A DNA stretch of 64,000 bases from Gammaproteobacteria bacterium (GCA_029865385.1 JAOUGX010000007.1:1-64000); one strand, 5' to 3'. Shown: positions 1 through 64,000, counted from the first letter of the stretch. Program-made: numbers and translations. Notes: generated from the sequence alone by a model not told the origin.

Positions 1-137
1 GCGCATTCGACAACGCCAACCTGAATCCGGATGGCAGCATCGGCACCATCGGTTCCGGTAATGCCTATGCCGATACCACCCCATGGGGTATCGACGGCGG
101 CTTCTGGTACGCGCGTTTCACGGCTAATTTCGACTAG
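1..137 (+). CDS. C-terminal end of a probable outer-membrane protein (partial)
   Basis: The window opens inside a reading frame (codons in phase with position 3) that ends at a TAG at 135-137 and yields about 44 residues. The last residues, GGFWYARFTANFD, alternate hydrophobic and polar residues and nearly end in an aromatic, as the closing beta strand of an outer-membrane barrel often does. It is followed directly by a strong terminator, so it is the last gene of its transcript. The family cannot be named from this fragment; a TonB-dependent receptor or other barrel is a guess. Confidence 0.5.
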   Translation, partial: AFDNANLNPDGSIGTIGSGNAYADTTPWGIDGGFWYARFTANFD

Positions 138-162
138 TCGAAAAACAGCAAGCTGAAAAAGG

Positions 163-194
163 AAAGGCGCTCTTCGAAAAAAGAGCGCCTTTTT
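163..194 (+). terminator. Rho-independent terminator after the partial first gene
   Basis: A 12-bp perfect stem (163-174 with 181-192), a six-base loop and a following T-rich run lie 25 bases after the stop codon of the first gene. Confidence 0.9.
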
Positions 195-230
195 CTTTGG
201 CGAAATCAAGGGGACGGTTTCATCATTGAT

Positions 231-468
231 GTCGCCTGCATTGCAGGCTCCTACAAGAGCACTATCGCCGCTGTAGGACACCGAACTGCGCGACTCTTGT
301 GTAGGAGCCTGCATTGCAGGCGACCGTATGATACTGCGATTTGCATCGCGCTCAAGGCCAATTTGCACCGACCAAAATCCGTTCCAATCGGTTCCGTGGG
401 CAAATTGGCCTGCATTGCAGGCGACAACGAAGTTAAAAAGACCTGTAGGAGCCTGCACCGCAGGCGAC
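231..468. repeat. Cluster of four REP-like elements
   Basis: This gene-free stretch holds four copies of a short palindromic element whose core is GCCTGCATTGCAGGC, preceded by GTAGGA and followed by GAC: 231-254 (inverted), 301-324 (direct), 408-425 (direct, GTAGGA lost) and 445-468 (direct, ATT changed to ACC). The 5' GTAGGA tag plus a palindrome resembles the GTRG-type REP elements of gammaproteobacteria that REP-associated transposases act on. No such transposase is visible here. Copies sit only in intergenic DNA. Confidence 0.85.
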
Positions 469-470
469 CG

Positions 471-1400
471 TCAAATGTTCGATTCGATCCATCCAAGCAC
501 ATCCGCCGTAAACTCGTCTCGATTGATCTCGTTGAACATCTCGTGTCGCGCATCCGCATACACTTTGACCGACACATTTTGATGACCCGTGCCGCGATAG
601 GCGTCGGCAAGAAGATTCATGCCTATCTGCCCGCCCACAGGATCCCGCTCGCCACCCGTGATCAGGATAGGTAAGGGGGCCGGAATCATTCTCATGGAGC
701 CAGGCTTTCGAATTTTCAGGAGGGCAGCGGTCAGGTCGACCCACAGCCCGTTGCTCGAGTCGACACCGCACAGCGGATCGTCGATGTAGCGATCCACTTC
801 CGCGTCGTCTCTGCTGAGCCAGTCGAAAGCCGTGCGGTTCGGTGCGAACCGCTTGTTGAAATCGCCGAAGCCCAGTTGATTCAGCATCGTACTGCGAGCA
901 CGGGGCCCGCGGCGCCATGCAATGAATCGCGCAATCAGGTGCCCGGGAACGAGCTGCAGGCGAGGCGCCAGCGTCGAAGCGGAAAGAATCAGCGCGTCAA
1001 CATCCTGCGGATGCTGCATAACGAATCCCTGTGCGACGTAGGAGCCCATGCTGTGACCGAGCAAGACGAGCGGCTTGTCGTGAAAGCGCTGCCGGATTTC
1101 TTGTTGTACAACGCGGACGTCCGAAATGACCCGTTCCCAGCCATTTTCGTCGGCGAAGTAGCCGAGATCTTCCTCCGCACAGTTCTCGCCGTGGCCACGG
1201 TGGTTGTGTGCGAATACGGCATATCCCTGCCTGTTGCATTGTGCGGCAAAGCGAGCGTAACGCGCGGGATGCTCTGCCAGCCCGTGCAGAATCTGCACAA
1301 CGGCTGTCGGCTGCGCATTGCCCCAGTAGTCGAGCAGGATTTCACGACCGTCCTCGGCCGAAAGTGTCGAACGTTGAGCTTTTGCTTGCATGGTGTCCAC
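471..1400 (-). CDS. Alpha/beta hydrolase, monoacylglycerol lipase-like
   Basis: A 309-residue cytoplasmic serine hydrolase of the lysophospholipase/monoacylglycerol lipase group. The nucleophile elbow GHSMG is at residues 115-119 (Ser117); a HGLAEH segment near residue 39 is the usual oxyanion region, an Asp in GGERDP near residue 254 and a His in DARHEMFNE near residue 288 complete the triad. No signal peptide. It is likely to cleave monoacylglycerols or similar esters; the substrate cannot be read from sequence. It is divergent from the glutathione transferase gene at 1463, with only 62 bases between the starts. Confidence 0.88.
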   Translation of the reverse strand: MDTMQAKAQRSTLSAEDGREILLDYWGNAQPTAVVQILHGLAEHPARYARFAAQCNRQGYAVFAHNHRGHGENCAEEDLGYFADENGWERVISDVRVVQQEIRQRFHDKPLVLLGHSMGSYVAQGFVMQHPQDVDALILSASTLAPRLQLVPGHLIARFIAWRRGPRARSTMLNQLGFGDFNKRFAPNRTAFDWLSRDDAEVDRYIDDPLCGVDSSNGLWVDLTAALLKIRKPGSMRMIPAPLPILITGGERDPVGGQIGMNLLADAYRGTGHQNVSVKVYADARHEMFNEINRDEFTADVLGWIESNI

Positions 1401-1462
1401 CGAACCGGATCGGCACGCATGATAAGCTATTCGAGACCCTTATTCAGGAGCGCGTGAAAGCA

Positions 1463-2200
1463 ATGATCGATTTGTATTACTGGCCGACGCCGAATGGCCG
1501 AAAGATTTCGATAATGCTCGAAGAGACCGGGCTGGAGTACAAGATTATTCCGCTCGATATCGGACGGGGCGATCAGTTCTCGCCAGAATTTCTCGACATC
1601 AGCCCGAACAATCGCATGCCGGCTATTGTCGATCACGATCCGGACACCGGCGATGGCAAGCCGCTTTCCGTATTCGAGTCCGGCGCCATCCTGATGTACC
1701 TGGCGGAGAAAAGCGGCCAGCTGATGCCCACTGATACGCGAGGTCGCTTCGAAGTCATTCAGTGGCTGGTCTGGCAGGTTGCAGGACTCGGTCCGATGGC
1801 CGGGCAATTGAGCCACTTCGTAAACTATGCGGAGGATCCGGATCCCTACTCACTGAACCGTTACAGCAACGAATACGATCGCCTGCTAGGCGTCATGGAC
1901 GTGCGCCTCGCGGACCGCGACTATCTTGCCGGGAACTATTCGATCGCCGACATTGCGTCCTTACCCTGGGTCATGAGTTACAAGCGGCTTGGCGCGAGCC
2001 TCGATCGTTTCGGCAACTTGCGGCGCTGGTTCGACAGCCTCAAGAAAAGACCGGCCGTGATTCGCGGCGTCGATACCGGCGAGGACTGGAAGCGTACCGA
2101 ACTGACGGATGAGGCCGCCCGCAAGATCCTGTTCGGGCAGACGGCCGACGCGGTACGAGCCCGCAAAAGCAAGACTGCCGCGCAGGAAACCAGAGAGTAA
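1463..2200 (+). CDS. Glutathione S-transferase, YfcG/YghU (nu) type
   Basis: A 245-residue glutathione-dependent oxidoreductase. The start MIDLYYWPTPNGRKI, followed by SPNNRMPAIVDH and FESGAILMYLAEK, is the thioredoxin-like N-terminal half typical of E. coli YfcG/YghU proteins, which reduce disulfides and peroxides with glutathione; the helical C-terminal half includes the N-capping motif YSIADIASLPW. The frame is open further upstream, but the ATG at 1463 matches the family start and has CAGGAG 12 bases before it. The next gene, another GST, begins 7 bases after the stop, so the pair is probably one transcript. Confidence 0.9.
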   Translation: MIDLYYWPTPNGRKISIMLEETGLEYKIIPLDIGRGDQFSPEFLDISPNNRMPAIVDHDPDTGDGKPLSVFESGAILMYLAEKSGQLMPTDTRGRFEVIQWLVWQVAGLGPMAGQLSHFVNYAEDPDPYSLNRYSNEYDRLLGVMDVRLADRDYLAGNYSIADIASLPWVMSYKRLGASLDRFGNLRRWFDSLKKRPAVIRGVDTGEDWKRTELTDEAARKILFGQTADAVRARKSKTAAQETRE

Positions 2201-2207
2201 TGATTCG

Positions 2208-2837
2208 ATGAAATTCTACGACTGCGCCACGGCGCCCAGCCCGCGCAGGGTAAGAATTTTTCTTGCGGAAAAAAGCATTGAAATCCCCATCGTGCAAGTG
2301 AACCTTGCAAGCGGCGAGCAATTCGGCGACGCGTTTCGCAGCATCAATCCGGACTGTACTGTGCCGGTGCTTGAACTTGACGACGGGCGCCATTTGTCGG
2401 AGGTGTTCGCCATTTGCCAGTATCTCGAACTCGTGTATCCCGATCCCCCGCTGATGGGGCGCGATGCGGCCGAAACGGCTACCGTGACGATGTGGAATAG
2501 CAAACTCGAGTGGCAACTGCTTGCACCGTTGGCGGATGCATTTCGCAACCGGGCCCGGGGACTCAAAGACCGTGCGTTGCCGGGCCCGGAGCCTTACGAA
2601 CAGATTCCGCAACTGGCCGAGCGAGGCAGTAAGCGGGCTCTGAGCTTCCTTGGGAAGCTGGATGCGCACCTCGCAAAAGTCGAGTACCTTGCCGGCAAGC
2701 GATTTTCGATTGCCGACATTACTGCTGTCGTTGCGGTCGACTTTGCGGCGTGGTCAAAGACACCGGTCAGCGATGAGCTCATTCACTTTAATCGCTGGTA
2801 TCAGCAGGTGTCGGCGCGAAAAAGCATGGGGGCCTGA
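2208..2837 (+). CDS. Glutathione S-transferase family protein
   Basis: A 209-residue protein with an N-terminal thioredoxin-like GST fold (MKFYDCATAPSPRRVRIFLAEK, then NPDCTVPVLELDDG and LSEVFAICQYLE) and an all-helical C-terminal half with the N-capping-box motif FSIADITAVV. The ATG at 2208 follows the upstream GST stop by 7 bases. A Cys at position 6 and Ser11 in the first loop are candidate catalytic residues, unlike the YfcG-type neighbour. The substrate is unknown. Together the pair suggests detoxification or thiol repair. Confidence 0.87.
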   Translation: MKFYDCATAPSPRRVRIFLAEKSIEIPIVQVNLASGEQFGDAFRSINPDCTVPVLELDDGRHLSEVFAICQYLELVYPDPPLMGRDAAETATVTMWNSKLEWQLLAPLADAFRNRARGLKDRALPGPEPYEQIPQLAERGSKRALSFLGKLDAHLAKVEYLAGKRFSIADITAVVAVDFAAWSKTPVSDELIHFNRWYQQVSARKSMGA

Positions 2838-2864
2838 TGCGATAATTTGTCGGAAACCGATGGG

Positions 2865-2929
2865 TCGCCTGCATCGCAGGCGACAACGATTTCGAGAAGA
2901 ATTTGTAGGAGCCTGCATCGCAGGCGACC
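2865..2929. repeat. Inverted pair of REP-like elements
   Basis: Two copies of the palindromic element with a CATCG variant centre lie between the convergent GST and TPR genes: 2865-2885 lacks the GTAGGA tag and 2906-2929 is complete. Their position between convergent gene ends is typical of BIME-like REP pairs. Confidence 0.8.
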
Positions 2930-2940
2930 CGTAGGGCCGG

Positions 2941-3684
2941 TCAGGACAGGCGCTTGGCGCCGCTGCTGGCTTCCGCGATCCATGTTTTCTGCGCCTTGCG
3001 GTAGTGGCGGGGAGCCAGTTCGGCACTTGTGACGATGTCCTCGTATTCCGCCAGCGCTTCCGCGGGCTTCCCCTGGCGCTCCAACAACTGGGCGAAACGG
3101 ACCTTGGCTTCTGCGCCGGGATAGTAGGCAGCCACGGCGCGGTATTCTTCTTCGGCTTTGTGCAGGTCTCCGCATTGCTCGACACTTCTCGCATAGAGCA
3201 GGTGTCCTTCGGCGGAACGAAAATCGGGATTCTTTTCAATCAAAACGTCGAGTGTTTCCCGTGCTTTCGCAAAATCGCCATTGCCGAACCGGGCCTGCGC
3301 AAGCCCGAGCATCAGGTCGGGGTCGTGCTCGTAGAGGCCGGTCAGCGCCGCTTCATAATGCCGGATCGCTTCTTCGTAGCGTCCGGATGCCGTCAGTTCG
3401 CCCGCAAGGTGCCTCGCTGCATCAACGCTGCCCGACAACTTGTGCATCCGCTGGTGCTGCCGGATGTCGGCTTCGGGGTCCAGTTTCTTTCTTATGCTGC
3501 GAAGCGCCCCGCGCGCCTGCGGATTGCCGGACAGTTCCGGCAGGAGTTCGACAATCAGGTATGCGATGGAACCGATCATCGGCACGAACACGATCAGGTA
3601 AATCCAGTACACAGCCCGGCCGGTTCGCATGACGTGTACGACCAGTGCTATTTGCACAATGACAGAAAGAATCAGTAGTGGCAT
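2941..3684 (-). CDS. Membrane-anchored TPR protein with PLDc_N-like N-terminus
   Basis: A 247-residue protein. Residues 1-50 form two membrane helices with the sequence style of the phospholipase-D N-terminal domain (RAVYWIYLIVFVPMIGSIAY). Residues 80-235 are tetratricopeptide repeats (ASGRYEEAIRHYEAAL, NGDFAKARETLDVLIEKNP, CGDLHKAEEEYRAVAAYYP). No catalytic HKD motif is present, so it is a scaffold rather than a lipase. It starts 13 bases after the stop of the membrane gene at 3698-4183 and is likely cotranscribed with it. Confidence 0.75.
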   Translation of the reverse strand: MPLLILSVIVQIALVVHVMRTGRAVYWIYLIVFVPMIGSIAYLIVELLPELSGNPQARGALRSIRKKLDPEADIRQHQRMHKLSGSVDAARHLAGELTASGRYEEAIRHYEAALTGLYEHDPDLMLGLAQARFGNGDFAKARETLDVLIEKNPDFRSAEGHLLYARSVEQCGDLHKAEEEYRAVAAYYPGAEAKVRFAQLLERQGKPAEALAEYEDIVTSAELAPRHYRKAQKTWIAEASSGAKRLS

Positions 3685-3697
3685 GAATTTGGACCAG

Positions 3698-4183
3698 CTA
3701 TTGTTGTGACAATGACGAACTGTTGCGGTTCATCCCCAGTGCGCGGAATCCCAGCACGAGCAGCGTCACCAGCTTTGCGAGTTCGAGCACTGCGTAAGCG
3801 CCATGCGCGATTGACGCGGACGGTTCGGCACCGGCCACGATCTGTTGCGCTCTTGCCGACAACTCCGGCAGCAACCAGGCAGACTGTGCGATCAGTATCA
3901 GGGTCAGCAATGCACACTCCCCCCAGAAGCGGCGGGTGTTGCCGGAAACGCGAACCAACACCAGCAGCAGCACCAGCGCAACCAGTTCGACCTTGTTGAG
4001 CAGCGCAAAGACGACCCTGCCGAGGTCGAGCGCTGCCGTACGGGAAAGCACCCCGGCTGTGAACCTGGCCGGCGATTCGAGCAGCGATATGCTTGCGGTC
4101 ATGCCGAACCAGCTGAAGCACAGCCAGGCGGGATTGACGATTCCCCGGCCCAGCGCTTTCAGCGCTGCCTTGTTTAAAGGCAT
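3698..4183 (-). CDS. Four-helix integral membrane protein of unknown function
   Basis: A 161-residue hydrophobic protein with about four membrane segments (near residues 17-35, 65-82, 88-106 and 130-148) and a charged C-terminal tail. I do not recognise the family with certainty. It heads a two-gene transcript with the TPR membrane protein at 2941, so the two may act together at the inner membrane. Its start lies 87 bases from the divergent ctlX gene. Confidence 0.6.
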   Translation of the reverse strand: MPLNKAALKALGRGIVNPAWLCFSWFGMTASISLLESPARFTAGVLSRTAALDLGRVVFALLNKVELVALVLLLVLVRVSGNTRRFWGECALLTLILIAQSAWLLPELSARAQQIVAGAEPSASIAHGAYAVLELAKLVTLLVLGFRALGMNRNSSSLSQQ

Positions 4184-4270
4184 AATTCCCCACTCCTGAC
4201 ATCATGTAGCGACTCGCAGTTTAACCAATGCTCTGCCGGACTGCCCGACGCAATCGACATTCCTATAAAT

Positions 4271-5218
4271 ATGACAACAAGCAAGGAATCCCAGCTCGCC
4301 AGCGCGGTACTGATGATTCGCCCAGTGCGCTTTCAAAGCAATCCGAAAACTGCTGAGTCGAACAAGTTCCAGGGCAAGACCCGCGCTACGCCGGCCGAAC
4401 AGCAGGCGTTGGCCGCCGCTGAGTTTGAAGGGATTGCCCGTGCGCTCGAGGATCGCGGTATCAAGGTTTTATGTTTCGATGACACGCCGGAGCCGCACAC
4501 GCCCGATGCGATATTTCCCAACAACTGGGTGAGTTTTCATGCCGATGGCACGGTAGTCCTCTATCCAATGATGGCGGTAAACCGGCGTACCGAACGGCGG
4601 CCCGACATCATCGAGGCGCTGGATGAAAAACATGGCTTCGAGGTCAGACAAGTTGTCGATCTGTCACAGCACGAAGCAAACGGGCATTTTCTCGAAGGCA
4701 CGGGCAGCATGGTGCTGGATCGTGTCAATCGTATTGCCTATGCATGTCTCTCGCCAAGAACCCACCTCGATGTGCTCGGCGACTTTGCGCAGAGAATGGA
4801 TTATGAAGTCGTCGCGTTCGATGCCGTAGACAGGGATGCTGCGGCGATCTATCACACGAACGTATTGATGAATGTCGGGCGAACCCTTGCAGTTATTTGC
4901 GACGAAGCCATACCGGACAGCAAGCAGCGGGATGCTGTCATGAAGAGCCTTGTGGAGACCGGCCACGAAATCGTGTCACTCAGCATGCAGCAGATGGAAT
5001 CGTTTGCCGGAAACATGCTGGAACTCGTGACGCCGGCAGGCAAGCCACTGATTGCCATGTCCGAACGGGCGCGACGTTCATTGACGGACGCACAACTTGC
5101 CACGATCGGAAAACACGCAAGCATCGTCAGCGCGCCCATAGACAACATCGAAAGTTCCGCCGGCGGCAGCGTGCGCTGCATGCTCGCGGAAATTCACCTG
5201 CCCGGAGGCGCGGCATAG
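4271..5218 (+). CDS. ctlX: Citrulline-utilization hydrolase CtlX-type (arginine deiminase fold)
   Basis: A 315-residue cytoplasmic enzyme of the guanidino-group-modifying superfamily. Family landmarks are seen in order: MIRPVRF near the N-terminus, DAIFPNNWVSFH (substrate-binding Asp/Asn region), HFLEGTGSMVLD, YHTNVLM carrying the catalytic His195, and GGSVRCMLAE carrying the nucleophile Cys303. CtlX-like enzymes hydrolyse ureido or guanidino carbon-nitrogen bonds, for example in citrulline breakdown. The gene is followed 11 bases later by a second enzyme of the same fold, so the two likely handle successive or related arginine derivatives. Lacking biochemical data, dimethylargininase activity is an alternative. 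Confidence 0.85.
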   Translation: MTTSKESQLASAVLMIRPVRFQSNPKTAESNKFQGKTRATPAEQQALAAAEFEGIARALEDRGIKVLCFDDTPEPHTPDAIFPNNWVSFHADGTVVLYPMMAVNRRTERRPDIIEALDEKHGFEVRQVVDLSQHEANGHFLEGTGSMVLDRVNRIAYACLSPRTHLDVLGDFAQRMDYEVVAFDAVDRDAAAIYHTNVLMNVGRTLAVICDEAIPDSKQRDAVMKSLVETGHEIVSLSMQQMESFAGNMLELVTPAGKPLIAMSERARRSLTDAQLATIGKHASIVSAPIDNIESSAGGSVRCMLAEIHLPGGAA

Positions 5219-5229
5219 CGCCGCACGCA

Positions 5230-6084
5230 ATGACTGCAACCCGCAACAGAATCCTGATGTGTCCGCCCGACTTTTTTACGGTCGATTACGTCATCAATCC
5301 CTGGATGGCAGGTCACGAAGGCTCCCCGGACATCGAACTCGCACAAGAGCAATGGCAAACACTTCGCGATTCGCTTGGCGAATATGCGGATATCGTGATC
5401 ATGGAGCCGCAACCGGATTTGCCTGACCTGGTTTTTACCGCCAATGCCGGCGTCGTCTACGGCAACAAGGCGATCGCCAGTCACTTCATGCCCAAGGAAC
5501 GGCGACCCGAAGAACCTCACCTGAAAAAGTGGTTTCGCGAGAACGGATACGAATTACTGGAACTCGACGAGAAAATTGGTTTCGAGGGCGCCGGCGATTG
5601 CCTGTTTGATCGTGGTGGCCCCTGGCTATGGACGGGCTATGGATTCCGCACCGAAATAGAGGCGCATGCAGAGATCCAGAAATTTTTCGATGTCGATCTG
5701 GTTTCCATACGCCTGACCGATTCGCGCTTCTATCACATCGATACCTGTTTCTGCCCGTTGACGGGCGGATTCCTGATGTATCATCCGCCGGCTTTCGATT
5801 TCGATTCGCGCATTGCAATCGAGAGTCGCATTCCGTCACACAAGCGCATTGTCGTGGACACCGCGGACGCCGGAAATTTTGCCTGCAACGCCGTCAACAT
5901 CGGCGACCAGGTTTTCCTCAATAAGGCATCTGCGCCGCTGAAAGCGCGGCTGATGATTGCAGGTTTCGAGGTTCACGAGGTGGGGCTTTCCGAATTTCTG
6001 AAGGCCGGCGGTTCCGCGAAGTGCCTGACACTGAAGCTCGATGAGCCAGTCCGGAAGTGGAACCGGCGTGCCGGCGACCGATAA
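5230..6084 (+). CDS. Amidinotransferase / dimethylarginine hydrolase-like protein
   Basis: A 284-residue member of the amidinotransferase/DDAH superfamily. Visible motifs: LPDLVFTANAGVVYG, GFEGAGDCLFD, FYHIDTCFCPL with catalytic His169, and GGSAKCLTLKLDEP with nucleophile Cys265. These match the dimethylarginine dimethylaminohydrolase group rather than CtlX. The frame is open upstream but the ATG at 5230, 11 bases after the ctlX stop, matches the family start. Its last 44 bases overlap the M61 peptidase gene, which implies translational coupling of the three genes. Confidence 0.83.
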   Translation: MTATRNRILMCPPDFFTVDYVINPWMAGHEGSPDIELAQEQWQTLRDSLGEYADIVIMEPQPDLPDLVFTANAGVVYGNKAIASHFMPKERRPEEPHLKKWFRENGYELLELDEKIGFEGAGDCLFDRGGPWLWTGYGFRTEIEAHAEIQKFFDVDLVSIRLTDSRFYHIDTCFCPLTGGFLMYHPPAFDFDSRIAIESRIPSHKRIVVDTADAGNFACNAVNIGDQVFLNKASAPLKARLMIAGFEVHEVGLSEFLKAGGSAKCLTLKLDEPVRKWNRRAGDR

Positions 6085-7918
6085 CAACGCCATCCGGCAT
6101 CGGTATCGGATTCGCCCTGCAAACCCGGGCGCGCACCTTTACGAAGTAAGGCTGGAAGTCGAAGAGCCAGACGCGGCGGGACAGTTGTTCCGTTTGCCGG
6201 CGTGGATACCCGGCAGCTACATGATCAGAGACTACGCGAAGAACGTCGTATCGGCGCGCGCGGAAGCGGATGGCCGTGAGGTCACGCTGCAGAAAACCGA
6301 CAAGAGCAGTTGGCTGGCGGATCCTGTCGAAACACCGCTGACGCTGGTTATGGAGATATTCGGCTACGACCCGAGCGTGCGAGGCTCGCACCTCGATACG
6401 ACACATGCCTATTTCAACGGTCCCTGTGTCTTCCCCGAAGTGGTCGGCCAGCACAATTTACCGTGCGATCTGATAATTCAGGCGCCGCCAGAGGGAATCG
6501 GCAGCGACTGGCGGGTAGCAACCTCCCTGCGTTCGGCCGGCGCCGAGAAATACGGTTTCGGCGCTTACGCCGCATCCGACTACGCCGAGCTGATCGATCA
6601 TCCGGTCGAAATCGGCCAGTTGCAGATCGGCGAGTTCGAAGCTCGCGGAATACCGCACACGATTGCGATCCGCGGCACGGCCAGGGTCGACATGGCGCGG
6701 ATATGCCACGACCTCGCGACGCTTTGCGATTGCCAGCTTGGTTTCCTCGGCCCGCCGAAGAATCTCGATCGCTACCTGTTCCTGTTGATGGTGCAGGAAG
6801 AGGGCTATGGCGGACTCGAGCATCGCTGGTCGTCCAGCCTCGTGTGCAGCCGCTCGGACCTGCCGGTGCGTGGCGAGTCGACAGTGAAGGAGGGCTACCG
6901 GAAATTTCTCGGGCTGTGCAGCCACGAATATTTTCATCTGTGGAATGTCAAGCGTATGAAGCCGGAGGCGTTCACGCCGTATGACCTGCAGAAAGAATCG
7001 CATACCGGCCTGCTGTGGGTATTCGAGGGCATTACCTCCTATTACGACAACCTGATGCTGCTGCGTGCCGGGCTCATTACCGCCGAGAGCTACCTCGAGC
7101 TCATCGCCAAAACGATCACGCGGGTCATTCGCGGTCAAGGTCGTTTCCGCCAGAGTGTGGAAGAGTCCAGCTTCGACGCCTGGACCAAGTTTTACAAGCA
7201 GGATGTCAACTCGAGCAACGCCGTTGTCAGCTATTACACAAAAGGATCGCTGATCGCGCTCGCGCTGGACCTTACCCTTCGGCACCAGAGCGATGGACGC
7301 TGTTCGCTGGATGATGTCGTGCGGGAATGCTGGCGGCGCTACGGAGAAACCGGCGAGGGCATGCCGGAGCGCGGTATCGAATCCGTTGCGGAAAGTGTGT
7401 CCGGCATCGAACTCGGCGATTTCTTCGAAAGATACGTTCGCGGCACAGCCGACCTTCCGCTGCGGCTATTGTTCGAGGAACTCGGAATCGTGCTTGGGCT
7501 TCGTCCCGCCGAGGACGCGAAGGACAGCGGCGGCAAGCCGCTGCGCGGAGAACGGCCAACCGGCGGGTGGCTGGGAGCCGGTCTCGTTTACCGAAATAAC
7601 AAGAATTCCATTTCGCTGGTACACGCTGGTAGCCCGGCAGAGCGGGCCGGATTGGCGCCCGGCGACGAGCTCGTCGCACTCGATAATCTGAAACTGACGG
7701 TTGCGAATGCCGATACCTTGCTTCGGGATTATCGCGAAGGGGACTCCGTGCGATTGACGGTGTTTCGCGGCGACGAATTGCTGCGATTCATCGTGACGCT
7801 TGGCTCGCCGCCGGACGATACCTGTTACCTGACGCTGGCGGACAATCCGTCGACGCGTGCAGAATCCAGACGCAAGGCCTGGCTGGAAGGCGTGGTACCG
7901 GGAGACGGTCTGAATTAA
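6041..7918 (+). CDS. M61-family metallopeptidase with C-terminal PDZ domain
   Basis: A 625-residue zinc peptidase of the glycyl aminopeptidase family. The N-terminal beta domain (residues ~20-170, with RLPAWIPGSYMIRDYAKNV) precedes the catalytic domain with HEYFH at residues 295-299 and the third ligand Glu329 in WVFEGITSYYDN. A PDZ domain follows at ~525-600 (GAGLVYRNN, GSPAERAGLAPGDELVALD). No signal peptide is seen, so it should be cytoplasmic. Its start overlaps the upstream hydrolase by 44 bases, tying it to the ctlX operon; a role in peptide turnover alongside arginine-derivative breakdown is inference. Confidence 0.9.
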   Translation: MSQSGSGTGVPATDNNAIRHRYRIRPANPGAHLYEVRLEVEEPDAAGQLFRLPAWIPGSYMIRDYAKNVVSARAEADGREVTLQKTDKSSWLADPVETPLTLVMEIFGYDPSVRGSHLDTTHAYFNGPCVFPEVVGQHNLPCDLIIQAPPEGIGSDWRVATSLRSAGAEKYGFGAYAASDYAELIDHPVEIGQLQIGEFEARGIPHTIAIRGTARVDMARICHDLATLCDCQLGFLGPPKNLDRYLFLLMVQEEGYGGLEHRWSSSLVCSRSDLPVRGESTVKEGYRKFLGLCSHEYFHLWNVKRMKPEAFTPYDLQKESHTGLLWVFEGITSYYDNLMLLRAGLITAESYLELIAKTITRVIRGQGRFRQSVEESSFDAWTKFYKQDVNSSNAVVSYYTKGSLIALALDLTLRHQSDGRCSLDDVVRECWRRYGETGEGMPERGIESVAESVSGIELGDFFERYVRGTADLPLRLLFEELGIVLGLRPAEDAKDSGGKPLRGERPTGGWLGAGLVYRNNKNSISLVHAGSPAERAGLAPGDELVALDNLKLTVANADTLLRDYREGDSVRLTVFRGDELLRFIVTLGSPPDDTCYLTLADNPSTRAESRRKAWLEGVVPGDGLN

Positions 7919-7936
7919 TCGGCAGTGGAAAAACGG

Positions 7937-8229
7937 GTCGCCTGCAATGCAGGCTCCTACAGCCTTTCTATCGGTTTTGTAGGAGCCGGCATTGCAGGCG
8001 ACAGCGATACTGACAGCAAAACTATCTGGGCCGGCATTGCAGGCGACAGCGATGCTGACAGCAAGACTATCTGGCCCGGCATTGCAGGCGACAGCGATGC
8101 TGATAGCAAAACTATCTGGCCCGGCATTGCAGGCGACAGCGATGCTGACAGCAAAACTGTAGGAGCCTGCATTGCAGGCGACAGCGATGCTGACAGCAAA
8201 ACTGTAGGAGCCTGCATTGCAGGCGACAC
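7937..8229. repeat. Tandem array of a REP-like element with 45-bp period
   Basis: An inverted single element at 7937-7960 is followed by six direct units whose ATTGC centres fall at 7991, 8036, 8081, 8126, 8171 and 8216, exactly 45 bp apart. Each unit is the REP-like palindrome plus a spacer containing CAGCGATGCTGACAGC. Units 1, 5 and 6 keep GTAGGAGC; units 2-4 have ATCTGGGC or ATCTGGCC instead. Units 1-4 also carry GCCGGC in place of the left arm GCCTGC. The array fills the space between convergent genes. Because 45 is a multiple of three it gives a spurious open frame. Confidence 0.9.
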
Positions 8230-8254
8230 CCGGTTGACCTGCGACTGCAACGAA

Positions 8255-8902
8255 TCAGTCTGCGTTGTTCCTGGCGCTGCGATGCACGAAATACGAATAA
8301 GGCAGCGAGAAAAGCAGCAGTGCGAAGACCGCCACCAGCGTCCAGCCGAGATAAACGCCGGTACTCGCGTAAGCGAGCAATAGTAGTCCGGCCAGCATGA
8401 ACAGTTTGCTGCCCAGCCGATGGGTGCGATCCCAGACTTCGTCGTTGGCCAATGTCCACGGTGTGCGAATGCCCATGAATTTATTCCTGCGCACTTTGCC
8501 GAAAGAATGGCCAATAACCAGGAAGAGAACTCCCACACCACCGGGAATCAGGCGATCCATGCCGGTGTCGTAGCCTTTCGCTTCGAATAACACCAGCGCG
8601 GCGACGCCAGACATAAAGGCCACCATCACCAGCTGAAAAAGACTCAAGACAGGGCCGGCCTCGTCTCCGCCGGGCTTCCTGCGCAAGACATGCGCAACGA
8701 ATTTCATCAGCAGGAAAACGAAAATGGCGGCAAAAGGAAGCGCAATGACACCCCAGGGTTTGGGCATATAGCCGTCGACCTCACCGGCCGCGTTCCAGTG
8801 GGTCGGCATGGGATCCGGAAGATCTGCATAGAAAATCAGCGTCAGTGTGATAGTTGCCGCGATCAGCAGCAGGCTCAGAATATCTGCGACAGTCCTGTTC
8901 AT
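8255..8902 (-). CDS. SdpI/DUF1648 family membrane protein
   Basis: A 215-residue inner-membrane protein with about six helices. The DUF1648 signature LPDPMPTHWNAAGEVDGYMP lies at residues 28-47 and the SdpI signature MGIRTPWTLANDEVWDRTHRLG near 143-164. In Bacillus, SdpI gives immunity to the SdpC toxin; most proteobacterial relatives have no tested role. It stands alone, convergent with the repeat array and divergent from the EamA gene. Confidence 0.88.
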   Translation of the reverse strand: MNRTVADILSLLLIAATITLTLIFYADLPDPMPTHWNAAGEVDGYMPKPWGVIALPFAAIFVFLLMKFVAHVLRRKPGGDEAGPVLSLFQLVMVAFMSGVAALVLFEAKGYDTGMDRLIPGGVGVLFLVIGHSFGKVRRNKFMGIRTPWTLANDEVWDRTHRLGSKLFMLAGLLLLAYASTGVYLGWTLVAVFALLLFSLPYSYFVHRSARNNAD

Positions 8903-9039
8903 GATTCGGGTCTACTGATTCCTATGGCTCGCCGGTTCGTACGGAGGCCGATGATTTTCGTCGACGCGCGAGCCCGATTCTACCTCTTTGCCAGGGACTT
9001 GGCGGATTGACGGTGTTTTGGTTATCGTGACCTACCGCA

Positions 9040-9948
9040 TTGACCCGCAGGAATTCCCCGACCTTGTATTCTTCTTTTGAAAATCCGCGACTGCGGCTGT
9101 TCGCCGGTGCACTGATGATCAGTTTCTCGCCGGTGTTCGTGAAGCTGACCGACGTTGCCCCGACCACCAGCGGCTTCTACCGGGTGCTGTTCGGCGGCGT
9201 GGTCGTCGCGATCTACCTGTTGCTCACGCGGCAACGGCTTACTTTTAAAGCCGCGGCCTGGACTGCCCTGGCGCTTTCTGCGGTATTTTTTGCGCTTGAC
9301 CTGTGGTTCTGGCATCGCAGCATTCTCTACATCGGACCGGGGCTGTCGACGCTGCTCGCCAACTTCCAGGTGTTCATCATGATGGCGGCGGGCATCGTGT
9401 TGTTCGGCCAGAAGCCCGGGCCGAGGCAGATCGCCGCCGTGCCATTGGCTATTGCGGGCCTTGCGCTGGTCGTCGGTTTCGACTGGCAGGAGCTGCCCCG
9501 TGACTACCAGCTCGGTATCGTATTCGGCTTGCTGACGGCGGTCTGTTATGCCGGCTACCTGCTGTGCATGCGCCAGGCGCGCATGGTTTCGGCACATACC
9601 GTGCCGACGCGGGAAATCGCAGTGATGTCGTTGCTGGTTGCGGCGATGCTGGGAGCCGCTGCATTTGCCGAAGGCGTGTCGCTCGAGATCCCCACTGTCT
9701 CGGACCTGGTCTGGTTGCTTCTTTACGGTGTGCTGGCGAACGCGCTTGGCATGTTGTTTATCGCGAGCAGCCTGTCGAAAGTAACCACGACGGAAGTCGG
9801 CCTGGCGCTGTTGCTGCAACCGACCTGCAGCTTCATATGGGACATACTTTTCTTCGGCCGCTCGTTCTCGGTTACCGAAGGGACCGGCGCTGTCCTTGCA
9901 CTGGCTGCGATCTATCTGGGATCGGTTCGCAAATCACATCAGGCGTAG
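9040..9948 (+). CDS. EamA-type DMT family transporter
   Basis: About 302 residues and ten membrane helices in two EamA repeats (first ~16-150, second ~160-295), as in drug/metabolite transporters that export amino acids or small metabolites. There is no in-frame ATG ahead of the first helix; the start is TTG at 9040 or TTG at 9064, so the N-terminus is uncertain by eight residues. The 3' end overlaps the convergent lipid-kinase gene by 15 bases. The substrate is not predictable. Confidence 0.85.
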   Translation: MTRRNSPTLYSSFENPRLRLFAGALMISFSPVFVKLTDVAPTTSGFYRVLFGGVVVAIYLLLTRQRLTFKAAAWTALALSAVFFALDLWFWHRSILYIGPGLSTLLANFQVFIMMAAGIVLFGQKPGPRQIAAVPLAIAGLALVVGFDWQELPRDYQLGIVFGLLTAVCYAGYLLCMRQARMVSAHTVPTREIAVMSLLVAAMLGAAAFAEGVSLEIPTVSDLVWLLLYGVLANALGMLFIASSLSKVTTTEVGLALLLQPTCSFIWDILFFGRSFSVTEGTGAVLALAAIYLGSVRKSHQA

Positions 9949-10833
9949 CGCCCCCGGAAGAATTGCGATATCGAATTGTGTTTGCAGCGGCTGTACTTCG
10001 CCATCCAGGTGTGACGGCAGCGGTGACTTGCATTCGATGCGGCATTCGCGCATCCGCTGGTGCGAAATTTCCGCCTGGCCGATGTGTGTCCCGCCAATCA
10101 GGTGCGGCAGCAGGCGCAGGATGCGCAAACGGCTGACCGGGTCTGCAATGACCAGATCCAGTTCACCGTCGTCGATCCGCGCTTCGGGCGCAATGTGAAA
10201 CATGCCTCCGACCCAGGCACCGTTGCTCACGTTCGCAAGCGTCATGGGACCCTCTTTGGTTTTGCCGTTGCAGTGAATCGTCATCCGCGGCGTGATGACG
10301 CCATCCCACAATGCCTGGAATACGGCAATCAGGTAAACAAGGTCGCCGATCGGCAGGCGATTGGACCGGGCAATGCGCGTTACTTTGGCATCGAAACCAA
10401 CGCCGGCACCGTTGGCAAAGTAGCGCTCGTTCATCCGTCCGACGTCGATCGCTCGCGGCTGTACCTTGCCGCGCAGCCGGTCGGCAAGCAACGTCGCAGC
10501 ATCCTCCCAGTGCAGAGGGATGCCGCAGGCTTTGGCGAAGTCGTTGCCGGTACCGATCGGAATCACGCCCAGTGCGACATTCCTGCCGGACCGCATTATG
10601 CCGTTTACCGCTTCGTGAATGCTGCCGTCGCCGCCGGCAATGATGATGCGATCCGTGCCGGCAGCCGCGGCGGCGAGTATTCCTTCTTCGAGATCGCCGA
10701 CGGCATTGCTTTGGACTATCGAATGATCGACGCCCTGACGATTCAGCAGCTCGCGCAAGTCGTCCAGTGTGCGGCCGGCCCGGCCACGGCCGGCCATCGG
10801 GTTGATAAAGACGGGAATCGGCGTGCTGGTCAC
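9934..10833 (-). CDS. Diacylglycerol-kinase-type lipid kinase (YegS-like)
   Basis: A 299-residue ATP-dependent lipid kinase of the DAGK catalytic family. It shows FINPMAGRGRAG at residues 9-20, the nucleotide-binding GGDGSIHEAVNGI near 67-79, IPIGTGNDFAKACGIP near 91-106 and the C-terminal beta-sandwich with HLDGE near 276. It may phosphorylate diacylglycerol or another membrane lipid, which fits the adjacent divergent plsY, also a phospholipid gene. The 3' end overlaps the convergent EamA gene. Confidence 0.9.
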   Translation of the reverse strand: MTSTPIPVFINPMAGRGRAGRTLDDLRELLNRQGVDHSIVQSNAVGDLEEGILAAAAAGTDRIIIAGGDGSIHEAVNGIMRSGRNVALGVIPIGTGNDFAKACGIPLHWEDAATLLADRLRGKVQPRAIDVGRMNERYFANGAGVGFDAKVTRIARSNRLPIGDLVYLIAVFQALWDGVITPRMTIHCNGKTKEGPMTLANVSNGAWVGGMFHIAPEARIDDGELDLVIADPVSRLRILRLLPHLIGGTHIGQAEISHQRMRECRIECKSPLPSHLDGEVQPLQTQFDIAILPGALRLM

Positions 10834-10901
10834 GGCATATGCCCGCGCGAAGGCGGATCCGGGTCGATGCTACAATGCGCCACCATATTGGCACAGAGAG
10901 C

Positions 10902-11591
10902 ATGGCGCAAGCAGTGCTGGAACTCGGAACAAAATTCCTGCTGAGCTACTTCATCGGTTCGCTGATGGGGGCACTGATCGTTGGTCGCATCAGGGGCGGT
11001 ATCGATATCCGCAATCTCGGCAGCGGCAACGCAGGCGGGACAAACGCCCTGAGAACCCAGGGCATCGTATTTGCGATAGCCGTGGTGCTGATCGACGTCG
11101 GGAAAGGTGCATTCTCGACGGCCGTGATTCCGGGGCTTGACCTGCCGTTTGTCGGGATCGATCCGGAGGTTTCCCGTGTCTGGCTGGTGCTCGCTTGTGC
11201 GGCGGCCGCCGTCATGGGCCACGTGTGGCCGATCTGGCACAAGTTTCGCGGCGGCAAGGGTGCGGCGACGCTGCTGGGGACGCTGGCTGTGCTCGCACCC
11301 GGAGTTATCCTGCCGGTACTGCTCGTTTGGGCCTCTGTTTTCGTGCTGTCAGGTTACGTCGGTCTTGCGACGATGATCGGCGGCCTGGCGGCACCCGTCT
11401 ATCTTGCGGTGTTGCGCTTGCCAGCGGATCAACCGCTATTCCTCTATTGCCTGGCAATGGCCGCTTACCTCGTTTTCAGCCACCGCTCGAACATTGCGCG
11501 GATGCGGGCCGGCACAGAGTTCCGCAACACGCGGCAGATGGTATTCCGGCGCCGCTCCGAAACCGAAGACGATGTCGAATCCCGACGCTGA
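10902..11591 (+). CDS. plsY: Glycerol-3-phosphate acyltransferase PlsY
   Basis: A 229-residue inner-membrane enzyme that transfers the acyl group of acyl-phosphate to glycerol-3-phosphate, the first step of phospholipid synthesis. Family motifs are present: SYFIGSLMGALIVGR, NLGSGNAGGTNALRTQG, GHVWPIWHKFRGGKGAAT and SHRSNIARMRAGTE. The ATG at 10902 fits the family start; upstream in-frame codons are not conserved. The C-terminus is about 20 residues longer than usual and its last 20 bases overlap birA, so the two are probably translationally coupled. Confidence 0.94.
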   Translation: MAQAVLELGTKFLLSYFIGSLMGALIVGRIRGGIDIRNLGSGNAGGTNALRTQGIVFAIAVVLIDVGKGAFSTAVIPGLDLPFVGIDPEVSRVWLVLACAAAAVMGHVWPIWHKFRGGKGAATLLGTLAVLAPGVILPVLLVWASVFVLSGYVGLATMIGGLAAPVYLAVLRLPADQPLFLYCLAMAAYLVFSHRSNIARMRAGTEFRNTRQMVFRRRSETEDDVESRR

Positions 11592-12387
11592 GAACCTGCG
11601 GCGGTTACTCGATCCGGGGACAGAGCCGCGACTCGATCAGCTCGAGTGTTTTCCTGAACTCGATTCGACCAACCGCTACCTGCTGGATCAGGCCGGACCT
11701 GCGGCCGGACGATTCCGGGTGGCGATGACCGACCACCAGACGGCGGGACGGGGCCGGCGCGGCAAGACCTGGCGCACACCGCCCTTATCGTCGATCTGCC
11801 TGTCACTGGCCTATACGTTTCGCAGGCAGCCTCGCCAGCTTTCCAGCCTGAGCCTGGCTGCCGGCATTGCTGCAGTCGATGTTTTGCGCAATCTGCCGAT
11901 GCAAGGCGTCGCGTTGAAATGGCCGAACGACCTCATGGCCGCTGACGCGAAGCTGGGGGGCATCCTGGTCGAAACGCGCGGCAATTCGATGCAGACCACG
12001 GCGGTCATCGGCCTGGGAATAAACATCGACCTGACAGGTTTCGATCACGCCGATATTGCACCGGACCGCATCGGTCCGATCACGGACCTCAAACATTGCG
12101 TCGAGGAGATGCCGTCGCGCGGCGCACTTGCATGCAAGCTGATCGACAGCGTGGCGCGCACCGTGCAGCAGTTCGACGCGGAAGGCTTCGCTGCTTTCGT
12201 CGAGCGCTGGAATCGTTGCGACTGGCTGAAGGGCCGGCAGATGTCGATCGAAACTGCGGCCGGACGCATTTCGGGGGCTGCCGAAGGCGTCGACGATGAC
12301 GGCGGATTACTGCTGATGACGCAGAGTGGACCTCGGACGATAGTATCGGGCAGCGTCATTCTCGCACCTAACACAGGTGCCGGATGA
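11572..12387 (+). CDS. birA: Biotin--[acetyl-CoA-carboxylase] ligase
   Basis: A 271-residue biotin protein ligase. The catalytic domain shows LDSTNRYLL, GRGRRGKTWRTP (biotinyl-AMP binding loop), LKWPNDLM, KLGGILVE and GLGINI, followed by a small C-terminal domain. The N-terminal helix-turn-helix of E. coli BirA is absent, so it should act only as an enzyme, not as a repressor of biotin genes. The start overlaps plsY by 20 bases and the stop overlaps coaX as ATGA. Confidence 0.93.
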   Translation: MSNPDAENLRRLLDPGTEPRLDQLECFPELDSTNRYLLDQAGPAAGRFRVAMTDHQTAGRGRRGKTWRTPPLSSICLSLAYTFRRQPRQLSSLSLAAGIAAVDVLRNLPMQGVALKWPNDLMAADAKLGGILVETRGNSMQTTAVIGLGINIDLTGFDHADIAPDRIGPITDLKHCVEEMPSRGALACKLIDSVARTVQQFDAEGFAAFVERWNRCDWLKGRQMSIETAAGRISGAAEGVDDDGGLLLMTQSGPRTIVSGSVILAPNTGAG

Positions 12388-13157
12388 TACAGGCGGCAGA
12401 TGCACTGTTGCTCGACGTCGGCAATACACGCCTCAAATGGGGCATATACAAAGACGGCCATATCGGGAGAAGCGGCAGCGTCACCCACGAATCGCTGCGT
12501 GAAACCGCATTTGCGGCACTGACAACGAAATTGCCGAGATCGGTAGTCAGAATAGTAGCCAGCAACGTTGCCGGCGCCAGTTTCGCCACCCGACTGTCCG
12601 GTGCGATCGGCATTCACTGCAACAACGAAATTCATTTCGTGCGCTCTGAAAAGAAGGCCTGCGGCGTTACCAATGCTTACGCGCAGGTTCGCCGCCTGGG
12701 GGTCGATCGCTGGGTTGCAATGATCGGCGCTTATGCAGAAAAACGCTCCGCTGCCGTAGTGGTCGATGCCGGAACGGCGGTGACTATCGACGTGATAGAC
12801 AAGTCCGGGCAGCACCTGGGCGGCCAGATTATTCCTGGCATTCGATTGATGTTATCGAGCCTCAGTTCGGAAACCGCAGACCTTCCGACGCCGGGGCGAA
12901 GTCGACGTCCTGTGCCGAGCGGAATAGAAATGTTGGCAGCAAATACGAGTGGCGCGATGATGAATGGCAGTTACAACGCGATTTGCGGTGCAATAGATAG
13001 AGCAGTGCGCGTGGTGCGTGCCGACGGCATTCGACCGCGGATTGTCTTGACCGGTGGGGATGCCTCCAGCATCCTGACGCAGCTCGATGGCAACGTTCTG
13101 CACCGGCCCAATCTCGTCCTTCAGGGTCTCGCACACATAATCGAAAGTGAGTCATGA
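12384..13157 (+). CDS. coaX: Type III pantothenate kinase
   Basis: A 257-residue CoaX that phosphorylates pantothenate in the first step of coenzyme A synthesis. Landmarks: LLLDVGNTRLKWG (phosphate-binding loop), VTNAYAQVRRLGVDRWVAMIGAY, VVDAGTAVTIDVID with the catalytic Asp, and LTGGDAS near the C-terminus. ATGA overlaps link it to both birA upstream and the SPOR gene downstream. The birA-coaX pairing is frequent in gammaproteobacteria. Confidence 0.95.
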   Translation: MIQAADALLLDVGNTRLKWGIYKDGHIGRSGSVTHESLRETAFAALTTKLPRSVVRIVASNVAGASFATRLSGAIGIHCNNEIHFVRSEKKACGVTNAYAQVRRLGVDRWVAMIGAYAEKRSAAVVVDAGTAVTIDVIDKSGQHLGGQIIPGIRLMLSSLSSETADLPTPGRSRRPVPSGIEMLAANTSGAMMNGSYNAICGAIDRAVRVVRADGIRPRIVLTGGDASSILTQLDGNVLHRPNLVLQGLAHIIESES

Positions 13158-13840
13158 GAAATCTTCTGCTGTTATTGCTGCTGGCCAATATTCTCTATTA
13201 CCTGTGGGGAAGATTCGTCGATGAACCACCGGAAACGGGCGTTGCCACCGTGATGGAGTCGCAACTCGGGCCGTCGCTCGAGGTTTCCAGAACGGCCATT
13301 GCCGAAGCCGCAACCAGCGTGGGCGCCGTGCTCGGCTCCGGCCGGCCGTCGGATTTGTCTGCCGTGGTCGGCCGGTCCTGCGTCTCGATCGGACCTTTCA
13401 AGAGTAACGTGGATGCCAACGGCGCGCTGGCCGAATACGCAGGCGAAGGCATGCGGGCGAGCGTCAGAACCACTCAGGGCCAGATATTCGTCGGCTACTG
13501 GGTACAGATTCGCAATATTCCGGACCGGGAAACCGGCAATGCCATGCTGGAAAAGCTGAAAGTCGGCGGGCTGGGCGATGCCTACCTGGTGCCGACGGAC
13601 GACGAGGGCCTGAAAATATCGCTGGGCCTGTTCGGCGACATGAGCCGCGCCGAGCGAGTGGAGCTGCAGGCCCGGTCGCTGGAACTGCCTGCGGATATCA
13701 GCCAGCGGACCCGGGAGGACACGGTGTTTTACGTGGATATCGCGCTGTCGCCGGGCAGGGGCGCCGGTGCGATGATCGAGAAATACGGCGAGGAGAAGGT
13801 CCTTTTGCGGGAGGCCGCCACGTGTCCGCGTCAAAACTAG
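13154..13840 (+). CDS. SPOR-domain-like membrane protein
   Basis: A 228-residue protein with a hydrophobic N-terminal anchor (residues 3-19, LLLLLLLANILYYLWG) and a periplasmic C-terminal part. Residues ~75-160 (CVSIGPFKSNVDANGALAEY, GYWVQIRNIPDRETGNAMLEKLK) look like a SPOR fold, which binds denuded septal peptidoglycan. The start overlaps the coaX stop as ATGA. Proteins of this type commonly follow coaX in gammaproteobacteria just ahead of the tRNA-Thr operon, as here. Confidence 0.82.
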   Translation: MRNLLLLLLLANILYYLWGRFVDEPPETGVATVMESQLGPSLEVSRTAIAEAATSVGAVLGSGRPSDLSAVVGRSCVSIGPFKSNVDANGALAEYAGEGMRASVRTTQGQIFVGYWVQIRNIPDRETGNAMLEKLKVGGLGDAYLVPTDDEGLKISLGLFGDMSRAERVELQARSLELPADISQRTREDTVFYVDIALSPGRGAGAMIEKYGEEKVLLREAATCPRQN

Positions 13841-13886
13841 TCGTTGACCTCCAGGGGCCTAGTTGCTGAAATACCCGCCCGCATTT

Positions 13887-13962
13887 GCCGGCATAGCTCA
13901 GTTGGTAGAGCAACTGATTTGTAATCAGTAGGTCCCGGGTTCGACTCCTGGTGCCGGCACCA
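13887..13962 (+). tRNA. tRNA-Thr (anticodon TGT)
   Basis: A complete 76-base cloverleaf: acceptor stem GCCGGCA pairing with TGCCGGC, D-arm with AGCTCAGTTGGTAGAG, anticodon stem ACTGA/TCAGT with loop TTTGTAA and anticodon TGT at 13920-13922, T-arm GGGTTCGACTCC, and an encoded CCA end. Its 3' half (13916-13962) is duplicated several times downstream, which marks it as an integration site. In many gammaproteobacteria this gene heads a Thr-Tyr-Gly-Thr-tuf operon, but no other tRNA follows here. Confidence 0.98.
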
Positions 13963-13970
13963 TTTTTTCC

Positions 13971-14000
13971 AAGGCTCACCTTGTGTGGGCCTTTTCTCTT
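13971..14000 (+). terminator. Probable terminator after tRNA-Thr
   Basis: AAGGCTCAC pairs with GTGGGCCTT (one G-T wobble) around a short loop, followed by a T-rich run, nine bases after the tRNA CCA end. Confidence 0.7.
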
Positions 14001-14094
14001 TGTCAGCTATTCGTGAGTCTTCGACGACCTGGTTAGTAACCAAGGAGGCACGCGCGCAAAACCGTGCATACGATGACTGGGCGGCGCGGCGCAG

Positions 14095-14721
14095 CTAGCG
14101 AATGAAGGTGATGAATATTCCGATTGAGGTGAAGTACGAGATTATTGCCACTATCGCGGATTTCAAAATGCCAAGATTCTGCGAGTAGCGAATTGTGACG
14201 GTATACAGGACCAGGTGACTGACGTTGTACGCAATTATGTAGCCCCACACCAATACGAGTAATGGCCCGCGGCTGGTTGCTTCCTGATACTCGGGAAACG
14301 GTACCCATCCGGTCGTCCACAACATACCTTGAATGAAGTCTGGTATGAGGCTGAAGTAAGCGCTGATAAATGCCGCGATTCCAAATCCACCGAGGATCGT
14401 ATCGTAAGAACCGTTTCCTCCGATCGCCTTGGACAACAGGTAGGCGGTGCCAGCTGCAACGATCCACACGACAAAAAACACGGGAATCGCGAAGATCAGC
14501 TCATAGAAATAGTATCGGTCTTCCGGAATTTTCAGAAAGGCGGGCATCGTCACGGTTGCATCGCCGAGCGCCCAAAGAAGGAACGCGAGCTCATAAAGTA
14601 CGGCAAGTATGAAAATGTGTTTGAATCCCACAAATACTGCACGAGGGTTACTCGCCAATCTCGTAATTGTGGACTTGGGTGATCGGATAAGCTCAAGTTG
14701 CTCTTTGAGGATAGCCATCAC
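14095..14721 (-). CDS. YIP1-like membrane protein
   Basis: A 208-residue membrane protein with about five helices. The pattern of a charged N-terminus (ILKEQLELIRSPKSTITRL), a helix, and then GGNGSYDTILGGFGIAAF is that of bacterial YIP1-domain proteins, whose role is unknown. The start overlaps the stop of the upstream gene by 4 bases (ATGA), making it the last gene of a four-gene minus-strand operon led by the TPR/ATPase at 18814. Confidence 0.72.
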   Translation of the reverse strand: MMAILKEQLELIRSPKSTITRLASNPRAVFVGFKHIFILAVLYELAFLLWALGDATVTMPAFLKIPEDRYYFYELIFAIPVFFVVWIVAAGTAYLLSKAIGGNGSYDTILGGFGIAAFISAYFSLIPDFIQGMLWTTGWVPFPEYQEATSRGPLLVLVWGYIIAYNVSHLVLYTVTIRYSQNLGILKSAIVAIISYFTSIGIFITFIR

Positions 14722-15419
14722 TCATGCCTCCTGTTTTGTAGCACCCGATAAAACGTGATTGCCAGGGCAAGGTAGAGCACGTTCCAGACGCCGTAACCGA
14801 TTAACCCTGCGATTGAAAACACTCCGGCAAGATCGATTGATGCGATTACTGCGCCGAAAACGCTGGCGATGCCATTCAGAATGAACAGGGCTTTCGCGAT
14901 TTTCTCAAGACGGCTCGTGCCAAAGAAGCCCGCAGCCAGCCAGGTGCCCAGGCCGATCAGGCCATACCCCCACATCTCCAATGCCCAGGGCAAGGAGCTC
15001 GGATTGGACATGGACAGTGTGGTAAGCACCGAGCCAAGCTCCGCAGTATAAGTTTTGACAACGGCGGGAATGACCGTTGTCTGTGTCACATAATTGAAGA
15101 TTACAAAAGCCGCGCCGATCGACATGAAGATAAGTGCGGTCAGTGCCGTAGCTCGCTTTTTTGACAACAGGTAAACCGATACCAACATCATGATGCTGCC
15201 CATCGCCAGCAAAAAACCGAAGTAGAAAGGTAGAGTTTGAATACGGTGGAAGCTGTCAACAAACAAGTCAGGTCCGTCCCACAATGGCTGCGGTTGCACG
15301 AGGGCGACCACGAGAACCGCTAGTGGCCCCGATGTGAGAATGCCGATCGCGCTAAGTACGGCTCCCAGCATTCCGATTCTGTAAGCATCCGAGTGACTTG
15401 ACTCTTCGACCATGGCCAT
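14718..15419 (-). CDS. Six-helix membrane protein of unknown family
   Basis: A 233-residue inner-membrane protein with about six helices; resemblance to DUF4386-type proteins is weak and not asserted. The frame is open to a TTG at 15431, but the ATG at 15419 is preferred because GGAG stands seven bases before it and overlaps that TTG. It lies between the SRPBCC protein (14 bases upstream) and the YIP1-like gene (4-base overlap), so its function is probably tied to the membrane ATPase operon. Confidence 0.65.
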   Translation of the reverse strand: MAMVEESSHSDAYRIGMLGAVLSAIGILTSGPLAVLVVALVQPQPLWDGPDLFVDSFHRIQTLPFYFGFLLAMGSIMMLVSVYLLSKKRATALTALIFMSIGAAFVIFNYVTQTTVIPAVVKTYTAELGSVLTTLSMSNPSSLPWALEMWGYGLIGLGTWLAAGFFGTSRLEKIAKALFILNGIASVFGAVIASIDLAGVFSIAGLIGYGVWNVLYLALAITFYRVLQNRRHE

Positions 15420-15432
15420 ACAAAACTCCAAT

Positions 15433-16380
15433 TCAAGCGTGTCGCTGGTAATCGCCGCTCAGTGCAGTGTCCTGCCCGATAAGCTGTTCGCGGATGCCAC
15501 GACAATGCGCGAGGAACAGCGTCCCGATTGCGAAGAGTGCCAATAACACGTTGAACCAATTGGCGACCGGCGCGTACCAGGTCGTGAGCCAGATTACGCT
15601 GGCAACGACTCCGGCACCCCAAGTCTTCCAGGTGAGGCGGCGCCAGCAGAGCAGTGCCAGTGCCGTCAGAAAAGTGAAGAGTGTGCAAATGAACGTGAAG
15701 AGTTCGAGGTATTGGATCCACATCGGCTCGATGTTCTGCTCGACCCGCTGCTTCACACCCTGGAGGATTTTGCGCACGGCGATGTGATCGGCGAACTCTG
15801 TGAACAGCTCAAGCGCAAAAATACCGATGGAGTTCGGGTGATAGGTCCAACGAATGCGGCTGACGAGACGGGTCCGGCCTTTGTCCAGCGGATATAGTGC
15901 CCACGTGAAGGCGCCGGGGTTGGTGACCTCGCTTCCCAGCCAGATCAGGTGGCGGTTCGGCTCGATCGTGTGAAACCTCATGCTCACGACAGCGCTGATC
16001 GGTAACTCGTCCCCAACAACGAAGCCTTGGAATCGGGGTAGGATTTCGTCGGCGCTCCGTAGGCCTTCCAGACTGCCTGCATTCTCCAGTAAATCGTAGC
16101 CATAGTATCCGGCTCGGCCGTAACCCATCTGCACTAGCCAGGGCCAAATCTCCTCCGGACTGCCCTCGATCGTGATCGCCCGCGTGGCGAGGAAAGACGG
16201 ACTCAGGTTGAGTTCGTCGCCTGCCATTGACCGCTCGATTTCAGCATCAGTTGCCCCCCAGTGCAGTTGATAGGGGCGGCATAGCACCAGGTAGCCGGTC
16301 GTGACGAACAGCAGGATCGTCACAAAGGCGAACCCCCGAGTTGCTCGCGACCGCCACATCCTGTCTGTCTTCGTATTCAT
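15433..16380 (-). CDS. Membrane protein with SRPBCC (START-like) domain
   Basis: A 315-residue protein: an N-terminal membrane helix (~13-33), a SRPBCC fold over ~65-215 (ATRAITIEGSPEEIWPWLVQMGYGRAGYYGYD, LPISAVVSMRFHTIEPNRHLIWLG), and three C-terminal helices (~232-300). SRPBCC folds bind hydrophobic ligands in a deep pocket. The fold would lie on one side of the membrane between anchors. It begins 34 bases after the TPR/ATPase stop and is probably cotranscribed with it. Confidence 0.75.
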   Translation of the reverse strand: MNTKTDRMWRSRATRGFAFVTILLFVTTGYLVLCRPYQLHWGATDAEIERSMAGDELNLSPSFLATRAITIEGSPEEIWPWLVQMGYGRAGYYGYDLLENAGSLEGLRSADEILPRFQGFVVGDELPISAVVSMRFHTIEPNRHLIWLGSEVTNPGAFTWALYPLDKGRTRLVSRIRWTYHPNSIGIFALELFTEFADHIAVRKILQGVKQRVEQNIEPMWIQYLELFTFICTLFTFLTALALLCWRRLTWKTWGAGVVASVIWLTTWYAPVANWFNVLLALFAIGTLFLAHCRGIREQLIGQDTALSGDYQRHA

Positions 16381-16414
16381 CGCTCACCAAATTCGTATCG
16401 GCAATGCATCGCGG

Positions 16415-18814
16415 TCAGGCCGCCTCGGGCCGGTCGACGGCCTCGACATCTGCGACAGTTATCGTCCGCCGGTGCTGTTCGTGGAGGCGTGTAACGAGGG
16501 AGATACATATCTTCTGAATCAGATACGGCTTGCCGGCAGTTAGCGAGATAATCCTCTCGACGACACCATCGCCCAGTTTGAACATGCCGCCGATCGGACG
16601 CTCAATTAGCTCCTGCGCCTCCCGAGGTCCGAACGGTTTAACCTCGATTTCCTCGAAAAAGTTGTACCAGGGGCTTCCTTCTCTCTCCCAGTGCTTCTTA
16701 ATTTCCACGCCGGAGACGACCGCAACGAGGCTCTCCGCAAAACTCTTCATGAAGAGGCTGCGAAGCTTCTGATTGACTCGGGGGTCGTAGTCATTCAGCT
16801 CATCGACTTCGTCTATCAGCAATACCAGCCTGACCTTTTTGGAGGTCCGCATTTCGAGAGTCTTTAGAACAGCGCGGACGTCGCGAACGAAGTCTCGATA
16901 GGTATACTCGCCGGATTTGTCGATGCCGGGCCGCAGGCCATCGAGCACCGGTGCCAGCTCCTGAAAAATGTCTTCGGCGATGGTCTGGAAGAAGCGCGTC
17001 TCGGGTGTACCTTGCAGATCGACGAAGACCGGATGGAATTCATACAGTGGATCGTCGAGCTCACGCAGCCGTTTTTTGAGCTGATGCTGAATCGAGGTTT
17101 TTCCGATTCGTCGTTCGCCGTATAAGAGCAGGCTGTTGTTGTGAATCGTCTGCAAGATGCGGTCGACCAATTCGCGCCGGCCGAAAAACATATCCTCGTC
17201 AAGGACCGGCGCGCCCGCCACGTAGGGGTTGAACCTGCGTCTGCGCAGTTGCAGGCCGCGCCGGTAGCGTCGCCACATAAAAAAGGCACCAAGCGTCACA
17301 GCGCCGCCGGCCACGAGAGCGTAAAACCAGGGAGCCCGAAAGAAAGGGCGAGCATAGATCACGGTATACTCGCTGCTCGAGGCCAAGTCCCCGGAGTCCG
17401 TTGCGACGAGTCGGAAGGTCGATAGGCCGGGCGAGAGTCTTGATTCGACGTTGAACTCTGTGAGGAAGAATTCGCCGAGCGGCTGGCTGTTGAGACCCGC
17501 TTCAATCACTCCGTCATCGGCACCGTAGAAGATTACTTGCACCGGCGAGTTGTCAATGACCACGCCATTTAGCCGAAAATCTGGCGCGCTAGTCGTCTCT
17601 ACCAATGCGCCGTCATCCGCCTCCTGGCGGAGATCCACGAAGCGTATGGCAGGCGGGATGTTTCCTCGCGGCCCTGTACCGAGGAGCTTTCGGCTTATAG
17701 CTCCATAGGCCTGCGCGACATATTTGAGCGCAGTGCTATTGCCGGGGTCGAGAGCCAGGACCCGGTTCGCGGCGGACAGGGCCTCTTCGGCCGATCCGGC
17801 TTCGAATCGCAAGTCGGCGTCAGCCAGGAGTTGGTCGATGCGTGCCTGCCTCGCCCTTGCCGTTTCCGCGTCCTTGCGTGCCTGCAGAAGGCGACTCTGG
17901 ATTGACCGCGCCTGATTGTTGGCGGGCTGCAACGCGAGAATGGACTGAAGTCGTTCGAGTGCCGCTGCAAGCTCGCCCGCGGATTCCATGGCGCGCACCG
18001 CATCCAGTTCGGCGTCAAACGAAGTCACCTGGTCCTCAAGTCTCTGGCGGGTTTCGAGCTCGGCCAGCAGTTCGCTCTGCGCTGCGTCCAATAGCGCCTG
18101 AATCTCGGGTCTGGGATCGAGGAACAGCGCCTGGCGAAAGATGCTCGACGCCTCGCTGTAGTTCTGCTCGTTGAATAGAGCCTGGCCAGTGTCTACGAGC
18201 TCGGACACTTTTCGATCCCGATCCTGCGCGCCCGATTTTTCTGCGAACAGTTGCCGAAGTTGGCTCATGGCGCCCTGAGCTTCGACATTATCGGGTGCCA
18301 CGGCCAACGCCTGGTCGAGAGCGGCCATCGCCTCGTCCAGAAGCCCTTTATCCTCAAGATCTCGAGCAACGCTGAGGCGCTGCGCAACGATATCTTGAAT
18401 CCGTTGCTTCTCTTCCGCCGCGGCCGTTGCTTGCGCCTCCTCGGCAAGACCGCGGTAGCGCTCGAGTTCCGCAGTCGCGGTATCCGATTGTGCGATGGCC
18501 CCCAATCGCGCCTCGGTCTCGAACGCCTGGAGGGCGGCGTCGAGCTGACCCAGATGGTAGTAGGCGATGCCTAACTTGAGATACGGGAAATAGGCGGTAA
18601 CCTTCATCCCGTAGCTGCGCACACGCGCTCCCGAGTCGCCTTTCTTCTCCAGTGCCTCGTTGATCTCATGGACGACCGCTGCCCAGTTCTGATCTTCGAT
18701 GCTTTGTTCGGCCTTGGCATAATGCTCATACCACGGATCGGCCGTGGCCGGGTGGGTGACCAGTATCAGTGATACACCCACCAGAATAATCAGTCGCCTG
18801 ATGGCTATGAGCAT
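16415..18814 (-). CDS. Membrane-spanning TPR sensor with cytoplasmic STAND/AAA-type ATPase
   Basis: A 799-residue protein with an unusual order. Residues 1-25 are a signal sequence (ends ATADPW). Residues 30-380 hold TPR-like helical repeats (YYHLGQLDAALQAFE, GLLDEAMAALDQALAVAPDN, EQNYSEASSIFRQALFLDP) mixed with coiled coil. Residues ~395-490 look like a beta-rich domain. One membrane helix at ~496-515 (WFYALVAGGAVTLGAFFMW) is followed by RRYRR. The cytoplasmic ATPase has FFGRRELVDRIL, Walker A GERRIGKTS with Lys572, Walker B LVLLIDEVDEL near 666, and a winged-helix-like end (IISLTAGKPYLIQKIC). This suggests a periplasmic sensor that drives a cytoplasmic NTPase. It leads an operon with three membrane proteins. 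Exact function unknown. Confidence 0.8.
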   Translation of the reverse strand: MLIAIRRLIILVGVSLILVTHPATADPWYEHYAKAEQSIEDQNWAAVVHEINEALEKKGDSGARVRSYGMKVTAYFPYLKLGIAYYHLGQLDAALQAFETEARLGAIAQSDTATAELERYRGLAEEAQATAAAEEKQRIQDIVAQRLSVARDLEDKGLLDEAMAALDQALAVAPDNVEAQGAMSQLRQLFAEKSGAQDRDRKVSELVDTGQALFNEQNYSEASSIFRQALFLDPRPEIQALLDAAQSELLAELETRQRLEDQVTSFDAELDAVRAMESAGELAAALERLQSILALQPANNQARSIQSRLLQARKDAETARARQARIDQLLADADLRFEAGSAEEALSAANRVLALDPGNSTALKYVAQAYGAISRKLLGTGPRGNIPPAIRFVDLRQEADDGALVETTSAPDFRLNGVVIDNSPVQVIFYGADDGVIEAGLNSQPLGEFFLTEFNVESRLSPGLSTFRLVATDSGDLASSSEYTVIYARPFFRAPWFYALVAGGAVTLGAFFMWRRYRRGLQLRRRRFNPYVAGAPVLDEDMFFGRRELVDRILQTIHNNSLLLYGERRIGKTSIQHQLKKRLRELDDPLYEFHPVFVDLQGTPETRFFQTIAEDIFQELAPVLDGLRPGIDKSGEYTYRDFVRDVRAVLKTLEMRTSKKVRLVLLIDEVDELNDYDPRVNQKLRSLFMKSFAESLVAVVSGVEIKKHWEREGSPWYNFFEEIEVKPFGPREAQELIERPIGGMFKLGDGVVERIISLTAGKPYLIQKICISLVTRLHEQHRRTITVADVEAVDRPEAA

Positions 18815-18981
18815 CGGGGCACCTTCATTATGGGACTACCGCACAGAGCCCAAGGGAGCGCAATACGAAATTTCCGATGGGCATCTGCGTGTTGCTTGCC
18901 TGTTACGAATCTTGTCTACAGTCGTGCTCTATCCAGTCCTCCTGTGGATTTCGAGTCAGTCATTGCACTTTATTTATTGCG

Positions 18982-20577
18982 CTAGGGCCTCGTTGCTCCG
19001 AGTCTTTCGACCGATGACAGCGCGCCGGTCGTGACATTCACTGTGACATTCGTGCCGTAGTAGTACAGTCTCGATGTGCCTGACACGGAACCGCTGATGG
19101 TCGATCCGATATCCATGTTGAGCGTTGCAGTGCTGACTCCGCTCAAGTTGATATCTGCGTTTCCGAGTGGTCGGATATCGCCGAAATCCAGTTGACTCAC
19201 GCCGGCGACGTTAGCGGTCAGATCATTGATCATGAGCGAATTACTATGCAGGCGGCTCACGCCACCAACGGTTGCAGTTAACTGCGTCTGACTGAAATCG
19301 TTCAGCTTGACATTGATGACCCCATCCAGATCTATGCTGTCGAGCACAGGCAGCGTGACAACGGCCTCGATGGTTTCGATTCTGTCGTTTCCAGGCTCCG
19401 GTCCGACGCCGATGCGAATATTTGAACCGGTCTGCGACACATCCAGCCTGTTCACGTCATCATTGTCTATCGTGGTCTCAACAAGGTAGTCAGGGCTTTG
19501 AGAAACTTCGACGTGGAATACGCTGAAGATCGATATGTCGGTAAAGTTTTCGAAGTTGAATGTGCTTGTTGTGGTCGGGCCGACTATGCTGCCGAAGCTA
19601 ATTTCATTCGACAGGACTCTATCGCCACCCGTAGCGAACTCCCCATCAATCGTGATATAGGCGTTTGCCGCCAAATCACTGATTGTGCCATTGGAAAAGC
19701 GGGTGTTGGCATCGGCGAGCGCAGGGAACCCATTAATATCGAAGTCATCCGGTGACGCAAACCGCGTAATGACTCCTGAGACCTGGACCCGATCGCCCGG
19801 ATTGTCGTCCCAGTCATACAGACTCAGTATTTCGTCGACCACCAGGATGCCGTTAACCAATGATCCTTTTACGATGACGAACATGCCATCGGTCGGCATA
19901 CCGCTTGGAAGATCGATGACCGCGGCGCTGCCGTAGTCAACGGTTAGCCGATTGATGCCGAATACCATGTTGGCCAGGTCCAGTCCAATGACGCTGCCGA
20001 TGACTTGCACTTCGGTACTGGTGGTATCGGGTTCGACGCGCGTTGCGTTGAACTCGCCGCTGGAATCCAGAAAGCCGCTGATCTGCGCGTTTGCCCCTAC
20101 TGCAAGTCCGGCAAATGTAGCCGGATCGATGCCGGCATCAAATATGGTGTCGGCATCGGTTCGAACGATTTGCCCCATGACGACCAGCCGGCCGAGCGCG
20201 GCGTCGATGCTTTCCACTGGGCCGATGACGGTCGCTTCGTAGTCGATGCGATTGGCCGTTCCCCTCGGGCCGTCGACCTCGATCGTGCCCTCCAGCGAGA
20301 CGATCTGCCCTAGCTCGAGATCAGACAGGTTCGCGAGCTGCCCGTTTACCGTCACAGTCGTTGAAGGTGTTTCGTATCGCACGCCGTTGACCGTGACACT
20401 ATTCAGTCCGGAGATCACACCCAGCGTCGATATGTCCTCCGTGGCAGCCGGGGGCGGTGGGTCAGGTATCGGGGGAATGTTGACGGTCGGAGAAACACTG
20501 ACGCTGCCGCTGCAGGCGCCGAGCAGGCCCAGAAAAGCCAGGCCCAAATAGTGTAACTGCTGTAATTTTGCGTTCAT
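18982..20577 (-). CDS. Lipoprotein with DUF5666 repeats and a GIN (DUF2807) domain
   Basis: A 531-residue lipoprotein: signal and lipobox GLLGACS (lipidated Cys22), a proline-rich linker (PPIPDPPPP), then about three DUF5666-type beta units at ~50-330 (LGVISGLNSVTVNGVRYET, VIGPVESIDAALGRLVVMGQ, VQVSGVITRFASPDDFDING) and a C-terminal GIN/DUF2807 domain at ~340-515 with repeating beta strands (NFENFTDISIFSVFHVEVSQSPDY, VSRLHSNSLMINDLTANVAGVSQLDF). Both are surface or periplasmic beta folds of unknown role. It lies upstream of the TPR/ATPase in the same direction and divergent from the DNA-binding ATPase. Confidence 0.85.
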   Translation of the reverse strand: MNAKLQQLHYLGLAFLGLLGACSGSVSVSPTVNIPPIPDPPPPAATEDISTLGVISGLNSVTVNGVRYETPSTTVTVNGQLANLSDLELGQIVSLEGTIEVDGPRGTANRIDYEATVIGPVESIDAALGRLVVMGQIVRTDADTIFDAGIDPATFAGLAVGANAQISGFLDSSGEFNATRVEPDTTSTEVQVIGSVIGLDLANMVFGINRLTVDYGSAAVIDLPSGMPTDGMFVIVKGSLVNGILVVDEILSLYDWDDNPGDRVQVSGVITRFASPDDFDINGFPALADANTRFSNGTISDLAANAYITIDGEFATGGDRVLSNEISFGSIVGPTTTSTFNFENFTDISIFSVFHVEVSQSPDYLVETTIDNDDVNRLDVSQTGSNIRIGVGPEPGNDRIETIEAVVTLPVLDSIDLDGVINVKLNDFSQTQLTATVGGVSRLHSNSLMINDLTANVAGVSQLDFGDIRPLGNADINLSGVSTATLNMDIGSTISGSVSGTSRLYYYGTNVTVNVTTGALSSVERLGATRP

Positions 20578-20764
20578 GACGACACCTCCTCGGCAATGAC
20601 GCGTCCAATGCGAAATTCTTTCCCTAGCACCTATTGAACATCCACTGACAGGGTGCCGCTTGATGACAAGTTGATATCGTCTTGATTTCTTTCTCGGGAA
20701 CCGTCAATCAAGCTGGATTGCGTGAATCTAAGTACATCCCCGAGTTGCTGCTGAGCTTCGCTGG

Positions 20765-22579
20765 GTGTTAGCTAGCAGGGGACTGTTTCAGTTGGCTGTG
20801 AGGCGAGTATTGGCTACCGAGACACATGCACCTGTCGGGTTCACCGTCGATCCGCGCGAGGGCACAGTTGCCGGCACGGGTGGCACCGTCCGACTGGAGC
20901 CCAAGGTAATGGCGGTGCTCGGGGTTCTCATGGATCACCCCGGTCGCGTAGTCTCGCGGGACGAGCTTCTGGAAACGGTATGGCCTGGCGTGGTCGTAAC
21001 AGAGCACACCCTGAGCCGCTGTATCTATCAGCTCCGCCACGAGCTGGGCAAGATTGGCAACGAGCCGGGGCAGGCCAAATTCAACCCGATTGAAACGCTG
21101 CCCAAGCGGGGCTACCGGCTCTTGGCGAATTTCGAGACCATGTCACCCGGAGATTCCTTAACGTCGAGAGATCTTTCGATCAGAATGCCGGCAATCCCTT
21201 ACGTTGTCGGCCAGTGGGTACGCGGTGATCGGTTCTACGGCCGCAAGTCTCAGATTGCCGAGATTCTCGACGGCAATCGAAACTGTATCTGGCTGCTTGG
21301 GACGCGACGAATCGGCAAGACGTCGCTGCTGAAACAGATCGAACACATCGCGGACACATCCGCAGATCGGCGCTACTTTCCAATCTTCTGGGACTTCCAG
21401 GGTGCGGAGACACCTCAGGAGCTGCACCTCAATTTCGCCGATGCAATCCTTGACGCGGATGAACGGCTGGAGCGCATTGGCATCGGCGTAGAGGAGGTGG
21501 AGGCGGAGGACTTGTTCGTCTCCATGGAGCGGCTCCGGCGCCGATTGCGTGCACATAAGATGGAGCTTCTGCTGCTCTGCGATGAGGTTGAGGAACTGAT
21601 CAAGCTGCATCGACAAGATCCATCGTTGCTGCGCAAACTGCGACACGCAATGCAGAGTCGTGAGGGCATCCGCACAGTTCTGGCATCAACGATCCGCCTG
21701 TGGGCACTTGCTGAGCATAAGGAAGATACGTCGCCGTTTCTGCACGGATTTACACCGCCGCTTTACATCGAGCGACTCACCGATGCAGAAGCGCGATCGC
21801 TGATTGAGCAATCGCATCTCGGTCCGGAAGAGAGGCCCCAACTCGCGGATGGCGTTATTGAAGAAATCCGTGAGCACTGCAATAACCACCCTTACCTGGT
21901 CCAGCTCGTCTGCAAACGCTACCTCGAATCAGGGCGCCTGGAGGAGGCGACTGAACGGGTCGCGACCGATCGGATGGTGAGTTATTTCTTCTCTGTCGAT
22001 TTCGAAATGCTGTCGGACATAGAGCGCCAGATTATTCAGGCGGTGGTTGGATCGCCTGAGGCGACATGCAACTCGATTCAGGAAGAGCTGTCACTCGGAT
22101 CCGATGCGCTTGAGGGCGAACTGCGCCGCCTGGAAAACTTAGGCTTCATCCGCAGAAACGACGAGCAACATGTCGTGCTGGCGAACTACTACTTCCGCCG
22201 CTGGATGCAACAGATGCAGGACGGCAGCATGCACCTGGACGCCGATGCAGTGCCATTGCGAGTAGTAGAAGAGAGCGAGCTGGAACTCGACAGCGATGAC
22301 ACGCAGCCAGCCGTTGGGTTCTTCGCCGAGCTAAGGCGCCGCAATGTGGTCCGTGTCGGTATTGCCTACTTTGTTGTAGCCTGGCTGTTGCTACAGGTCG
22401 GAGAAATAGTCCTGGACTTTCTCGAAGTACCCAACTGGGCTGGCAAGCTGCTACTCGTGTTTCTTGTCCTCGGTTTGCCTATTGCGCTGATTCTTGCGTG
22501 GGCATTCGAATTGACGCCGGAAGGCTTGCAGCGCGAAAAGGATATCGACCGGTCGAGAACAACGACACATCAGGACTAG
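20765..22579 (+). CDS. Winged-helix DNA-binding ATPase with C-terminal membrane module
   Basis: About 604 residues. Residues ~25-115 form an OmpR/CadC-type winged helix (VRLEPKVMAVLGVLMDHPGRVVSR, LSRCIYQLRHELG, IETLPKRGYRLLA). A STAND/AAA-type ATPase follows: FYGRKSQIAEIL, Walker A GTRRIGKTS with Lys185, Walker B LLLLCDEVEEL with Asp273. The C-terminal part (~507-590, FFAELRRRNVVRVGIAYFVVAW, WAFELTPEGLQREKD) is a two-helix membrane module known from many gammaproteobacterial CadC-like and TPR proteins. It is thus a membrane-bound transcription factor with a built-in ATPase. The start is GTG at 20765 or a nearby TTG/GTG. The 3' end overlaps the convergent barrel gene by 4 bases. Confidence 0.85.
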   Translation: MLASRGLFQLAVRRVLATETHAPVGFTVDPREGTVAGTGGTVRLEPKVMAVLGVLMDHPGRVVSRDELLETVWPGVVVTEHTLSRCIYQLRHELGKIGNEPGQAKFNPIETLPKRGYRLLANFETMSPGDSLTSRDLSIRMPAIPYVVGQWVRGDRFYGRKSQIAEILDGNRNCIWLLGTRRIGKTSLLKQIEHIADTSADRRYFPIFWDFQGAETPQELHLNFADAILDADERLERIGIGVEEVEAEDLFVSMERLRRRLRAHKMELLLLCDEVEELIKLHRQDPSLLRKLRHAMQSREGIRTVLASTIRLWALAEHKEDTSPFLHGFTPPLYIERLTDAEARSLIEQSHLGPEERPQLADGVIEEIREHCNNHPYLVQLVCKRYLESGRLEEATERVATDRMVSYFFSVDFEMLSDIERQIIQAVVGSPEATCNSIQEELSLGSDALEGELRRLENLGFIRRNDEQHVVLANYYFRRWMQQMQDGSMHLDADAVPLRVVEESELELDSDDTQPAVGFFAELRRRNVVRVGIAYFVVAWLLLQVGEIVLDFLEVPNWAGKLLLVFLVLGLPIALILAWAFELTPEGLQREKDIDRSRTTTHQD

Positions 22580-23901
22580 AAATCGTAAATAGCCGAAAGC
22601 GAGACGGTGTCCACTCGATCCGCGAAATCCACGCCGACATCGACCTGGAAGTTCTGCATGGCCACGCCGATACCCGCTGAGTAATGCATCTCGTCATCGC
22701 CGCGCGGCAGCAGTGCGCGGGCGAGCAGCGAGTCGCTCGTGGCTCGCATCTGGTGATCGGGGTCCAGCCAGGCTCCGAACCGAATGGCGATGATGGGTGT
22801 CGATTCGAGAAACACATACTCTGCACCCAGGCGCAGCTCGTTCACATTATCGATCGCCCGGTCGTCGAGCATGAGGCTGTCGACAATATTCGAGTATTCG
22901 ACGCGATCCCATTGCAGGGACACCGTCAGGCGCCCGTCGGGGGCCCGATACGCGAAGCCGAGTCCGAATATCGATGGCAACTCGAGCGTGGCCGACTCCT
23001 GACGGAATACTTCGCCAGGCGGTACTCCGAGATCGATTGCCTGGCCGGCTGTCAGTATTACGCCGACGTCGATCTCTGGTGCCTGCCGGTAAACGCCGCC
23101 GACGCTAAAGCTATCCGACAGCCTCCAGAGGAAACCCGCTGTCAATGCCCAATCGGCGTCGTCGAAGCTTATTCGCTCGCCAAATACCGATCTCTCCGGG
23201 AGATAGGAGTTCGGCGCGAAGACGCTGGGGATTGTGTCCTCATCCCAGAGGAATATCTCCACATCCGAGAAGAACGACGCATCGTAGTAGACCACGCCGA
23301 GCCCGAGATGGAACCGGTCGCTGATCTGATACGCAGCGGAGAGCCCGTAGCTGAGGATGTCCAGGTCGGATTGCGATCGCTGGTCCCAGAACCGGTCCTG
23401 GCAGCAGGAGCTTCCGCCGAAGAAGAGTCCCTGGGTTTCGCCGAGGAATTGAAAATTCGCGTACTCGTGCCGGAAGAACGCGAGCGACCAACTCTCCTTC
23501 GGATAGACCAACGACAGGAAAGAGAGCCCGGCGAGGTCATCCTCCGACGTCGCGCTTCGAAGGCCGGCTGTCGTGTCAATCCCGAAGCCGCTGGGAAGGT
23601 TTTCCACTCTTCCGTGTTCGATGAACGGCGACGAATAGCTCCAGCGACGCCCTTCGATCGAAATTTCCGGCTTAATCAGCTGCGTCAATCCGGCCGGATT
23701 TGAAAATGCGGCTGTGGCGTCGTCGGCCAGGGCAACAAAAGCGCCGCCGAGACCCATGCTGCGTGCACCCGGGTCGGAGAAGCTGAACTGAAGGGGGACG
23801 ACCGCCTCCTGGCCGGAGACGCTGGCCGGTGCCAGTACCTCGACCAGAAGAAATAGTAGAACCCCGGCGTGGGCGGTAAATCGATTATCTCGGATCGCCA
23901 C
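22576..23901 (-). CDS. OmpP1/FadL or PorV-like outer-membrane barrel protein, copy 1
   Basis: A 441-residue secreted barrel protein: signal sequence ending VSGQ, then the family hallmark DPGARSMGLGGAFVALADDATAAFSNPAGL, and a C-terminus ending SLSAIYDF with the terminal Phe recognised by the BAM complex. The GTG at 23901 is chosen because GGAG lies about 7 bases before it; the frame is open to 23964, overlapping the upstream gene. FadL/PorV relatives transport hydrophobic compounds or act as shuttles. It is the first and last-transcribed of three tandem copies; copy 2 begins upstream with a 13-base gap. Confidence 0.82.
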   Translation of the reverse strand: MAIRDNRFTAHAGVLLFLLVEVLAPASVSGQEAVVPLQFSFSDPGARSMGLGGAFVALADDATAAFSNPAGLTQLIKPEISIEGRRWSYSSPFIEHGRVENLPSGFGIDTTAGLRSATSEDDLAGLSFLSLVYPKESWSLAFFRHEYANFQFLGETQGLFFGGSSCCQDRFWDQRSQSDLDILSYGLSAAYQISDRFHLGLGVVYYDASFFSDVEIFLWDEDTIPSVFAPNSYLPERSVFGERISFDDADWALTAGFLWRLSDSFSVGGVYRQAPEIDVGVILTAGQAIDLGVPPGEVFRQESATLELPSIFGLGFAYRAPDGRLTVSLQWDRVEYSNIVDSLMLDDRAIDNVNELRLGAEYVFLESTPIIAIRFGAWLDPDHQMRATSDSLLARALLPRGDDEMHYSAGIGVAMQNFQVDVGVDFADRVDTVSLSAIYDF

Positions 23902-23914
23902 AGTCAACTCCGTC

Positions 23915-25243
23915 CTAGAAGTCGTAGATCGCTGACAATGACAACGTATCCGCTCGATCGCCAAAATCCATCGCGAAATCGACCTGGAATTGCTGCATCG
24001 CTACACCAATACCCGCAGCGAAGTGAAATTCGTCGTCGCCACGTGGCATCAATGCGCGGATAAAAGGTTCGTCGATCGTAGCCCGCATCTGATGATCCGG
24101 ATCCAGCCAGGCCCCGAGCCGAACGGCAATGACCGGGGTCGAACCGAGGAAGACATACTCGGCGCCCAGGTGCAATTCATCAGCGTCGTCGATTGTTTGG
24201 TCGTCGAGGGCGAGACTTTGCGGGATGTCGGAATACTCGATGCGATCCCACTGGAAACTCAACGTAAGGCGTCCGTCGGGGTCGCGATACGCGAATCCGA
24301 GCCCGTAAATATCCGGGAATTCGATAGGGCCGCCCGACGCCCGCAGAAACACTTCTCCAGGGGGCACGCCAAAATCGACGGCCTCTCCGGCAGCGACCTC
24401 GAACTCGATGCTGGTTTCAAAACCCTGCCGGTAAACTGCGCCGATACTCCACGCTTCCGACAACCTCCAGAGAATCCCGCCCGTAAGCGTCCAGTCAGTG
24501 TCGTGGACGCTGCTTCTTTGGCTGACCCGCAGTCTTTCAGGAAGGTACGAGTTGCGCCCGAAGAAGCTCTGCAGCGTGTCGTCATCCCATAGGTACTGGG
24601 CCACATTCGACTCGATAGCGGCATCGTGATAGACCACCCCGAGCCCGAGATCAAACCTGTCGCTGATCCGATAGGCAGCGGAGAACCCGTAGCTCAAGAA
24701 ATCCAGATCGCTCGTCGCGCGCTGGTCGAAGAAGCGGTCCTGGCAACAGTCGGTTCCGGCGAAGAAGAGTCCCTGCGTTTCACTGGAGAATTCTAGGTTC
24801 GCGTTCTCGTGACGGAAAATCGCGAGCGACCAATTCCCTAGTGGATACGCCAACGAGAGGAAGGAGAGCCCGGCGAGGTCATCATCCGATGTTGACCTTC
24901 TAAGACCAACCATCGTGTCAATGCCGTTACCGCTCGGGAGGCCTTCTGCCCTGCCTCCCACCGTGTATGGTGTTGAGTAGCTCCAATGGCGCCCCTCGAT
25001 AGAGACCTCGGGTTTCAGGAGTTGCGCGAGTCCGGCAGGGTTGGCGAATGCAGCGGTGGCGTCATCGGCCAGTGCTACGAAGGCCCCGCCGAAGCCCATG
25101 CTGCGTGCACCCGGGTCGGAGAAGCTGAGTTGGAGCGGTATGATAGGCTGCTGGGCTGAGACGACGGCCGGTGCCAGCAACCCGAACAGAAGTAGGATCG
25201 ATACTCCGGTGTAGCTGGATATTCGGTTGACGCTGCTTGTCAT
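23915..25243 (-). CDS. OmpP1/FadL or PorV-like outer-membrane barrel protein, copy 2
   Basis: A 442-residue paralogue of copy 1, very similar along its whole length (same DPGARSMGFGGAFVALADDATAAFANPAGL block, same LDPDHQMRA motif, same SLSAIYDF end). The ATG at 25243 is preferred over the GTG at 25258 because AGGCGG lies six bases before it and within that extension. Signal sequence ends VSAQ. Two Cys residues in an external loop (CCQDRF) are conserved in copies 1 and 2. Function probably overlaps with copy 1. Confidence 0.82.
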   Translation of the reverse strand: MTSSVNRISSYTGVSILLLFGLLAPAVVSAQQPIIPLQLSFSDPGARSMGFGGAFVALADDATAAFANPAGLAQLLKPEVSIEGRHWSYSTPYTVGGRAEGLPSGNGIDTMVGLRRSTSDDDLAGLSFLSLAYPLGNWSLAIFRHENANLEFSSETQGLFFAGTDCCQDRFFDQRATSDLDFLSYGFSAAYRISDRFDLGLGVVYHDAAIESNVAQYLWDDDTLQSFFGRNSYLPERLRVSQRSSVHDTDWTLTGGILWRLSEAWSIGAVYRQGFETSIEFEVAAGEAVDFGVPPGEVFLRASGGPIEFPDIYGLGFAYRDPDGRLTLSFQWDRIEYSDIPQSLALDDQTIDDADELHLGAEYVFLGSTPVIAVRLGAWLDPDHQMRATIDEPFIRALMPRGDDEFHFAAGIGVAMQQFQVDFAMDFGDRADTLSLSAIYDF

Positions 25244-25370
25244 TGGTGCCGCCTGCACGACTGACCATGAGTGAAAAGGCTACGCGCCATAAAAAGAGAC
25301 CACAATAAGGAGTTCCCGATGCGCGCATCGAAGCCTGCAGCAAAGCAAGCATTGTCAGGAGCAGCCCCTG

Positions 25371-26389
25371 GAAGCTGTAGATCGCGGACAGAGATACCGT
25401 GTCGACGAGGTCTGAGAAGTCGGCACCGAGGTCGATCTGGGAGTTGTCGAATGCCAGTCCGATACCTAACGACCAGTGAATAGTATCCGTGCCCGGTGAC
25501 AGCAGCGCATGCTCTATCGGCTCGCTGGCTGCAGTGGCCCCTGGGCGATGGTCGGGATCAAGCCATACGCCGAGCCGAGCAGCAACAACGGGTGTGGATC
25601 GGAGGAACACATATTCGCCGCCCAGGTGAAATTCATCGCCGTCGTTAAGCTCAAGATCGTCGGTGTCAAAATCCTCTGGATTGAGTCGATCAAGGATGGT
25701 CGAGTACTCGACCCGATTCCAATCGAAGGCTATCGTCAGGCGTCCATTCTCTGACCGGAAGACAAATCCCAGGCCATCCTCTCCGGCAGATACGAGGTCG
25801 AGGCGAAGATCTGCAGGATGAAGTCTTCGTCGGGCAGAAATGCGTTCCGAACGATATCCACATTGCCTTGGAAATAGACGAGCGACAGGCCGAGACTCAA
25901 TGCGTCGGTCAATCGATAGGCACCAGAGAGCCCGTAGCTGACGACCTCGAAATCAGTGTGCACCCTATCGTCAGTGAATCGGCAACAGGTGGTGTCCACG
26001 CCCGCGAAGAGTCCCTGCGTCTGGCTAAGAGATTCGAAATTCGCTGGCTGGTGGCGATAAAGGGCGATCGACCATTTTTTGTACGGGTAGACAAGCGACA
26101 GGAAAGAGACGTCCGTAACGTCATCGGAAGAGGTGCCGCCGCTCAAACCGGCCACGACATCGACGCCGATGCCCGTCGGTTCGCCCTCGACCCGACCGCG
26201 AAGCGTAAAGGGTGTGGCGTAGCTCCAGGATCGGCCTTCGACAGAGATCTCGGCCCTGGTGATCTGCATGAGGCCGGCGGGGTTGGCGAAAGCGGCGGTG
26301 GCATCATCGGCCAGTGCAACGAAGGCACCGCCAAATCCCATGCTGCGCGCTCCAGGATTCGAGAAGCTGAACTGCAGGGTGGGCGGCAC
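25371..26389 (-). pseudogene. Third barrel copy, disrupted by internal deletion and frameshift
   Basis: The N-terminal half (from GTG 26389, residues like FSNPGARSMGFGGAFVALADDATAAFANPAGL) is intact to SYLPER near 25790; there the sequence jumps, without the ~100 residues found between these points in copies 1 and 2, to a segment GLGFVFRSENGRLTIAF in another frame that continues as LGGEYVFLRSTPVVAARLGVWLDPDH to VSLSAIYSF at 25371. The terminal stop codon is also lost. Signal-peptide-like sequence (KALFTTLALCLAAGAVPAQ) precedes 26389 but has no start codon. This is a decaying duplicate. Confidence 0.85.
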
Positions 26390-26499
26390 CGTAATATCCT
26401 GGGCAGGGACGGCGCCAGCCGCCAGACACAGCGCCAGGGTCGTGAACAGGGCCTTTCCGGATTGTTGGTCCTCGAGAAGGTCGAGGAGGGCGTTTGAGA

Positions 26500-27060
26500 G
26501 CGCGAATATGTTGTCTTATTTTCCCATGATTCCGCCGACTGGCGACAGACGATGTCAGGTCATACTACTTCCGAGACTCCGAAGTTTTCTTGCGACGGGC
26601 GATGAACTACCTTTGCCGCTGCATTCTGCGAAAGGGGAAACAGACGCAAGAACTATCAAAACCAGGAGCTTTGATATCAGCTGTTTCCTCTTTCTTGTTG
26701 TCCTATTCTTATACGCGCTCTATAGAGCAAGAAAATAGCGGCTTGTACGCACACAGTGGAGCCTAGGCTAATTCAAGAGCAAATCGAGTCCTTCGGTAAC
26801 TTATGAATTTACCGTGAAATAAAATCGTGAATCTGACGACCGGAAATATCAGGGATTATCTAATTCGAGAATAGACCGCAATCAGCCGGCCAAAGTGCAG
26901 CCCAGCCGCCCGAACCGCATGGTTAGTAAGCAAGTCTGCCCCTGCCCTCCAAAGGCAGGGGCCACAGCCCAGCGTTCCGCAAGACTCTGACACTTGTTTT
27001 TACTAATGTGCAAAGTTCTCAACATTGCGGAGCGAGTGTCTTCTTCCAGATCCGATATTT
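26500..27060. other. Gene-free stretch
   Basis: No convincing gene is seen. The only structured element is a perfect 9-bp hairpin GCCCCTGCC/GGCAGGGGC at 26938-26962 with a seven-base loop, not followed by a T run. The base composition is more A+T rich than neighbouring genes. Confidence 0.5.
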
Positions 27061-27207
27061 CTGCAGGTCTTGACGGTCTCTGAGTCGACGAACCAGGCGA
27101 TTTTCTTCTAAGAATGTACCAGCATACGGCATGGTTACGAGGTCAAATCTCGACAAAATTCTAAAGAAACGGAGCTGAAGACCGCATTGTTCCTCGATTG
27201 CAGAGTG
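27061..27207 (+). other. Conserved left flank of the attachment-site copy
   Basis: From AACCAGG (27091) to the tRNA-like segment (27208) is 117 bases; the same distance and many of the same blocks (TTTTCTTCTAAGAAT, CAAATCTCG-CAAAATTCTAAAG, GACCGCAT, GATTGCAGA) precede the copy at 36304. The TTCTAAGAAT and AAAATTCTAAAG blocks are inverted relative to each other and may be recombinase arm sites. Confidence 0.7.
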
Positions 27208-27254
27208 GATTTGTAATCAGTAGGTCCCGGGTTCGACTCCTGGTGCCGGCACCA
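27208..27254 (+). repeat. Attachment-site copy: 3' half of tRNA-Thr
   Basis: 47 bases identical to 13916-13962 of tRNA-Thr, from within the anticodon stem to the CCA end. The 5' half of the tRNA is absent, so this is not a working tRNA but a direct repeat made by integration at the tRNA gene. Confidence 0.95.
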
Positions 27255-27380
27255 CTTCAGATCTGCCAGTTGCTCCGTGCCGCCGAGCGATTGTCCAGCG
27301 GGCCCCGATCCGCGATTCCGGCGGGGGTAAACCTCGCATAAGTAAAAACCCCGGTAGCATGCCAGTCAAAGTCGGCCAAA

Positions 27381-27522
27381 GGGTGAGATTCAGGTGCCCT
27401 GCCGACGAAGGGCCGGGTCGGCGCGCTAGCATTGCGGCCTCGTTCTGCCGTCGTTCGCCCGGTTTCATCCAGGCCCGACGGATTGCGTCGCTGACATAAG
27501 GCCCCTTATACGTACTATCCGC
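27381..27522 (+). repeat. Direct repeat, copy A (~145 bp)
   Basis: Ends in GACGGATTGCGTCGCTGACA then TAAGGCCCCTTATACGTACT and ATCCGCC, shared almost exactly with copy C at 35168. The 5' third is more diverged. The 3' end contains nested inverted repeats, ATAAGG/CCTTAT inside CGGAT/ATCCG. It stands at the 3' end of the 1048-residue protein gene. Confidence 0.85.
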
Positions 27523-27527
27523 CTTGA

Positions 27528-30500
27528 TCATCTCGGCTCTGCCCCGTTGATCGCTCCCCACAGTTGTTGCGCACGATCATGCCAGCCCATCGCTTCCTGG
27601 AAATCCGCATAGCCGCCGATTGCATCGCCCGCAGCATCGTCGATAGCGCTCTGCGCCTGGTCTGTGATCCATCCTTCCACCTGCTCTGCCAGCAGTTCGT
27701 CGTAGCCGGACGTGAAGGTGCCATCCATCAGGATGATCGCAATCGACGCGCGCCGCAGATGTTCCAGTTTCGCTTTCTCGAGTTCGACCCACACCTGGAA
27801 AGCCGGCGGCGTGGCGATGAGCGCCTCCATTATCTCGGTGTAAGCGTCAATGACCAGTGACAGCAGTTCGAACTTTCGGTTCGTATCTTCCACCGTTGCA
27901 CCACCCGATGCGTCGGGCAGCATCCCCAGCACTGCGCCGCTGGCCGTATCCAGTTCCCAGTAGGCAACCCGCGCCGGGTCTGCCGGTAGCAGCAAGTGGT
28001 GCCGCGACGGATAGCGGCCGCGGTCGGCAACCGCAATGGGCCAGCTCTTGCTGTCATCGTCGCCGGCTATCGAGGTCACCCATTGGCCCAGTTGGTACGA
28101 CGGTCTGAACAGGTATTCCGTGTCACCGGCGATCGACATTGTGCTGGTTGTGAAGTTTTCGGCCTCAAGTATCGACAGCTGCAATGTGTGCCGCAGGTTT
28201 GCGGCGAACTCGTCCTCGCCAGGTGCGATCGTGCGCCAGTCAGAGAACGGCAGTATGTCTACCTTGCGGCGAAAATGGCCGCCTGCGCCGGGCAGGTCGC
28301 TGAACAGCATCATGCGGTAACCCGCCTGGAAACTGGCACGACCGGGACCGTTGGCGCCGGGCAACCGTGTGTTGAGTGCAAGCCAGCGTTTCGGCAGCCG
28401 CTCAACGCCGGCCTGTGTGGCGGCAATGATCGAGTCCTTGTCATGCGTTGCCGCAGCGGCGACCAGCCCCTCGCAGGACAGGTTCGACGAAATAATGTCG
28501 TCGAGCGCCGCTGCCGGGGTCGGTGCAGACGCCTCGACGGACAAATCGAATTTGCCAAGCAGGGCGAGCCGGGTTGCCTGCACATGCTCCTCGGTGAGTG
28601 GCGTGAGCGCCGTGCTGAGCAGCGGAAAACCGGCAAGCCGGCGCATCGTGCGCTGGTTGCCGATTTCCAATGTCAGGAACAAGCCACAGATGGCGCGCGC
28701 GGCCGGTACATCGCTGTCCGGTCGCTCGTAGGCAATCGTGGTTGTTGAATCGCCGGCCGGCACGGACAGGCGAATTTCCGCTTCGGTATTTTCAAAACCC
28801 TCTGCCACGACTTCGAAAACATAGGGCTTCGTCACATTCGCGTCGGCGAGCGTGACGATCCTGTCGGTTGCCGCGTCCAGTGCCTCAACAAAAAACAGGT
28901 GGCCGCCCGAAAGTTGTGCAAGCCTCGCAAAATGCTCGTCACGGGTCAGCGCGGAACGTACGCCGACGATGACCGCGGGGCAGCCGGTACTGATTTGCGC
29001 GGCATAGGCCGGTTGCTCGGAATCGGAACCGTCCGCATCTGTGATGAGCACGACGACGTTGGCGTCCTCGTTCGTGGCCCCGGCCAAAGCCTGGAAGTAG
29101 GTCGAGGTTTGTGGCGCGGTCGGGGCCTTGCGTCGAATCGATTCGGCCACGGCAGCAGGATCATCCGACCATTGCGAGAAATACTGCACCGTGCCGCTCT
29201 GCGGCGTGCCGGTGAAGGCGCCGGCGCGAAACGAGGAGGTTGGACGCTGCCGGGCAACGGCCTGGCAAATGCGTTCGACGATCGGCGCAAGACGGACGCC
29301 ACGGTACCGTTCGTCGAGGCTCGTGGACAGATCGAGCGCAAACGCGATGCGCGGCGCTTCGGGAAGATTGCGGGTCAGCCGCGCCGACATCGGGCGGCCG
29401 CCGTGATGCAACGCAAATACAGACAGCGGCAGTCCGTCGACCGGGCTGCCGTCGGCGCGAAGCAAGGCTGCTTCGATGCGCATGCGCGGATACTCGCTGG
29501 TGTTGATGGTTGCGTCGATGCGCTGCACCTGCGAGGCGAGCGCGCTGTCTGCATTTCCGAGCGGCAAGGGCCGGCCATCAATTTGCACACCATCACCGTC
29601 GGCCGTGATGCGCTCACCTTCGACGCTCAATACGTCACCGCTGAAGCCGAACCTTCCGGCGTCAGCCTCGTCCAGGTCGTCGCCCGAGACCAGAAATGTC
29701 GGCAGCACAGTGCGCAGCTGTTGCAACGGCATCGACAACAGGTCGTCGACTGACTGCGTCGGCAGAAAGCGAAGTTGCACGCGCCGGCCGATGAGGTCGC
29801 CAATCGGCCATTCGCCATCGAGTACGGGATCCGGCACGCCGGGAGCGCTGCGACGTGTAATCGAAACCGTCAGGCGCAGCGTCGGCGTTGGCACCGCATC
29901 CTGCAGTGGAGATTTGCGCGGTACGTTCACACAGTAGTGCTCGCCGAGGGTTGCGCCGGGCACATTCGGATTGGCAAAGACAGACGCACCGTCGTGCTCG
30001 ATGCGCAGCAGCGGCAACCAGGATGAAAGCGCGGACCAGTCGGTGTTTGCAGCGCGCGCCGTTGACGGTACTGCGGCCAGCAGCCGGTTCGACACCGCAT
30101 CGAGCGTGGCTGCATCGAGAGTGGCCGGCCGGAGATGTTGCGCCGCTGCGGTGCCGAGTTGTTCGAGCCAGCGATCGACCGGCGCCAGCGCTGCATCGGG
30201 TGCGAATGCCGGACGTGGCGGGCTGGTGTAAAGCGCGGTGTCGCCGAGCGCCGCAAAATCGATATTGCCATCGACAATTTCGGCGGCAAACCCGGCCTGT
30301 TGTAGCAGTGTCTTCAGCAGTTCGGTTTTTTCGCGTGCAGTGCCGATTCCGGAGCGCAGAACGCCGCGAATGCCGGCATGACCGGCGCGCTGAATTTGCG
30401 CGGCGTGCGTCGCCGAGACCCAGGGCCGCAATGCGATGTTGTCGCGCACAAAAGCGAAGATTGTTTCGATACTGCCGCTTGCGACCGCATCTCGTGCACG

Positions 30501-30674
30501 ATAAGCGAGATGATCCGGGCTTTGTTGCACGGCTTCGCGAATCTTTCGCCACAGTGAGAACGGCGCGCCCGCCGGCAGCGCATCGTCCCGGGAGCAGGCG
30601 TTCAACGCTGGCAACGAAGCCAAAGCTTGCAGAGCAGCAATTCGCTTGATGATCTCCCGGCGACTTATCGTCAT
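27528..30674 (-). CDS. Tat-type lipoprotein with transglutaminase-like and vWA domains
   Basis: A 1048-residue protein. The N-terminus MTISRREIIKR with LPALNAC looks like a twin-arginine signal with a lipobox, so export folded and lipidated. Residues ~60-125 resemble a transglutaminase-like fold (SIETIFAFVRDNIALRPW, GTAREKTELLKTLLQQAGFAAEIV), but Ala113 stands where the catalytic Cys is expected, so it is probably inactive. A von Willebrand A domain at ~440-610 has the MIDAS motif DLSTS (Asp448, Ser450, Ser452) and VVVLITDADGSDS. The C-terminal 350 residues are unrecognised. The frame is open to ATG 30707, but the start at 30674 gives a proper Tat signal. Role unknown; a surface-binding or scaffold protein is possible. 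Confidence 0.75.
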   Translation of the reverse strand: MTISRREIIKRIAALQALASLPALNACSRDDALPAGAPFSLWRKIREAVQQSPDHLAYRARDAVASGSIETIFAFVRDNIALRPWVSATHAAQIQRAGHAGIRGVLRSGIGTAREKTELLKTLLQQAGFAAEIVDGNIDFAALGDTALYTSPPRPAFAPDAALAPVDRWLEQLGTAAAQHLRPATLDAATLDAVSNRLLAAVPSTARAANTDWSALSSWLPLLRIEHDGASVFANPNVPGATLGEHYCVNVPRKSPLQDAVPTPTLRLTVSITRRSAPGVPDPVLDGEWPIGDLIGRRVQLRFLPTQSVDDLLSMPLQQLRTVLPTFLVSGDDLDEADAGRFGFSGDVLSVEGERITADGDGVQIDGRPLPLGNADSALASQVQRIDATINTSEYPRMRIEAALLRADGSPVDGLPLSVFALHHGGRPMSARLTRNLPEAPRIAFALDLSTSLDERYRGVRLAPIVERICQAVARQRPTSSFRAGAFTGTPQSGTVQYFSQWSDDPAAVAESIRRKAPTAPQTSTYFQALAGATNEDANVVVLITDADGSDSEQPAYAAQISTGCPAVIVGVRSALTRDEHFARLAQLSGGHLFFVEALDAATDRIVTLADANVTKPYVFEVVAEGFENTEAEIRLSVPAGDSTTTIAYERPDSDVPAARAICGLFLTLEIGNQRTMRRLAGFPLLSTALTPLTEEHVQATRLALLGKFDLSVEASAPTPAAALDDIISSNLSCEGLVAAAATHDKDSIIAATQAGVERLPKRWLALNTRLPGANGPGRASFQAGYRMMLFSDLPGAGGHFRRKVDILPFSDWRTIAPGEDEFAANLRHTLQLSILEAENFTTSTMSIAGDTEYLFRPSYQLGQWVTSIAGDDDSKSWPIAVADRGRYPSRHHLLLPADPARVAYWELDTASGAVLGMLPDASGGATVEDTNRKFELLSLVIDAYTEIMEALIATPPAFQVWVELEKAKLEHLRRASIAIILMDGTFTSGYDELLAEQVEGWITDQAQSAIDDAAGDAIGGYADFQEAMGWHDRAQQLWGAINGAEPR

Positions 30675-30825
30675 CGGTTTTCGTCGGCGCGCTCGTCCAT
30701 GCCGCAATCATACCGTGGCGGCCTCCGGGTGTTCCGCTTTTGGCGCAAAAATCGTATCCTGTGCGACGAACCGCGATTCTTCGCTGCGTTATCGGCACGG
30801 CTGGATTCGACAACAAGGAGTTGAC

Positions 30826-31326
30826 ATGGCCTCATCCAGAGTTTCGATGCTGCTTGTTCTTGCATTGCTAATGGTCGTTTCCGCGGTATACGCAGGAGCT
30901 CGCATTCCCGGTTCCGCGATTGTTCGCGTCGCTGACAGCGAGTACATCATTCCAATCGAATGCAACGACGCATCGCAGCCGGAGCAGGGCTTCTCAACCG
31001 AGCCCGCACGGATTACCAAGGAGAGAACCGGGCGCACGAGTGGCGTACGCCTGACGGTGCGACCATGGAAGGAGACGGCCTACCTCGTCATTTCGCTGGA
31101 TCGGTATGTTGCCTGGGCAGAGTCGCCGGCCGCGAGCGGCGGGGTCTTGCGCATGACGCTCAACATGAGCCCGGCGAGCCTGTTGGTCGACGGCACGCAA
31201 AAATTGCTCACCTACGATGAGTGGATGGCAGGCAACCGCCCGGCCGGACTGGATGGTGTGATGTTCGAGGCGAACTGTCGCGAGCGCGACCCGAATGCGC
31301 CGGCGTTCAGGAGCGGAGTTCAATGA
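30826..31326 (+). CDS. Secreted protein of unknown function
   Basis: A 166-residue protein with a clear signal peptide (VSMLLVLALLMVVSAVYAGA). The ATG at 30826 has AAGGAG six bases upstream. The mature part contains two Cys residues (IECND and EANCRERD) that might form a disulfide, and a beta-rich stretch (SGVRLTVRPWKETAYLVISLDRY). No family recognised. It is divergent from the vWA protein and followed after one base by a lipoprotein gene. Confidence 0.65.
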   Translation: MASSRVSMLLVLALLMVVSAVYAGARIPGSAIVRVADSEYIIPIECNDASQPEQGFSTEPARITKERTGRTSGVRLTVRPWKETAYLVISLDRYVAWAESPAASGGVLRMTLNMSPASLLVDGTQKLLTYDEWMAGNRPAGLDGVMFEANCRERDPNAPAFRSGVQ

Positions 31327-31327
31327 C

Positions 31328-31750
31328 GTGACAAACACAAAATATCGTTTTGCAATGGTAAGCGCCCCAGCCGCTGTGATGATATTGCTCATTGCTTGTG
31401 GCGGTGACAACACGGATCTTGCCGCCAATGACCGCGGTACTGCAGAGTCACAGCTGCCCGAGGACTTTCCGCGCGAGCTCGTGCCGCCGAGCTACGACAG
31501 GATCGAGTACGTCGATATGCGCGCATTCGGCAGCATCGAGGGCGCCAGCTTTGAAAGTGATGGCGCGGTGCATGTCGCGATCGATCATTACGTCGATTTG
31601 CTCGGCGGCCCGACGATCAATGTAGATTCCGGGGACGGTGACCGAATCAGCCAATGGCACTCGACTCCGTATCCTCCATGGATGCTCGCAGTGATCGGCA
31701 ATGACGGGGAAACGATCGTTACGGTTAGCAAGCCGCCGCAGAAAAAATGA
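31328..31750 (+). CDS. Small lipoprotein of unknown function
   Basis: A 140-residue lipoprotein: hydrophobic signal and lipobox LLIACGG. The start is a GTG one base after the previous stop, with GGAG ten bases before it, so it is probably translated with the upstream secreted protein. The mature part (DFPRELVPPSYDRIEYVDMRAF and later GDGDRISQWHSTPYPPWMLAVIG) resembles no family I know. Confidence 0.65.
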   Translation: MTNTKYRFAMVSAPAAVMILLIACGGDNTDLAANDRGTAESQLPEDFPRELVPPSYDRIEYVDMRAFGSIEGASFESDGAVHVAIDHYVDLLGGPTINVDSGDGDRISQWHSTPYPPWMLAVIGNDGETIVTVSKPPQKK

Positions 31751-31894
31751 GGAATTCTCCACGTATTCAAGTTATTGAACCGGGTTTTGGATTGAGACGA
31801 TCCCAGGCGTTGTCGGTGGTAAAAATCACAGAGCAACGAATCGGTTAGCTCACATCTCCGCTACATCGCCGTTATTTGACTCAGCAGCGGGTTT

Positions 31895-32042
31895 GGTGAC
31901 AGGGGACGATTCGCGCGCCTGAACGCCGAGGGGTCGGGCCGGCTTCGTCGGATGGCGGCCTCTATCTGCCGTCAACGGCCCGGTTTCAGCTCGCTACGAC
32001 GGTCTCGCTCCTGACAAAATGGCCTTTAAACGTACTATCCGC
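31895..32042 (+). repeat. Direct repeat, copy B (~148 bp)
   Basis: Begins GGTGACAGGGGACGATTCGC like copy C and ends CGTACTATCCGC like copies A and C; the middle has diverged (AAAATGGCCTTTAAA in place of ATAAGGCCCCTTAT). Otherwise the gene-free stretch 31751-32131 holds nothing I recognise. Confidence 0.85.
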
Positions 32043-32131
32043 GGTTTGCCTGCAGATAGTCGATGCAACGGAGCGGAGCGAAAACTCCATTTCGTTCGAT
32101 TCGAAATTGCTTCCGATGGATACGAAATAGA

Positions 32132-32713
32132 GTGAGCCAGTTTGAATACATAATGGTGCTGATCTCCATCGTGCTGGGGCTCGGCATCACGCATCTTCTG
32201 GCAGGCGTCGGCAGCCTCGTGTACAGGCTGTCCGGACAAGGGCCGCGAGTCCGACTGTACTGGGGCCACCTGACGTGGGTGGCATTTGTCTTCTGCTACC
32301 AGATCGGCTTCTGGTGGTGGGAGTTCAGTTGGGCGGAAGAGAACACCTGGGGCCTTCTGCTCTACTTCTTCCTTATTCTTTACGCCACTGCGCTCTTTCT
32401 GTTATGCGAAGTCCTGTTTCCGCGCCGGGCCGACGAGGTGACAGACTTCGAGGCCTACTTCATGGCAGTCCGGAAATGGTTTTACGGACTCATTCTCGCC
32501 GTTACGGCGATCGACGTCGCAGAGTCCATCCTCAAGGGGCCGGACTACATGGAGCGCCTCGGATGGATGTACTGGAGCCTGATAATTTCGCTGGTGGTGA
32601 TCTCCGTGACAGGCATGCTCAGGGACGGGCGCCGCCTGCATGGAGGCTTGGCGCTGGTTGCCTTTATCTTTCAATTCGTCCAGCTTCTGACGACCTACCC
32701 GCTATTGAATTAG
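32132..32713 (+). CDS. Six-helix membrane protein, unknown function
   Basis: A 193-residue membrane protein beginning MSQFEYIMVLISIVLGLGITHLL from a GTG at 32132, with about six helices to TTYPLLN at the end. This N-terminus is seen in a family of small uncharacterised membrane proteins in marine bacteria. The next gene starts 38 bases later on the same strand. Confidence 0.65.
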   Translation: MSQFEYIMVLISIVLGLGITHLLAGVGSLVYRLSGQGPRVRLYWGHLTWVAFVFCYQIGFWWWEFSWAEENTWGLLLYFFLILYATALFLLCEVLFPRRADEVTDFEAYFMAVRKWFYGLILAVTAIDVAESILKGPDYMERLGWMYWSLIISLVVISVTGMLRDGRRLHGGLALVAFIFQFVQLLTTYPLLN

Positions 32714-32751
32714 CACTTGCGTATACTGCCCGTCTCTACTGGTTGCTAACG

Positions 32752-34638
32752 ATGAAAGCCCCGAAGACACCCGTCCTCTACGCAACTCTCTTTCTGCTGC
32801 TGACGGCTGTTGCCTGCTCGTCGCCAGAAGACTCGGCGTCGGCTCCTGAAACCGACACTCCCCCACCGCGGCTGCAGGCACTCCACGTCGAGATGCGAGA
32901 CGGCGTTCGAATCGCGATCGACGTCTGGACCCCCGAAGGGCTACAGCCGGGCGCCACCGTTCCCGCGCTGATGCGCATGACCCGCTACTGGCGGGCCGAA
33001 GACGTCGTGGCCGCCGACGGCGGCGACGTCACCGCCGACTCCAACTACGAGCAGGCCGACCGCATCAACGGCGCCGGCTACGCCTATGTCGTCGTCGACG
33101 CACGTGGCACCGGCGCATCGTTCGGTACGCGGGACTATGAAATTACCGAGGACGAGGTGCGCGACTACGGCGAGATCGTCGACTGGATCGTCGCCCAGCC
33201 TTGGTCCAATGGCCGGGTGGGCTCCGTCGGGGTCTCCTACGAGGGCACCACTGCCGAGATGCTCGCGGTGAACCGCAACCCGGCCGTGCGCGCCGTCGCC
33301 CCGCTCTACCCGGACTTCAACCCCTTCGATCACCTGGTCTATCCGGGCGGCGTGTTCCTCGAGTTCTTCACCGATGAATGGGGACAACTCGTCTTCATGA
33401 TGGACAACGACGACATCTGCGGCTTGACCGGCAGTACCGCGGAGGCGGCCTGCGCAGAGATGAAACAACAGAGCCGCGGGGTCAAGCCGGTGGACGCCGA
33501 CACCGATCGATCGCTGCTTGCCGCCGCCGTCGAGGACCATGCCGCCAACTACAAGGTCGCCGAGGCCTACCGCTCGCTCGAGTTCAGGGACGACCCCCTC
33601 GGTACCGGCCCCCGTAACGTCGACCGCCTGTCTACTCCTTCCTGGAAAAAGCAGGAGATCGAAGGTTCGCGCGCCGCCATCTTCAGCCGCGTGGGCTGGC
33701 TCGACGCCGCTACGGCCGCGGGTGCTCTCAGCCGATTCAATACCTTCTCCAACCCGCAGCGCGTCGTGATCGGGGCACTCAGCCACGGCGGCAACTTCGA
33801 CACCGACCCGTTCCGGCCCGCCGACGCTCCTCCCGACCCATCCGCAGACGAGCAGTTTGCCAGCCTGATCGCGTTTTTCGATCCGCTTCTGAAGGGCGAA
33901 GTCGAGCCGGCCCCGGTAAGCTCCGAGATCCGCTACGTGACACTCGGATCCGGCGAGTGGCGCAGCACGCCGGTCTGGCCGCCAGAGGGCTTCGACGACA
34001 GGACCTTCTACCTGGGCGCCAACGGACACCTGGATCCCGAGCCGCCCGGCGCTGCCGGATCGGACTCCTACAGCGTCGACTACACAGCCACCACCGGCAC
34101 CGCCAACCGCTGGCACACCAACATCGACGGTAGCGACGTGGTCTATCCCGACCGGCGCGAGGAGGACCGCAAGCTGCTCACCTACACGTCGGCGCCGCTG
34201 CAGCGAGACACGGTGGTCACCGGCCAACCGATGATCACGCTGTACGTGCGCTCGGCGACCGACGACGCCGCGTTCTTCGCCTATCTCGAGACGGTGGCAG
34301 CCGACGGCCGCGTTACCTACGTGACCGAAGGGCAGCTGCGCGCCGTCTCCCGCAAGCCGGCCTCCGTCGAGGCCCCCTACTGGCATGCCGGCCCGTACCG
34401 GACCTTCCGGCGCGCGGACGCCCGGCCGATGCCGATCGGTGAGATCGAAGAGATCACGTTCGAGCTTTGGCCCACCTCGGTTCAGGTGCCCGCCGGGCAT
34501 CGCATCCGGGTCGCCCTTGCCGGCGCGGACGCCGGCAACTTCGCCCGTTATCCAAAGAGCGGAGAACCCGCGCAGTGGACGATCGAGCGTAGCGCGGAGT
34601 ACTCCTCGAAGATCGTGTTGCCGATGCGTGAGGAATGA
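32752..34638 (+). CDS. CocE/NonD-family hydrolase, lipoprotein (S15-like)
   Basis: A 628-residue serine hydrolase of the cocaine-esterase/X-Pro dipeptidyl-peptidase group. A signal with lipobox TAVACSS is followed by the alpha/beta hydrolase core: MRDGVRIAIDVWTPEG, VVVDARGTGASFGT, the nucleophile elbow GVSYEGTT near residues 161-168, and a His region at SHGGNFD; a C-terminal jelly-roll domain begins near residue 415 (FYLGANGHLDPEPPG) and ends in HRIRVALAGAD. Acylates or esters, including glutaryl-type beta-lactams, are typical substrates; the natural one here is unknown. G+C is higher than in neighbours, hinting at separate origin. Confidence 0.88.
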   Translation: MKAPKTPVLYATLFLLLTAVACSSPEDSASAPETDTPPPRLQALHVEMRDGVRIAIDVWTPEGLQPGATVPALMRMTRYWRAEDVVAADGGDVTADSNYEQADRINGAGYAYVVVDARGTGASFGTRDYEITEDEVRDYGEIVDWIVAQPWSNGRVGSVGVSYEGTTAEMLAVNRNPAVRAVAPLYPDFNPFDHLVYPGGVFLEFFTDEWGQLVFMMDNDDICGLTGSTAEAACAEMKQQSRGVKPVDADTDRSLLAAAVEDHAANYKVAEAYRSLEFRDDPLGTGPRNVDRLSTPSWKKQEIEGSRAAIFSRVGWLDAATAAGALSRFNTFSNPQRVVIGALSHGGNFDTDPFRPADAPPDPSADEQFASLIAFFDPLLKGEVEPAPVSSEIRYVTLGSGEWRSTPVWPPEGFDDRTFYLGANGHLDPEPPGAAGSDSYSVDYTATTGTANRWHTNIDGSDVVYPDRREEDRKLLTYTSAPLQRDTVVTGQPMITLYVRSATDDAAFFAYLETVAADGRVTYVTEGQLRAVSRKPASVEAPYWHAGPYRTFRRADARPMPIGEIEEITFELWPTSVQVPAGHRIRVALAGADAGNFARYPKSGEPAQWTIERSAEYSSKIVLPMREE

Positions 34639-34704
34639 GCCGCTAATGCCGCCTGCCTTTGCCGGCGCGCCCCGGATTTATCTGTATATCGTGTGGAGAA
34701 CTGA

Positions 34705-35082
34705 TTGCTGTCGGATTCGAACAAGAACTGGGTTGAACTAATCGGCGTTCTCGGCGTCGTCGCGTCGTTGGTCTTTGTCGAGCTGGAGGTCAGGCAGAAT
34801 ACGGCAGCCGTCAGGGGCGCAACCTATCAGGCGATAGCAGATGCATCGCTTCAACAGGTGATATGGTTCGCCGACAATGAAAAGCTTCGCCCGCTCTGGA
34901 TTCGGATACGGGATGACGGGGCTTCGCCCTATGATTTTACCGCGGAAGAAAATCTTGTAATCCGCGCCAATTACGTGATGACGATTCGGCGCATAGAAAA
35001 TATCTATGTGCAGGTCCGTGAGGGACCCGTCGATCCGGCGTATCCGAGCCGAGCGCCGCCTAAGGGCGATTGCCTGGTCTGA
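34705..35082 (+). CDS. Small membrane-anchored protein, probably C-terminally truncated
   Basis: A 125-residue protein from a TTG start with one N-terminal membrane helix (LIGVLGVVASLVFVELEV) followed by RQNTAAVRGATYQ, a pattern of a widespread uncharacterised family usually 150-200 residues long. The ending after VREGPVDPA does not look like the family and the coding character appears to shift frame near 35035, so the gene may be broken just before repeat copy C. Confidence 0.5.
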   Translation: MLSDSNKNWVELIGVLGVVASLVFVELEVRQNTAAVRGATYQAIADASLQQVIWFADNEKLRPLWIRIRDDGASPYDFTAEENLVIRANYVMTIRRIENIYVQVREGPVDPAYPSRAPPKGDCLV

Positions 35083-35167
35083 GCGCTCCGTCCTGTTCAT
35101 CACCACCCGGGCCACCGTGCCGGGACGGGCGGGTTTTGGCTTGCGCCGTGATGCGCCGGCATTTCCG

Positions 35168-35317
35168 GGTGACAGGGGACGATTCGCGCGCCTGAACGAC
35201 GAGGGATCGGGCCGGCTCCGCCAGATGGTGGCCTCGATCTGCGCTCATCGGCCCGGTTTCATCCCGGCCCGACGGATTGCGTCGCTGACATAAGGCCCCT
35301 TATACGTACTATCCGCC
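35168..35317 (+). repeat. Direct repeat, copy C (~150 bp)
   Basis: The most complete copy, running from GGTGACAGGGGACGATTCGC to CGTACTATCCGCC. The last ~50 bases are nearly identical to copy A. It occupies most of the gene-free stretch between the truncated membrane protein and the ParD-like gene. Confidence 0.87.
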
Positions 35318-35429
35318 CGCTATTTGCAATGGTCGTCCCCGATGTGCGGAGGATTGAGTATGGCAGCAAGTGAGTAGTAGATAATACTACTCAGTAGGCG
35401 CATTTCGCCTGCTCTCTGGAAGGTGACAC

Positions 35430-35696
35430 ATGCCAATGGTCAAGAAAAGTATCTCGGTAACCGGCCAGCAAGATAGCTGGATCAAGGCACAGATTAAGAC
35501 GGGGCATTACGGCAACGAAAGCGAAGTCGTTCGCGAGCTGATTCGTGAGCGGCAACTTAGGGACCAGGAAACCCCCGCCTAAATCGAGGCGATATGTGCC
35601 GCGCTAATTGAAGGTGAGCAGAGCGGCTTTAGTGATCGTAGCGTCGACGAAATATGGGAAGAAGCCCGACAACGTCACAGAGCGAAGGAAGCGTAA
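35430..35696 (+). pseudogene. parD: ParD-type antitoxin gene with an in-frame stop
   Basis: The ATG at 35430 opens MPMVKKSISVTGQQDSW and then TGHYGNESEVVRELIRER, the ribbon-helix-helix DNA-binding half of ParD antitoxins. TAA at 35580-35582 ends it after 50 residues. Reading straight on in the same frame gives IEAICAALIEGEQSGFSDRS and a terminal coiled tail to TAA at 35694, exactly the toxin-binding half of ParD. A single nonsense change therefore splits an 88-residue antitoxin. AAGGTG lies just upstream of the start. Confidence 0.85.
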
Positions 35697-35976
35697 GTAT
35701 CGGCTGGCAAAACGCGCCAAAGACGATCTGATCGCGATCACACAATACGGTGATGAGCATTTCGGGGTCGCGCAGTCCAACAGGTACCGTGACAAGCTCA
35801 AACAACGATTTTCAGTATCAGCAAAACAGCCGCAGCTATATCCCGCCGTTGAGCATATTCGACCAGGCTATCATCGGAGCGTGTGCGGCGCGCATTCGAT
35901 TTACTACCGCGTCGAGGCGGACGGCGTGGAAGTCATCCGCATGTTGAAGCATCAAGACCCGAGCAACGCGTTTTAA
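35608..35976 (+). CDS. parE: ParE-type toxin, start codon unclear
   Basis: The RelE/ParE fold runs from KYRLAKRAKDDLIAITQYGD (about 35695) to the end: QPQLYPAVEHIRPGYHRSV and then HSIYYRVEADGVEVIRMLKHQD are the usual late ParE motifs (target in ParE relatives is DNA gyrase). No ATG lies in frame at the expected start next to the parD stop; only TTG 35608, GTG 35614 and GTG 35632 precede it, all inside parD. With the antitoxin truncated, the toxin is probably no longer properly made. Confidence 0.75.
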   Translation: MKVSRAALVIVASTKYGKKPDNVTERRKRKYRLAKRAKDDLIAITQYGDEHFGVAQSNRYRDKLKQRFSVSAKQPQLYPAVEHIRPGYHRSVCGAHSIYYRVEADGVEVIRMLKHQDPSNAF

Positions 35977-36303
35977 GCAGCCCGCCGCTCATCGCTGCTG
36001 CGTTTGGAAAAGGCATTTCGAGTACATTCTCTGCACTTCACGAGAAAGCCACTGGCGGCAAATCACAATTTCCGACATTTTTCCGACATCAGTGGTGCGT
36101 TGTTGTGCATCGTGACGCGAAATCGCAACGGACGCCGTCTTACTTAGCCCTATAAATCAACTACTTACATAAGCCATCACGGCTTCGAACCAGGTGTTTT
36201 TCTTCTAAGAATTTGCCCGTGTACCGAATATATAGGTGCCCAAATCTCGGCAAAATTCTAAAGGAACCTCGCTGGAGACCGCATCATTCCTTGATTGCAG
36301 AAT
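35977..36303 (+). other. Gene-free stretch with conserved attachment-site flank
   Basis: No gene seen. The last 117 bases, from AACCAGG at 36188, match the flank before the tRNA-like copy at 27208 in spacing and in several blocks (TTTTCTTCTAAGAAT, CAAAATTCTAAAG, GACCGCAT). Confidence 0.7.
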
Positions 36304-36351
36304 TGATTTGTAATCAGTAGGTCCCGGGTTCGACTCCTGGTGCCGGCACCA
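36304..36351 (+). repeat. Attachment-site copy: 3' half of tRNA-Thr
   Basis: 48 bases identical to tRNA-Thr 13915-13962, ending in CCA. The 5' half is absent. Confidence 0.95.
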
Positions 36352-36389
36352 AAACACAACAGGCCCCATGAAGGGGCCTGTTGTGTTTT
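36351..36389. terminator. Long hairpin terminator after the tRNA-like copy
   Basis: A perfect 17-bp stem AAAACACAACAGGCCCC with a five-base loop, ending in TTTT; with A on one side and T on the other it can act in both directions. Confidence 0.88.
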
Positions 36390-36499
36390 GAAACCAGATC
36401 AGGGCCGCCCGGGAAGCATTCATTACGCGCCGACACGGGAGCAGTAAAGATCAATCGGCATCGGCCGAGAGTATCAAACCGTTCACTGCGGGCCGATTG

Positions 36500-36525
36500 G
36501 GGTTCGACTCCTGGTGCCGGCACCA
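36500..36525 (+). repeat. Short attachment-site copy: T-arm and CCA end of tRNA-Thr
   Basis: 26 bases identical to the last 26 bases of tRNA-Thr, 148 bases after the previous copy. The preceding ~65 bases (TAAAGATCAATCGGCA, then CACTGCGGGCCGATTGG) recur before the interrupted copy at 38847. Confidence 0.88.
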
Positions 36526-36671
36526 TATCTGTCGGTCACCTAGCTGCGACAAACGAACGTGGCTGCATGGCTGTCTTGATAATCGTATTCCTGCTCTTTT
36601 GTGAATCCGCTCACACTCATTACGCGTCTGTATAAATAGACTTTTTGGTCTGGCTCTTGGAGTTGGAACTG

Positions 36672-37085
36672 ATGGAAAAAAGCATAATTATTCTCGCGAG
36701 CCTCGGGCTGGTTTCATCGGCGTGTAGCAATTATGGTAGTTCTGGGCAGACTGTGCAGCGCACGGCTGCAATTCACGTGCCCGCTGCACCAGTGTCATTG
36801 ACTGAGGCCGATATCAGAATGATTCGGTCGTATTACGCCGATACTAGTCCAGGTAACGGACGAGGCCGAAAAAGCAGCTTGCCCCCTGGAATAGAAAAGA
36901 ATCTACAGCGGGGCAAGCCATTGCCGCCGGGAATTGCAAAACAATACCTTCCGCAACAATTGTTAGTTCGGCTTCCGCGAGCAGGCGACGGACTTGAATA
37001 TCTGGTAGTCGCCGGCAAGCTCCTGTTAGTGGAAGTTGCCACTCAGATCATAAGAGAAGTTTTGCTCGACACTGTCTTCGATTAA
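36672..37085 (+). CDS. CigR/RcnB-like lipoprotein
   Basis: A 137-residue lipoprotein, lipobox VSSACSN. The repeated LPPGIEKNLQRGKPLPPGIAKQ motif followed by a short beta-rich end that finishes VAGKLLLVEVATQIIREVL is the pattern of CigR-type and RcnB-like periplasmic proteins; their exact molecular role is not settled. The ATG at 36672 is preferred over an upstream one at 36645 because it gives a clean signal peptide. Confidence 0.7.
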   Translation: MEKSIIILASLGLVSSACSNYGSSGQTVQRTAAIHVPAAPVSLTEADIRMIRSYYADTSPGNGRGRKSSLPPGIEKNLQRGKPLPPGIAKQYLPQQLLVRLPRAGDGLEYLVVAGKLLLVEVATQIIREVLLDTVFD

Positions 37086-37389
37086 TACATTGGCTTATCG
37101 CTAATACTCCGAGGTTGACCGATTCGGAATCAAAATGACGGTTATCCTGAAGACCGGATGCGCAAACCCCGACTGTTTCGAGAATCGTGCATGCCGATGC
37201 TTCGCATGAGACAAATTCTGATCGTGTTACATAACGGCTTGGCAAATGGACAGTTTTGAACACTTGTCCACGCATTCTTGATGTTCTGGATACTTCGAAT
37301 GTCGGAATCGAGCGACAGTAGAGGCGCTTTGCGGAACAGTAGTAAAATGCCGAGATTCAGAAAATCTTACGGATCTGCTGGGGGCGATT
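37086..37389. other. Gene-free stretch
   Basis: About 300 bases between two lipoprotein genes. I see no gene, repeat or clear terminator here. Confidence 0.5.
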
Positions 37390-38337
37390 GTGACAAATCT
37401 TCGACTGAAAACGCTGGTGTCTGCAATGTTGGTCGTGACGATAGTGCTGGCCGGCTGCTCGGGCGGCTCGCCAGGCTCTGAATCCGGTAGCGGCCTGATT
37501 AGTCTTGGTGTAAGCGACGCCCCGGTACAGAATGCCCGGCAAGTGTGCGTTGAGTTTACCGAGGCGGAATTCAAAAAGTCGGATTCCGCCAGTCAAGTGT
37601 TTGTTTTCGATCCACCGGCAAAGGTGGATCTCCTGTCCTACCAGGGCATGAATGCAGCACCGCTGTTAACCAATGAAAAACTGGAAGCTGGTGCGTATCA
37701 GTGGGTGCGACTTGCCGTGGACGCAGCACAGGGCGCTAACGGTGGGGCTGGGGCCGGCATGAACGACACTGAGTGTGTCGGTGACGGATCTTACATTATT
37801 ACTGAAAGTGGCGCCGTTCATGGCCTTTACATTCCCAGTAGCGCCCAGTCGGGCCTGAAACTCAATCGCGGCTTCACAATGCCAGCAGGCGGTAGTGCCG
37901 ACTTCGTCGCCGAGTTCGATTTGATGAAGAGCGTTCACGCGCCAAAAGGGTTGGATCCGGATTACATTATGCGGCCAACAATTCGATTGCTGGACCGAGC
38001 TGAGACCGGCAGCATCGCAGGAGAAGTGTCTGCGCTTCTGGCAACTCAGACCGACTGCATGCCGGCAGTGTATCTCTACAATGCGGGCGAATCGCCGGAC
38101 GACAACGAAGATGATGGCGAATTGGATAGCATCGACCCGATAGCCTCAACAATGGTGAGCATGCAGAATGACGGTCGGTATCTCTACGAAATTGGACCGG
38201 TATTGGCAGGCATGTATGACCTGTCATTCAGTTGTGACCCAGATGATCCTGTTGCCGATGAAATGCTCAACTACGAGCAGTCAGCGGATAATCCGGTCGA
38301 GGTGCTGGCCAACCAGCAGGCTATCGCCAACTTCTAG
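37390..38337 (+). CDS. DUF4382 lipoprotein
   Basis: A 315-residue lipoprotein from a GTG start: signal with lipobox VLAGCSG, then a DUF4382 domain at ~33-200 (LISLGVSDAPVQNARQVCVEFTEAEF, KVDLLSYQG, LEAGAYQWVRLAVD, GLYIPSSAQSGLKLNRGF). This beta-sandwich domain is common in marine bacteria and of unknown role. An acidic tract (DDNEDDGELDS) lies near residue 237, before a second beta-rich segment resembling a carboxypeptidase-regulatory-like fold. Confidence 0.83.
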   Translation: MTNLRLKTLVSAMLVVTIVLAGCSGGSPGSESGSGLISLGVSDAPVQNARQVCVEFTEAEFKKSDSASQVFVFDPPAKVDLLSYQGMNAAPLLTNEKLEAGAYQWVRLAVDAAQGANGGAGAGMNDTECVGDGSYIITESGAVHGLYIPSSAQSGLKLNRGFTMPAGGSADFVAEFDLMKSVHAPKGLDPDYIMRPTIRLLDRAETGSIAGEVSALLATQTDCMPAVYLYNAGESPDDNEDDGELDSIDPIASTMVSMQNDGRYLYEIGPVLAGMYDLSFSCDPDDPVADEMLNYEQSADNPVEVLANQQAIANF

Positions 38338-38660
38338 CTACCAATAGGGCTGTAGTACCTGAAAATTCGTCCGCGCGCGTCGCAATGGCCTGTAATGCAG
38401 CTGTGAAACGGGTCTCCGGCAGTTGGAAATTTGTTGTGAGTTTTCGGGTCGTTCTAAAAAAGGAGTTTTTCAACGGAATAGGCCGTTAGCAGATCGTCCG
38501 TGCTGCGGTCCAGGCGAAGTTTGAATGGAGGGAGCCGGCGTCGGACCGGATTGATTCCTTCCAAGAAGGCGCTTGCGTACCGCATAGCTACGTGGAAGAT
38601 GCTCGCGCAAATTCCATTGGAATCTGGCCAAAAGTCCCATCGCAGCTTGCTTCCAAGCCC
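38338..38660. other. Gene-free stretch with diverged attachment-site flank
   Basis: No gene seen. From about 38545 the sequence (TTCCTTCCAAGAAG, GCGTACCGCATAG, CAAATTCCATTGGAATCTGG) is a diverged relative of the flanks before the tRNA-like copies at 27208 and 36304. Confidence 0.5.
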
Positions 38661-38707
38661 GATTTGTAATTAGTAGGTCCCGGGTTCGACGCCTGGACCC
38701 GGCACCA
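38661..38707 (+). repeat. Diverged attachment-site copy of tRNA-Thr 3' half
   Basis: 47 bases matching tRNA-Thr 13916-13962 with four mismatches (AATTAG, GACGCC and GGACCC in place of the native bases). Confidence 0.9.
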
Positions 38708-38739
38708 AAACTCTGGGTCCCTGCGGGACCCGAGTTTTG
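38706..38739. terminator. Hairpin terminator after the diverged tRNA-like copy
   Basis: CAAAACTC and GGGTCCC arms pair with GGGACCC and GAGTTTTG, with one bulged T. It sits in the same place, relative to the tRNA-like copy, as the hairpin at 36351. Confidence 0.8.
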
Positions 38740-38846
38740 TCCGGCCGCAGGAATCCCCCGGGAAGGCATCGTCGCTCTTCAATGCGGCATTACTAAAGAT
38801 CAATCGGCACCGACCGGGAATATCAAGCCGCGCACTGCAGGCCGAT

Positions 38847-38947
38847 TGGGGTTCGAGTGGACTCGCGCCATCCCTGGCGCTCGCCCTTCGGGCGCGCTTC
38901 GCGCGTCCAAATCGGCTGTCCTGCCGATTTGTCTGGTGCGGGCACCA
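38847..38947 (+). repeat. Attachment-site copy interrupted by a hairpin-rich insert
   Basis: GGGGTTCGA (tRNA T-arm) is broken at 38857 by about 76 bases, after which CTGGTGCGGGCACCA completes the tRNA end. The insert holds successive hairpins: GCGCC/GGCGC, CGCCC/GGGCG, CGCG/CGCG and CAAATCGGC/GCCGATTTG. Confidence 0.8.
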
Positions 38948-39012
38948 AATTTTAGAATTTTCGGCCGCTTTCTGGATCATTCTATTTTGGTCGTAGGCGG
39001 CACAACGGGGAG

Positions 39013-40161
39013 TCACTCGCTGGCAAGGCTGTACCACGTCCCACGGCCAGCACCGTGCTTCTTAATATGTTTTGCCTTGGTCAGCGTTTTCAGGTGATCC
39101 TTGATCGTGTTGCGGTTTGCGCCCGTGATCTTCGCTGCATCGGCAACAGTCACTCGTCCACGCTCGCGACACAGCTCCAGTATCTGAACTGAAAGTTCGG
39201 GCAGGTCGCCCAGGATCAGGCGCTCGCGCTCGATCTTCTTCTCCAGCCGCACTTTTTGCTGCTGCAGAGCGCGCAGGAAGAACTTCAGCCATGGTTGCCA
39301 GTCAGGCGTTTCTGTGTGGATCGTAACTTGCGTCTGGCGCAGGCTTAAGTAGTAGGCATCCTTGCTCTGCTCAATAACACTTTCGAGCGAACTGTAGGGC
39401 ACGTATTCGTAGGCTGCACGGAGCAACAGGAGTGTTGTCAGGATACGTGAAAGCCTTCCATTGCCATCCTGGAACGGGTGAACTGCGAGGAAAACGACAA
39501 CAAAGACCGCTATAACGATCAGCTTGTGCAGTTCTCCGTTCTCCAGATTGGTCCGCGTCCATTCCAGAAGTTCAGTCATCAGGCGCGGTGTATCGAACGG
39601 GTCTGCCGTTTCAAAGACGATGCCGATGCTCTCGCCATCCGGCCCAAAGGCTTCGACATGATTGTTGTGCGTTTTGTACTCTCCGCGATGACGCTCGTCT
39701 TTAGACGAGTACTTCAGCAGGTCGCGGTGCAGTTGCTTGATGTGGTTTTCCGTAAGCGCAATTTCTCGCGAGTTCGCAAAAACCGTTTCCATCGTCTCGG
39801 CGTAGCCTGCGACTTCCTCCTCATCACGAGATGCGAATGTCTTGATTTCAAGGCCCTTGAGCAGCGCCTCGACTTCCTTGTTGCTCAGTCTGGCTCCCTC
39901 GATCCGGGTCGAAGAGCCAATGCTTTCAATGGTCGCAACGCGACGTAGCGCATCGAGGCGATCCGGCGAGATTCGCCCGATCGCTGTCCAGGCGCCTTTG
40001 AATTCGTCGATTTCGGCAATCATCTGCAGAACTGCCGGGGTGATCGTCAGCGTTTCTGTTCGAATAGCGCCAGCCATTTCGACCTCCAATTCCATCCATT
40101 TAGAGAATGGCACGGGCCCATCCGTTTGTCCACCCATTTCCATCCAATTACTATCAGGCAC
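39013..40161 (-). CDS. Fic-family AMP-transferase with winged-helix tail
   Basis: A 382-residue Fic protein. The catalytic motif HPFQDGNGRLSR is at residues 228-239 and the N-terminal inhibitory helix motif STRIEG (Ser84 to Gly89, inhibitory Glu88) is intact, making it a class II, self-inhibited enzyme that transfers AMP (or removes it) on a target protein Ser/Thr/Tyr. Residues ~320-378 form a winged-helix domain (RGRVTVADAAKITGANRNTIKDHLKTL) that may bind DNA. No partner antitoxin gene is adjacent. The start may be internal (Met23 or Met29), since the first 30 residues are poorly conserved. Confidence 0.92.
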   Translation of the reverse strand: MPDSNWMEMGGQTDGPVPFSKWMELEVEMAGAIRTETLTITPAVLQMIAEIDEFKGAWTAIGRISPDRLDALRRVATIESIGSSTRIEGARLSNKEVEALLKGLEIKTFASRDEEEVAGYAETMETVFANSREIALTENHIKQLHRDLLKYSSKDERHRGEYKTHNNHVEAFGPDGESIGIVFETADPFDTPRLMTELLEWTRTNLENGELHKLIVIAVFVVVFLAVHPFQDGNGRLSRILTTLLLLRAAYEYVPYSSLESVIEQSKDAYYLSLRQTQVTIHTETPDWQPWLKFFLRALQQQKVRLEKKIERERLILGDLPELSVQILELCRERGRVTVADAAKITGANRNTIKDHLKTLTKAKHIKKHGAGRGTWYSLASE

Positions 40162-40240
40162 ACCAAGATTGACGATTGCGAGGCATTACAGATCGCACGG
40201 TGCCGATCGCTCCGCGTAGGAAGATTATCTCGATACGCTC

Positions 40241-40267
40241 AAAAAAAATCCCCGCGCGAGGCGGGGA
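40241..40267 (-). terminator. Terminator of the CpxP/Spy-like gene
   Basis: On the minus strand a TCCCCGC/GCGGGGA stem is followed by a run of eight T (40241-40248 on the plus strand is A-rich). Confidence 0.8.
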
Positions 40268-40395
40268 AAAGCGTGGGCGCTGTTAAGCGCCAGGGGGATT
40301 CGAAAAGTCGTGAGACCTTACCTCTGTGGAGAAAACAGCCGACGGTGCAGGCCCGGGGGATAGAAACCTGACCGCCGGCTATTCCCATTACGCCG

Positions 40396-40860
40396 TTATT
40401 GACGACGTTCTTTCCGATCGCTTTTGCGATCTTTGAACTCGGCGAGCTTCGCCCGCTGCTCATCGGTCAGCACCGCATCGATTTCACCGCGGACGCGGGC
40501 GAACAACAGCGTGGCTTCGGTCGCGAGTTCGCCGTTGGATGCCGCGATGTTCATCACCTCGGGGTCGCCCGAGTCAAGCGCTCGCAATACCTCGTGGTTT
40601 GCTCTGGCTTTGTCGCGCAACGCCTCCATCTCCGGTTTGGCTGCGCTCATGATGTTGTCCACGCTTTCACGCTGGGTCTCGTCCAGGCCAAGATGCTCGG
40701 CAATGCGCCCGGTTATCATGGCCGGATTCGGCAGGCCGAATCCCGGCCCGTCGAAGTGCCGGTCACGCGAACCTTTCTTGCCGTCGAAATCTGCGTAAGC
40801 GCTTGTGGCGAGTAGACTTGTCGTCAACAGCGCCAGCAATGCCGTCTTGTTTATCTTCAT
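40396..40860 (-). CDS. Spy/CpxP family periplasmic protein
   Basis: A 154-residue periplasmic protein: signal peptide ending TSAYA, an all-helical body with the family LTxxQ motif as LTDEQRAKLAEF near residue 132 and a first degenerate copy LGLDETQRESV near 58, and a basic tail. CpxP/Spy proteins bind misfolded envelope proteins and, in the Cpx system, restrain the sensor kinase. It is divergent from the CpxR-like regulator, as cpxP is in enterobacteria. Confidence 0.88.
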   Translation of the reverse strand: MKINKTALLALLTTSLLATSAYADFDGKKGSRDRHFDGPGFGLPNPAMITGRIAEHLGLDETQRESVDNIMSAAKPEMEALRDKARANHEVLRALDSGDPEVMNIAASNGELATEATLLFARVRGEIDAVLTDEQRAKLAEFKDRKSDRKERRQ

Positions 40861-41054
40861 GGTGGTACTCCTCGGGTCGTGTTTAATAGGTCGTCTGTTC
40901 GCCCTTGCGGGTCGAGTGTCAGATTACGGTGCCCTGTATCGAGTTACGTCATCGCCGTGCAAAGGATTGTCAAGAACTGTCAGGATGGCCCGCCCGTCGT
41001 TGCAGCGGGCGCAGGTTTGTTTCACGATGGCAGCTGACACCACGCGCCCCTGCC

Positions 41055-41759
41055 ATGAATGCACCAAACGCAAAGATTCTTATCATCGACGACGACCGCG
41101 AACTCGGCGAGATGCTGGCCGAATTCCTGGCGCCCGATCATCTCGATGTCAGCGCCTGCCTGAGCGGCGAGGACGGCCTGCAGGCGCTGCGCGACGGCAG
41201 CTACGAGTTGCTCATACTCGACATCATGTTGCCCGGCATGAACGGGCTCGATGTGCTCAAGGAGGTCCGCAAGGGCAGCGACATTCCGGTCATCATGCTG
41301 ACGGCGAGGGGCGAGGATGTCGATCGCATTCTCGGCCTCGAGTTTGGCGCAGACGATTATCTTGCCAAGCCCTTCAACCCGCGCGAGCTGCTCGCGCGAA
41401 TCAAGGCGATCATGCGACGCACCCGATCGAACGAACGGCGGGAAGGCAGCGTCAGCGTGGGCACGCTCGAGATCGATGTCCGTTCCAGGCGAGTCGTCGC
41501 CGGCGGGCAATCGATTCGCCTCACCGGGACCGAGTTCGAGTTATTGCGTTGCCTGGCCGAATCGCCCGGCGAAATCGTTTCCAAGGAACAGCTCGCGCGC
41601 GACGTCCTGGGCCGCCGGCACATGCCCTACGATCGCAGCATCGACACGCATATCAGCAATGTGCGACGCAAACTGTCGGACGCCGGCGTGGACAATCCAT
41701 CCATTCGAAGCCAGCGCGGAGTCGGTTACCTGTTGCTGGTCGACGAGCACGGGAGCTGA
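41055..41759 (+). CDS. cpxR: CpxR-like response regulator
   Basis: A 234-residue OmpR-family regulator. The receiver domain has the acidic pocket IIDDDRE, phosphorylated Asp56 in LLILDIMLPG, Thr83 region IMLTARG and Lys105 region LAKPFNPREL; the winged helix follows at ~135-230 (LTGTEFELLRCLAE, YDRSIDTHISNVRRKL, RGVGYLL). The ATG at 41055 fits the family; upstream open frame is not conserved. It lies two bases before the kinase and divergent from the CpxP-like gene, hence the Cpx assignment. Confidence 0.9.
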   Translation: MNAPNAKILIIDDDRELGEMLAEFLAPDHLDVSACLSGEDGLQALRDGSYELLILDIMLPGMNGLDVLKEVRKGSDIPVIMLTARGEDVDRILGLEFGADDYLAKPFNPRELLARIKAIMRRTRSNERREGSVSVGTLEIDVRSRRVVAGGQSIRLTGTEFELLRCLAESPGEIVSKEQLARDVLGRRHMPYDRSIDTHISNVRRKLSDAGVDNPSIRSQRGVGYLLLVDEHGS

Positions 41760-41761
41760 TC

Positions 41762-43117
41762 ATGCGCAGCCTGCTGTTACGCATCTTCGTAGCGTTCTGG
41801 TCGATTATCCTCATCACGATCGCCGTGGCGGCCGCGATTGGCCACTCGTATGCCGAGCGTACACGCATCGCGTTGCAGAACTTTGAAGTTGGCGATGCCG
41901 TTCTCGAAGCAAGTGCGGCGTTGCAGGAGAACGGTCGTGAGGGCTTGACCGACTGGCTGCGCAATCTGCCTGGCCCGGCCGAGAAACTCTTCTATGTCGT
42001 AGATGACAAGGGCAAGGACCTGCTGGGACGACGCCTTCCCGAAATTGTCCGAATCTCTTTGCGGCGATTCGGCGACAGGGAGTCGCGGCCGAAACGGGCC
42101 CAACGCGACCAGCCCAACCTGCGTCCGGCACGACCGTTCACACAGCTGATCGGTCCCGACGAACGGGAGTACACGGTGTTCGTCGTGCCGCCGCACAGCG
42201 TAAGGGCAAAGTGGCTTGCCGATCGTGGCCTGGGCGGCCTGATCGTGCTCGCCCTCATCGTCAGTGCGGTGGCGTCTTTCATTCTGGCCCAGACCCTTTC
42301 GCGGCCAATCAGGCAGCTTCGCAGCTCGGCCAATGCCATCGCGGAAGGAAGGCTCGATACCCGGGTGGCGGAGGGCGTCGGCAAGCGTCGCGACGAGCTT
42401 GGCCTGCTAGCCGCCGATTTCGATCGCATGGCAGATGAGCTGCAAAGCGCCTGGCAGAAACAAACAGAACTGACTCGCAATGTGTCGCACGAGCTGCGCT
42501 CGCCGCTTGCAAGACTACGCGTAGCTTTGGAACTGGCACGACGCAAGACCGGCGACCTGGCCGAACTCGACAGGATAGATTTGGAAACCGAACGTCTCAA
42601 CGAACTGATCGGACAAATTCTCGAGTACTCCCGGCTCGACGTTGACTCGGCCGAACGCCTTTCGAATATCGATCTTGGCGAGTTGTTGCATTCTGTCGTC
42701 GACGATGTTCGCTTCGAGCACGGATACCCGGATAGCGGCGTCAACATTGAGTTTGATTCCGAGGATAGCTGCACGATTAACGGGTTCCCGGGTGCACTGA
42801 GAAGCTGTTTCGAAAACGTGCTGCGCAACGCAGTCCAGCACGGACGTAACGGCGGCGATGTGCGTGTCCGGCTGGGGATAGAAAGCTCGCAGGCTATCGT
42901 TGCGGTTGAGGATCAGGGCGGTGGTGTTCCCGAGCAAGAACTCGCCAAGATCTTCGAACCGTTTTATCGTTTGGGGTCAAAGCAAGGCCCTGCGCGACAA
43001 AGCGGCCTTGGGCTGGCTATCGCTTCGCGAGCGGCAACGCTGAATGGCGGAACTATCCGTGCAAGCAACCATGCGAACGGTTTGCGTGTCGAGATCCGCT
43101 TGCCACTCGCGACATAA
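41762..43117 (+). CDS. cpxA: CpxA-like sensor histidine kinase
   Basis: A 451-residue inner-membrane kinase: helix 1 (~7-27), periplasmic sensor (~30-155), helix 2 (~160-180), HAMP (~180-235, TLSRPIRQLRSSANAIAEGRLDTRV), H-box NVSHELRSPLARL with His243, and ATPase domain with the N box FENVLRNAVQHG, G1 VEDQGGGVP, F box FEPFYR and G2 SGLGLAI. It should phosphorylate the adjacent CpxR in response to envelope stress. The gene starts two bases after the regulator stop. Confidence 0.92.
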   Translation: MRSLLLRIFVAFWSIILITIAVAAAIGHSYAERTRIALQNFEVGDAVLEASAALQENGREGLTDWLRNLPGPAEKLFYVVDDKGKDLLGRRLPEIVRISLRRFGDRESRPKRAQRDQPNLRPARPFTQLIGPDEREYTVFVVPPHSVRAKWLADRGLGGLIVLALIVSAVASFILAQTLSRPIRQLRSSANAIAEGRLDTRVAEGVGKRRDELGLLAADFDRMADELQSAWQKQTELTRNVSHELRSPLARLRVALELARRKTGDLAELDRIDLETERLNELIGQILEYSRLDVDSAERLSNIDLGELLHSVVDDVRFEHGYPDSGVNIEFDSEDSCTINGFPGALRSCFENVLRNAVQHGRNGGDVRVRLGIESSQAIVAVEDQGGGVPEQELAKIFEPFYRLGSKQGPARQSGLGLAIASRAATLNGGTIRASNHANGLRVEIRLPLAT

Positions 43118-43177
43118 GCTTAACGAAGAGTCCGCAAAATACTGTGTTTTTGTCGGGCGTGACAATCGAGGTGATAG

Positions 43178-43561
43178 ATGTACTACATAGTTGAAACTGA
43201 AAAGTCATTCGCTCAAGCATCGGCAGATCTTGACATATCGGTTAAACATCATGGTTTTGGAGTGCTGCATGTACACGACTTGGGCGCCACACTTCGAAAT
43301 AAAGGAATTGAATTTGCGGAGCAGTGCAAGGTTTTTGAGGTCTGCAATCCCGTACAAGCTGCAAAAGTCCTGTCCAGTGATATGCGGCTGAATATGGCGC
43401 TGCCGTGCCGAATATCTGTGTTTACAGACAAAGGCAAAACTAAAATTGGCCTTATCAAGCCAGTCCAAATGCTATCGGCGCTAACTCAGGAAGCGGCGTT
43501 GGCTAAAGTTGCGCAAGACGTTGAGGCAAAGACCATTCAGATGGTCGACGAGGCAAAATGA
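43178..43561 (+). CDS. DUF302 family protein
   Basis: A 127-residue cytoplasmic protein spanning one DUF302 domain (MYYIVETEKSFAQASADLDISVKHHGFGVLHVHDLGATLRNKG, VFEVCNPVQAAKVLSSD, ALPCRISVF). The fold resembles TT1751-type proteins; relatives are linked to sulfur or heme metabolism in some genomes, without proof. It is more A+T rich than cpxRA upstream and sits next to the IS element, suggesting recent arrival. Confidence 0.85.
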   Translation: MYYIVETEKSFAQASADLDISVKHHGFGVLHVHDLGATLRNKGIEFAEQCKVFEVCNPVQAAKVLSSDMRLNMALPCRISVFTDKGKTKIGLIKPVQMLSALTQEAALAKVAQDVEAKTIQMVDEAK

Positions 43562-43602
43562 ACGAGCCGCGAATTTAAGGAATCGGCGCACTGGCCGCTA
43601 CT

Positions 43603-45206
43603 GGCCGAGGCTGTGTGATAACTCATCATAAATTACCGGTTTGGCTTCATCCTGTCAGCAAGTCACCGATTGGCTTCCGGTATTCGTCGTTTTCATTGTG
43701 ATTTTTTCGAGACGAACGAGCTTATGCTCGGATCGTGGCAATGATTTTCTCGGTTCCCAGCAGGTTGATGGCCCGTTTCATGTTGTAACTCAGAACATGC
43801 AGGCTCATCTCCGTACTGACCCTAGGTAAGGTCTTCATCTGGAAGTGCGTTGCGCCCATCCAGGACTTGATGGTGCCGAACGGATGTTCCACGGTCGCGC
43901 GTCTCACGCGCATGCTGTCCGGTTGTTTATCGTGGCGCGCCTGAGCGCGATCCAGAACGTCCGCATGCACCCAGCGACTGACGCGGCGCTCGCTGCCGGT
44001 AGTGCATTGGGTTTTGATGGCGCAGCCTGAGCAGGTCGATGTCCAGTAGCGCTTGATCTGCTTGCCCTTCTCGGTGCTTGTCGTGCGGTGCGTCAGCCGT
44101 TCCCCGGCCGGACACTGGTACTCGTCGTCTTCATCGATGTACGTGAACGCGGAGCGATCGAACAGGCCCCTGGCCTTGTTGGGCGAGGTCTTTGGCTTGG
44201 GCAAGTAAGCATCGATGCCGGCCTGTTCGCAGGCACGGATCTCATCGCCGTTGTAGTAGCCCCGATCAGCAACGACGTCCAGCGCCTCGGCTTGCAGTGT
44301 TTCTTTAGCCTGTTTTGCGACATTGGCGAGCTGGCTGCGGTCGCTGCCAACGTTGGTCACTTCGTGTGCAATGATCAGATGATGCTGGCTATCGACGGCG
44401 CTTTGCACGTTGTAGCCCACCATGCCCGTGCCGCGACTGTTCATTGAGCGTGCGTCAGCATCGGTCAGTGAGAGTTGTTTGTCCGGTGCCTCAAGCATCC
44501 GGACTTTGAACTTTTTTAGTCGTGCTATCTCCTCTCTCAACTGGCTGATCTTGTCTTCGAGTACCTGGCCTTTATCGTCGTCCGTCTCCGTCGCGTCATA
44601 CTCGGTTAGTTGCTCGAGGTAGCGATCGATGCTTGCTTCAACCTCCGCCAGACGGCGCTTCATCTTGGCGCGCGTGAAGTTCTTGTCGCGGTTGTTGACT
44701 GCCTTGAACTTGCTGCCATCGATCGCGACCAGCGTGTTGTTCAACAACCCAAGCTTCCTGCACAACATCACAAACTCGCGGCACACCAGGCGGATGGCTT
44801 CACCGTTGTCTTTCCGGAAGTCAGCAATGGTCTTGAAGTCCGGCGCCAGGCGGCCCGTCAGCCACATCAGTTCAACATTGCGCTGCGCTTCACGCTCAAG
44901 ACGTCGGCTCGACTGCACACGGTTCAGGTAACCGTACACGTACAGCTTCAGCATCATCTTCGGGTGATAGCTCGGTCGTCCGGTGGCGTTGGGTTCTGTC
45001 CTGAAGCCAAGGCCCGAGATATCGAGGTCATCGATAAACACATCAACGACCCGCACCGGGCTGTCTTCAGCAACGTAATCGTCAATGCGTTCGGGGAATA
45101 AAGTCGCTTGGGTTCGGTCTTCGCCTTCGATAAAACCGCTCATGCCACGTACTCGTACCGGAAAGCATGATTATAATCGTTACAGAGTTTTCACACAGCC
45201 TCGGCC
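43603..45206. mobile_element. IS1182-family insertion sequence
   Basis: Terminal inverted repeats GGCCGAGGCTGTGTGA then AAACTC on the right (RC of 45185-45206) and GGCCGAGGCTGTGTGA then TAACTC on the left (43603-43624) enclose a single transposase gene. The GGCTGTGTGA end is typical of IS1182 elements. Outer limits are uncertain by a few bases because GGCC at both ends may be partly target; no clear target duplication is visible. Confidence 0.88.
43722..45143 (-). CDS. IS1182-family transposase
   Basis: A 473-residue DDE transposase. The N-terminal domain (RIDDYVAEDSPVRVVDVFIDDLD, GRPSYHPKMMLKLYVYGYLN) is characteristic; the catalytic region has AIDGSKFKAVN (first Asp), VVADRGYYNGDEIRACE (second Asp), and an Asn/Glu region YNMKRAINLLG after VEHPFGTIKSWMGATHF. 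The zinc-ribbon-like block CSGCAIKTQCTTGSERR is intact. No frameshift, so the element may still be active. Confidence 0.95.
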   Translation of the reverse strand: MSGFIEGEDRTQATLFPERIDDYVAEDSPVRVVDVFIDDLDISGLGFRTEPNATGRPSYHPKMMLKLYVYGYLNRVQSSRRLEREAQRNVELMWLTGRLAPDFKTIADFRKDNGEAIRLVCREFVMLCRKLGLLNNTLVAIDGSKFKAVNNRDKNFTRAKMKRRLAEVEASIDRYLEQLTEYDATETDDDKGQVLEDKISQLREEIARLKKFKVRMLEAPDKQLSLTDADARSMNSRGTGMVGYNVQSAVDSQHHLIIAHEVTNVGSDRSQLANVAKQAKETLQAEALDVVADRGYYNGDEIRACEQAGIDAYLPKPKTSPNKARGLFDRSAFTYIDEDDEYQCPAGERLTHRTTSTEKGKQIKRYWTSTCSGCAIKTQCTTGSERRVSRWVHADVLDRAQARHDKQPDSMRVRRATVEHPFGTIKSWMGATHFQMKTLPRVSTEMSLHVLSYNMKRAINLLGTEKIIATIRA

Positions 45207-45287
45207 GATAGCTGCCTTGCTGGCCTTGAGAAACTAGCGCGTTCGAGCGTCAGCTCAACGCCAAAACCAGACGCGTCGTCGGTCCAA

Positions 45288-45333
45288 AGTTTGTATCGGC
45301 AGGTCTCGGGTTGGACTCCGGATGCCGGCACCA
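45288..45333 (+). repeat. Degenerate attachment-site copy at the far end of the island
   Basis: About 46 bases align to the tRNA-Thr 3' half with several changes and one gap (TTTGTATCGGCAGGTCTCGG, then TTGGACTCC, ending GCCGGCACCA). The maltodextrin locus begins 28 bases later. Confidence 0.6.
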
Positions 45334-45361
45334 ATGCCCCGCCAGCGTCCTGGATAGCGCA

Positions 45362-46903
45362 TCAATTTGTACGGTTGGAAGCGGAAACCAACTTTCCTAC
45401 GCGACGGCGAACTCTTGCCGTAATCTCTTTTTCGCCAACGCGCCAGCGCCAGTTGTTGCGGGACGTGCCGGGCGTGTTGATGCGCGCTTCGGAACCCAGG
45501 CCGAGGAAATCCTGCATCGGTGCAATCGCGACCTTGGCGGCACTGGCGAACGCCACCTTGATCAGGTTTGTGTGAATTGTTCTTGCTGTGCCGCCGGTTA
45601 CTCGCAGGGTTGCTTTCCGTGTTCGCCTGATTTCATCCTTGCTGCGGATATCGTTCGGGCTGCCGCGAAACCAGCCGAGGGTCGTATCGTTGTCGTGGGT
45701 CCCCGTATAGCAGACGCAGTTTTCCGGCACCTTTGACAGGTCGAAATCGTCACGGGCGATGTCAAATTGAAGTACCACCATGCCCGGAATCTTGTGCCGG
45801 TCTCGCAGCGCCTCGACGGCCGGCGTTATGACGCCGAGGTCCTCGGCAACGATAGGCAGCGGCCCGAGCGCGTTTTTCAGCGCATCGAAGATCGCGTCAC
45901 CGGGACCGGGTTCCCAGCGTCCGTGTCGTGCTGTTGGCGAATCGGCAGGAACCGACCAGTAGGATTCGAAACCGCGAAAATGATCGATACGCACGAGGTC
46001 GGCGAGTTCCACGGACGCACGCATGCGTTCGATCCACCAGCGATAGCCGTTGGCGGCATGCGCCTCCCACGCATATAAAGGGTTGCCCCACAGTTGCCCG
46101 TCGATGCTGAAGTAGTCCGGCGGCACACCGGCAACGTGCGCCGGCCTGCCATCGGCATCGATTTGCAGGATATCCGGGCGCGCCCACGCATCCGCGCTGT
46201 CGAGCGCGATACAAATCGGCATATCGCCGAACAGGCTCACGCCCTTACCGTTCGCGTACTGGCGCAATTGACCCCATTGCAAGTGAAACAGAAACTGGCT
46301 GATCTTGATCGCGTCGATCTCTGTTGCCGTGGAAACTTCGAGCTCACGTATTGCCGCCGCGTCGCGGTGCACGTAGCGCGGCTGCCATTCGGGCCAGGGC
46401 CGTTCGCCGTGTTGCGTTTTCAGGATGCGGAACAAGGCGTAATCGTGCAGCCAGCTTTTGTCGTGCTTCTGCACGAATTCCTGAAAGGCCGTCCTCAGCC
46501 CGGGGTCCGTCCGCGCGGCGAATCGAGCCGTAGCCTTTTGCAAAGCCTTGTTCTTGATGGCAATCAGGCGGCCATAGTCAACGAAGTCTTTCGGCAATAC
46601 GGCGAGTTCCTGCACATCGGTTTCATCGAGCAGGCCCATCGCGATCAATTCACCGACATCGATCAGTAGTTCGTTGCCGGCAAAGGTTGACAGCGGCTGA
46701 TACGGCGAATCTCCATAAGCGGTTGGGCCTGTCGGCAGGAATTGCCAGACGCTCAGCCCCATATCCACCATGGCATCGACGAAGTCGCGGGCATGCCGGC
46801 CGATTTCGCCGATACCGAAAGGACCCGGCAGCGACGTGATGTGCAGGCAAACGCCAGCCTGTCTGCCCCGCGGCAGCGCCTCATTCTTTTCTTTTTTGGT
46901 CAT
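45362..46903 (-). CDS. malQ: 4-alpha-glucanotransferase
   Basis: A 513-residue GH77 amylomaltase, which moves glucan chains between maltodextrins and releases glucose in the cytoplasm. Motifs: GVCLHITSLPGPFGIGEIG, LPTGPTAYGDSPYQ, LFGDMPICIALDSADAW, VRIDHFRGFESYW (catalytic Asp), PIVAEDLGVITP (acid Glu), and YTGTHDNDTTLGW (third Asp). It is transcribed away from the TonB receptor across a region with two palindromic operators. Confidence 0.95.
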   Translation of the reverse strand: MTKKEKNEALPRGRQAGVCLHITSLPGPFGIGEIGRHARDFVDAMVDMGLSVWQFLPTGPTAYGDSPYQPLSTFAGNELLIDVGELIAMGLLDETDVQELAVLPKDFVDYGRLIAIKNKALQKATARFAARTDPGLRTAFQEFVQKHDKSWLHDYALFRILKTQHGERPWPEWQPRYVHRDAAAIRELEVSTATEIDAIKISQFLFHLQWGQLRQYANGKGVSLFGDMPICIALDSADAWARPDILQIDADGRPAHVAGVPPDYFSIDGQLWGNPLYAWEAHAANGYRWWIERMRASVELADLVRIDHFRGFESYWSVPADSPTARHGRWEPGPGDAIFDALKNALGPLPIVAEDLGVITPAVEALRDRHKIPGMVVLQFDIARDDFDLSKVPENCVCYTGTHDNDTTLGWFRGSPNDIRSKDEIRRTRKATLRVTGGTARTIHTNLIKVAFASAAKVAIAPMQDFLGLGSEARINTPGTSRNNWRWRVGEKEITARVRRRVGKLVSASNRTN

Positions 46904-46971
46904 TTATTGAATTCTTGAGGCACCCGAACCATCAAGGGCAGAAAAGCAAACTAATGGCCGGACTGCTTGCC

Positions 46972-47024
46972 GGCAATGGAATGCATACGTATTCAGAGCA
47001 TGAATACGTATGCATTCCATTGCC
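46972..47024. promoter_or_regulatory. Double operator in a perfect inverted repeat
   Basis: A 24-bp perfect inverted repeat (46972-46995 with 47001-47024, spacer GAGCA) contains two LacI-type half-palindromic sites, TGCATACGTATTCA (46982-46995) and TGAATACGTATGCA (47001-47014). It lies between divergent malQ and the TonB receptor gene, so one protein could control both. The same sequence type is found at 59851 and, weaker, 56765. Confidence 0.82.
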
Positions 47025-47093
47025 CCCTGCCCGAGCGGTTCATAAGATTCAGGGAGAAGGTCTAAAAATTCAGACTTCCCCGGGGGAAATACC

Positions 47094-49985
47094 ATGGTCT
47101 CAAAGAAGCGCGGCAAAGCGCCGTCGGTTTTATCTCACGCAACATTTATGACGCCCATGACCAGGCGCCGCAGCGCATTGTCGCTTGCAATCGCCGCGGC
47201 GTTGCCTGGTGCCTCGCTGATGTCGTATACGGCCGCGGCAGCCGATGACGATGTGATCGAAGAGATCGTAACAATCGGAATTCGCAGCAGTATCCTCAAT
47301 TCGACGCAGACCAAGCGCCAGTCGGACACTATTGCGGACGTTGTCGATGCCGGCGTTCTGGGCACACTGCCCGATGTATCGATCGCCGACGCGTTGGGTC
47401 GTGTCCCCGGCGTCACCACCATCCGCGATTCCGGGCAATCATCGCAGCTGAACATCCGCGGTATGAACGGTGATTTCATCCAGACCACATTAAATGGTCG
47501 CGAGCAGGCGTCGACGGCCGGCTTTTCCGAGGGCACGCGCTGGATGTCCTTCGACCAGTATCCGTCGGAGCTGATCAATCAGGCGGCCGTCTACAAATCG
47601 CCGAAAGCCAGTCAGATCGAAGGCGGCGTTGCCGGCCTGGTCGACCTGAAAACGGCAAATCCCCTGGCTGCACCGAAGCCGCATAACTTTGTCCTGAACG
47701 GTCGCTTGTCCCTCAATGACGCGGCCGATTCATACGGTGCCGACGACTCGGGCAGCCGAATCAGTGGCTCCTACCAGGGCAAGTTCCTGGAGGATACCCT
47801 CGGCCTGGCCGTGGGCGCCGCGTACCTCGACCAGCCGAACGCGTTCGTCTTCTCACGCGCCGGCGCCGACAGCCAGCTGGGCTACGGCACTCGCGATGTC
47901 AACAACGATGGCTCGACCGAATCGCTGCCACGTGCGTTCCAGTGGCAGTCGGGCAACGGCTCCGACGAACGTACCGGGATCATGGCTTCGGTTGTCTTCA
48001 CACCGAACGAAAAACTGAAGGCACAGGTCGACTACTTCCGTTCGGAATTCGATCGCGGCGACCAGCGCCAGGGCATCACCGTCGGCGGTCTCGATAGCGG
48101 CGCCCAGGCAATTATCAGCAACCCGACGATCAGCAACGGCCTGGTCACCGGCGCAACGATCAGCGCCGCCAATCCGGCATTGGCGGACCAGAGCCACCCG
48201 TGGTTCGAGTCGCGTACCGAAGACCAGACCACATCGGCGACATCCGACAGCTACGGCCTGAACGTAGAATGGTATATCAGCGAAAGCAGCACCCTGGCGT
48301 TCGACATTGCCTCCAGCAAAGGTGACAAGACCCGCGAGGACCGCATCGCAACAATGCATGCGTATGAATTCGATACGCTCGGTCCCGGTACCTACCAGGA
48401 GATTCCCGGGCAGGCATTGACCTATGTCCTGAACGGACAAGGACTTGCGACTGGTCAGTTCTCGGGCGCCGATTTCACAAACGTCAACCAGATGCGGCTG
48501 TCGCGCTATGAGCGATATCCGCACGAATACACCGACGACATCGATTCTTTCAAAGTCGATTTCAAGCAGGACGTCGAATGGGGCGCGATTTCGTCGTTCG
48601 AAACGGGCGTTCGTATTTCCAGGCGCAGCTTCGGCGCGGATCGGGGCACGTTTCTCTATGGCTCACGCAGCGGTCAGTTCAACGACGGCAGTTCAAGCTA
48701 TTGTGAAGACAATACGTCCAGCATAGCCTGCGTACCTCAGGCGGTGGATGGATTCGTTTCCGTGCAGACCCTGCCGGGCGTACCCAACCACCTTGTGGTT
48801 AACGACCTCGACGGCCTGGCCCAGAGCATTTTCGGTGCCGGCAACTACGAGGGCATCAAGCTCCACAGCCGCGACTGGACATTCATCGAGTCCAACGTGA
48901 TCGACGAGGACACCGACGCGTTCTACCTGATGGCCAACCTCGACTTCGAGTGGGGAAGCATACCGGTCAGCGGCAACATCGGCGTTCGTTACATAAAGAC
49001 CGACCTGAAATCGAACGGTCTGCAAAACGTAGGTGCCGGCAATGGTACGCCGATTGTCGATGGCGTCGGCGTGACGCAGGACAACCTGGCCTTTATTTCT
49101 TACGGCCCGGATTACTCCGACACACTGCCGTCCCTGAACCTCAAGTTCGACCTGACCGACAACGACATACTCCGTTTCGGGGCAGCAAAAGTCATGGGCC
49201 GGCCCCCGGTCGGCCAGCTGAAAGGCGGTGCAGGCTCCTGGTTCAGCGGTCCTGGCAATTCCGAGTACAACGTCTGGACCAATGGTTCTCCGTATCTCGA
49301 TCCTTTCCGCGCCAACCAGTTCGACCTGTCGTACGAGCACTACTTCGACGACGGCGGTGCGGTCACGGCGGCCGTGTTCTTCAAGGACATCGAATCCCTG
49401 ATCGAAGGTCCTACACAGTTCACGGGGCTGGATCCGGACCAGATCGGCATCATCGTTCCGCCGGGCTCGACACTGAATATCTTTCAGACCTTCCTGAACA
49501 ACGACAAGGGCGGATACATTCGGGGCCTGGAATTGGCGGGCACCAGGACCTTCGACACCCTGCCCGGAATCTGGGGCGGTCTTGGCGCGACGGCCAGCTA
49601 TTCATTCACCCAGAGCGAAACCGAGGTGGGTGGCGGTCAGTTCTACGGTCAAAATCTGCCGTTGCCGGGCTTGTCTGAGAACGTCTGGAGCGCAACATTT
49701 TTCTGGGACATAGAGAGCTTCAGCGCTCATACGAATATTCGTTACCGCGACGAGTTCGTGCAGAATTTGCCAATACCGGGCGCCAATTCGCCGGTCTTTG
49801 CCCAGTCTTACACAACGGTTGACGCGCAAGTGTCTTACGCTTTCGAAAACGGTTTCAGCGTGGTACTGGCGGGCAACAACCTGACGGATGAGGAAAACAT
49901 CATCGAATACGGCGTGCCAGGCGGCTTTGGAGAATACAAGCAGTTCGGTCGCCAGTACTATATCGGTGTCAATTACAAATACTGA
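47094..49985 (+). CDS. TonB-dependent receptor, probable maltodextrin uptake
   Basis: A 963-residue outer-membrane receptor. After a long signal peptide (residues ~1-50, ends AAAADDD), a short EEIVTIGIR segment is followed by the plug (~60-190: ADVVDAGVLGTLPDVSIADALGRVPGVTT, SQLNIRGMNGDFIQTTLNGR) and the 22-strand barrel, ending YYIGVNYKY. The start ATG has GGGGGA six bases before it. It belongs to the receptors that pair with flavin-dependent halogenase-like genes and glycan-degrading enzymes; the operator and MalQ next door point to alpha-glucan oligomers. Confidence 0.93.
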   Translation: MVSKKRGKAPSVLSHATFMTPMTRRRSALSLAIAAALPGASLMSYTAAAADDDVIEEIVTIGIRSSILNSTQTKRQSDTIADVVDAGVLGTLPDVSIADALGRVPGVTTIRDSGQSSQLNIRGMNGDFIQTTLNGREQASTAGFSEGTRWMSFDQYPSELINQAAVYKSPKASQIEGGVAGLVDLKTANPLAAPKPHNFVLNGRLSLNDAADSYGADDSGSRISGSYQGKFLEDTLGLAVGAAYLDQPNAFVFSRAGADSQLGYGTRDVNNDGSTESLPRAFQWQSGNGSDERTGIMASVVFTPNEKLKAQVDYFRSEFDRGDQRQGITVGGLDSGAQAIISNPTISNGLVTGATISAANPALADQSHPWFESRTEDQTTSATSDSYGLNVEWYISESSTLAFDIASSKGDKTREDRIATMHAYEFDTLGPGTYQEIPGQALTYVLNGQGLATGQFSGADFTNVNQMRLSRYERYPHEYTDDIDSFKVDFKQDVEWGAISSFETGVRISRRSFGADRGTFLYGSRSGQFNDGSSSYCEDNTSSIACVPQAVDGFVSVQTLPGVPNHLVVNDLDGLAQSIFGAGNYEGIKLHSRDWTFIESNVIDEDTDAFYLMANLDFEWGSIPVSGNIGVRYIKTDLKSNGLQNVGAGNGTPIVDGVGVTQDNLAFISYGPDYSDTLPSLNLKFDLTDNDILRFGAAKVMGRPPVGQLKGGAGSWFSGPGNSEYNVWTNGSPYLDPFRANQFDLSYEHYFDDGGAVTAAVFFKDIESLIEGPTQFTGLDPDQIGIIVPPGSTLNIFQTFLNNDKGGYIRGLELAGTRTFDTLPGIWGGLGATASYSFTQSETEVGGGQFYGQNLPLPGLSENVWSATFFWDIESFSAHTNIRYRDEFVQNLPIPGANSPVFAQSYTTVDAQVSYAFENGFSVVLAGNNLTDEENIIEYGVPGGFGEYKQFGRQYYIGVNYKY

Positions 49986-50041
49986 GACCGCCTGAAAACT
50001 TTGACGTCGTCTCGATTCCGACGTCAGTTAGCGGAAGACAG

Positions 50042-50085
50042 AAAGGCTGACCGGAAAGTGGTACTTTTCGGTCAGCCTTTTCTTT
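50042..50085 (+). terminator. Terminator after the TonB receptor gene
   Basis: AAAGGCTGACCG pairs perfectly with CGGTCAGCCTTT around a 15-base loop, followed by TTCTTT. Confidence 0.88.
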
Positions 50086-50114
50086 GGCAGTCTCATTAGC
50101 CTTCGAGAGCAATA

Positions 50115-51629
50115 ATGCGCAGCGGCACCAAAAGCATAGTCATCCTGGGCGGTGGCACGGCAGGCTGGATAGCCGCCAATCTGATCGCCACGCACTGGGG
50201 GGGACGGGGTATGGACATTACCCTAGTCGAATCACCCGATATCGGCATCATCGGTGTGGGCGAGGGTTCGACTCCTCCGCTGAAAGGTTTTATGGAAGTC
50301 ATCGGGGCGAAAGAGTCCGATTGGATGAGCCGTTGCGATGCGACCTACAAGGTAGGCATCACCTTCAGGGACTGGTCCACCAAACCCGGCTTCGATGAAT
50401 ATTTTCATCCGTTCCTGTCGCAGCCCGACGAGTTTTCGGTGCCGGCTTTCTTCCACAACAGTTACCTGCGCCGCAATGGTGTCGATCTCGACGGGCATCC
50501 GAGCCAGTTTTTTCTTGCATGGGAGCTGGCCAGAAAAAGACTTGCGCCTGTCGCGCCGCCGAATTTCCCGTTCGAGATGAACTACGGCTACCATTTCAAC
50601 TCCGGCCTGCTGGGGCAGTTCCTGCAGGACTGGGCGGCAGCGAAGGGAGTCAAGTACCGGCAGGCAACGGTCACCGAGGCAGTTCTCGATAGCCAGGGAT
50701 TCATCGATTACCTGAAGACCGATGCCGAAGAAAACATCAAAGCCGATTTCTACGTCGATTCGACAGGCTTTCGCAGCCAGTTGTTGCAACAGGCACTTGC
50801 CGTGCCGTTCGATAGCTGCGCCGACGTGCTGTTCAACGATTCGGCCGTCGTTTTTCCGACGGATCCGGATGAGAACCCGCAACCGCAAACGATATCTACT
50901 GCATTGAAGTATGGTTGGGCATGGAAGATTCCACTGACCTCGCGTTTCGGCAACGGCTATGTGTACAGTTCGAAATACGTCGACGACGATGCTGCGGAAA
51001 AGGAACTCCGCGAACACCTCGGGCTGCTCGATTCGGACATCGCTGCCCGCAAGCTGAAGTTCCGTGTGGGGCGTGTCCGGGAGCACTGGTTCAAGAATTG
51101 CCTGGCGGTCGGCTTGTCGCAGGGATTTATCGAGCCACTCGAAGCCACCGCCCTCGACATGGTGCAGGAGACGGTCGTACGGTTTATCGAAGCCGCAAAC
51201 AAGGGCGATCTGACGGACCGGTTTCGCGACGAATTCAACACGCGCATCAGCAAGCGCTTCGACGCCGTGCGCGATTACATCGTGTGCCATTACCGGATCA
51301 ATACGCGATCGGACACCGACTATTGGCGCGACAACGGCAGCAACGAAAAGATTTCGCGGTCGCTGCGCGAAATTCTGACTGCGTGGCTGGCAGGGAAGAA
51401 CATCACGGACGAGCTCGAACGTCAGAGTCTCGACGCCTATTTCCCCAGCCTGTCCTGGAACTGCCTGCTGGCAGGTAAAGGCATCTATCCGACCAAGGAT
51501 CAGGTACGGCCGGGCAACGAGCTGGCGAACAAGTACGACCTGAAAAAAAATGCCCGGTATTTGCAGGGCTGCGCTCTCAACTTCCGCTCGCATCGGGAGC
51601 AGCTTGACGCGTTACGCGCCCGGACTTGA
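50115..51629 (+). CDS. Flavin-dependent tryptophan-halogenase-like protein
   Basis: A 504-residue member of the FADH2-dependent halogenase family. The FAD-binding GGGTAGW is at residues 12-18, the chlorinating Lys79 in DATYKVGITFRDW is at the PrnA position, and the WxWxIP motif is GWAWKIP at 267-273; FIEPLEATALD holds the partner Glu. So the machinery for halogenation is complete. Similar genes beside TonB receptors in glycan loci have no proven substrate. It needs a flavin reductase from elsewhere. It starts 30 bases after a terminator, so it probably has its own promoter. Confidence 0.9.
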   Translation: MRSGTKSIVILGGGTAGWIAANLIATHWGGRGMDITLVESPDIGIIGVGEGSTPPLKGFMEVIGAKESDWMSRCDATYKVGITFRDWSTKPGFDEYFHPFLSQPDEFSVPAFFHNSYLRRNGVDLDGHPSQFFLAWELARKRLAPVAPPNFPFEMNYGYHFNSGLLGQFLQDWAAAKGVKYRQATVTEAVLDSQGFIDYLKTDAEENIKADFYVDSTGFRSQLLQQALAVPFDSCADVLFNDSAVVFPTDPDENPQPQTISTALKYGWAWKIPLTSRFGNGYVYSSKYVDDDAAEKELREHLGLLDSDIAARKLKFRVGRVREHWFKNCLAVGLSQGFIEPLEATALDMVQETVVRFIEAANKGDLTDRFRDEFNTRISKRFDAVRDYIVCHYRINTRSDTDYWRDNGSNEKISRSLREILTAWLAGKNITDELERQSLDAYFPSLSWNCLLAGKGIYPTKDQVRPGNELANKYDLKKNARYLQGCALNFRSHREQLDALRART

Positions 51630-51653
51630 GTTTTTCTCCGAGCCGGAGGCGGA

Positions 51654-54600
51654 TCACTCGCTGCGTAACAGCCATTCCAACTGATCGCCGACACGGGCGC
51701 GCCAGGCCGATTCGTTGTGATCGGCACCGGGATACTCGCGGACGATAAAATCCTTGCCTTCGACCCGGCCCTGATCGACCAGCCATTCACGGACCGCCAG
51801 GTGCGTTGGCCCGTAGCTGGCATCGGGACCGCCGGTCCCATAGTCGAAAAAGAAACGCGAGTTTCGCGGCACCGTGGCACCGCCCCTGATGTCTCCCAAT
51901 ATGAACGGAGTCTCGTCGGCTACAGCCGGATCCTCACCCTTCCAGCCAGCCAGCATGGCCGCCGACAAGGGAAAATGCGTCGAGAGACAGCCGCAGGCAC
52001 CGAAGACGCCGCCATGCTCCTTGACGAGATAATAAGACAGCAATCCGCCGGCCGAGGAGCCCATCGCGAAGGTATTGGCAGGCCCGGTCAAGGTACGGAA
52101 TTCGGCGTCGATGCGCGGCATCAGCTCCTCGATCAGGAACCGGGCGTATCGCGGCGCATCGGCCCACGGCGAGTATTCGTCACCTCGCCGCGAAGTGCTC
52201 CAGGCACTGACGACGATCGCGGGATCGATGCGGCCGGCAGCGCTGCCCTTTGCGATCGCCTCGTCGATGCCCCAGTCGACGCCCCAGCTCGCGATGCGCG
52301 GATCGAACAGGTTCTCGCCGTCGGGCATGTAGATCACCGGATAGCGGCGGTGCGGATCTGCGCCGTAGCCGGGCGGCAGCCATACCTGGACGTTGCGAGC
52401 TTCGTCGAGGAATGCAGAACTCACGTCCCGCCAGTAAATCAGCGTCCCGACGAGATTGGCGTTGTCGATGTCCTCGACATAAATGTCCGTATCGAGCAGG
52501 GATTTGAATAAGGCTTGGCCGACCCGAAAAACCGTGCTCTCGAGCGGCTCGAGTTCTACCTGCAATAGCCCGCTTCCCGCGTCGATCACCAGTTCGCTTT
52601 TTTTCCCGCCGTACAGCAGTCCATCCAGTTCGTATCGGCCCGGCCCGAGTTGCCAGGCGCTGATGACCTCTTTCGGTATCTGCAACGCAAGACTGTAGGA
52701 AGCATAGCCGCTGAAGTTGCTGACAACGACGAGCCTCTCGTCGCCCGCCCAGCGAACGAAGGAAAAAAGCCGGTCGTCGTAGCCGGAATTTCGTGCCCGA
52801 TTGAGCGTGTGAAGCTCGGCATAATCGCCATTCATCGCAGGACTATTCTTGCTCAGGTTCAGCAGCCGGGCGTAGAAATCCCGCAATGCACGTTCATCGC
52901 TCGTAAGCGCGCCGCCGTCAAACTTGCCGCCATTCATCCAGCGTTGATGAGCCGGTACGCCCCAGTAGTCAAAAATGCTTGTACGGGTCGGATCGCCGAA
53001 TCCGGCATCTCCATCGCCCGGTTCGCCGACTTCCTGAGCGAAGTAAAGCATGGTTGCTGCACGGCTGATCAACGCCGACACGACCATAGCCGGTTTTGCC
53101 CTAGTTGCGTCGCCGGCAAAGGCCGGGCTTGCGATGCGCTGCTCATCGTGGTTCTCGAGGAAGTGCAGCATGTATTGCTCGATGTCGAGCACTTGTGCCT
53201 GCGTCGGCACAATCGCGTCGGTGCTTTTCTCGCCCCTGATGATGGGCTTCAGCGTGTCGTACAAACCGACCTTGTTGTAAAGATAGTCCATGCGTCCGAG
53301 GCCGATGTAGTCGCGGTACAGCGATTCGTTGTAGACCTCGGCAATCAGGAACGCATTAGGGTTTGCTTTCTTGATCGAGGAATTGAGGTAGCTCCAGAAT
53401 TCCACCGGGACCAATTCGGCGACATCGTAGCGAAATCCGTCCACACCCTTGCCGATCCAGTACAGCGCGATATCCTGGAATTTGTGCCAGCTGTCCGGCA
53501 CATCCTTGTCGGACCAGAACAGCGCATGTTCGCTAACAGACCAGTTGCGCGCCGCGTCGGGCAGGCGGTCGAACGCATAGCTTCCATCCGGGCGCACGCC
53601 GTAGTTTATCTTGACCGTCTCGTACCAGTCGTCCATTTGCGGTTGAGCGGAACGCGATCCATTGCCTGTCCATTTCGCTGGCGATTCGTCGAATAGTCCG
53701 TCTGCCAGTGCATGATGCTCGCCGCCGAGTGGTGCATAGCCGTTAACAGGTTTCGGTACGGCAAAATCCTCGCCGACGACGTAATAGAAATTGTTGTCGC
53801 GAGCCCACTCGACGGCGGTGTCGTCATTGGCGCCGAAGTCCGTGACACCTTCCGGGGACGCTGTCGAGTGGTAGTCGCGAGCCACGTGATTCGGCACAAT
53901 GTCAATAATGACCTGCATGCCGTTGCGGTGCGTCCGCTCGATCAACGCTTCGAATTCCCGCAATCGTTTCGCCGGGTTTACCGAAAGATCGGGGTTGACG
54001 TTGTAGTAGTCCTTGATTGCATACGGTGAACCCGCCCGTCCCTTGACGACATCCGGGTCGTCATTGCCGATGCCGTACCTTGTGTAGTCGCGAATTACGG
54101 CATGATGCGGGACACCGGTGTACCAGATGTGCGTGACTCCGAGTTCCCGTATGCCCTGTAATGCCGTGTCTGTGAAATCCCTGAATTTGCCGACACCGTT
54201 TTCTTCGATGGTTCCCCAGGGTTTGTTTGTGCTTTCCTTGTTACCGAAAAGTCTCGTGAACACCTGATAAACAACCGGTTTGCCGATGATCCTGGCCTGC
54301 GGATTGATTTCGAGGCGGGTCGATTCGTGATTCCAGTTGACGCGAACGGTAAGGGTTTTCGCGCGGCGGTTGTGACGAGCACGAACCGGCTGGCCGCCAA
54401 ACAAAGCCTCATCGACAGCGTCCGTCCAGTTGTGAATGACGATATTCAGTTCACGCGAATTCGGCCGGCCCGGGTACTCGCCGCCGTCGCGGCCGAATTT
54501 GATCGTCAAAGACTTGCCTTGCTGGTCCGATTCGAAGCGCAGAATCTCGAACTGGCCACGCTCGATGCTTTGCCGCGACGCGCCGTCGTCCTCGAACATC

Positions 54601-56711
54601 TGCCCTGTCGATTGCGTGACACTCGGATCGGCATAGTAGTGAAGCGACAACGCTTCGCTCGAATAGTCACGGGTCGTCCGGATGTCGTCGATCATCGGCA
54701 CGAAGGAGCCGGCGCGCACCAGCACCGGAATGGTTTCCAGGTTCACCGGAACAACGACGGTCTGCCCACCGTCGTATCGCGTGTCGTCCTGGAAGGCGAA
54801 CCAGGCTCCGGCGGGAAGTCTGACATCAACACTGGCGAGGTCCGGGTCCACTACCGGTGCGACGAGGAACGCGTTGCCCCACAGGTAGGCGTCTTTCTCG
54901 TCTATCAGCCCGATATCGGATTCGTCTTCGAAAAACAATGGCCGCATGAGCGGCATACCAGTCGTGCTGTTCTCGTACGCGAGCGTGTAATTGTAGGGCA
55001 ACAGTCGATAGCGTAAACGGATGTAGTCGCGTGCGATGTTCCGTGTTTTTCGATCATGAAAAACCGGTTCGGACGCGATGTGCTCCTGGCCGTGCGGTCG
55101 ATACACTGGCTGAAAGACACCGTACTGCAGCCAGCGAATATAGAGTTCCTTGTCGAACTCGGTCCCTTCGGCGAAGCCACCCAGGTCGGAGTGCGTATAG
55201 GCCAAGCCCAGCAAGCCCATCTGCAGGCTGAGTTCGACCTGCGGCTTCAGCCCGCCCCACGAGCGGCTGACGTCTCCGGTCCATGGAACGATACCGTAGC
55301 GCTGGGTCCCGGCGAATCCCGAACGCATCAACAGCATCGGGCGCATGTCCGGGTATTCTTCAACTTGACGCTCGTAAACCATCTTGGCCCAGGTGTGACC
55401 GAAGGCGTTGTGGACTTCGTCGCCGCGTGCCTGGATGCCTTCGTCGCTGAGCCAGTGCCGGATATCGTCCGGGTGTACTTCCGGTTCGCCAAGATCGCCC
55501 CAGGTACCGGCGACTCCCTGGTCGAACAGTCGCCGGTATGCGCTCCAAAACCAGTCCCGTGCGCGTTTGTCGAAGATGTCAATCAGTCCCGTGTTGCCGA
55601 AATAGAATTCGAAGCGGTAAGGATTGCCATCGGCATCCTTTGCCAGGACTTTGTTATCGACCGCTTCCTGCCAGCGCTTCGATGTACTCAACACGAACGG
55701 TTGTGTTACAGGGATGGTCTGCACACCGGCCTTTGCGAAATCTTCGATCATGTCTTCGGGCGTCGGAAACGCGGCGCGATCCCAGTCGAGATTACCAACA
55801 TGCCCCTTGATATCGGGCCCGTACCAGAAAAGATCGAGAATCACCCCGTCGACCGGTATGCGCGCGCGCCGAAACCGTCGCACGACGTCCCGCGTTTCCT
55901 TCTCGCTGTGATAGCCGAAGCGCGATGCAAAATTGCCGAACGCCCAGCGTGGCGGCAATGGCTGTAGACCGGTGACGTCGGTATAGTTTTTGAGCAGGGC
56001 CGGATAGGAGTCACCGGCAATGACAAGATACGCCGTGCGGCCGCCGACGGCCGCGAAACTCAGTACGTCACTTTCGCTGCTGCCGATATCGAGCCAGCCG
56101 CTGGCCGAGTTATCGAAGACGATCATGTACTTGTCCGACGAAAGGATCGCCGGCACGCTGTAGTACATCTGTTCCGCGTAGGTTTGATATCCGTACGCCG
56201 CTTTGTTGTATAGCGGCAATCGATGACCGCGACGGTCCATACCCAGCACACGTTCGCCGCCACCGAGAATTTTTTCGCCGGGGTCAAGCCGAAACCGAAA
56301 GCCGCGAGTGGATTCGTCCGCGATATAGCCGCTTTCCTCCGACACCAGGCCGGTGCCATTGCGGGTATAGTCGATGCGTACCGGGGACTTGTTGATATTG
56401 GCGGTCAATCCCTTTACTGCAAAGGAGATTGTGGAATCGGTTTCCGCCACCCCGGCAGCTATTTCCGCCGACTGTTCGGCCAGCGCGAACGAGGGCAGTT
56501 GCCTGATACCTTGCTCGATGTAATGCACCTCGAACGCTGCCTCGTCTATGGCTCTCACGTGCAGCTGCCCGAGACTGGTAGCGACGGATAACGTCTGTCC
56601 GTGCAGTGTATGGCCTCGATAAACGCCGAATTCCGCGCGCGCAGGCGCTGCAATCAACAGTGCCACAACAGCGGTAAAAAGAAGCGGCCGCGGTGCAATT
56701 CCTGGTTTCAT
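51654..56711 (-). CDS. Trimodular GH31 alpha-glucosidase - GH13 amylase - esterase fusion
   Basis: A 1685-residue exported enzyme: signal peptide ending APARAE; GH31 module (residues ~26-805) with AYGYQTYAEQMYYSVP, WAFGNFASRFGYHSEKE, GVILDLFWYG and nucleophile Asp406 in GTWGDLGEPE; GH13 module (~812-1395) opening KPVVYQVFTRLFGN, with nucleophile Asp1096 in GVDGFRYDVAE, acid Glu1125 in LIAEVYNE and Asp1189 in ENHDEQ; and an alpha/beta-hydrolase esterase module (~1400-1685) of the enterochelin-esterase/CE1 kind with VQVWLPPGYG, the nucleophile Ser1553 in GSSAGG and His in GADHNESAW. All three catalytic sets look intact. It would remove glucose from, cut inside, and deacylate alpha-glucans in one chain. 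Its start lies near an operator at 56765. Confidence 0.88.
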   Translation of the reverse strand: MKPGIAPRPLLFTAVVALLIAAPARAEFGVYRGHTLHGQTLSVATSLGQLHVRAIDEAAFEVHYIEQGIRQLPSFALAEQSAEIAAGVAETDSTISFAVKGLTANINKSPVRIDYTRNGTGLVSEESGYIADESTRGFRFRLDPGEKILGGGERVLGMDRRGHRLPLYNKAAYGYQTYAEQMYYSVPAILSSDKYMIVFDNSASGWLDIGSSESDVLSFAAVGGRTAYLVIAGDSYPALLKNYTDVTGLQPLPPRWAFGNFASRFGYHSEKETRDVVRRFRRARIPVDGVILDLFWYGPDIKGHVGNLDWDRAAFPTPEDMIEDFAKAGVQTIPVTQPFVLSTSKRWQEAVDNKVLAKDADGNPYRFEFYFGNTGLIDIFDKRARDWFWSAYRRLFDQGVAGTWGDLGEPEVHPDDIRHWLSDEGIQARGDEVHNAFGHTWAKMVYERQVEEYPDMRPMLLMRSGFAGTQRYGIVPWTGDVSRSWGGLKPQVELSLQMGLLGLAYTHSDLGGFAEGTEFDKELYIRWLQYGVFQPVYRPHGQEHIASEPVFHDRKTRNIARDYIRLRYRLLPYNYTLAYENSTTGMPLMRPLFFEDESDIGLIDEKDAYLWGNAFLVAPVVDPDLASVDVRLPAGAWFAFQDDTRYDGGQTVVVPVNLETIPVLVRAGSFVPMIDDIRTTRDYSSEALSLHYYADPSVTQSTGQMFEDDGASRQSIERGQFEILRFESDQQGKSLTIKFGRDGGEYPGRPNSRELNIVIHNWTDAVDEALFGGQPVRARHNRRAKTLTVRVNWNHESTRLEINPQARIIGKPVVYQVFTRLFGNKESTNKPWGTIEENGVGKFRDFTDTALQGIRELGVTHIWYTGVPHHAVIRDYTRYGIGNDDPDVVKGRAGSPYAIKDYYNVNPDLSVNPAKRLREFEALIERTHRNGMQVIIDIVPNHVARDYHSTASPEGVTDFGANDDTAVEWARDNNFYYVVGEDFAVPKPVNGYAPLGGEHHALADGLFDESPAKWTGNGSRSAQPQMDDWYETVKINYGVRPDGSYAFDRLPDAARNWSVSEHALFWSDKDVPDSWHKFQDIALYWIGKGVDGFRYDVAELVPVEFWSYLNSSIKKANPNAFLIAEVYNESLYRDYIGLGRMDYLYNKVGLYDTLKPIIRGEKSTDAIVPTQAQVLDIEQYMLHFLENHDEQRIASPAFAGDATRAKPAMVVSALISRAATMLYFAQEVGEPGDGDAGFGDPTRTSIFDYWGVPAHQRWMNGGKFDGGALTSDERALRDFYARLLNLSKNSPAMNGDYAELHTLNRARNSGYDDRLFSFVRWAGDERLVVVSNFSGYASYSLALQIPKEVISAWQLGPGRYELDGLLYGGKKSELVIDAGSGLLQVELEPLESTVFRVGQALFKSLLDTDIYVEDIDNANLVGTLIYWRDVSSAFLDEARNVQVWLPPGYGADPHRRYPVIYMPDGENLFDPRIASWGVDWGIDEAIAKGSAAGRIDPAIVVSAWSTSRRGDEYSPWADAPRYARFLIEELMPRIDAEFRTLTGPANTFAMGSSAGGLLSYYLVKEHGGVFGACGCLSTHFPLSAAMLAGWKGEDPAVADETPFILGDIRGGATVPRNSRFFFDYGTGGPDASYGPTHLAVREWLVDQGRVEGKDFIVREYPGADHNESAWRARVGDQLEWLLRSE

Positions 56712-56764
56712 TCTGGTCCCCTGCTGCCGCCGAAATACTAGTCAATTCAGCGTGATACCGGGGA

Positions 56765-56778
56765 TGAATACGATTGCA
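56765..56778. promoter_or_regulatory. Possible weak LacI operator
   Basis: TGAATACGATTGCA differs from TGAATACGTATGCA at the two central bases. It is between the divergent giant-enzyme gene (56711) and the MFS gene (56835), where a shared operator would be expected. Confidence 0.5.
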
Positions 56779-56834
56779 GGAAAACTTCCTGGCAAGCATC
56801 CGTTGCTACAATGCCGCGAGATCCGGGGGGAATC

Positions 56835-58337
56835 ATGCAGCAAAAACCGCAGCTCAGTTTCTGGCAGATCTGGAACATGTGTTTCGGATTTCTCGGTATT
56901 CAATTCGGTTTCGCACTGCAGAATGCCAACGTCAGTCGGATCTTTCAGACGTTGGGTGCGCCGATCGATGAAATTCCGATCCTCTGGGTCGCGGCGCCAT
57001 TGACGGGCCTGATCGTGCAGCCAATTATCGGCTACCTGTCGGATCGCACCTGGAACCGGCTGGGGCGCCGGCGCCCGTATTTCCTTATTGGCGCGATTCT
57101 GGCGTCACTCGCATTGTTTGTCATGCCGAACTCGCCCGTGTTGTGGATCGCCGCCGGCATGCTCTGGATCATGGATGCCAGTATCAACATATCGATGGAG
57201 CCGTTTCGCGCCTTCGTCGGCGACATGCTGCCGGAAAAGCAGCGCACGTCGGGATTCGCCATGCAGACGTTTTTCATTGGTATCGGTGCGGTTGTTGCCT
57301 CGGCGTTACCGTACATGATGACCAACTGGTTCGACGTCGCCAACACGGCCGCGCCCGGCGTTGTGCCGGATTCGGTCAAGCTGTCATTCTATCTAGGCGG
57401 CTCGATTTTTCTACTTGCCGTATTGTGGACCGTATTTCGCACCAAAGAATACTCCCCCGAGCAGTTGGCGGCTTTCGACGCGTCCCGTCCGGCTGAACAC
57501 GTTGCTACCGATGACAGTCTTCGACCCGCGTCGCGCTACTTGAATAGCGGGCTTGCCTGGGCCACGATCGGCGTCGCGTTTTGGTACTGGATAATGAGCG
57601 CGGGCCTCGACAAACAGCTCTTTGTGCTTGCCGGTGGCTTTGCGGCATTCGGCATGCTGCAGATCGCTGCCAGCTTACTGCAAAAGAACGGCAATACCGA
57701 CAATGGCCTGTATCACATCATGCATGACCTCTTTCATATGCCAAAGGTCATGCGGCAACTGGCTGTCGTCCAGTTTTTTTCATGGTTCGCGCTGTTTGCA
57801 ATGTGGATTTACGGCACATCGGCCGTCACAAGCCATCACTACGGCGCGATAGATACGGCGTCGCAGGCTTACAATACTGGTGCCGACTGGGTTGGTGTGT
57901 TGTTTGCCGCGTACAATGGTTTTGCAGCGCTTGCTGCCATCGCTATTCCGTTCGCCGCTCACCGGCTGGGATGTCGTGTCTGCCATCTGTTCAGCATGAC
58001 AATCGGCGGCATTGGCCTGATCAGTTTCTTTTTTATCAGTGACCCGAAATGGTTGCTGATCCCGATGGTCGGTGTCGGTATCGCGTGGGCTTCGATTCTG
58101 TCGCTGCCGTACGCACTGCTGTCGAGCAACTTGCCCTCCAACAAGATGGGCATCTACATGGGAATCTTCAATTTCTTTATTGTTATCCCGCAGCTGGTAG
58201 CGGCCAGTGTGCTGGGATTGGTATTGCGCGAGTTTTTCGATTTGCAGAGCATCTACGGGCTGGTGATTGGCGGTGTATTGATGATTGTCGCCGGGTGCGC
58301 AACCCTGCTTGTCGACAAGGAAGCGGAACCGCAGTAA
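56835..58337 (+). CDS. MFS sugar transporter, GPH/SUT-like
   Basis: A 500-residue inner-membrane symporter with 12 helices. Motif LSDRTWNRLGRRRPYFLIGA between helices 2 and 3 is typical of glycoside-proton symporters related to sucrose and maltose carriers, and EPFRAFVGDMLP near residue 119 matches the GPH/SUT consensus. The ATG at 56835 has a GGGGGGA ribosome site. Set among amylase genes, it most likely imports maltose or maltodextrins. Confidence 0.9.
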   Translation: MQQKPQLSFWQIWNMCFGFLGIQFGFALQNANVSRIFQTLGAPIDEIPILWVAAPLTGLIVQPIIGYLSDRTWNRLGRRRPYFLIGAILASLALFVMPNSPVLWIAAGMLWIMDASINISMEPFRAFVGDMLPEKQRTSGFAMQTFFIGIGAVVASALPYMMTNWFDVANTAAPGVVPDSVKLSFYLGGSIFLLAVLWTVFRTKEYSPEQLAAFDASRPAEHVATDDSLRPASRYLNSGLAWATIGVAFWYWIMSAGLDKQLFVLAGGFAAFGMLQIAASLLQKNGNTDNGLYHIMHDLFHMPKVMRQLAVVQFFSWFALFAMWIYGTSAVTSHHYGAIDTASQAYNTGADWVGVLFAAYNGFAALAAIAIPFAAHRLGCRVCHLFSMTIGGIGLISFFFISDPKWLLIPMVGVGIAWASILSLPYALLSSNLPSNKMGIYMGIFNFFIVIPQLVAASVLGLVLREFFDLQSIYGLVIGGVLMIVAGCATLLVDKEAEPQ

Positions 58338-58346
58338 CCACAGTTC

Positions 58347-59810
58347 TTATTTCCGGTTCGTTCGCGTTCCGCTGTGAATTGCGACAGCGCTCATCGGTGG
58401 CAAAGTTGTGCTCAGTGTGCCGTCAGCCCTGACCTCGAGGCGCGGGCCCTCGCAGCCCGTTACGGCATTGCAATATTCGCCCGGCAGCATGCCGGATTGA
58501 ATCGCCGGGTTGATTGGTTCCGCCCCGATGTTAATGATGACAAAACCTCTGTCGCCCCGACCGAAGGCGATAGCCGTACTGCTCAGCGCCTGCCAGTTGC
58601 TAACTGCCAGGCCATCGGTCGCATTGCGAAACCGCACCATGCCGGCAATCGATGGCAATCTATGCTCGCAAACCCAAGCCTCGCCGCATGAACCCGAGTT
58701 GTTATCAATCGGTCGCGAATCCGGCGGTCCCTGATCGCCGCCGTCGAAACGGTAGCTCGACATGACCATCGGGTAACCATAGGGCCAGGCGAGCATAAAA
58801 ACATTGGCGAGCTCATAGATTTTGCCACTTTTGTAGTTCAGGACGTCGCCAGCCCCGGCATGGCCGCGCTGGATATCGTGGTTGTCGACAAATACCACCG
58901 CAGCGTCCGGTGGCAGGAATCCCGGCCGCGAAGACAACTCGTTTAGTCCGTCGAGTTTTCCTGCCGTGAACGCATCAAGCAGCACCAGCGGGTATTTGAA
59001 TTCGGAAACCAGTCCGTTTTTCAGGTAATCGTGAGCGTTGATTGGTTCGCCGCCACGGTCGATAACTTCCTGGTATACGTGCGCCTTCGTTTTCAGTCGA
59101 TTCAATATGCCCGCAACGTCATCGACTGCCATGTGCTTGGCCGCGTCAATGCGAAAACCGGCGACGCCAAGATCCAGCAAATCGTTGAGATAATCCGCGA
59201 TCTTTGTCTGGACTGCGGCTTTGCCGGTATCGAGATCGGCCAGCTTGACGAGTTCACAATTTTGCACTTCCCACAGATCCTGGTAGTTCTGAATCGTGTC
59301 GTCGCCGTTCCGACCGCAGTGATGGAAGTCTCCATACGTATACGGAACCGGATACTCGTATTCCGCAAAGCCGGAACCGGCGACACCGGTGCCAATGCCG
59401 ACGTAGGACATGTGATTGATGACAGCATCGGCATAGATGCCGACGCCGGCGTTGCGGCATCGGCGGACCATGTCCGCGAATTGCTCACGAGTTCCGCCGC
59501 GGCTTTGCAGTTGATAGCTGACCGGCTGGTATCTTGTCCACCATTCCGGCCCGGGGACGTGCTCGTTCGGCGGCGACACCTGCACCGCGGCATAGCCTGC
59601 AGGCCCGAGGAATTCCTCGCACTCCCGGGCAACGTCCGGCCATTTCCACTCGAATAGCTGCACGAAAACCGTGCGTGACGGCTCGGGCCCCTTGGCAATC
59701 GCGTTGCCGGTCGGTCCAGCCTTGTCACACGAGGCAAGGAATCCCAGCGACAATGCCGCAGCCGTCGCGCAAACGCCGCTGGCAGTTCGGGTCATAGTCG
59801 GATTTGCCAT
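58347..59810 (-). CDS. Animal-type alpha-amylase lipoprotein (GH13)
   Basis: A 487-residue amylase with lipobox FLASCDK at residues 24-30. Catalytic residues: Asp222 in GFRIDAAKH, Glu248 in VYQEVID and Asp312 in FVDNHDIQRG. Arg220, the Asn in DNHD and Arg in SSYRFDGGDQGP correspond to the chloride-binding trio of animal and Pseudoalteromonas amylases, so it is probably chloride-activated. FVQLFEWKWPDVARECEEFLGP is the animal-type opening. Attached to the outer membrane, it would cut starch outside the cell or in the periplasm. A strong operator sits 41-56 bases before its start. Confidence 0.92.
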   Translation of the reverse strand: MANPTMTRTASGVCATAAALSLGFLASCDKAGPTGNAIAKGPEPSRTVFVQLFEWKWPDVARECEEFLGPAGYAAVQVSPPNEHVPGPEWWTRYQPVSYQLQSRGGTREQFADMVRRCRNAGVGIYADAVINHMSYVGIGTGVAGSGFAEYEYPVPYTYGDFHHCGRNGDDTIQNYQDLWEVQNCELVKLADLDTGKAAVQTKIADYLNDLLDLGVAGFRIDAAKHMAVDDVAGILNRLKTKAHVYQEVIDRGGEPINAHDYLKNGLVSEFKYPLVLLDAFTAGKLDGLNELSSRPGFLPPDAAVVFVDNHDIQRGHAGAGDVLNYKSGKIYELANVFMLAWPYGYPMVMSSYRFDGGDQGPPDSRPIDNNSGSCGEAWVCEHRLPSIAGMVRFRNATDGLAVSNWQALSSTAIAFGRGDRGFVIINIGAEPINPAIQSGMLPGEYCNAVTGCEGPRLEVRADGTLSTTLPPMSAVAIHSGTRTNRK

Positions 59811-59850
59811 TGCCCCATGCTACTTGGGTGGCGTGAGCTACATCAACGCG

Positions 59851-59866
59851 CTGAATACGTATTCAG
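59851..59866. promoter_or_regulatory. LacI operator before the amylase gene
   Basis: Perfect 16-bp palindrome CTGAATACGTATTCAG, overlapping the last four bases of the LacI gene and located upstream of the amylase start on the minus strand. It matches the sites at 46982 and 47001. Confidence 0.85.
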
Positions 59867-60909
59867 GGTCCGCATCTTGTGGCCAATGCGCCGCAAGACT
59901 GGCGAATGATCAACTTCGGTGCCATCAACTTCGATTCCACCGGCCGGCCCTTGATCAGGCCGACAATTCCCTCTACCAGGCCTTCGGCACCGGCCTGTGC
60001 GTTCTGTTGCACGGTGGTAAGGGCCGGGGACACATATGCTGCGAGGGGCATGTCGTCGAAGCCGACAACGCTGACACTTTGCGGTACCGATATGCCATTG
60101 TCCGCCAGGGCTCGCATTGCGCCGATCGCAATCAGGTCGGTGCCGGCGAAAATGGCATCAAACAGCGCTCCTTTTTGCAGCAATTGCCGCACAGCCTGAT
60201 AACCCATCGCTTCCGAATTGTCGGCCGGAACCTGCAATGTGACATTGGGTGTGATGCCTGCTTCCCGCAAGGCCGCAACATAGCCTGTGTAGCGTGCCGC
60301 ATGTTCGGGGCTGCGCAGGACCTTGCGGCCCAGGTAGGCAACGTTTTTGCGACCGAGGCTTAGCAGGTGTCGCGTCGCCTGATAGCCACCGCTTTCATTG
60401 TCGCAGCCGAAGGAATGACCGGGTTGGTCGTTGATAATCGGCCCCCAGATCATGAAGCGCGTATGAGCGGCAGCCAAAGCGTTCAGTTTCTCGCGGTATT
60501 CGGTGTAGTCGCCATATCCCAGCAAGATCAGTCCGTCCGCCCGATGACTTGCCTGGTACTCGATGTGCCAGTCGGCTGTCAATTGCTGCAAAGATACCAG
60601 GACGTCGTAGCCGCGTCGGGCGGCCGAGCGAGTGATGTTGTCGAGCATCGCCCAGAAGAACAGGTTCATCTTCTTGTCGGTGCCATCGATTTCGTCGAAC
60701 AACAGCAGCGCTATCGTCTTGCTTTCTTGCGTTCTCAGGCCCGCGGCATTGCGATTGACGAAATAATGCAAATCGCGCGCGACCTTTTGCACGTGCTCGC
60801 GCGTCTCTTTTCGAACCAGCGGGCTGTTGCGCAAGGCGCGGGAGACCGTTGCCTGTGAGACGCCTGCAATCTGTGCAATATCGCGCGATGTGGGATTTTC
60901 CGATTTCAT
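59863..60909 (-). CDS. LacI-family repressor of the maltodextrin locus
   Basis: A 348-residue regulator. The N-terminal helix-turn-helix [20 protein letters not shown] (residues 7-26) with hinge helix [11 protein letters not shown] is followed by a periplasmic-binding-protein fold ([81 protein letters not shown]). The palindromes found nearby are standard LacI-type sites. Its effector is probably a maltodextrin; this is inferred from location. Confidence 0.9.
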
Positions 60910-61069
60910 ATCGGCATTTTAGTGGACTATCGACCGTTCTTGCGACGATTTTCAGGATATGTCCAGCTCGATCTCTATTGGTAGCGCGCAGGACGCGAGG
61001 CTCGTCGATCGGAATCAGGCCGCCGTTGTCAGCGGCGGTCGAATATTTCGACGCAAAGAGGGCGTAAGG

Positions 61070-61303
61070 TCAGTGCGATTCCGAGCTGTTGGAATCAGCT
61101 TTTTGAATGCGCGAAGTTGATCGTTTCAGGTGAATGGCGACTCCGCCGAGGATGCTAAACAGTCCCAACGCAAAGTAATAGGGCATGCCGGCGATACCAA
61201 TCCCAATGTAGATAGCACCGCCCAGCATCAGCACCCCGATGGCGAGGTACAGATAGGGGAGGCATTCGTATATCGGCTCTGGCAACCACATGTTTTCGTT
61301 CAT
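61070..61303 (-). CDS. Small two-helix membrane protein
   Basis: A 77-residue protein with two membrane helices (~13-37 and ~41-58) and a polar basic/serine-rich tail. No family recognised. It stands alone between LacI and OxyR genes. Confidence 0.5.
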   Translation of the reverse strand: MNENMWLPEPIYECLPYLYLAIGVLMLGGAIYIGIGIAGMPYYFALGLFSILGGVAIHLKRSTSRIQKADSNSSESH

Positions 61304-61445
61304 CCAGTGGTAAGGCGAATCACCTTGGGAAAGTTACGCAGAATTATGTCTGGAACCGTGTGCGTCGTCACAAATTGGGCTTTCGTACCATATTCCGATG
61401 CGTCGTCTGTGAAGCGGATCACACGACAAACCCAGCAGAATCAGG

Positions 61446-62345
61446 CTATTGCGGCTGCCGGAATTTCCGCAGGAGTTGGCCGAAGAGGCGGAATTCCTCG
61501 GCACGGGCACTGCCTTTGCGCCAGGCGAGTCCGATTGTCCGGTAGCTGTTCTCGTTAACCGGGTACATTTTTACCCGCGTATTCCTCAGCATGGCGGACC
61601 CCTCTGCCATTTCCGGCAGGAATGTGATGCCGAGATCGGCGTCGACCATTTCTACCAGCGTCAGAAGGCTGCTTGCGGCAAAGCGGCTGACTTTCTCGGT
61701 GTTGCGTATCTTGCAGGCGGTCAGTGTATGGTCGCGCAGGCAGTGCCCGTCCTCCAGCAGCAATACGCTGCCGGCATCGAGGTGGTTGTACCGGTAGTTG
61801 GTCGGATCGATTCGCGCCGTGTCACTGCGACAGGCAAGACGAAACCGGTCCTTGAACAGATTCAGTGTCTCCGCGCCCCGCAATTCGAACGGAAGGGCGA
61901 GCAGAATGAGATCGAGCTCACCGCCCAGTAGCCTTTCATGTATCCGGCTGGATTGATCCTCCGTCAGGTACAATTTCAGGTCCGGATATTCCTTTCGCAG
62001 CTTGGGCAGCAGGCCCGGCAGCAGAAACGGTGCAATTGTCGGGATGACACCCAAGCGCAGGTCCCCGGTGAGCGGTTTGCGGCCGTGACCGGCAAGCTCG
62101 ATCAGGTCCTCGACGTCGCGCAGGCACAGCCTTGCCTGCGTAACGATCTCGGCGCCGGTCGCGGTAATGGTCACCCGTCGGTTGGTCCGGTCGACAAGTT
62201 GCTTGTCCAGCAGACTCTCCAGTTCCTGGATCCCGGAACTGAAAGCCGACTGGGACACGAAGCAGGCCTTGGCGGCGCGGCCGAAATGCCCGATTTCGCT
62301 CAACGCGACGAGATAGCGCAATTGTTTCAGTGTCGGATATCTCAT
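61446..62345 (-). CDS. oxyR: Hydrogen-peroxide sensor OxyR
   Basis: A 299-residue LysR-type regulator. The N-terminal winged helix (LKQLRYLVALSEIGHFGRAAKACFVSQSAFSSGIQELE) precedes the ligand domain, which has GHCLRDHTLTAC: Cys202 and Cys211 stand nine residues apart, the same spacing as the disulfide-forming pair of E. coli OxyR. It should oxidise with peroxide and activate defence genes. Divergent from dps across 103 bases. Confidence 0.95.
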   Translation of the reverse strand: MRYPTLKQLRYLVALSEIGHFGRAAKACFVSQSAFSSGIQELESLLDKQLVDRTNRRVTITATGAEIVTQARLCLRDVEDLIELAGHGRKPLTGDLRLGVIPTIAPFLLPGLLPKLRKEYPDLKLYLTEDQSSRIHERLLGGELDLILLALPFELRGAETLNLFKDRFRLACRSDTARIDPTNYRYNHLDAGSVLLLEDGHCLRDHTLTACKIRNTEKVSRFAASSLLTLVEMVDADLGITFLPEMAEGSAMLRNTRVKMYPVNENSYRTIGLAWRKGSARAEEFRLFGQLLRKFRQPQ

Positions 62346-62448
62346 AATCGATAAAATCGATTGTAACGATTCGTTTAATCAATTTTTCATATTAGTCCGG
62401 AATTCGTAGTATGTCACTCGTGGTTTAGCCAAAGGGCAGAAAAATACG
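62346..62448. promoter_or_regulatory. oxyR-dps control region with likely OxyR site
   Basis: The A+T-rich stretch ATCGATAAAATCGATTGTAA then CGATTCGTTTAATCAAT (62350-62385) has repeated ATCGAT/ATTG units spaced about ten bases, as a tetrameric LysR protein would contact. Assignment to OxyR is inference from position. Confidence 0.5.
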
Positions 62449-62913
62449 ATGGATACCGGATTGAGTGAGAAACAGAGACAGGATATTGCAGCGGGTTTGT
62501 CCCGGCTGCTCGCAGACAGCTATACGCTGTACCTGAAAACACACAATTACCACTGGAATGTCACAGGTCCGCACTTCGCTGCGCTGCACGCGATGTTCGA
62601 GGTTCAGTACAACGAGCTGGCGCTGGCCGTCGACGAGATCGCCGAACGCATAAGGTCGTTGGGCATACCGTCGCCCGGATCATACGCCGAGTTCGCGGGA
62701 CTGACGTCCATCGATGAGTCGGTCGGCGGCGAGAACGCAGCGGAAATGATACGGCAGCTGGTCGTAGGGCAGGAGACGGTTGTACGCACCGCTCGTGCTG
62801 CGTTTCCAGCAGCAGATGCGGCCAATGACGAGCCGACTGCCGATTTACTGACGCAGCGCATGCAGACTCATGAAAAAAACGCCTGGATGCTTCGCAGCAT
62901 GCTCGGCGAATGA
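62449..62913 (+). CDS. dps: Dps-family iron-storage/DNA-protection protein
   Basis: A 154-residue ferritin-like protein. The ferroxidase site residues lie in [27 protein letters not shown] (His31, His35-type, Asp/Glu region) and [13 protein letters not shown]. Twelve copies form a shell that stores iron and removes peroxide. Divergent from oxyR, which probably controls it, and followed 36 bases later by the peroxiredoxin. Confidence 0.93.
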
Positions 62914-62949
62914 CCGCTAACGAATTCAATGAATCAACAGGAGAATCGA

Positions 62950-63711
62950 ATGTTCAAGAAAATGGAAGGACGAAAAGTCCCTGAAGCGACTTTCAGAACC
63001 CGCGTCGATCACGAATGGCGCGAGCTCAGCAGCAAGGACGTTTTTTCCGGAAAAAACGTCATAGTGTTTTCGTTGCCGGGCGCATTCACGCCGACCTGCT
63101 CATCGTCCCATGTGCCGCGGTTCAACCAGCTTGCGCCGGTATTCAAGGCGCACGGCATAGACGACATCATTTGCATGTCGGTCAACGATGCGTTTGTCAT
63201 GAACGAATGGGCGGCAACGCAGAAAGCCGAGGATGTCACATTCCTGCCCGACGGCAACGGTGAGTTCACGAATGGCATGGGCCTTCTTGTAAACAACGAC
63301 GATCTCGGTTTCGGCAAGCGCTCGTGGCGTTATTCGATGCTGGTGCGCGACGGTGTCATCGAAAAAATGTTCATCGAGCCGCAGAAGCCCGGCGATCCGT
63401 TCGAGGTTTCTGATGCCGATACGATGCTCGCCTATGTCGCACCGAAAGCGCCGAAGCCGCTCGACGTAACTTTGTTTTCGCGAGCGGGTTGTCCGCACTG
63501 CGCCAGGGCCAAGGGCATGCTGCGCGACGCCGGGATTCTCTTCGAGGCGCTGGAGCTGAACCAGCACTACACCGACCGCACCCTGCGTGCCGTGACGGCC
63601 GCGAAAACGTTTCCCCAGGTCTTCGTGAACGGCGAAAAGATCGGCGGGGCCGACGAGCTGGCGGAATGGCTCAAAGGGCCGTACGCCGCATCGAGAAAGC
63701 AGGCGGCCTGA
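62950..63711 (+). CDS. Peroxiredoxin-glutaredoxin hybrid (Prx5-type)
   Basis: A 253-residue fusion. The Prx5 module (~1-165) has the peroxidatic Cys in [16 protein letters not shown]; the glutaredoxin module (~178-245) has the CPHC active site in [17 protein letters not shown] and [14 protein letters not shown]. It reduces hydrogen and alkyl peroxides with glutathione. ATG 62950 is chosen over ATG 62929 because AGGAG stands just before it. It lies downstream of dps in an OxyR-linked group and ends at a clear terminator. Confidence 0.95.
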
Positions 63712-63742
63712 TCCCGCAAAGGTTATCTGAGAAACAATGCAG

Positions 63743-63767
63743 CCCCGGCCTTGTGCCGGGGTTTTTC
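63743..63767 (+). terminator. Terminator after the peroxiredoxin gene
   Basis: CCCCGGC/GCCGGGG stem with a five-base loop and following TTTTTC. Confidence 0.9.
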
Positions 63768-63866
63768 TTTGCAGGGACGAGGATCACTGAGCGCTATATG
63801 GATTACCGTTGAAGGCGTGGTTGATTCTCACTATTCTTGCCGCTCGCAAAGAGGAGCGAATCACGC

Positions 63867-64000
63867 ATGCAGATTTCCAATAAAACGCTTTTCAAGACCC
63901 AGGCCTTCATCAACGGCAAATGGGTTAACAGCGACAAAGGCGAAACCTATCCGGTGAACAATCCCGCAACCGGCGAATTGATCGCCGAATGCGCGTCCTG
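63867..64000 (+). CDS. gabD: Succinate-semialdehyde dehydrogenase, N-terminal part
   Basis: The frame from ATG 63867, with GAGGAG ten bases before it, runs off the window. Its 44 residues (LFKTQAFINGKWVNSDKGET, YPVNNPATGELIAECAS) match the start of GabD-type aldehyde dehydrogenases, which oxidise succinate semialdehyde. The catalytic part is outside the window, so another aldehyde dehydrogenase is possible. Confidence 0.8.
   Translation, partial: MQISNKTLFKTQAFINGKWVNSDKGETYPVNNPATGELIAECAS

Follow-up and report, generated by a model that had tools for sequence, protein, structure and literature searches.

ISCR2 is known for carrying antibiotic-resistance genes, and it is in clinical resistance regions that ISCR elements have chiefly been described. 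For these elements, capture in a head-to-tail manner or the integration of circles by homologous recombination has been proposed. ISCR2 consists of a 1491-bp gene with about 120 bp before it and approximately 240 bp after it (PMC2725981). In an experiment with IS801, 26% of the insertions were right-end fragments of 229-679 nt and some insertions brought up to 1.4 kb of adjacent DNA with them; the authors held that most natural fragments come from rearrangement and not from one-ended transposition (PMC3189936). Mobilisation on the scale of a whole plasmid has also been seen (PMC6354349). In the ISCR28 sandwich, two successive oriIS were found around a resistance gene (PMC12772301). According to a 2018 study, transposition of ISCR elements had not been shown experimentally (PMC6218425).

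The window analysed here is a stretch of 64,000 nucleotides from a Gammaproteobacteria bacterium (GCA_029865385.1, JAOUGX010000007.1:1-64000), which contains three repeats, A, B and C. Judged by their sequences, the repeats are very probably what remains of copies of an ISCR2-like rolling-circle transposon of the IS91 family that have lost their 5' part and end in its 3' (oriIS) terminus. Three observations point to this: a relative has an intact transposon that includes the repeat tail, the copies stop at one 3' terminus and begin at different points, and copy C retains transposase codons. The repeats add a new natural example, in an island of a marine bacterium, to a type of mobile DNA that is already known, and are not a new cassette system.

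Three repeats in one unit of a tRNA-Thr island

An earlier note on this DNA had described three direct repeats of about 145 bp, lying in the same direction at intervals of 4.5 and 3.3 kb. Direction and intervals were borne out, as three same-strand copies were found in the window, starting at approximately 27374, 31895 and 35168 with a spacing of 4521 and 3273 bp. The pairwise global identity was 67.5%, 79.6% and 82.0% for A-B, A-C and B-C, respectively, and the alignment scores (97-186) were far above chance compared to shuffled means near -25 and a shuffled maximum of 9. The common length did not hold, however: measured against the intact element the three copies are unequal, C being about 290 bp long, and their only true common boundary is the 3' end. 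The transposase remnant in the window is limited to the last 17-18 codons and is present in copy C only.

Downstream of the tRNA-Thr gene, its 3' end recurs four times, more or less exactly, in a tandem array of tRNA-targeted island units. Since the stretch 27255-36351 lies between two of these 3'-end copies and has a 166-bp arm at both, the segment is one unit (9 kb) of the tandem island, and A, B and C are all inside it. The features are as follows, in coordinates of the window.

13887-13962: complete tRNA-Thr gene
27089-27254, + strand: left boundary of the island unit, arm with a copy of the tRNA-Thr 3' end (27205-27254; exact tRNA 3' end); 84% repeat of 36186-36351
27378-27522, + strand: copy A, probable 5'-truncated ISCR2-like relic, ori (3') end at 27522; BLAST match to positions 1904-2058 of the intact element (L123:3301-5358), 73%
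27491-27522, + strand: ori terminus of A, equivalent of the C terminus
27528-30707, - strand: ORF for a protein of ~1059 aa between A and B, vWA-type in the earlier note, with 5 bp between its stop codon and the ori end of A
30826-31326 and 31295-31750, + strand: two small predicted secreted/lipoprotein ORFs between A and B (ORF scan; no Pfam match)
31895-32042, + strand: copy B, probable 5'-truncated ISCR2-like relic, ori end at 32042; element positions 1900-2058, 80.5%
32011-32042, + strand: ori terminus of B, equivalent of the C terminus
32063-32713, + strand: ORF for a membrane protein directly past the ori end of B, from a family frequent in Woeseiaceae
32752-34638, + strand: CocE/NonD-type hydrolase (Peptidase_S15 and PepX_C; Pfam 6.8e-40; TIGR00976 347 bits, cut-off 66)
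34705-35025, + strand: remaining 107 aa of a truncated host gene, joined in frame to the C-terminal transposase codons of C
35026-35316, + strand: copy C, probable longer relic of about 290 bp, ori end at 35316; element positions 1758-2058, 84% over 302 bp
35026-35082, + strand: reading frame for the transposase C-terminus in copy C, encoding PVDPAYPSRAPPKGDCLV and a stop, then a ~235-bp tail to 35316
35285-35316, + strand: oriIS-like terminus of C (CTGACATAAGGCCCCTTATACGTACTATCCGC), sharp end common to 39 copies
35285-35312, pointing to ParDE: promoter-like CTGACA-N16-TACTAT in the C terminus (promoter scan, consensus match only)
35430-35976, + strand: ParDE toxin-antitoxin pair directly past the ori end of C (ParD 35430-35582, ParE 35608-35976; PF03693, PF05016)
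36186-36351, + strand: right boundary of the island unit, arm with a copy of the tRNA-Thr 3' end (36301-36351); 166-bp arm repeat
38661-38707 and 45290-45333: further copies of the tRNA-Thr 3' end

The ~1059-aa protein matched nothing in Pfam or NCBIfam, and its distant homologues (28%) occur in one relative only. Among the island-unit proteins scanned, no integrase was recognised. In relatives, homologues of the truncated 107-aa protein are mostly about 170 aa long. The left and right flanks at C do not rejoin into one gene, so that a simple insertion would need a later deletion. ParD (35430-35582) stops at about 50 aa, and the relative G013 reads through that codon; the antitoxin may be shortened. 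In three relatives (L231, L234 and L072) an ori end is followed by ~260 bp and then by a tRNA 3' end, with a common right flank and otherwise different surroundings. A stretch of ~98 bp beside the att copy (36069-36167) recurs in more than 12 Woeseiaceae genomes and is possibly an island end. Upstream of the unit, at 22576-26389, there are three tandem paralogues resembling outer-membrane transport proteins, with a DNA identity of up to 72%.

The intact element, its ori end and its distribution

Several copies extended 250-750 bp upstream, into a reading frame matching Pfam Y2_Tnp, and a search with this transposase frame led to an open frame of 494 codons in G258:C5 (WVYQ01000031.1), a Woeseiaceae MAG. 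The transposase of this intact element has 487 aa, with matches above the cut-off to PF04986 (Y2_Tnp, 9.6e-35) and PF14319 (Zn_Tnp_IS91, 5.8e-16), an HxH motif at residue 186 and Tyr324 at the expected place; one base of its gene is unresolved (X in the translation). The repeat tail is located 3' of the gene and ends 244 bp past the stop codon. Upstream of the gene, in the region of the putative 5' (ter) end, approximately 100-130 bp were alignable among several copies. Within the family searched, the 5' half of the element was complete only in G258 and was found as fragments elsewhere. The window's own genome has two contig ends with an identical 127 bp of the 5' region, which suggests that at least two near-identical longer copies in this genome were lost at assembly breaks.

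The nearest known transposase in a tblastn search against plasmids was that of ISCR2/ISVsa3 (63% over the C-terminal 165 aa). The NCBIfam model for ISCR clade Ia matched nearly the whole protein at 550 bits (549.8), which is below the cut-off of 925, and the element is therefore related to this clade and not a member of it. The element shares with ISCR2/ISVsa3 a gene of ~1.5 kb and a downstream ori region of ~240 bp, and the ISCR2 end on pKAZ1, TTTATTCTTCCTATACG, aligns with CTTATACGCACTATCCG here (CTATACG compared to CTATCCG), the alignable part being the last ~23 bp of the tail. In contrast to ISCR2/ISVsa3, the element here is found in Woeseiaceae, is mostly 5'-truncated and has a tail for which a search of the plasmid and phage collections gave no match.

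A sharp 3' terminus ending in CGNACTATCCGC was common to 39 distinct copies with different right flanks, and a cut by the transposase would be expected at ACTATCCGC. When the copies were aligned together with their flanks, they were seen to share one sharp 3' end and to begin at different points, the 5' starts being spread over ~850 bp (element position about 1170 to 2020). The starts crowded towards the 3' end, several of them near 1880-1904, with no preferred break point convincingly beyond chance. Neither a clear target motif nor an IS91-type tetranucleotide was found 3' of the 39 ori ends, where the right flanks vary freely, a result that would need re-reading if the terminal CCGC were itself the target. 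The locus resembles IS801 and IS91 in its rolling-circle IS91-family elements, in right-end fragments with a fixed ori end and, possibly, in the carriage of adjacent DNA (PMC3189936, PMC6354349), whereas theirs adjoin GAAC/CAAG-type tetranucleotides and no such flank is present here. At the ori ends there is a recurrent promoter-like pair directed outward, CTGACA-N16/17-YACTAT, which is a consensus match only and recalls the POUT promoters of ISCR1 (PMC6218425).

The nested inverted repeats reported at the 3' end, ATAAGG/CCTTAT within CGGAT/ATCCG, were confirmed in A and C and were missing in B and most other copies. The 3' ends of the copies folded inconsistently, and in the single-strand folding suggested as a check copy C did not exceed shuffled sequences (z 0.33). 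The ori end has a hairpin in A and C and not in general, and the idea of a conserved one was rejected. The segment contained no inverted repeat of at least 30 bp; a MITE (short inverted-repeat element) was also rejected, since no terminal inverted repeats were found and the copies run into the transposase gene. A search of the literature for the repeat's 5' sequence returned no relevant paper.

The tail has a wide distribution in Woeseiaceae. In the window's genome (3.92 Mb, 198 contigs) there are about 10 copies, on contigs C184 (the window), C82, C92, C29 and C146. Among 396 genomes from this order, 28 gave a match, the majority of the 28 belonging to the same family, and an exact-pattern scan of 84,980 species genomes gave 11 contigs, all of them from MAGs of Gammaproteobacteria, Proteobacteria, Chromatiales or Woeseiaceae. 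The earlier note had taken the repeats for mobile ends bordering unrelated genes and had asked for a search of the genome and databases; copies beside unrelated genes were indeed found, with different right flanks across the genome and about 20 relatives. A multi-copy ISCR2-like family in marine Woeseiaceae is an environmental counterpart of the clinical ISCR arrays. The family includes an intact copy and dozens of naturally truncated ones. It illustrates the sort of environmental reservoir that may be the source of such elements, and its copies can serve as natural material for studying the relation among ori ends, truncation and gene capture.

Orientation of the copies and origin of the cargo blocks

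On multi-copy contigs, all copies were found in the same orientation (15 of 15 neighbouring pairs, counted by hand); without the pairs that are possibly one split copy, this was the case for 13 of 13 secure pairs (two-sided chance 2.4e-4). The copies were also clustered on contigs. Orientation and clustering fit ISCR-style head-to-tail capture or circle integration by homologous recombination. The order of remnant ori end, cargo and ori end in one direction is that of the ISCR28 sandwich, unlike which the cargo here does not consist of resistance genes and the ends in the window are all without a transposase body.

A and C were identical at 59 of the last 60 bp at the 3' end and at about two thirds of the positions elsewhere, and B and C were identical at 30 of 30 bp at the opposite end. 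This patchy identity suggests, at the level of sequence, gene conversion or homogenisation by recombination. The junction between the ori end and ParDE is common to copy C and G013, with 95% identity beyond the ori end; the G013 relic and copy C are only about 80% alike, and their left flanks are unrelated. ParDE homologues in five other genomes begin 44-46 bp inside the segment shared with G013. The shared junction could be due to recombination in the ori region, to repeated insertion at one place or to fast drift of the relic. Internally deleted copies are present in G006 and G001.

The data favour head-to-tail ori ends assembled by transposition or circle integration, together with recombination, inside the tRNA-Thr island. 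By analogy with IS801, we infer that rolling-circle transposition begins at the ori end and can stop early. The transposase would nick at the ori end and a single strand would be displaced towards the 5' side; transposition could then stop early, giving short remnants, or run past the left end, carrying neighbouring DNA along, and later recombination between copies would reshuffle and trim the blocks. The cargo blocks would then be segments captured upstream of the ori end, or else pieces of the island separated by insertions and deletions. Capture of the cargo genes is put forward tentatively, at somewhat below an even chance. In 107 family genomes the homologues of the cargo proteins (the 1059-aa, membrane and truncated 107-aa proteins) are distant, mostly 28-44%, too distant for a donor or empty site to be read, and none was found there. 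It is also conceivable, though quite unlikely, that the ori-only remnants of Woeseiaceae constitute a gene-stacking system, in which transposase supplied in trans would add blocks head to tail in tRNA islands and build cassette-like arrays free of integrase.

The main rival is the rearrangement of natural fragments, as the IS801 authors held for theirs (PMC3189936), and by that analogy it may hold here. ISCR insertions would have lost their 5' parts by deletion and RecA recombination would have shuffled the island, with no cargo ever carried. The internally deleted copies, the patchy identity of A-C and B-C, and the junction shared with a different relic and an unrelated left flank in G013 are all in accord with such passive decay. 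Random loss, however, should leave 5' ends approximately as often as 3' ends, and the 5' half is nearly absent; nor does decay alone predict the consistent head-to-tail orientation. Passive decay is a serious possibility that falls short of being probable. Other HUH elements are known to favour one replication strand, and insertion at replication forks with such a preference, instead of capture, would also make all copies of a contig point the same way; the GC skew on the copy strand was positive in 7 of 11 contigs, showing no clear link in what is a weak test, and this explanation is considered unlikely.

The arrangement also has the layout of an integron cassette array, with unrelated genes between the copies and a sharp 3' boundary. 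The earlier note had drawn this likeness, remarking on the lack of integron core sites, and had proposed a cassette-type recombination target. The layout and the lack of core sites stand, as no GTTRRRY or RYYYAAC sites were found in A, B or C, but the proposed target was not sustained. The repeat has no attC fold or other special fold, and its 5' boundaries are variable; it continues into a transposase gene and is accounted for by the ori end of an IS91/ISCR-type transposon, of which an intact copy was found. An integron-like or other site-specific array with the repeat as recombination site is accordingly highly improbable, rolling-circle transposition and recombination being the likelier cause. 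Simple segmental duplication of one locus would agree with the common direction and the spacing of a few kb, and would have been indicated by a repeat found only here or always beside the same gene; it is refuted by the further copies elsewhere in the genome and in some 20 relatives, whose neighbouring sequences differ, and retains practically no likelihood.

Other genes were observed next to ori ends in relatives. In L042 (G003:C258), a toxin-antitoxin-like ORF pair (6283-6814) is located just downstream of the ori end, comparable to ParDE after C. In L038 (G013:C26), a gene with a phage-integrase N-terminal domain (PF13495; 1-386) adjoins the ori end and is directed away from it.
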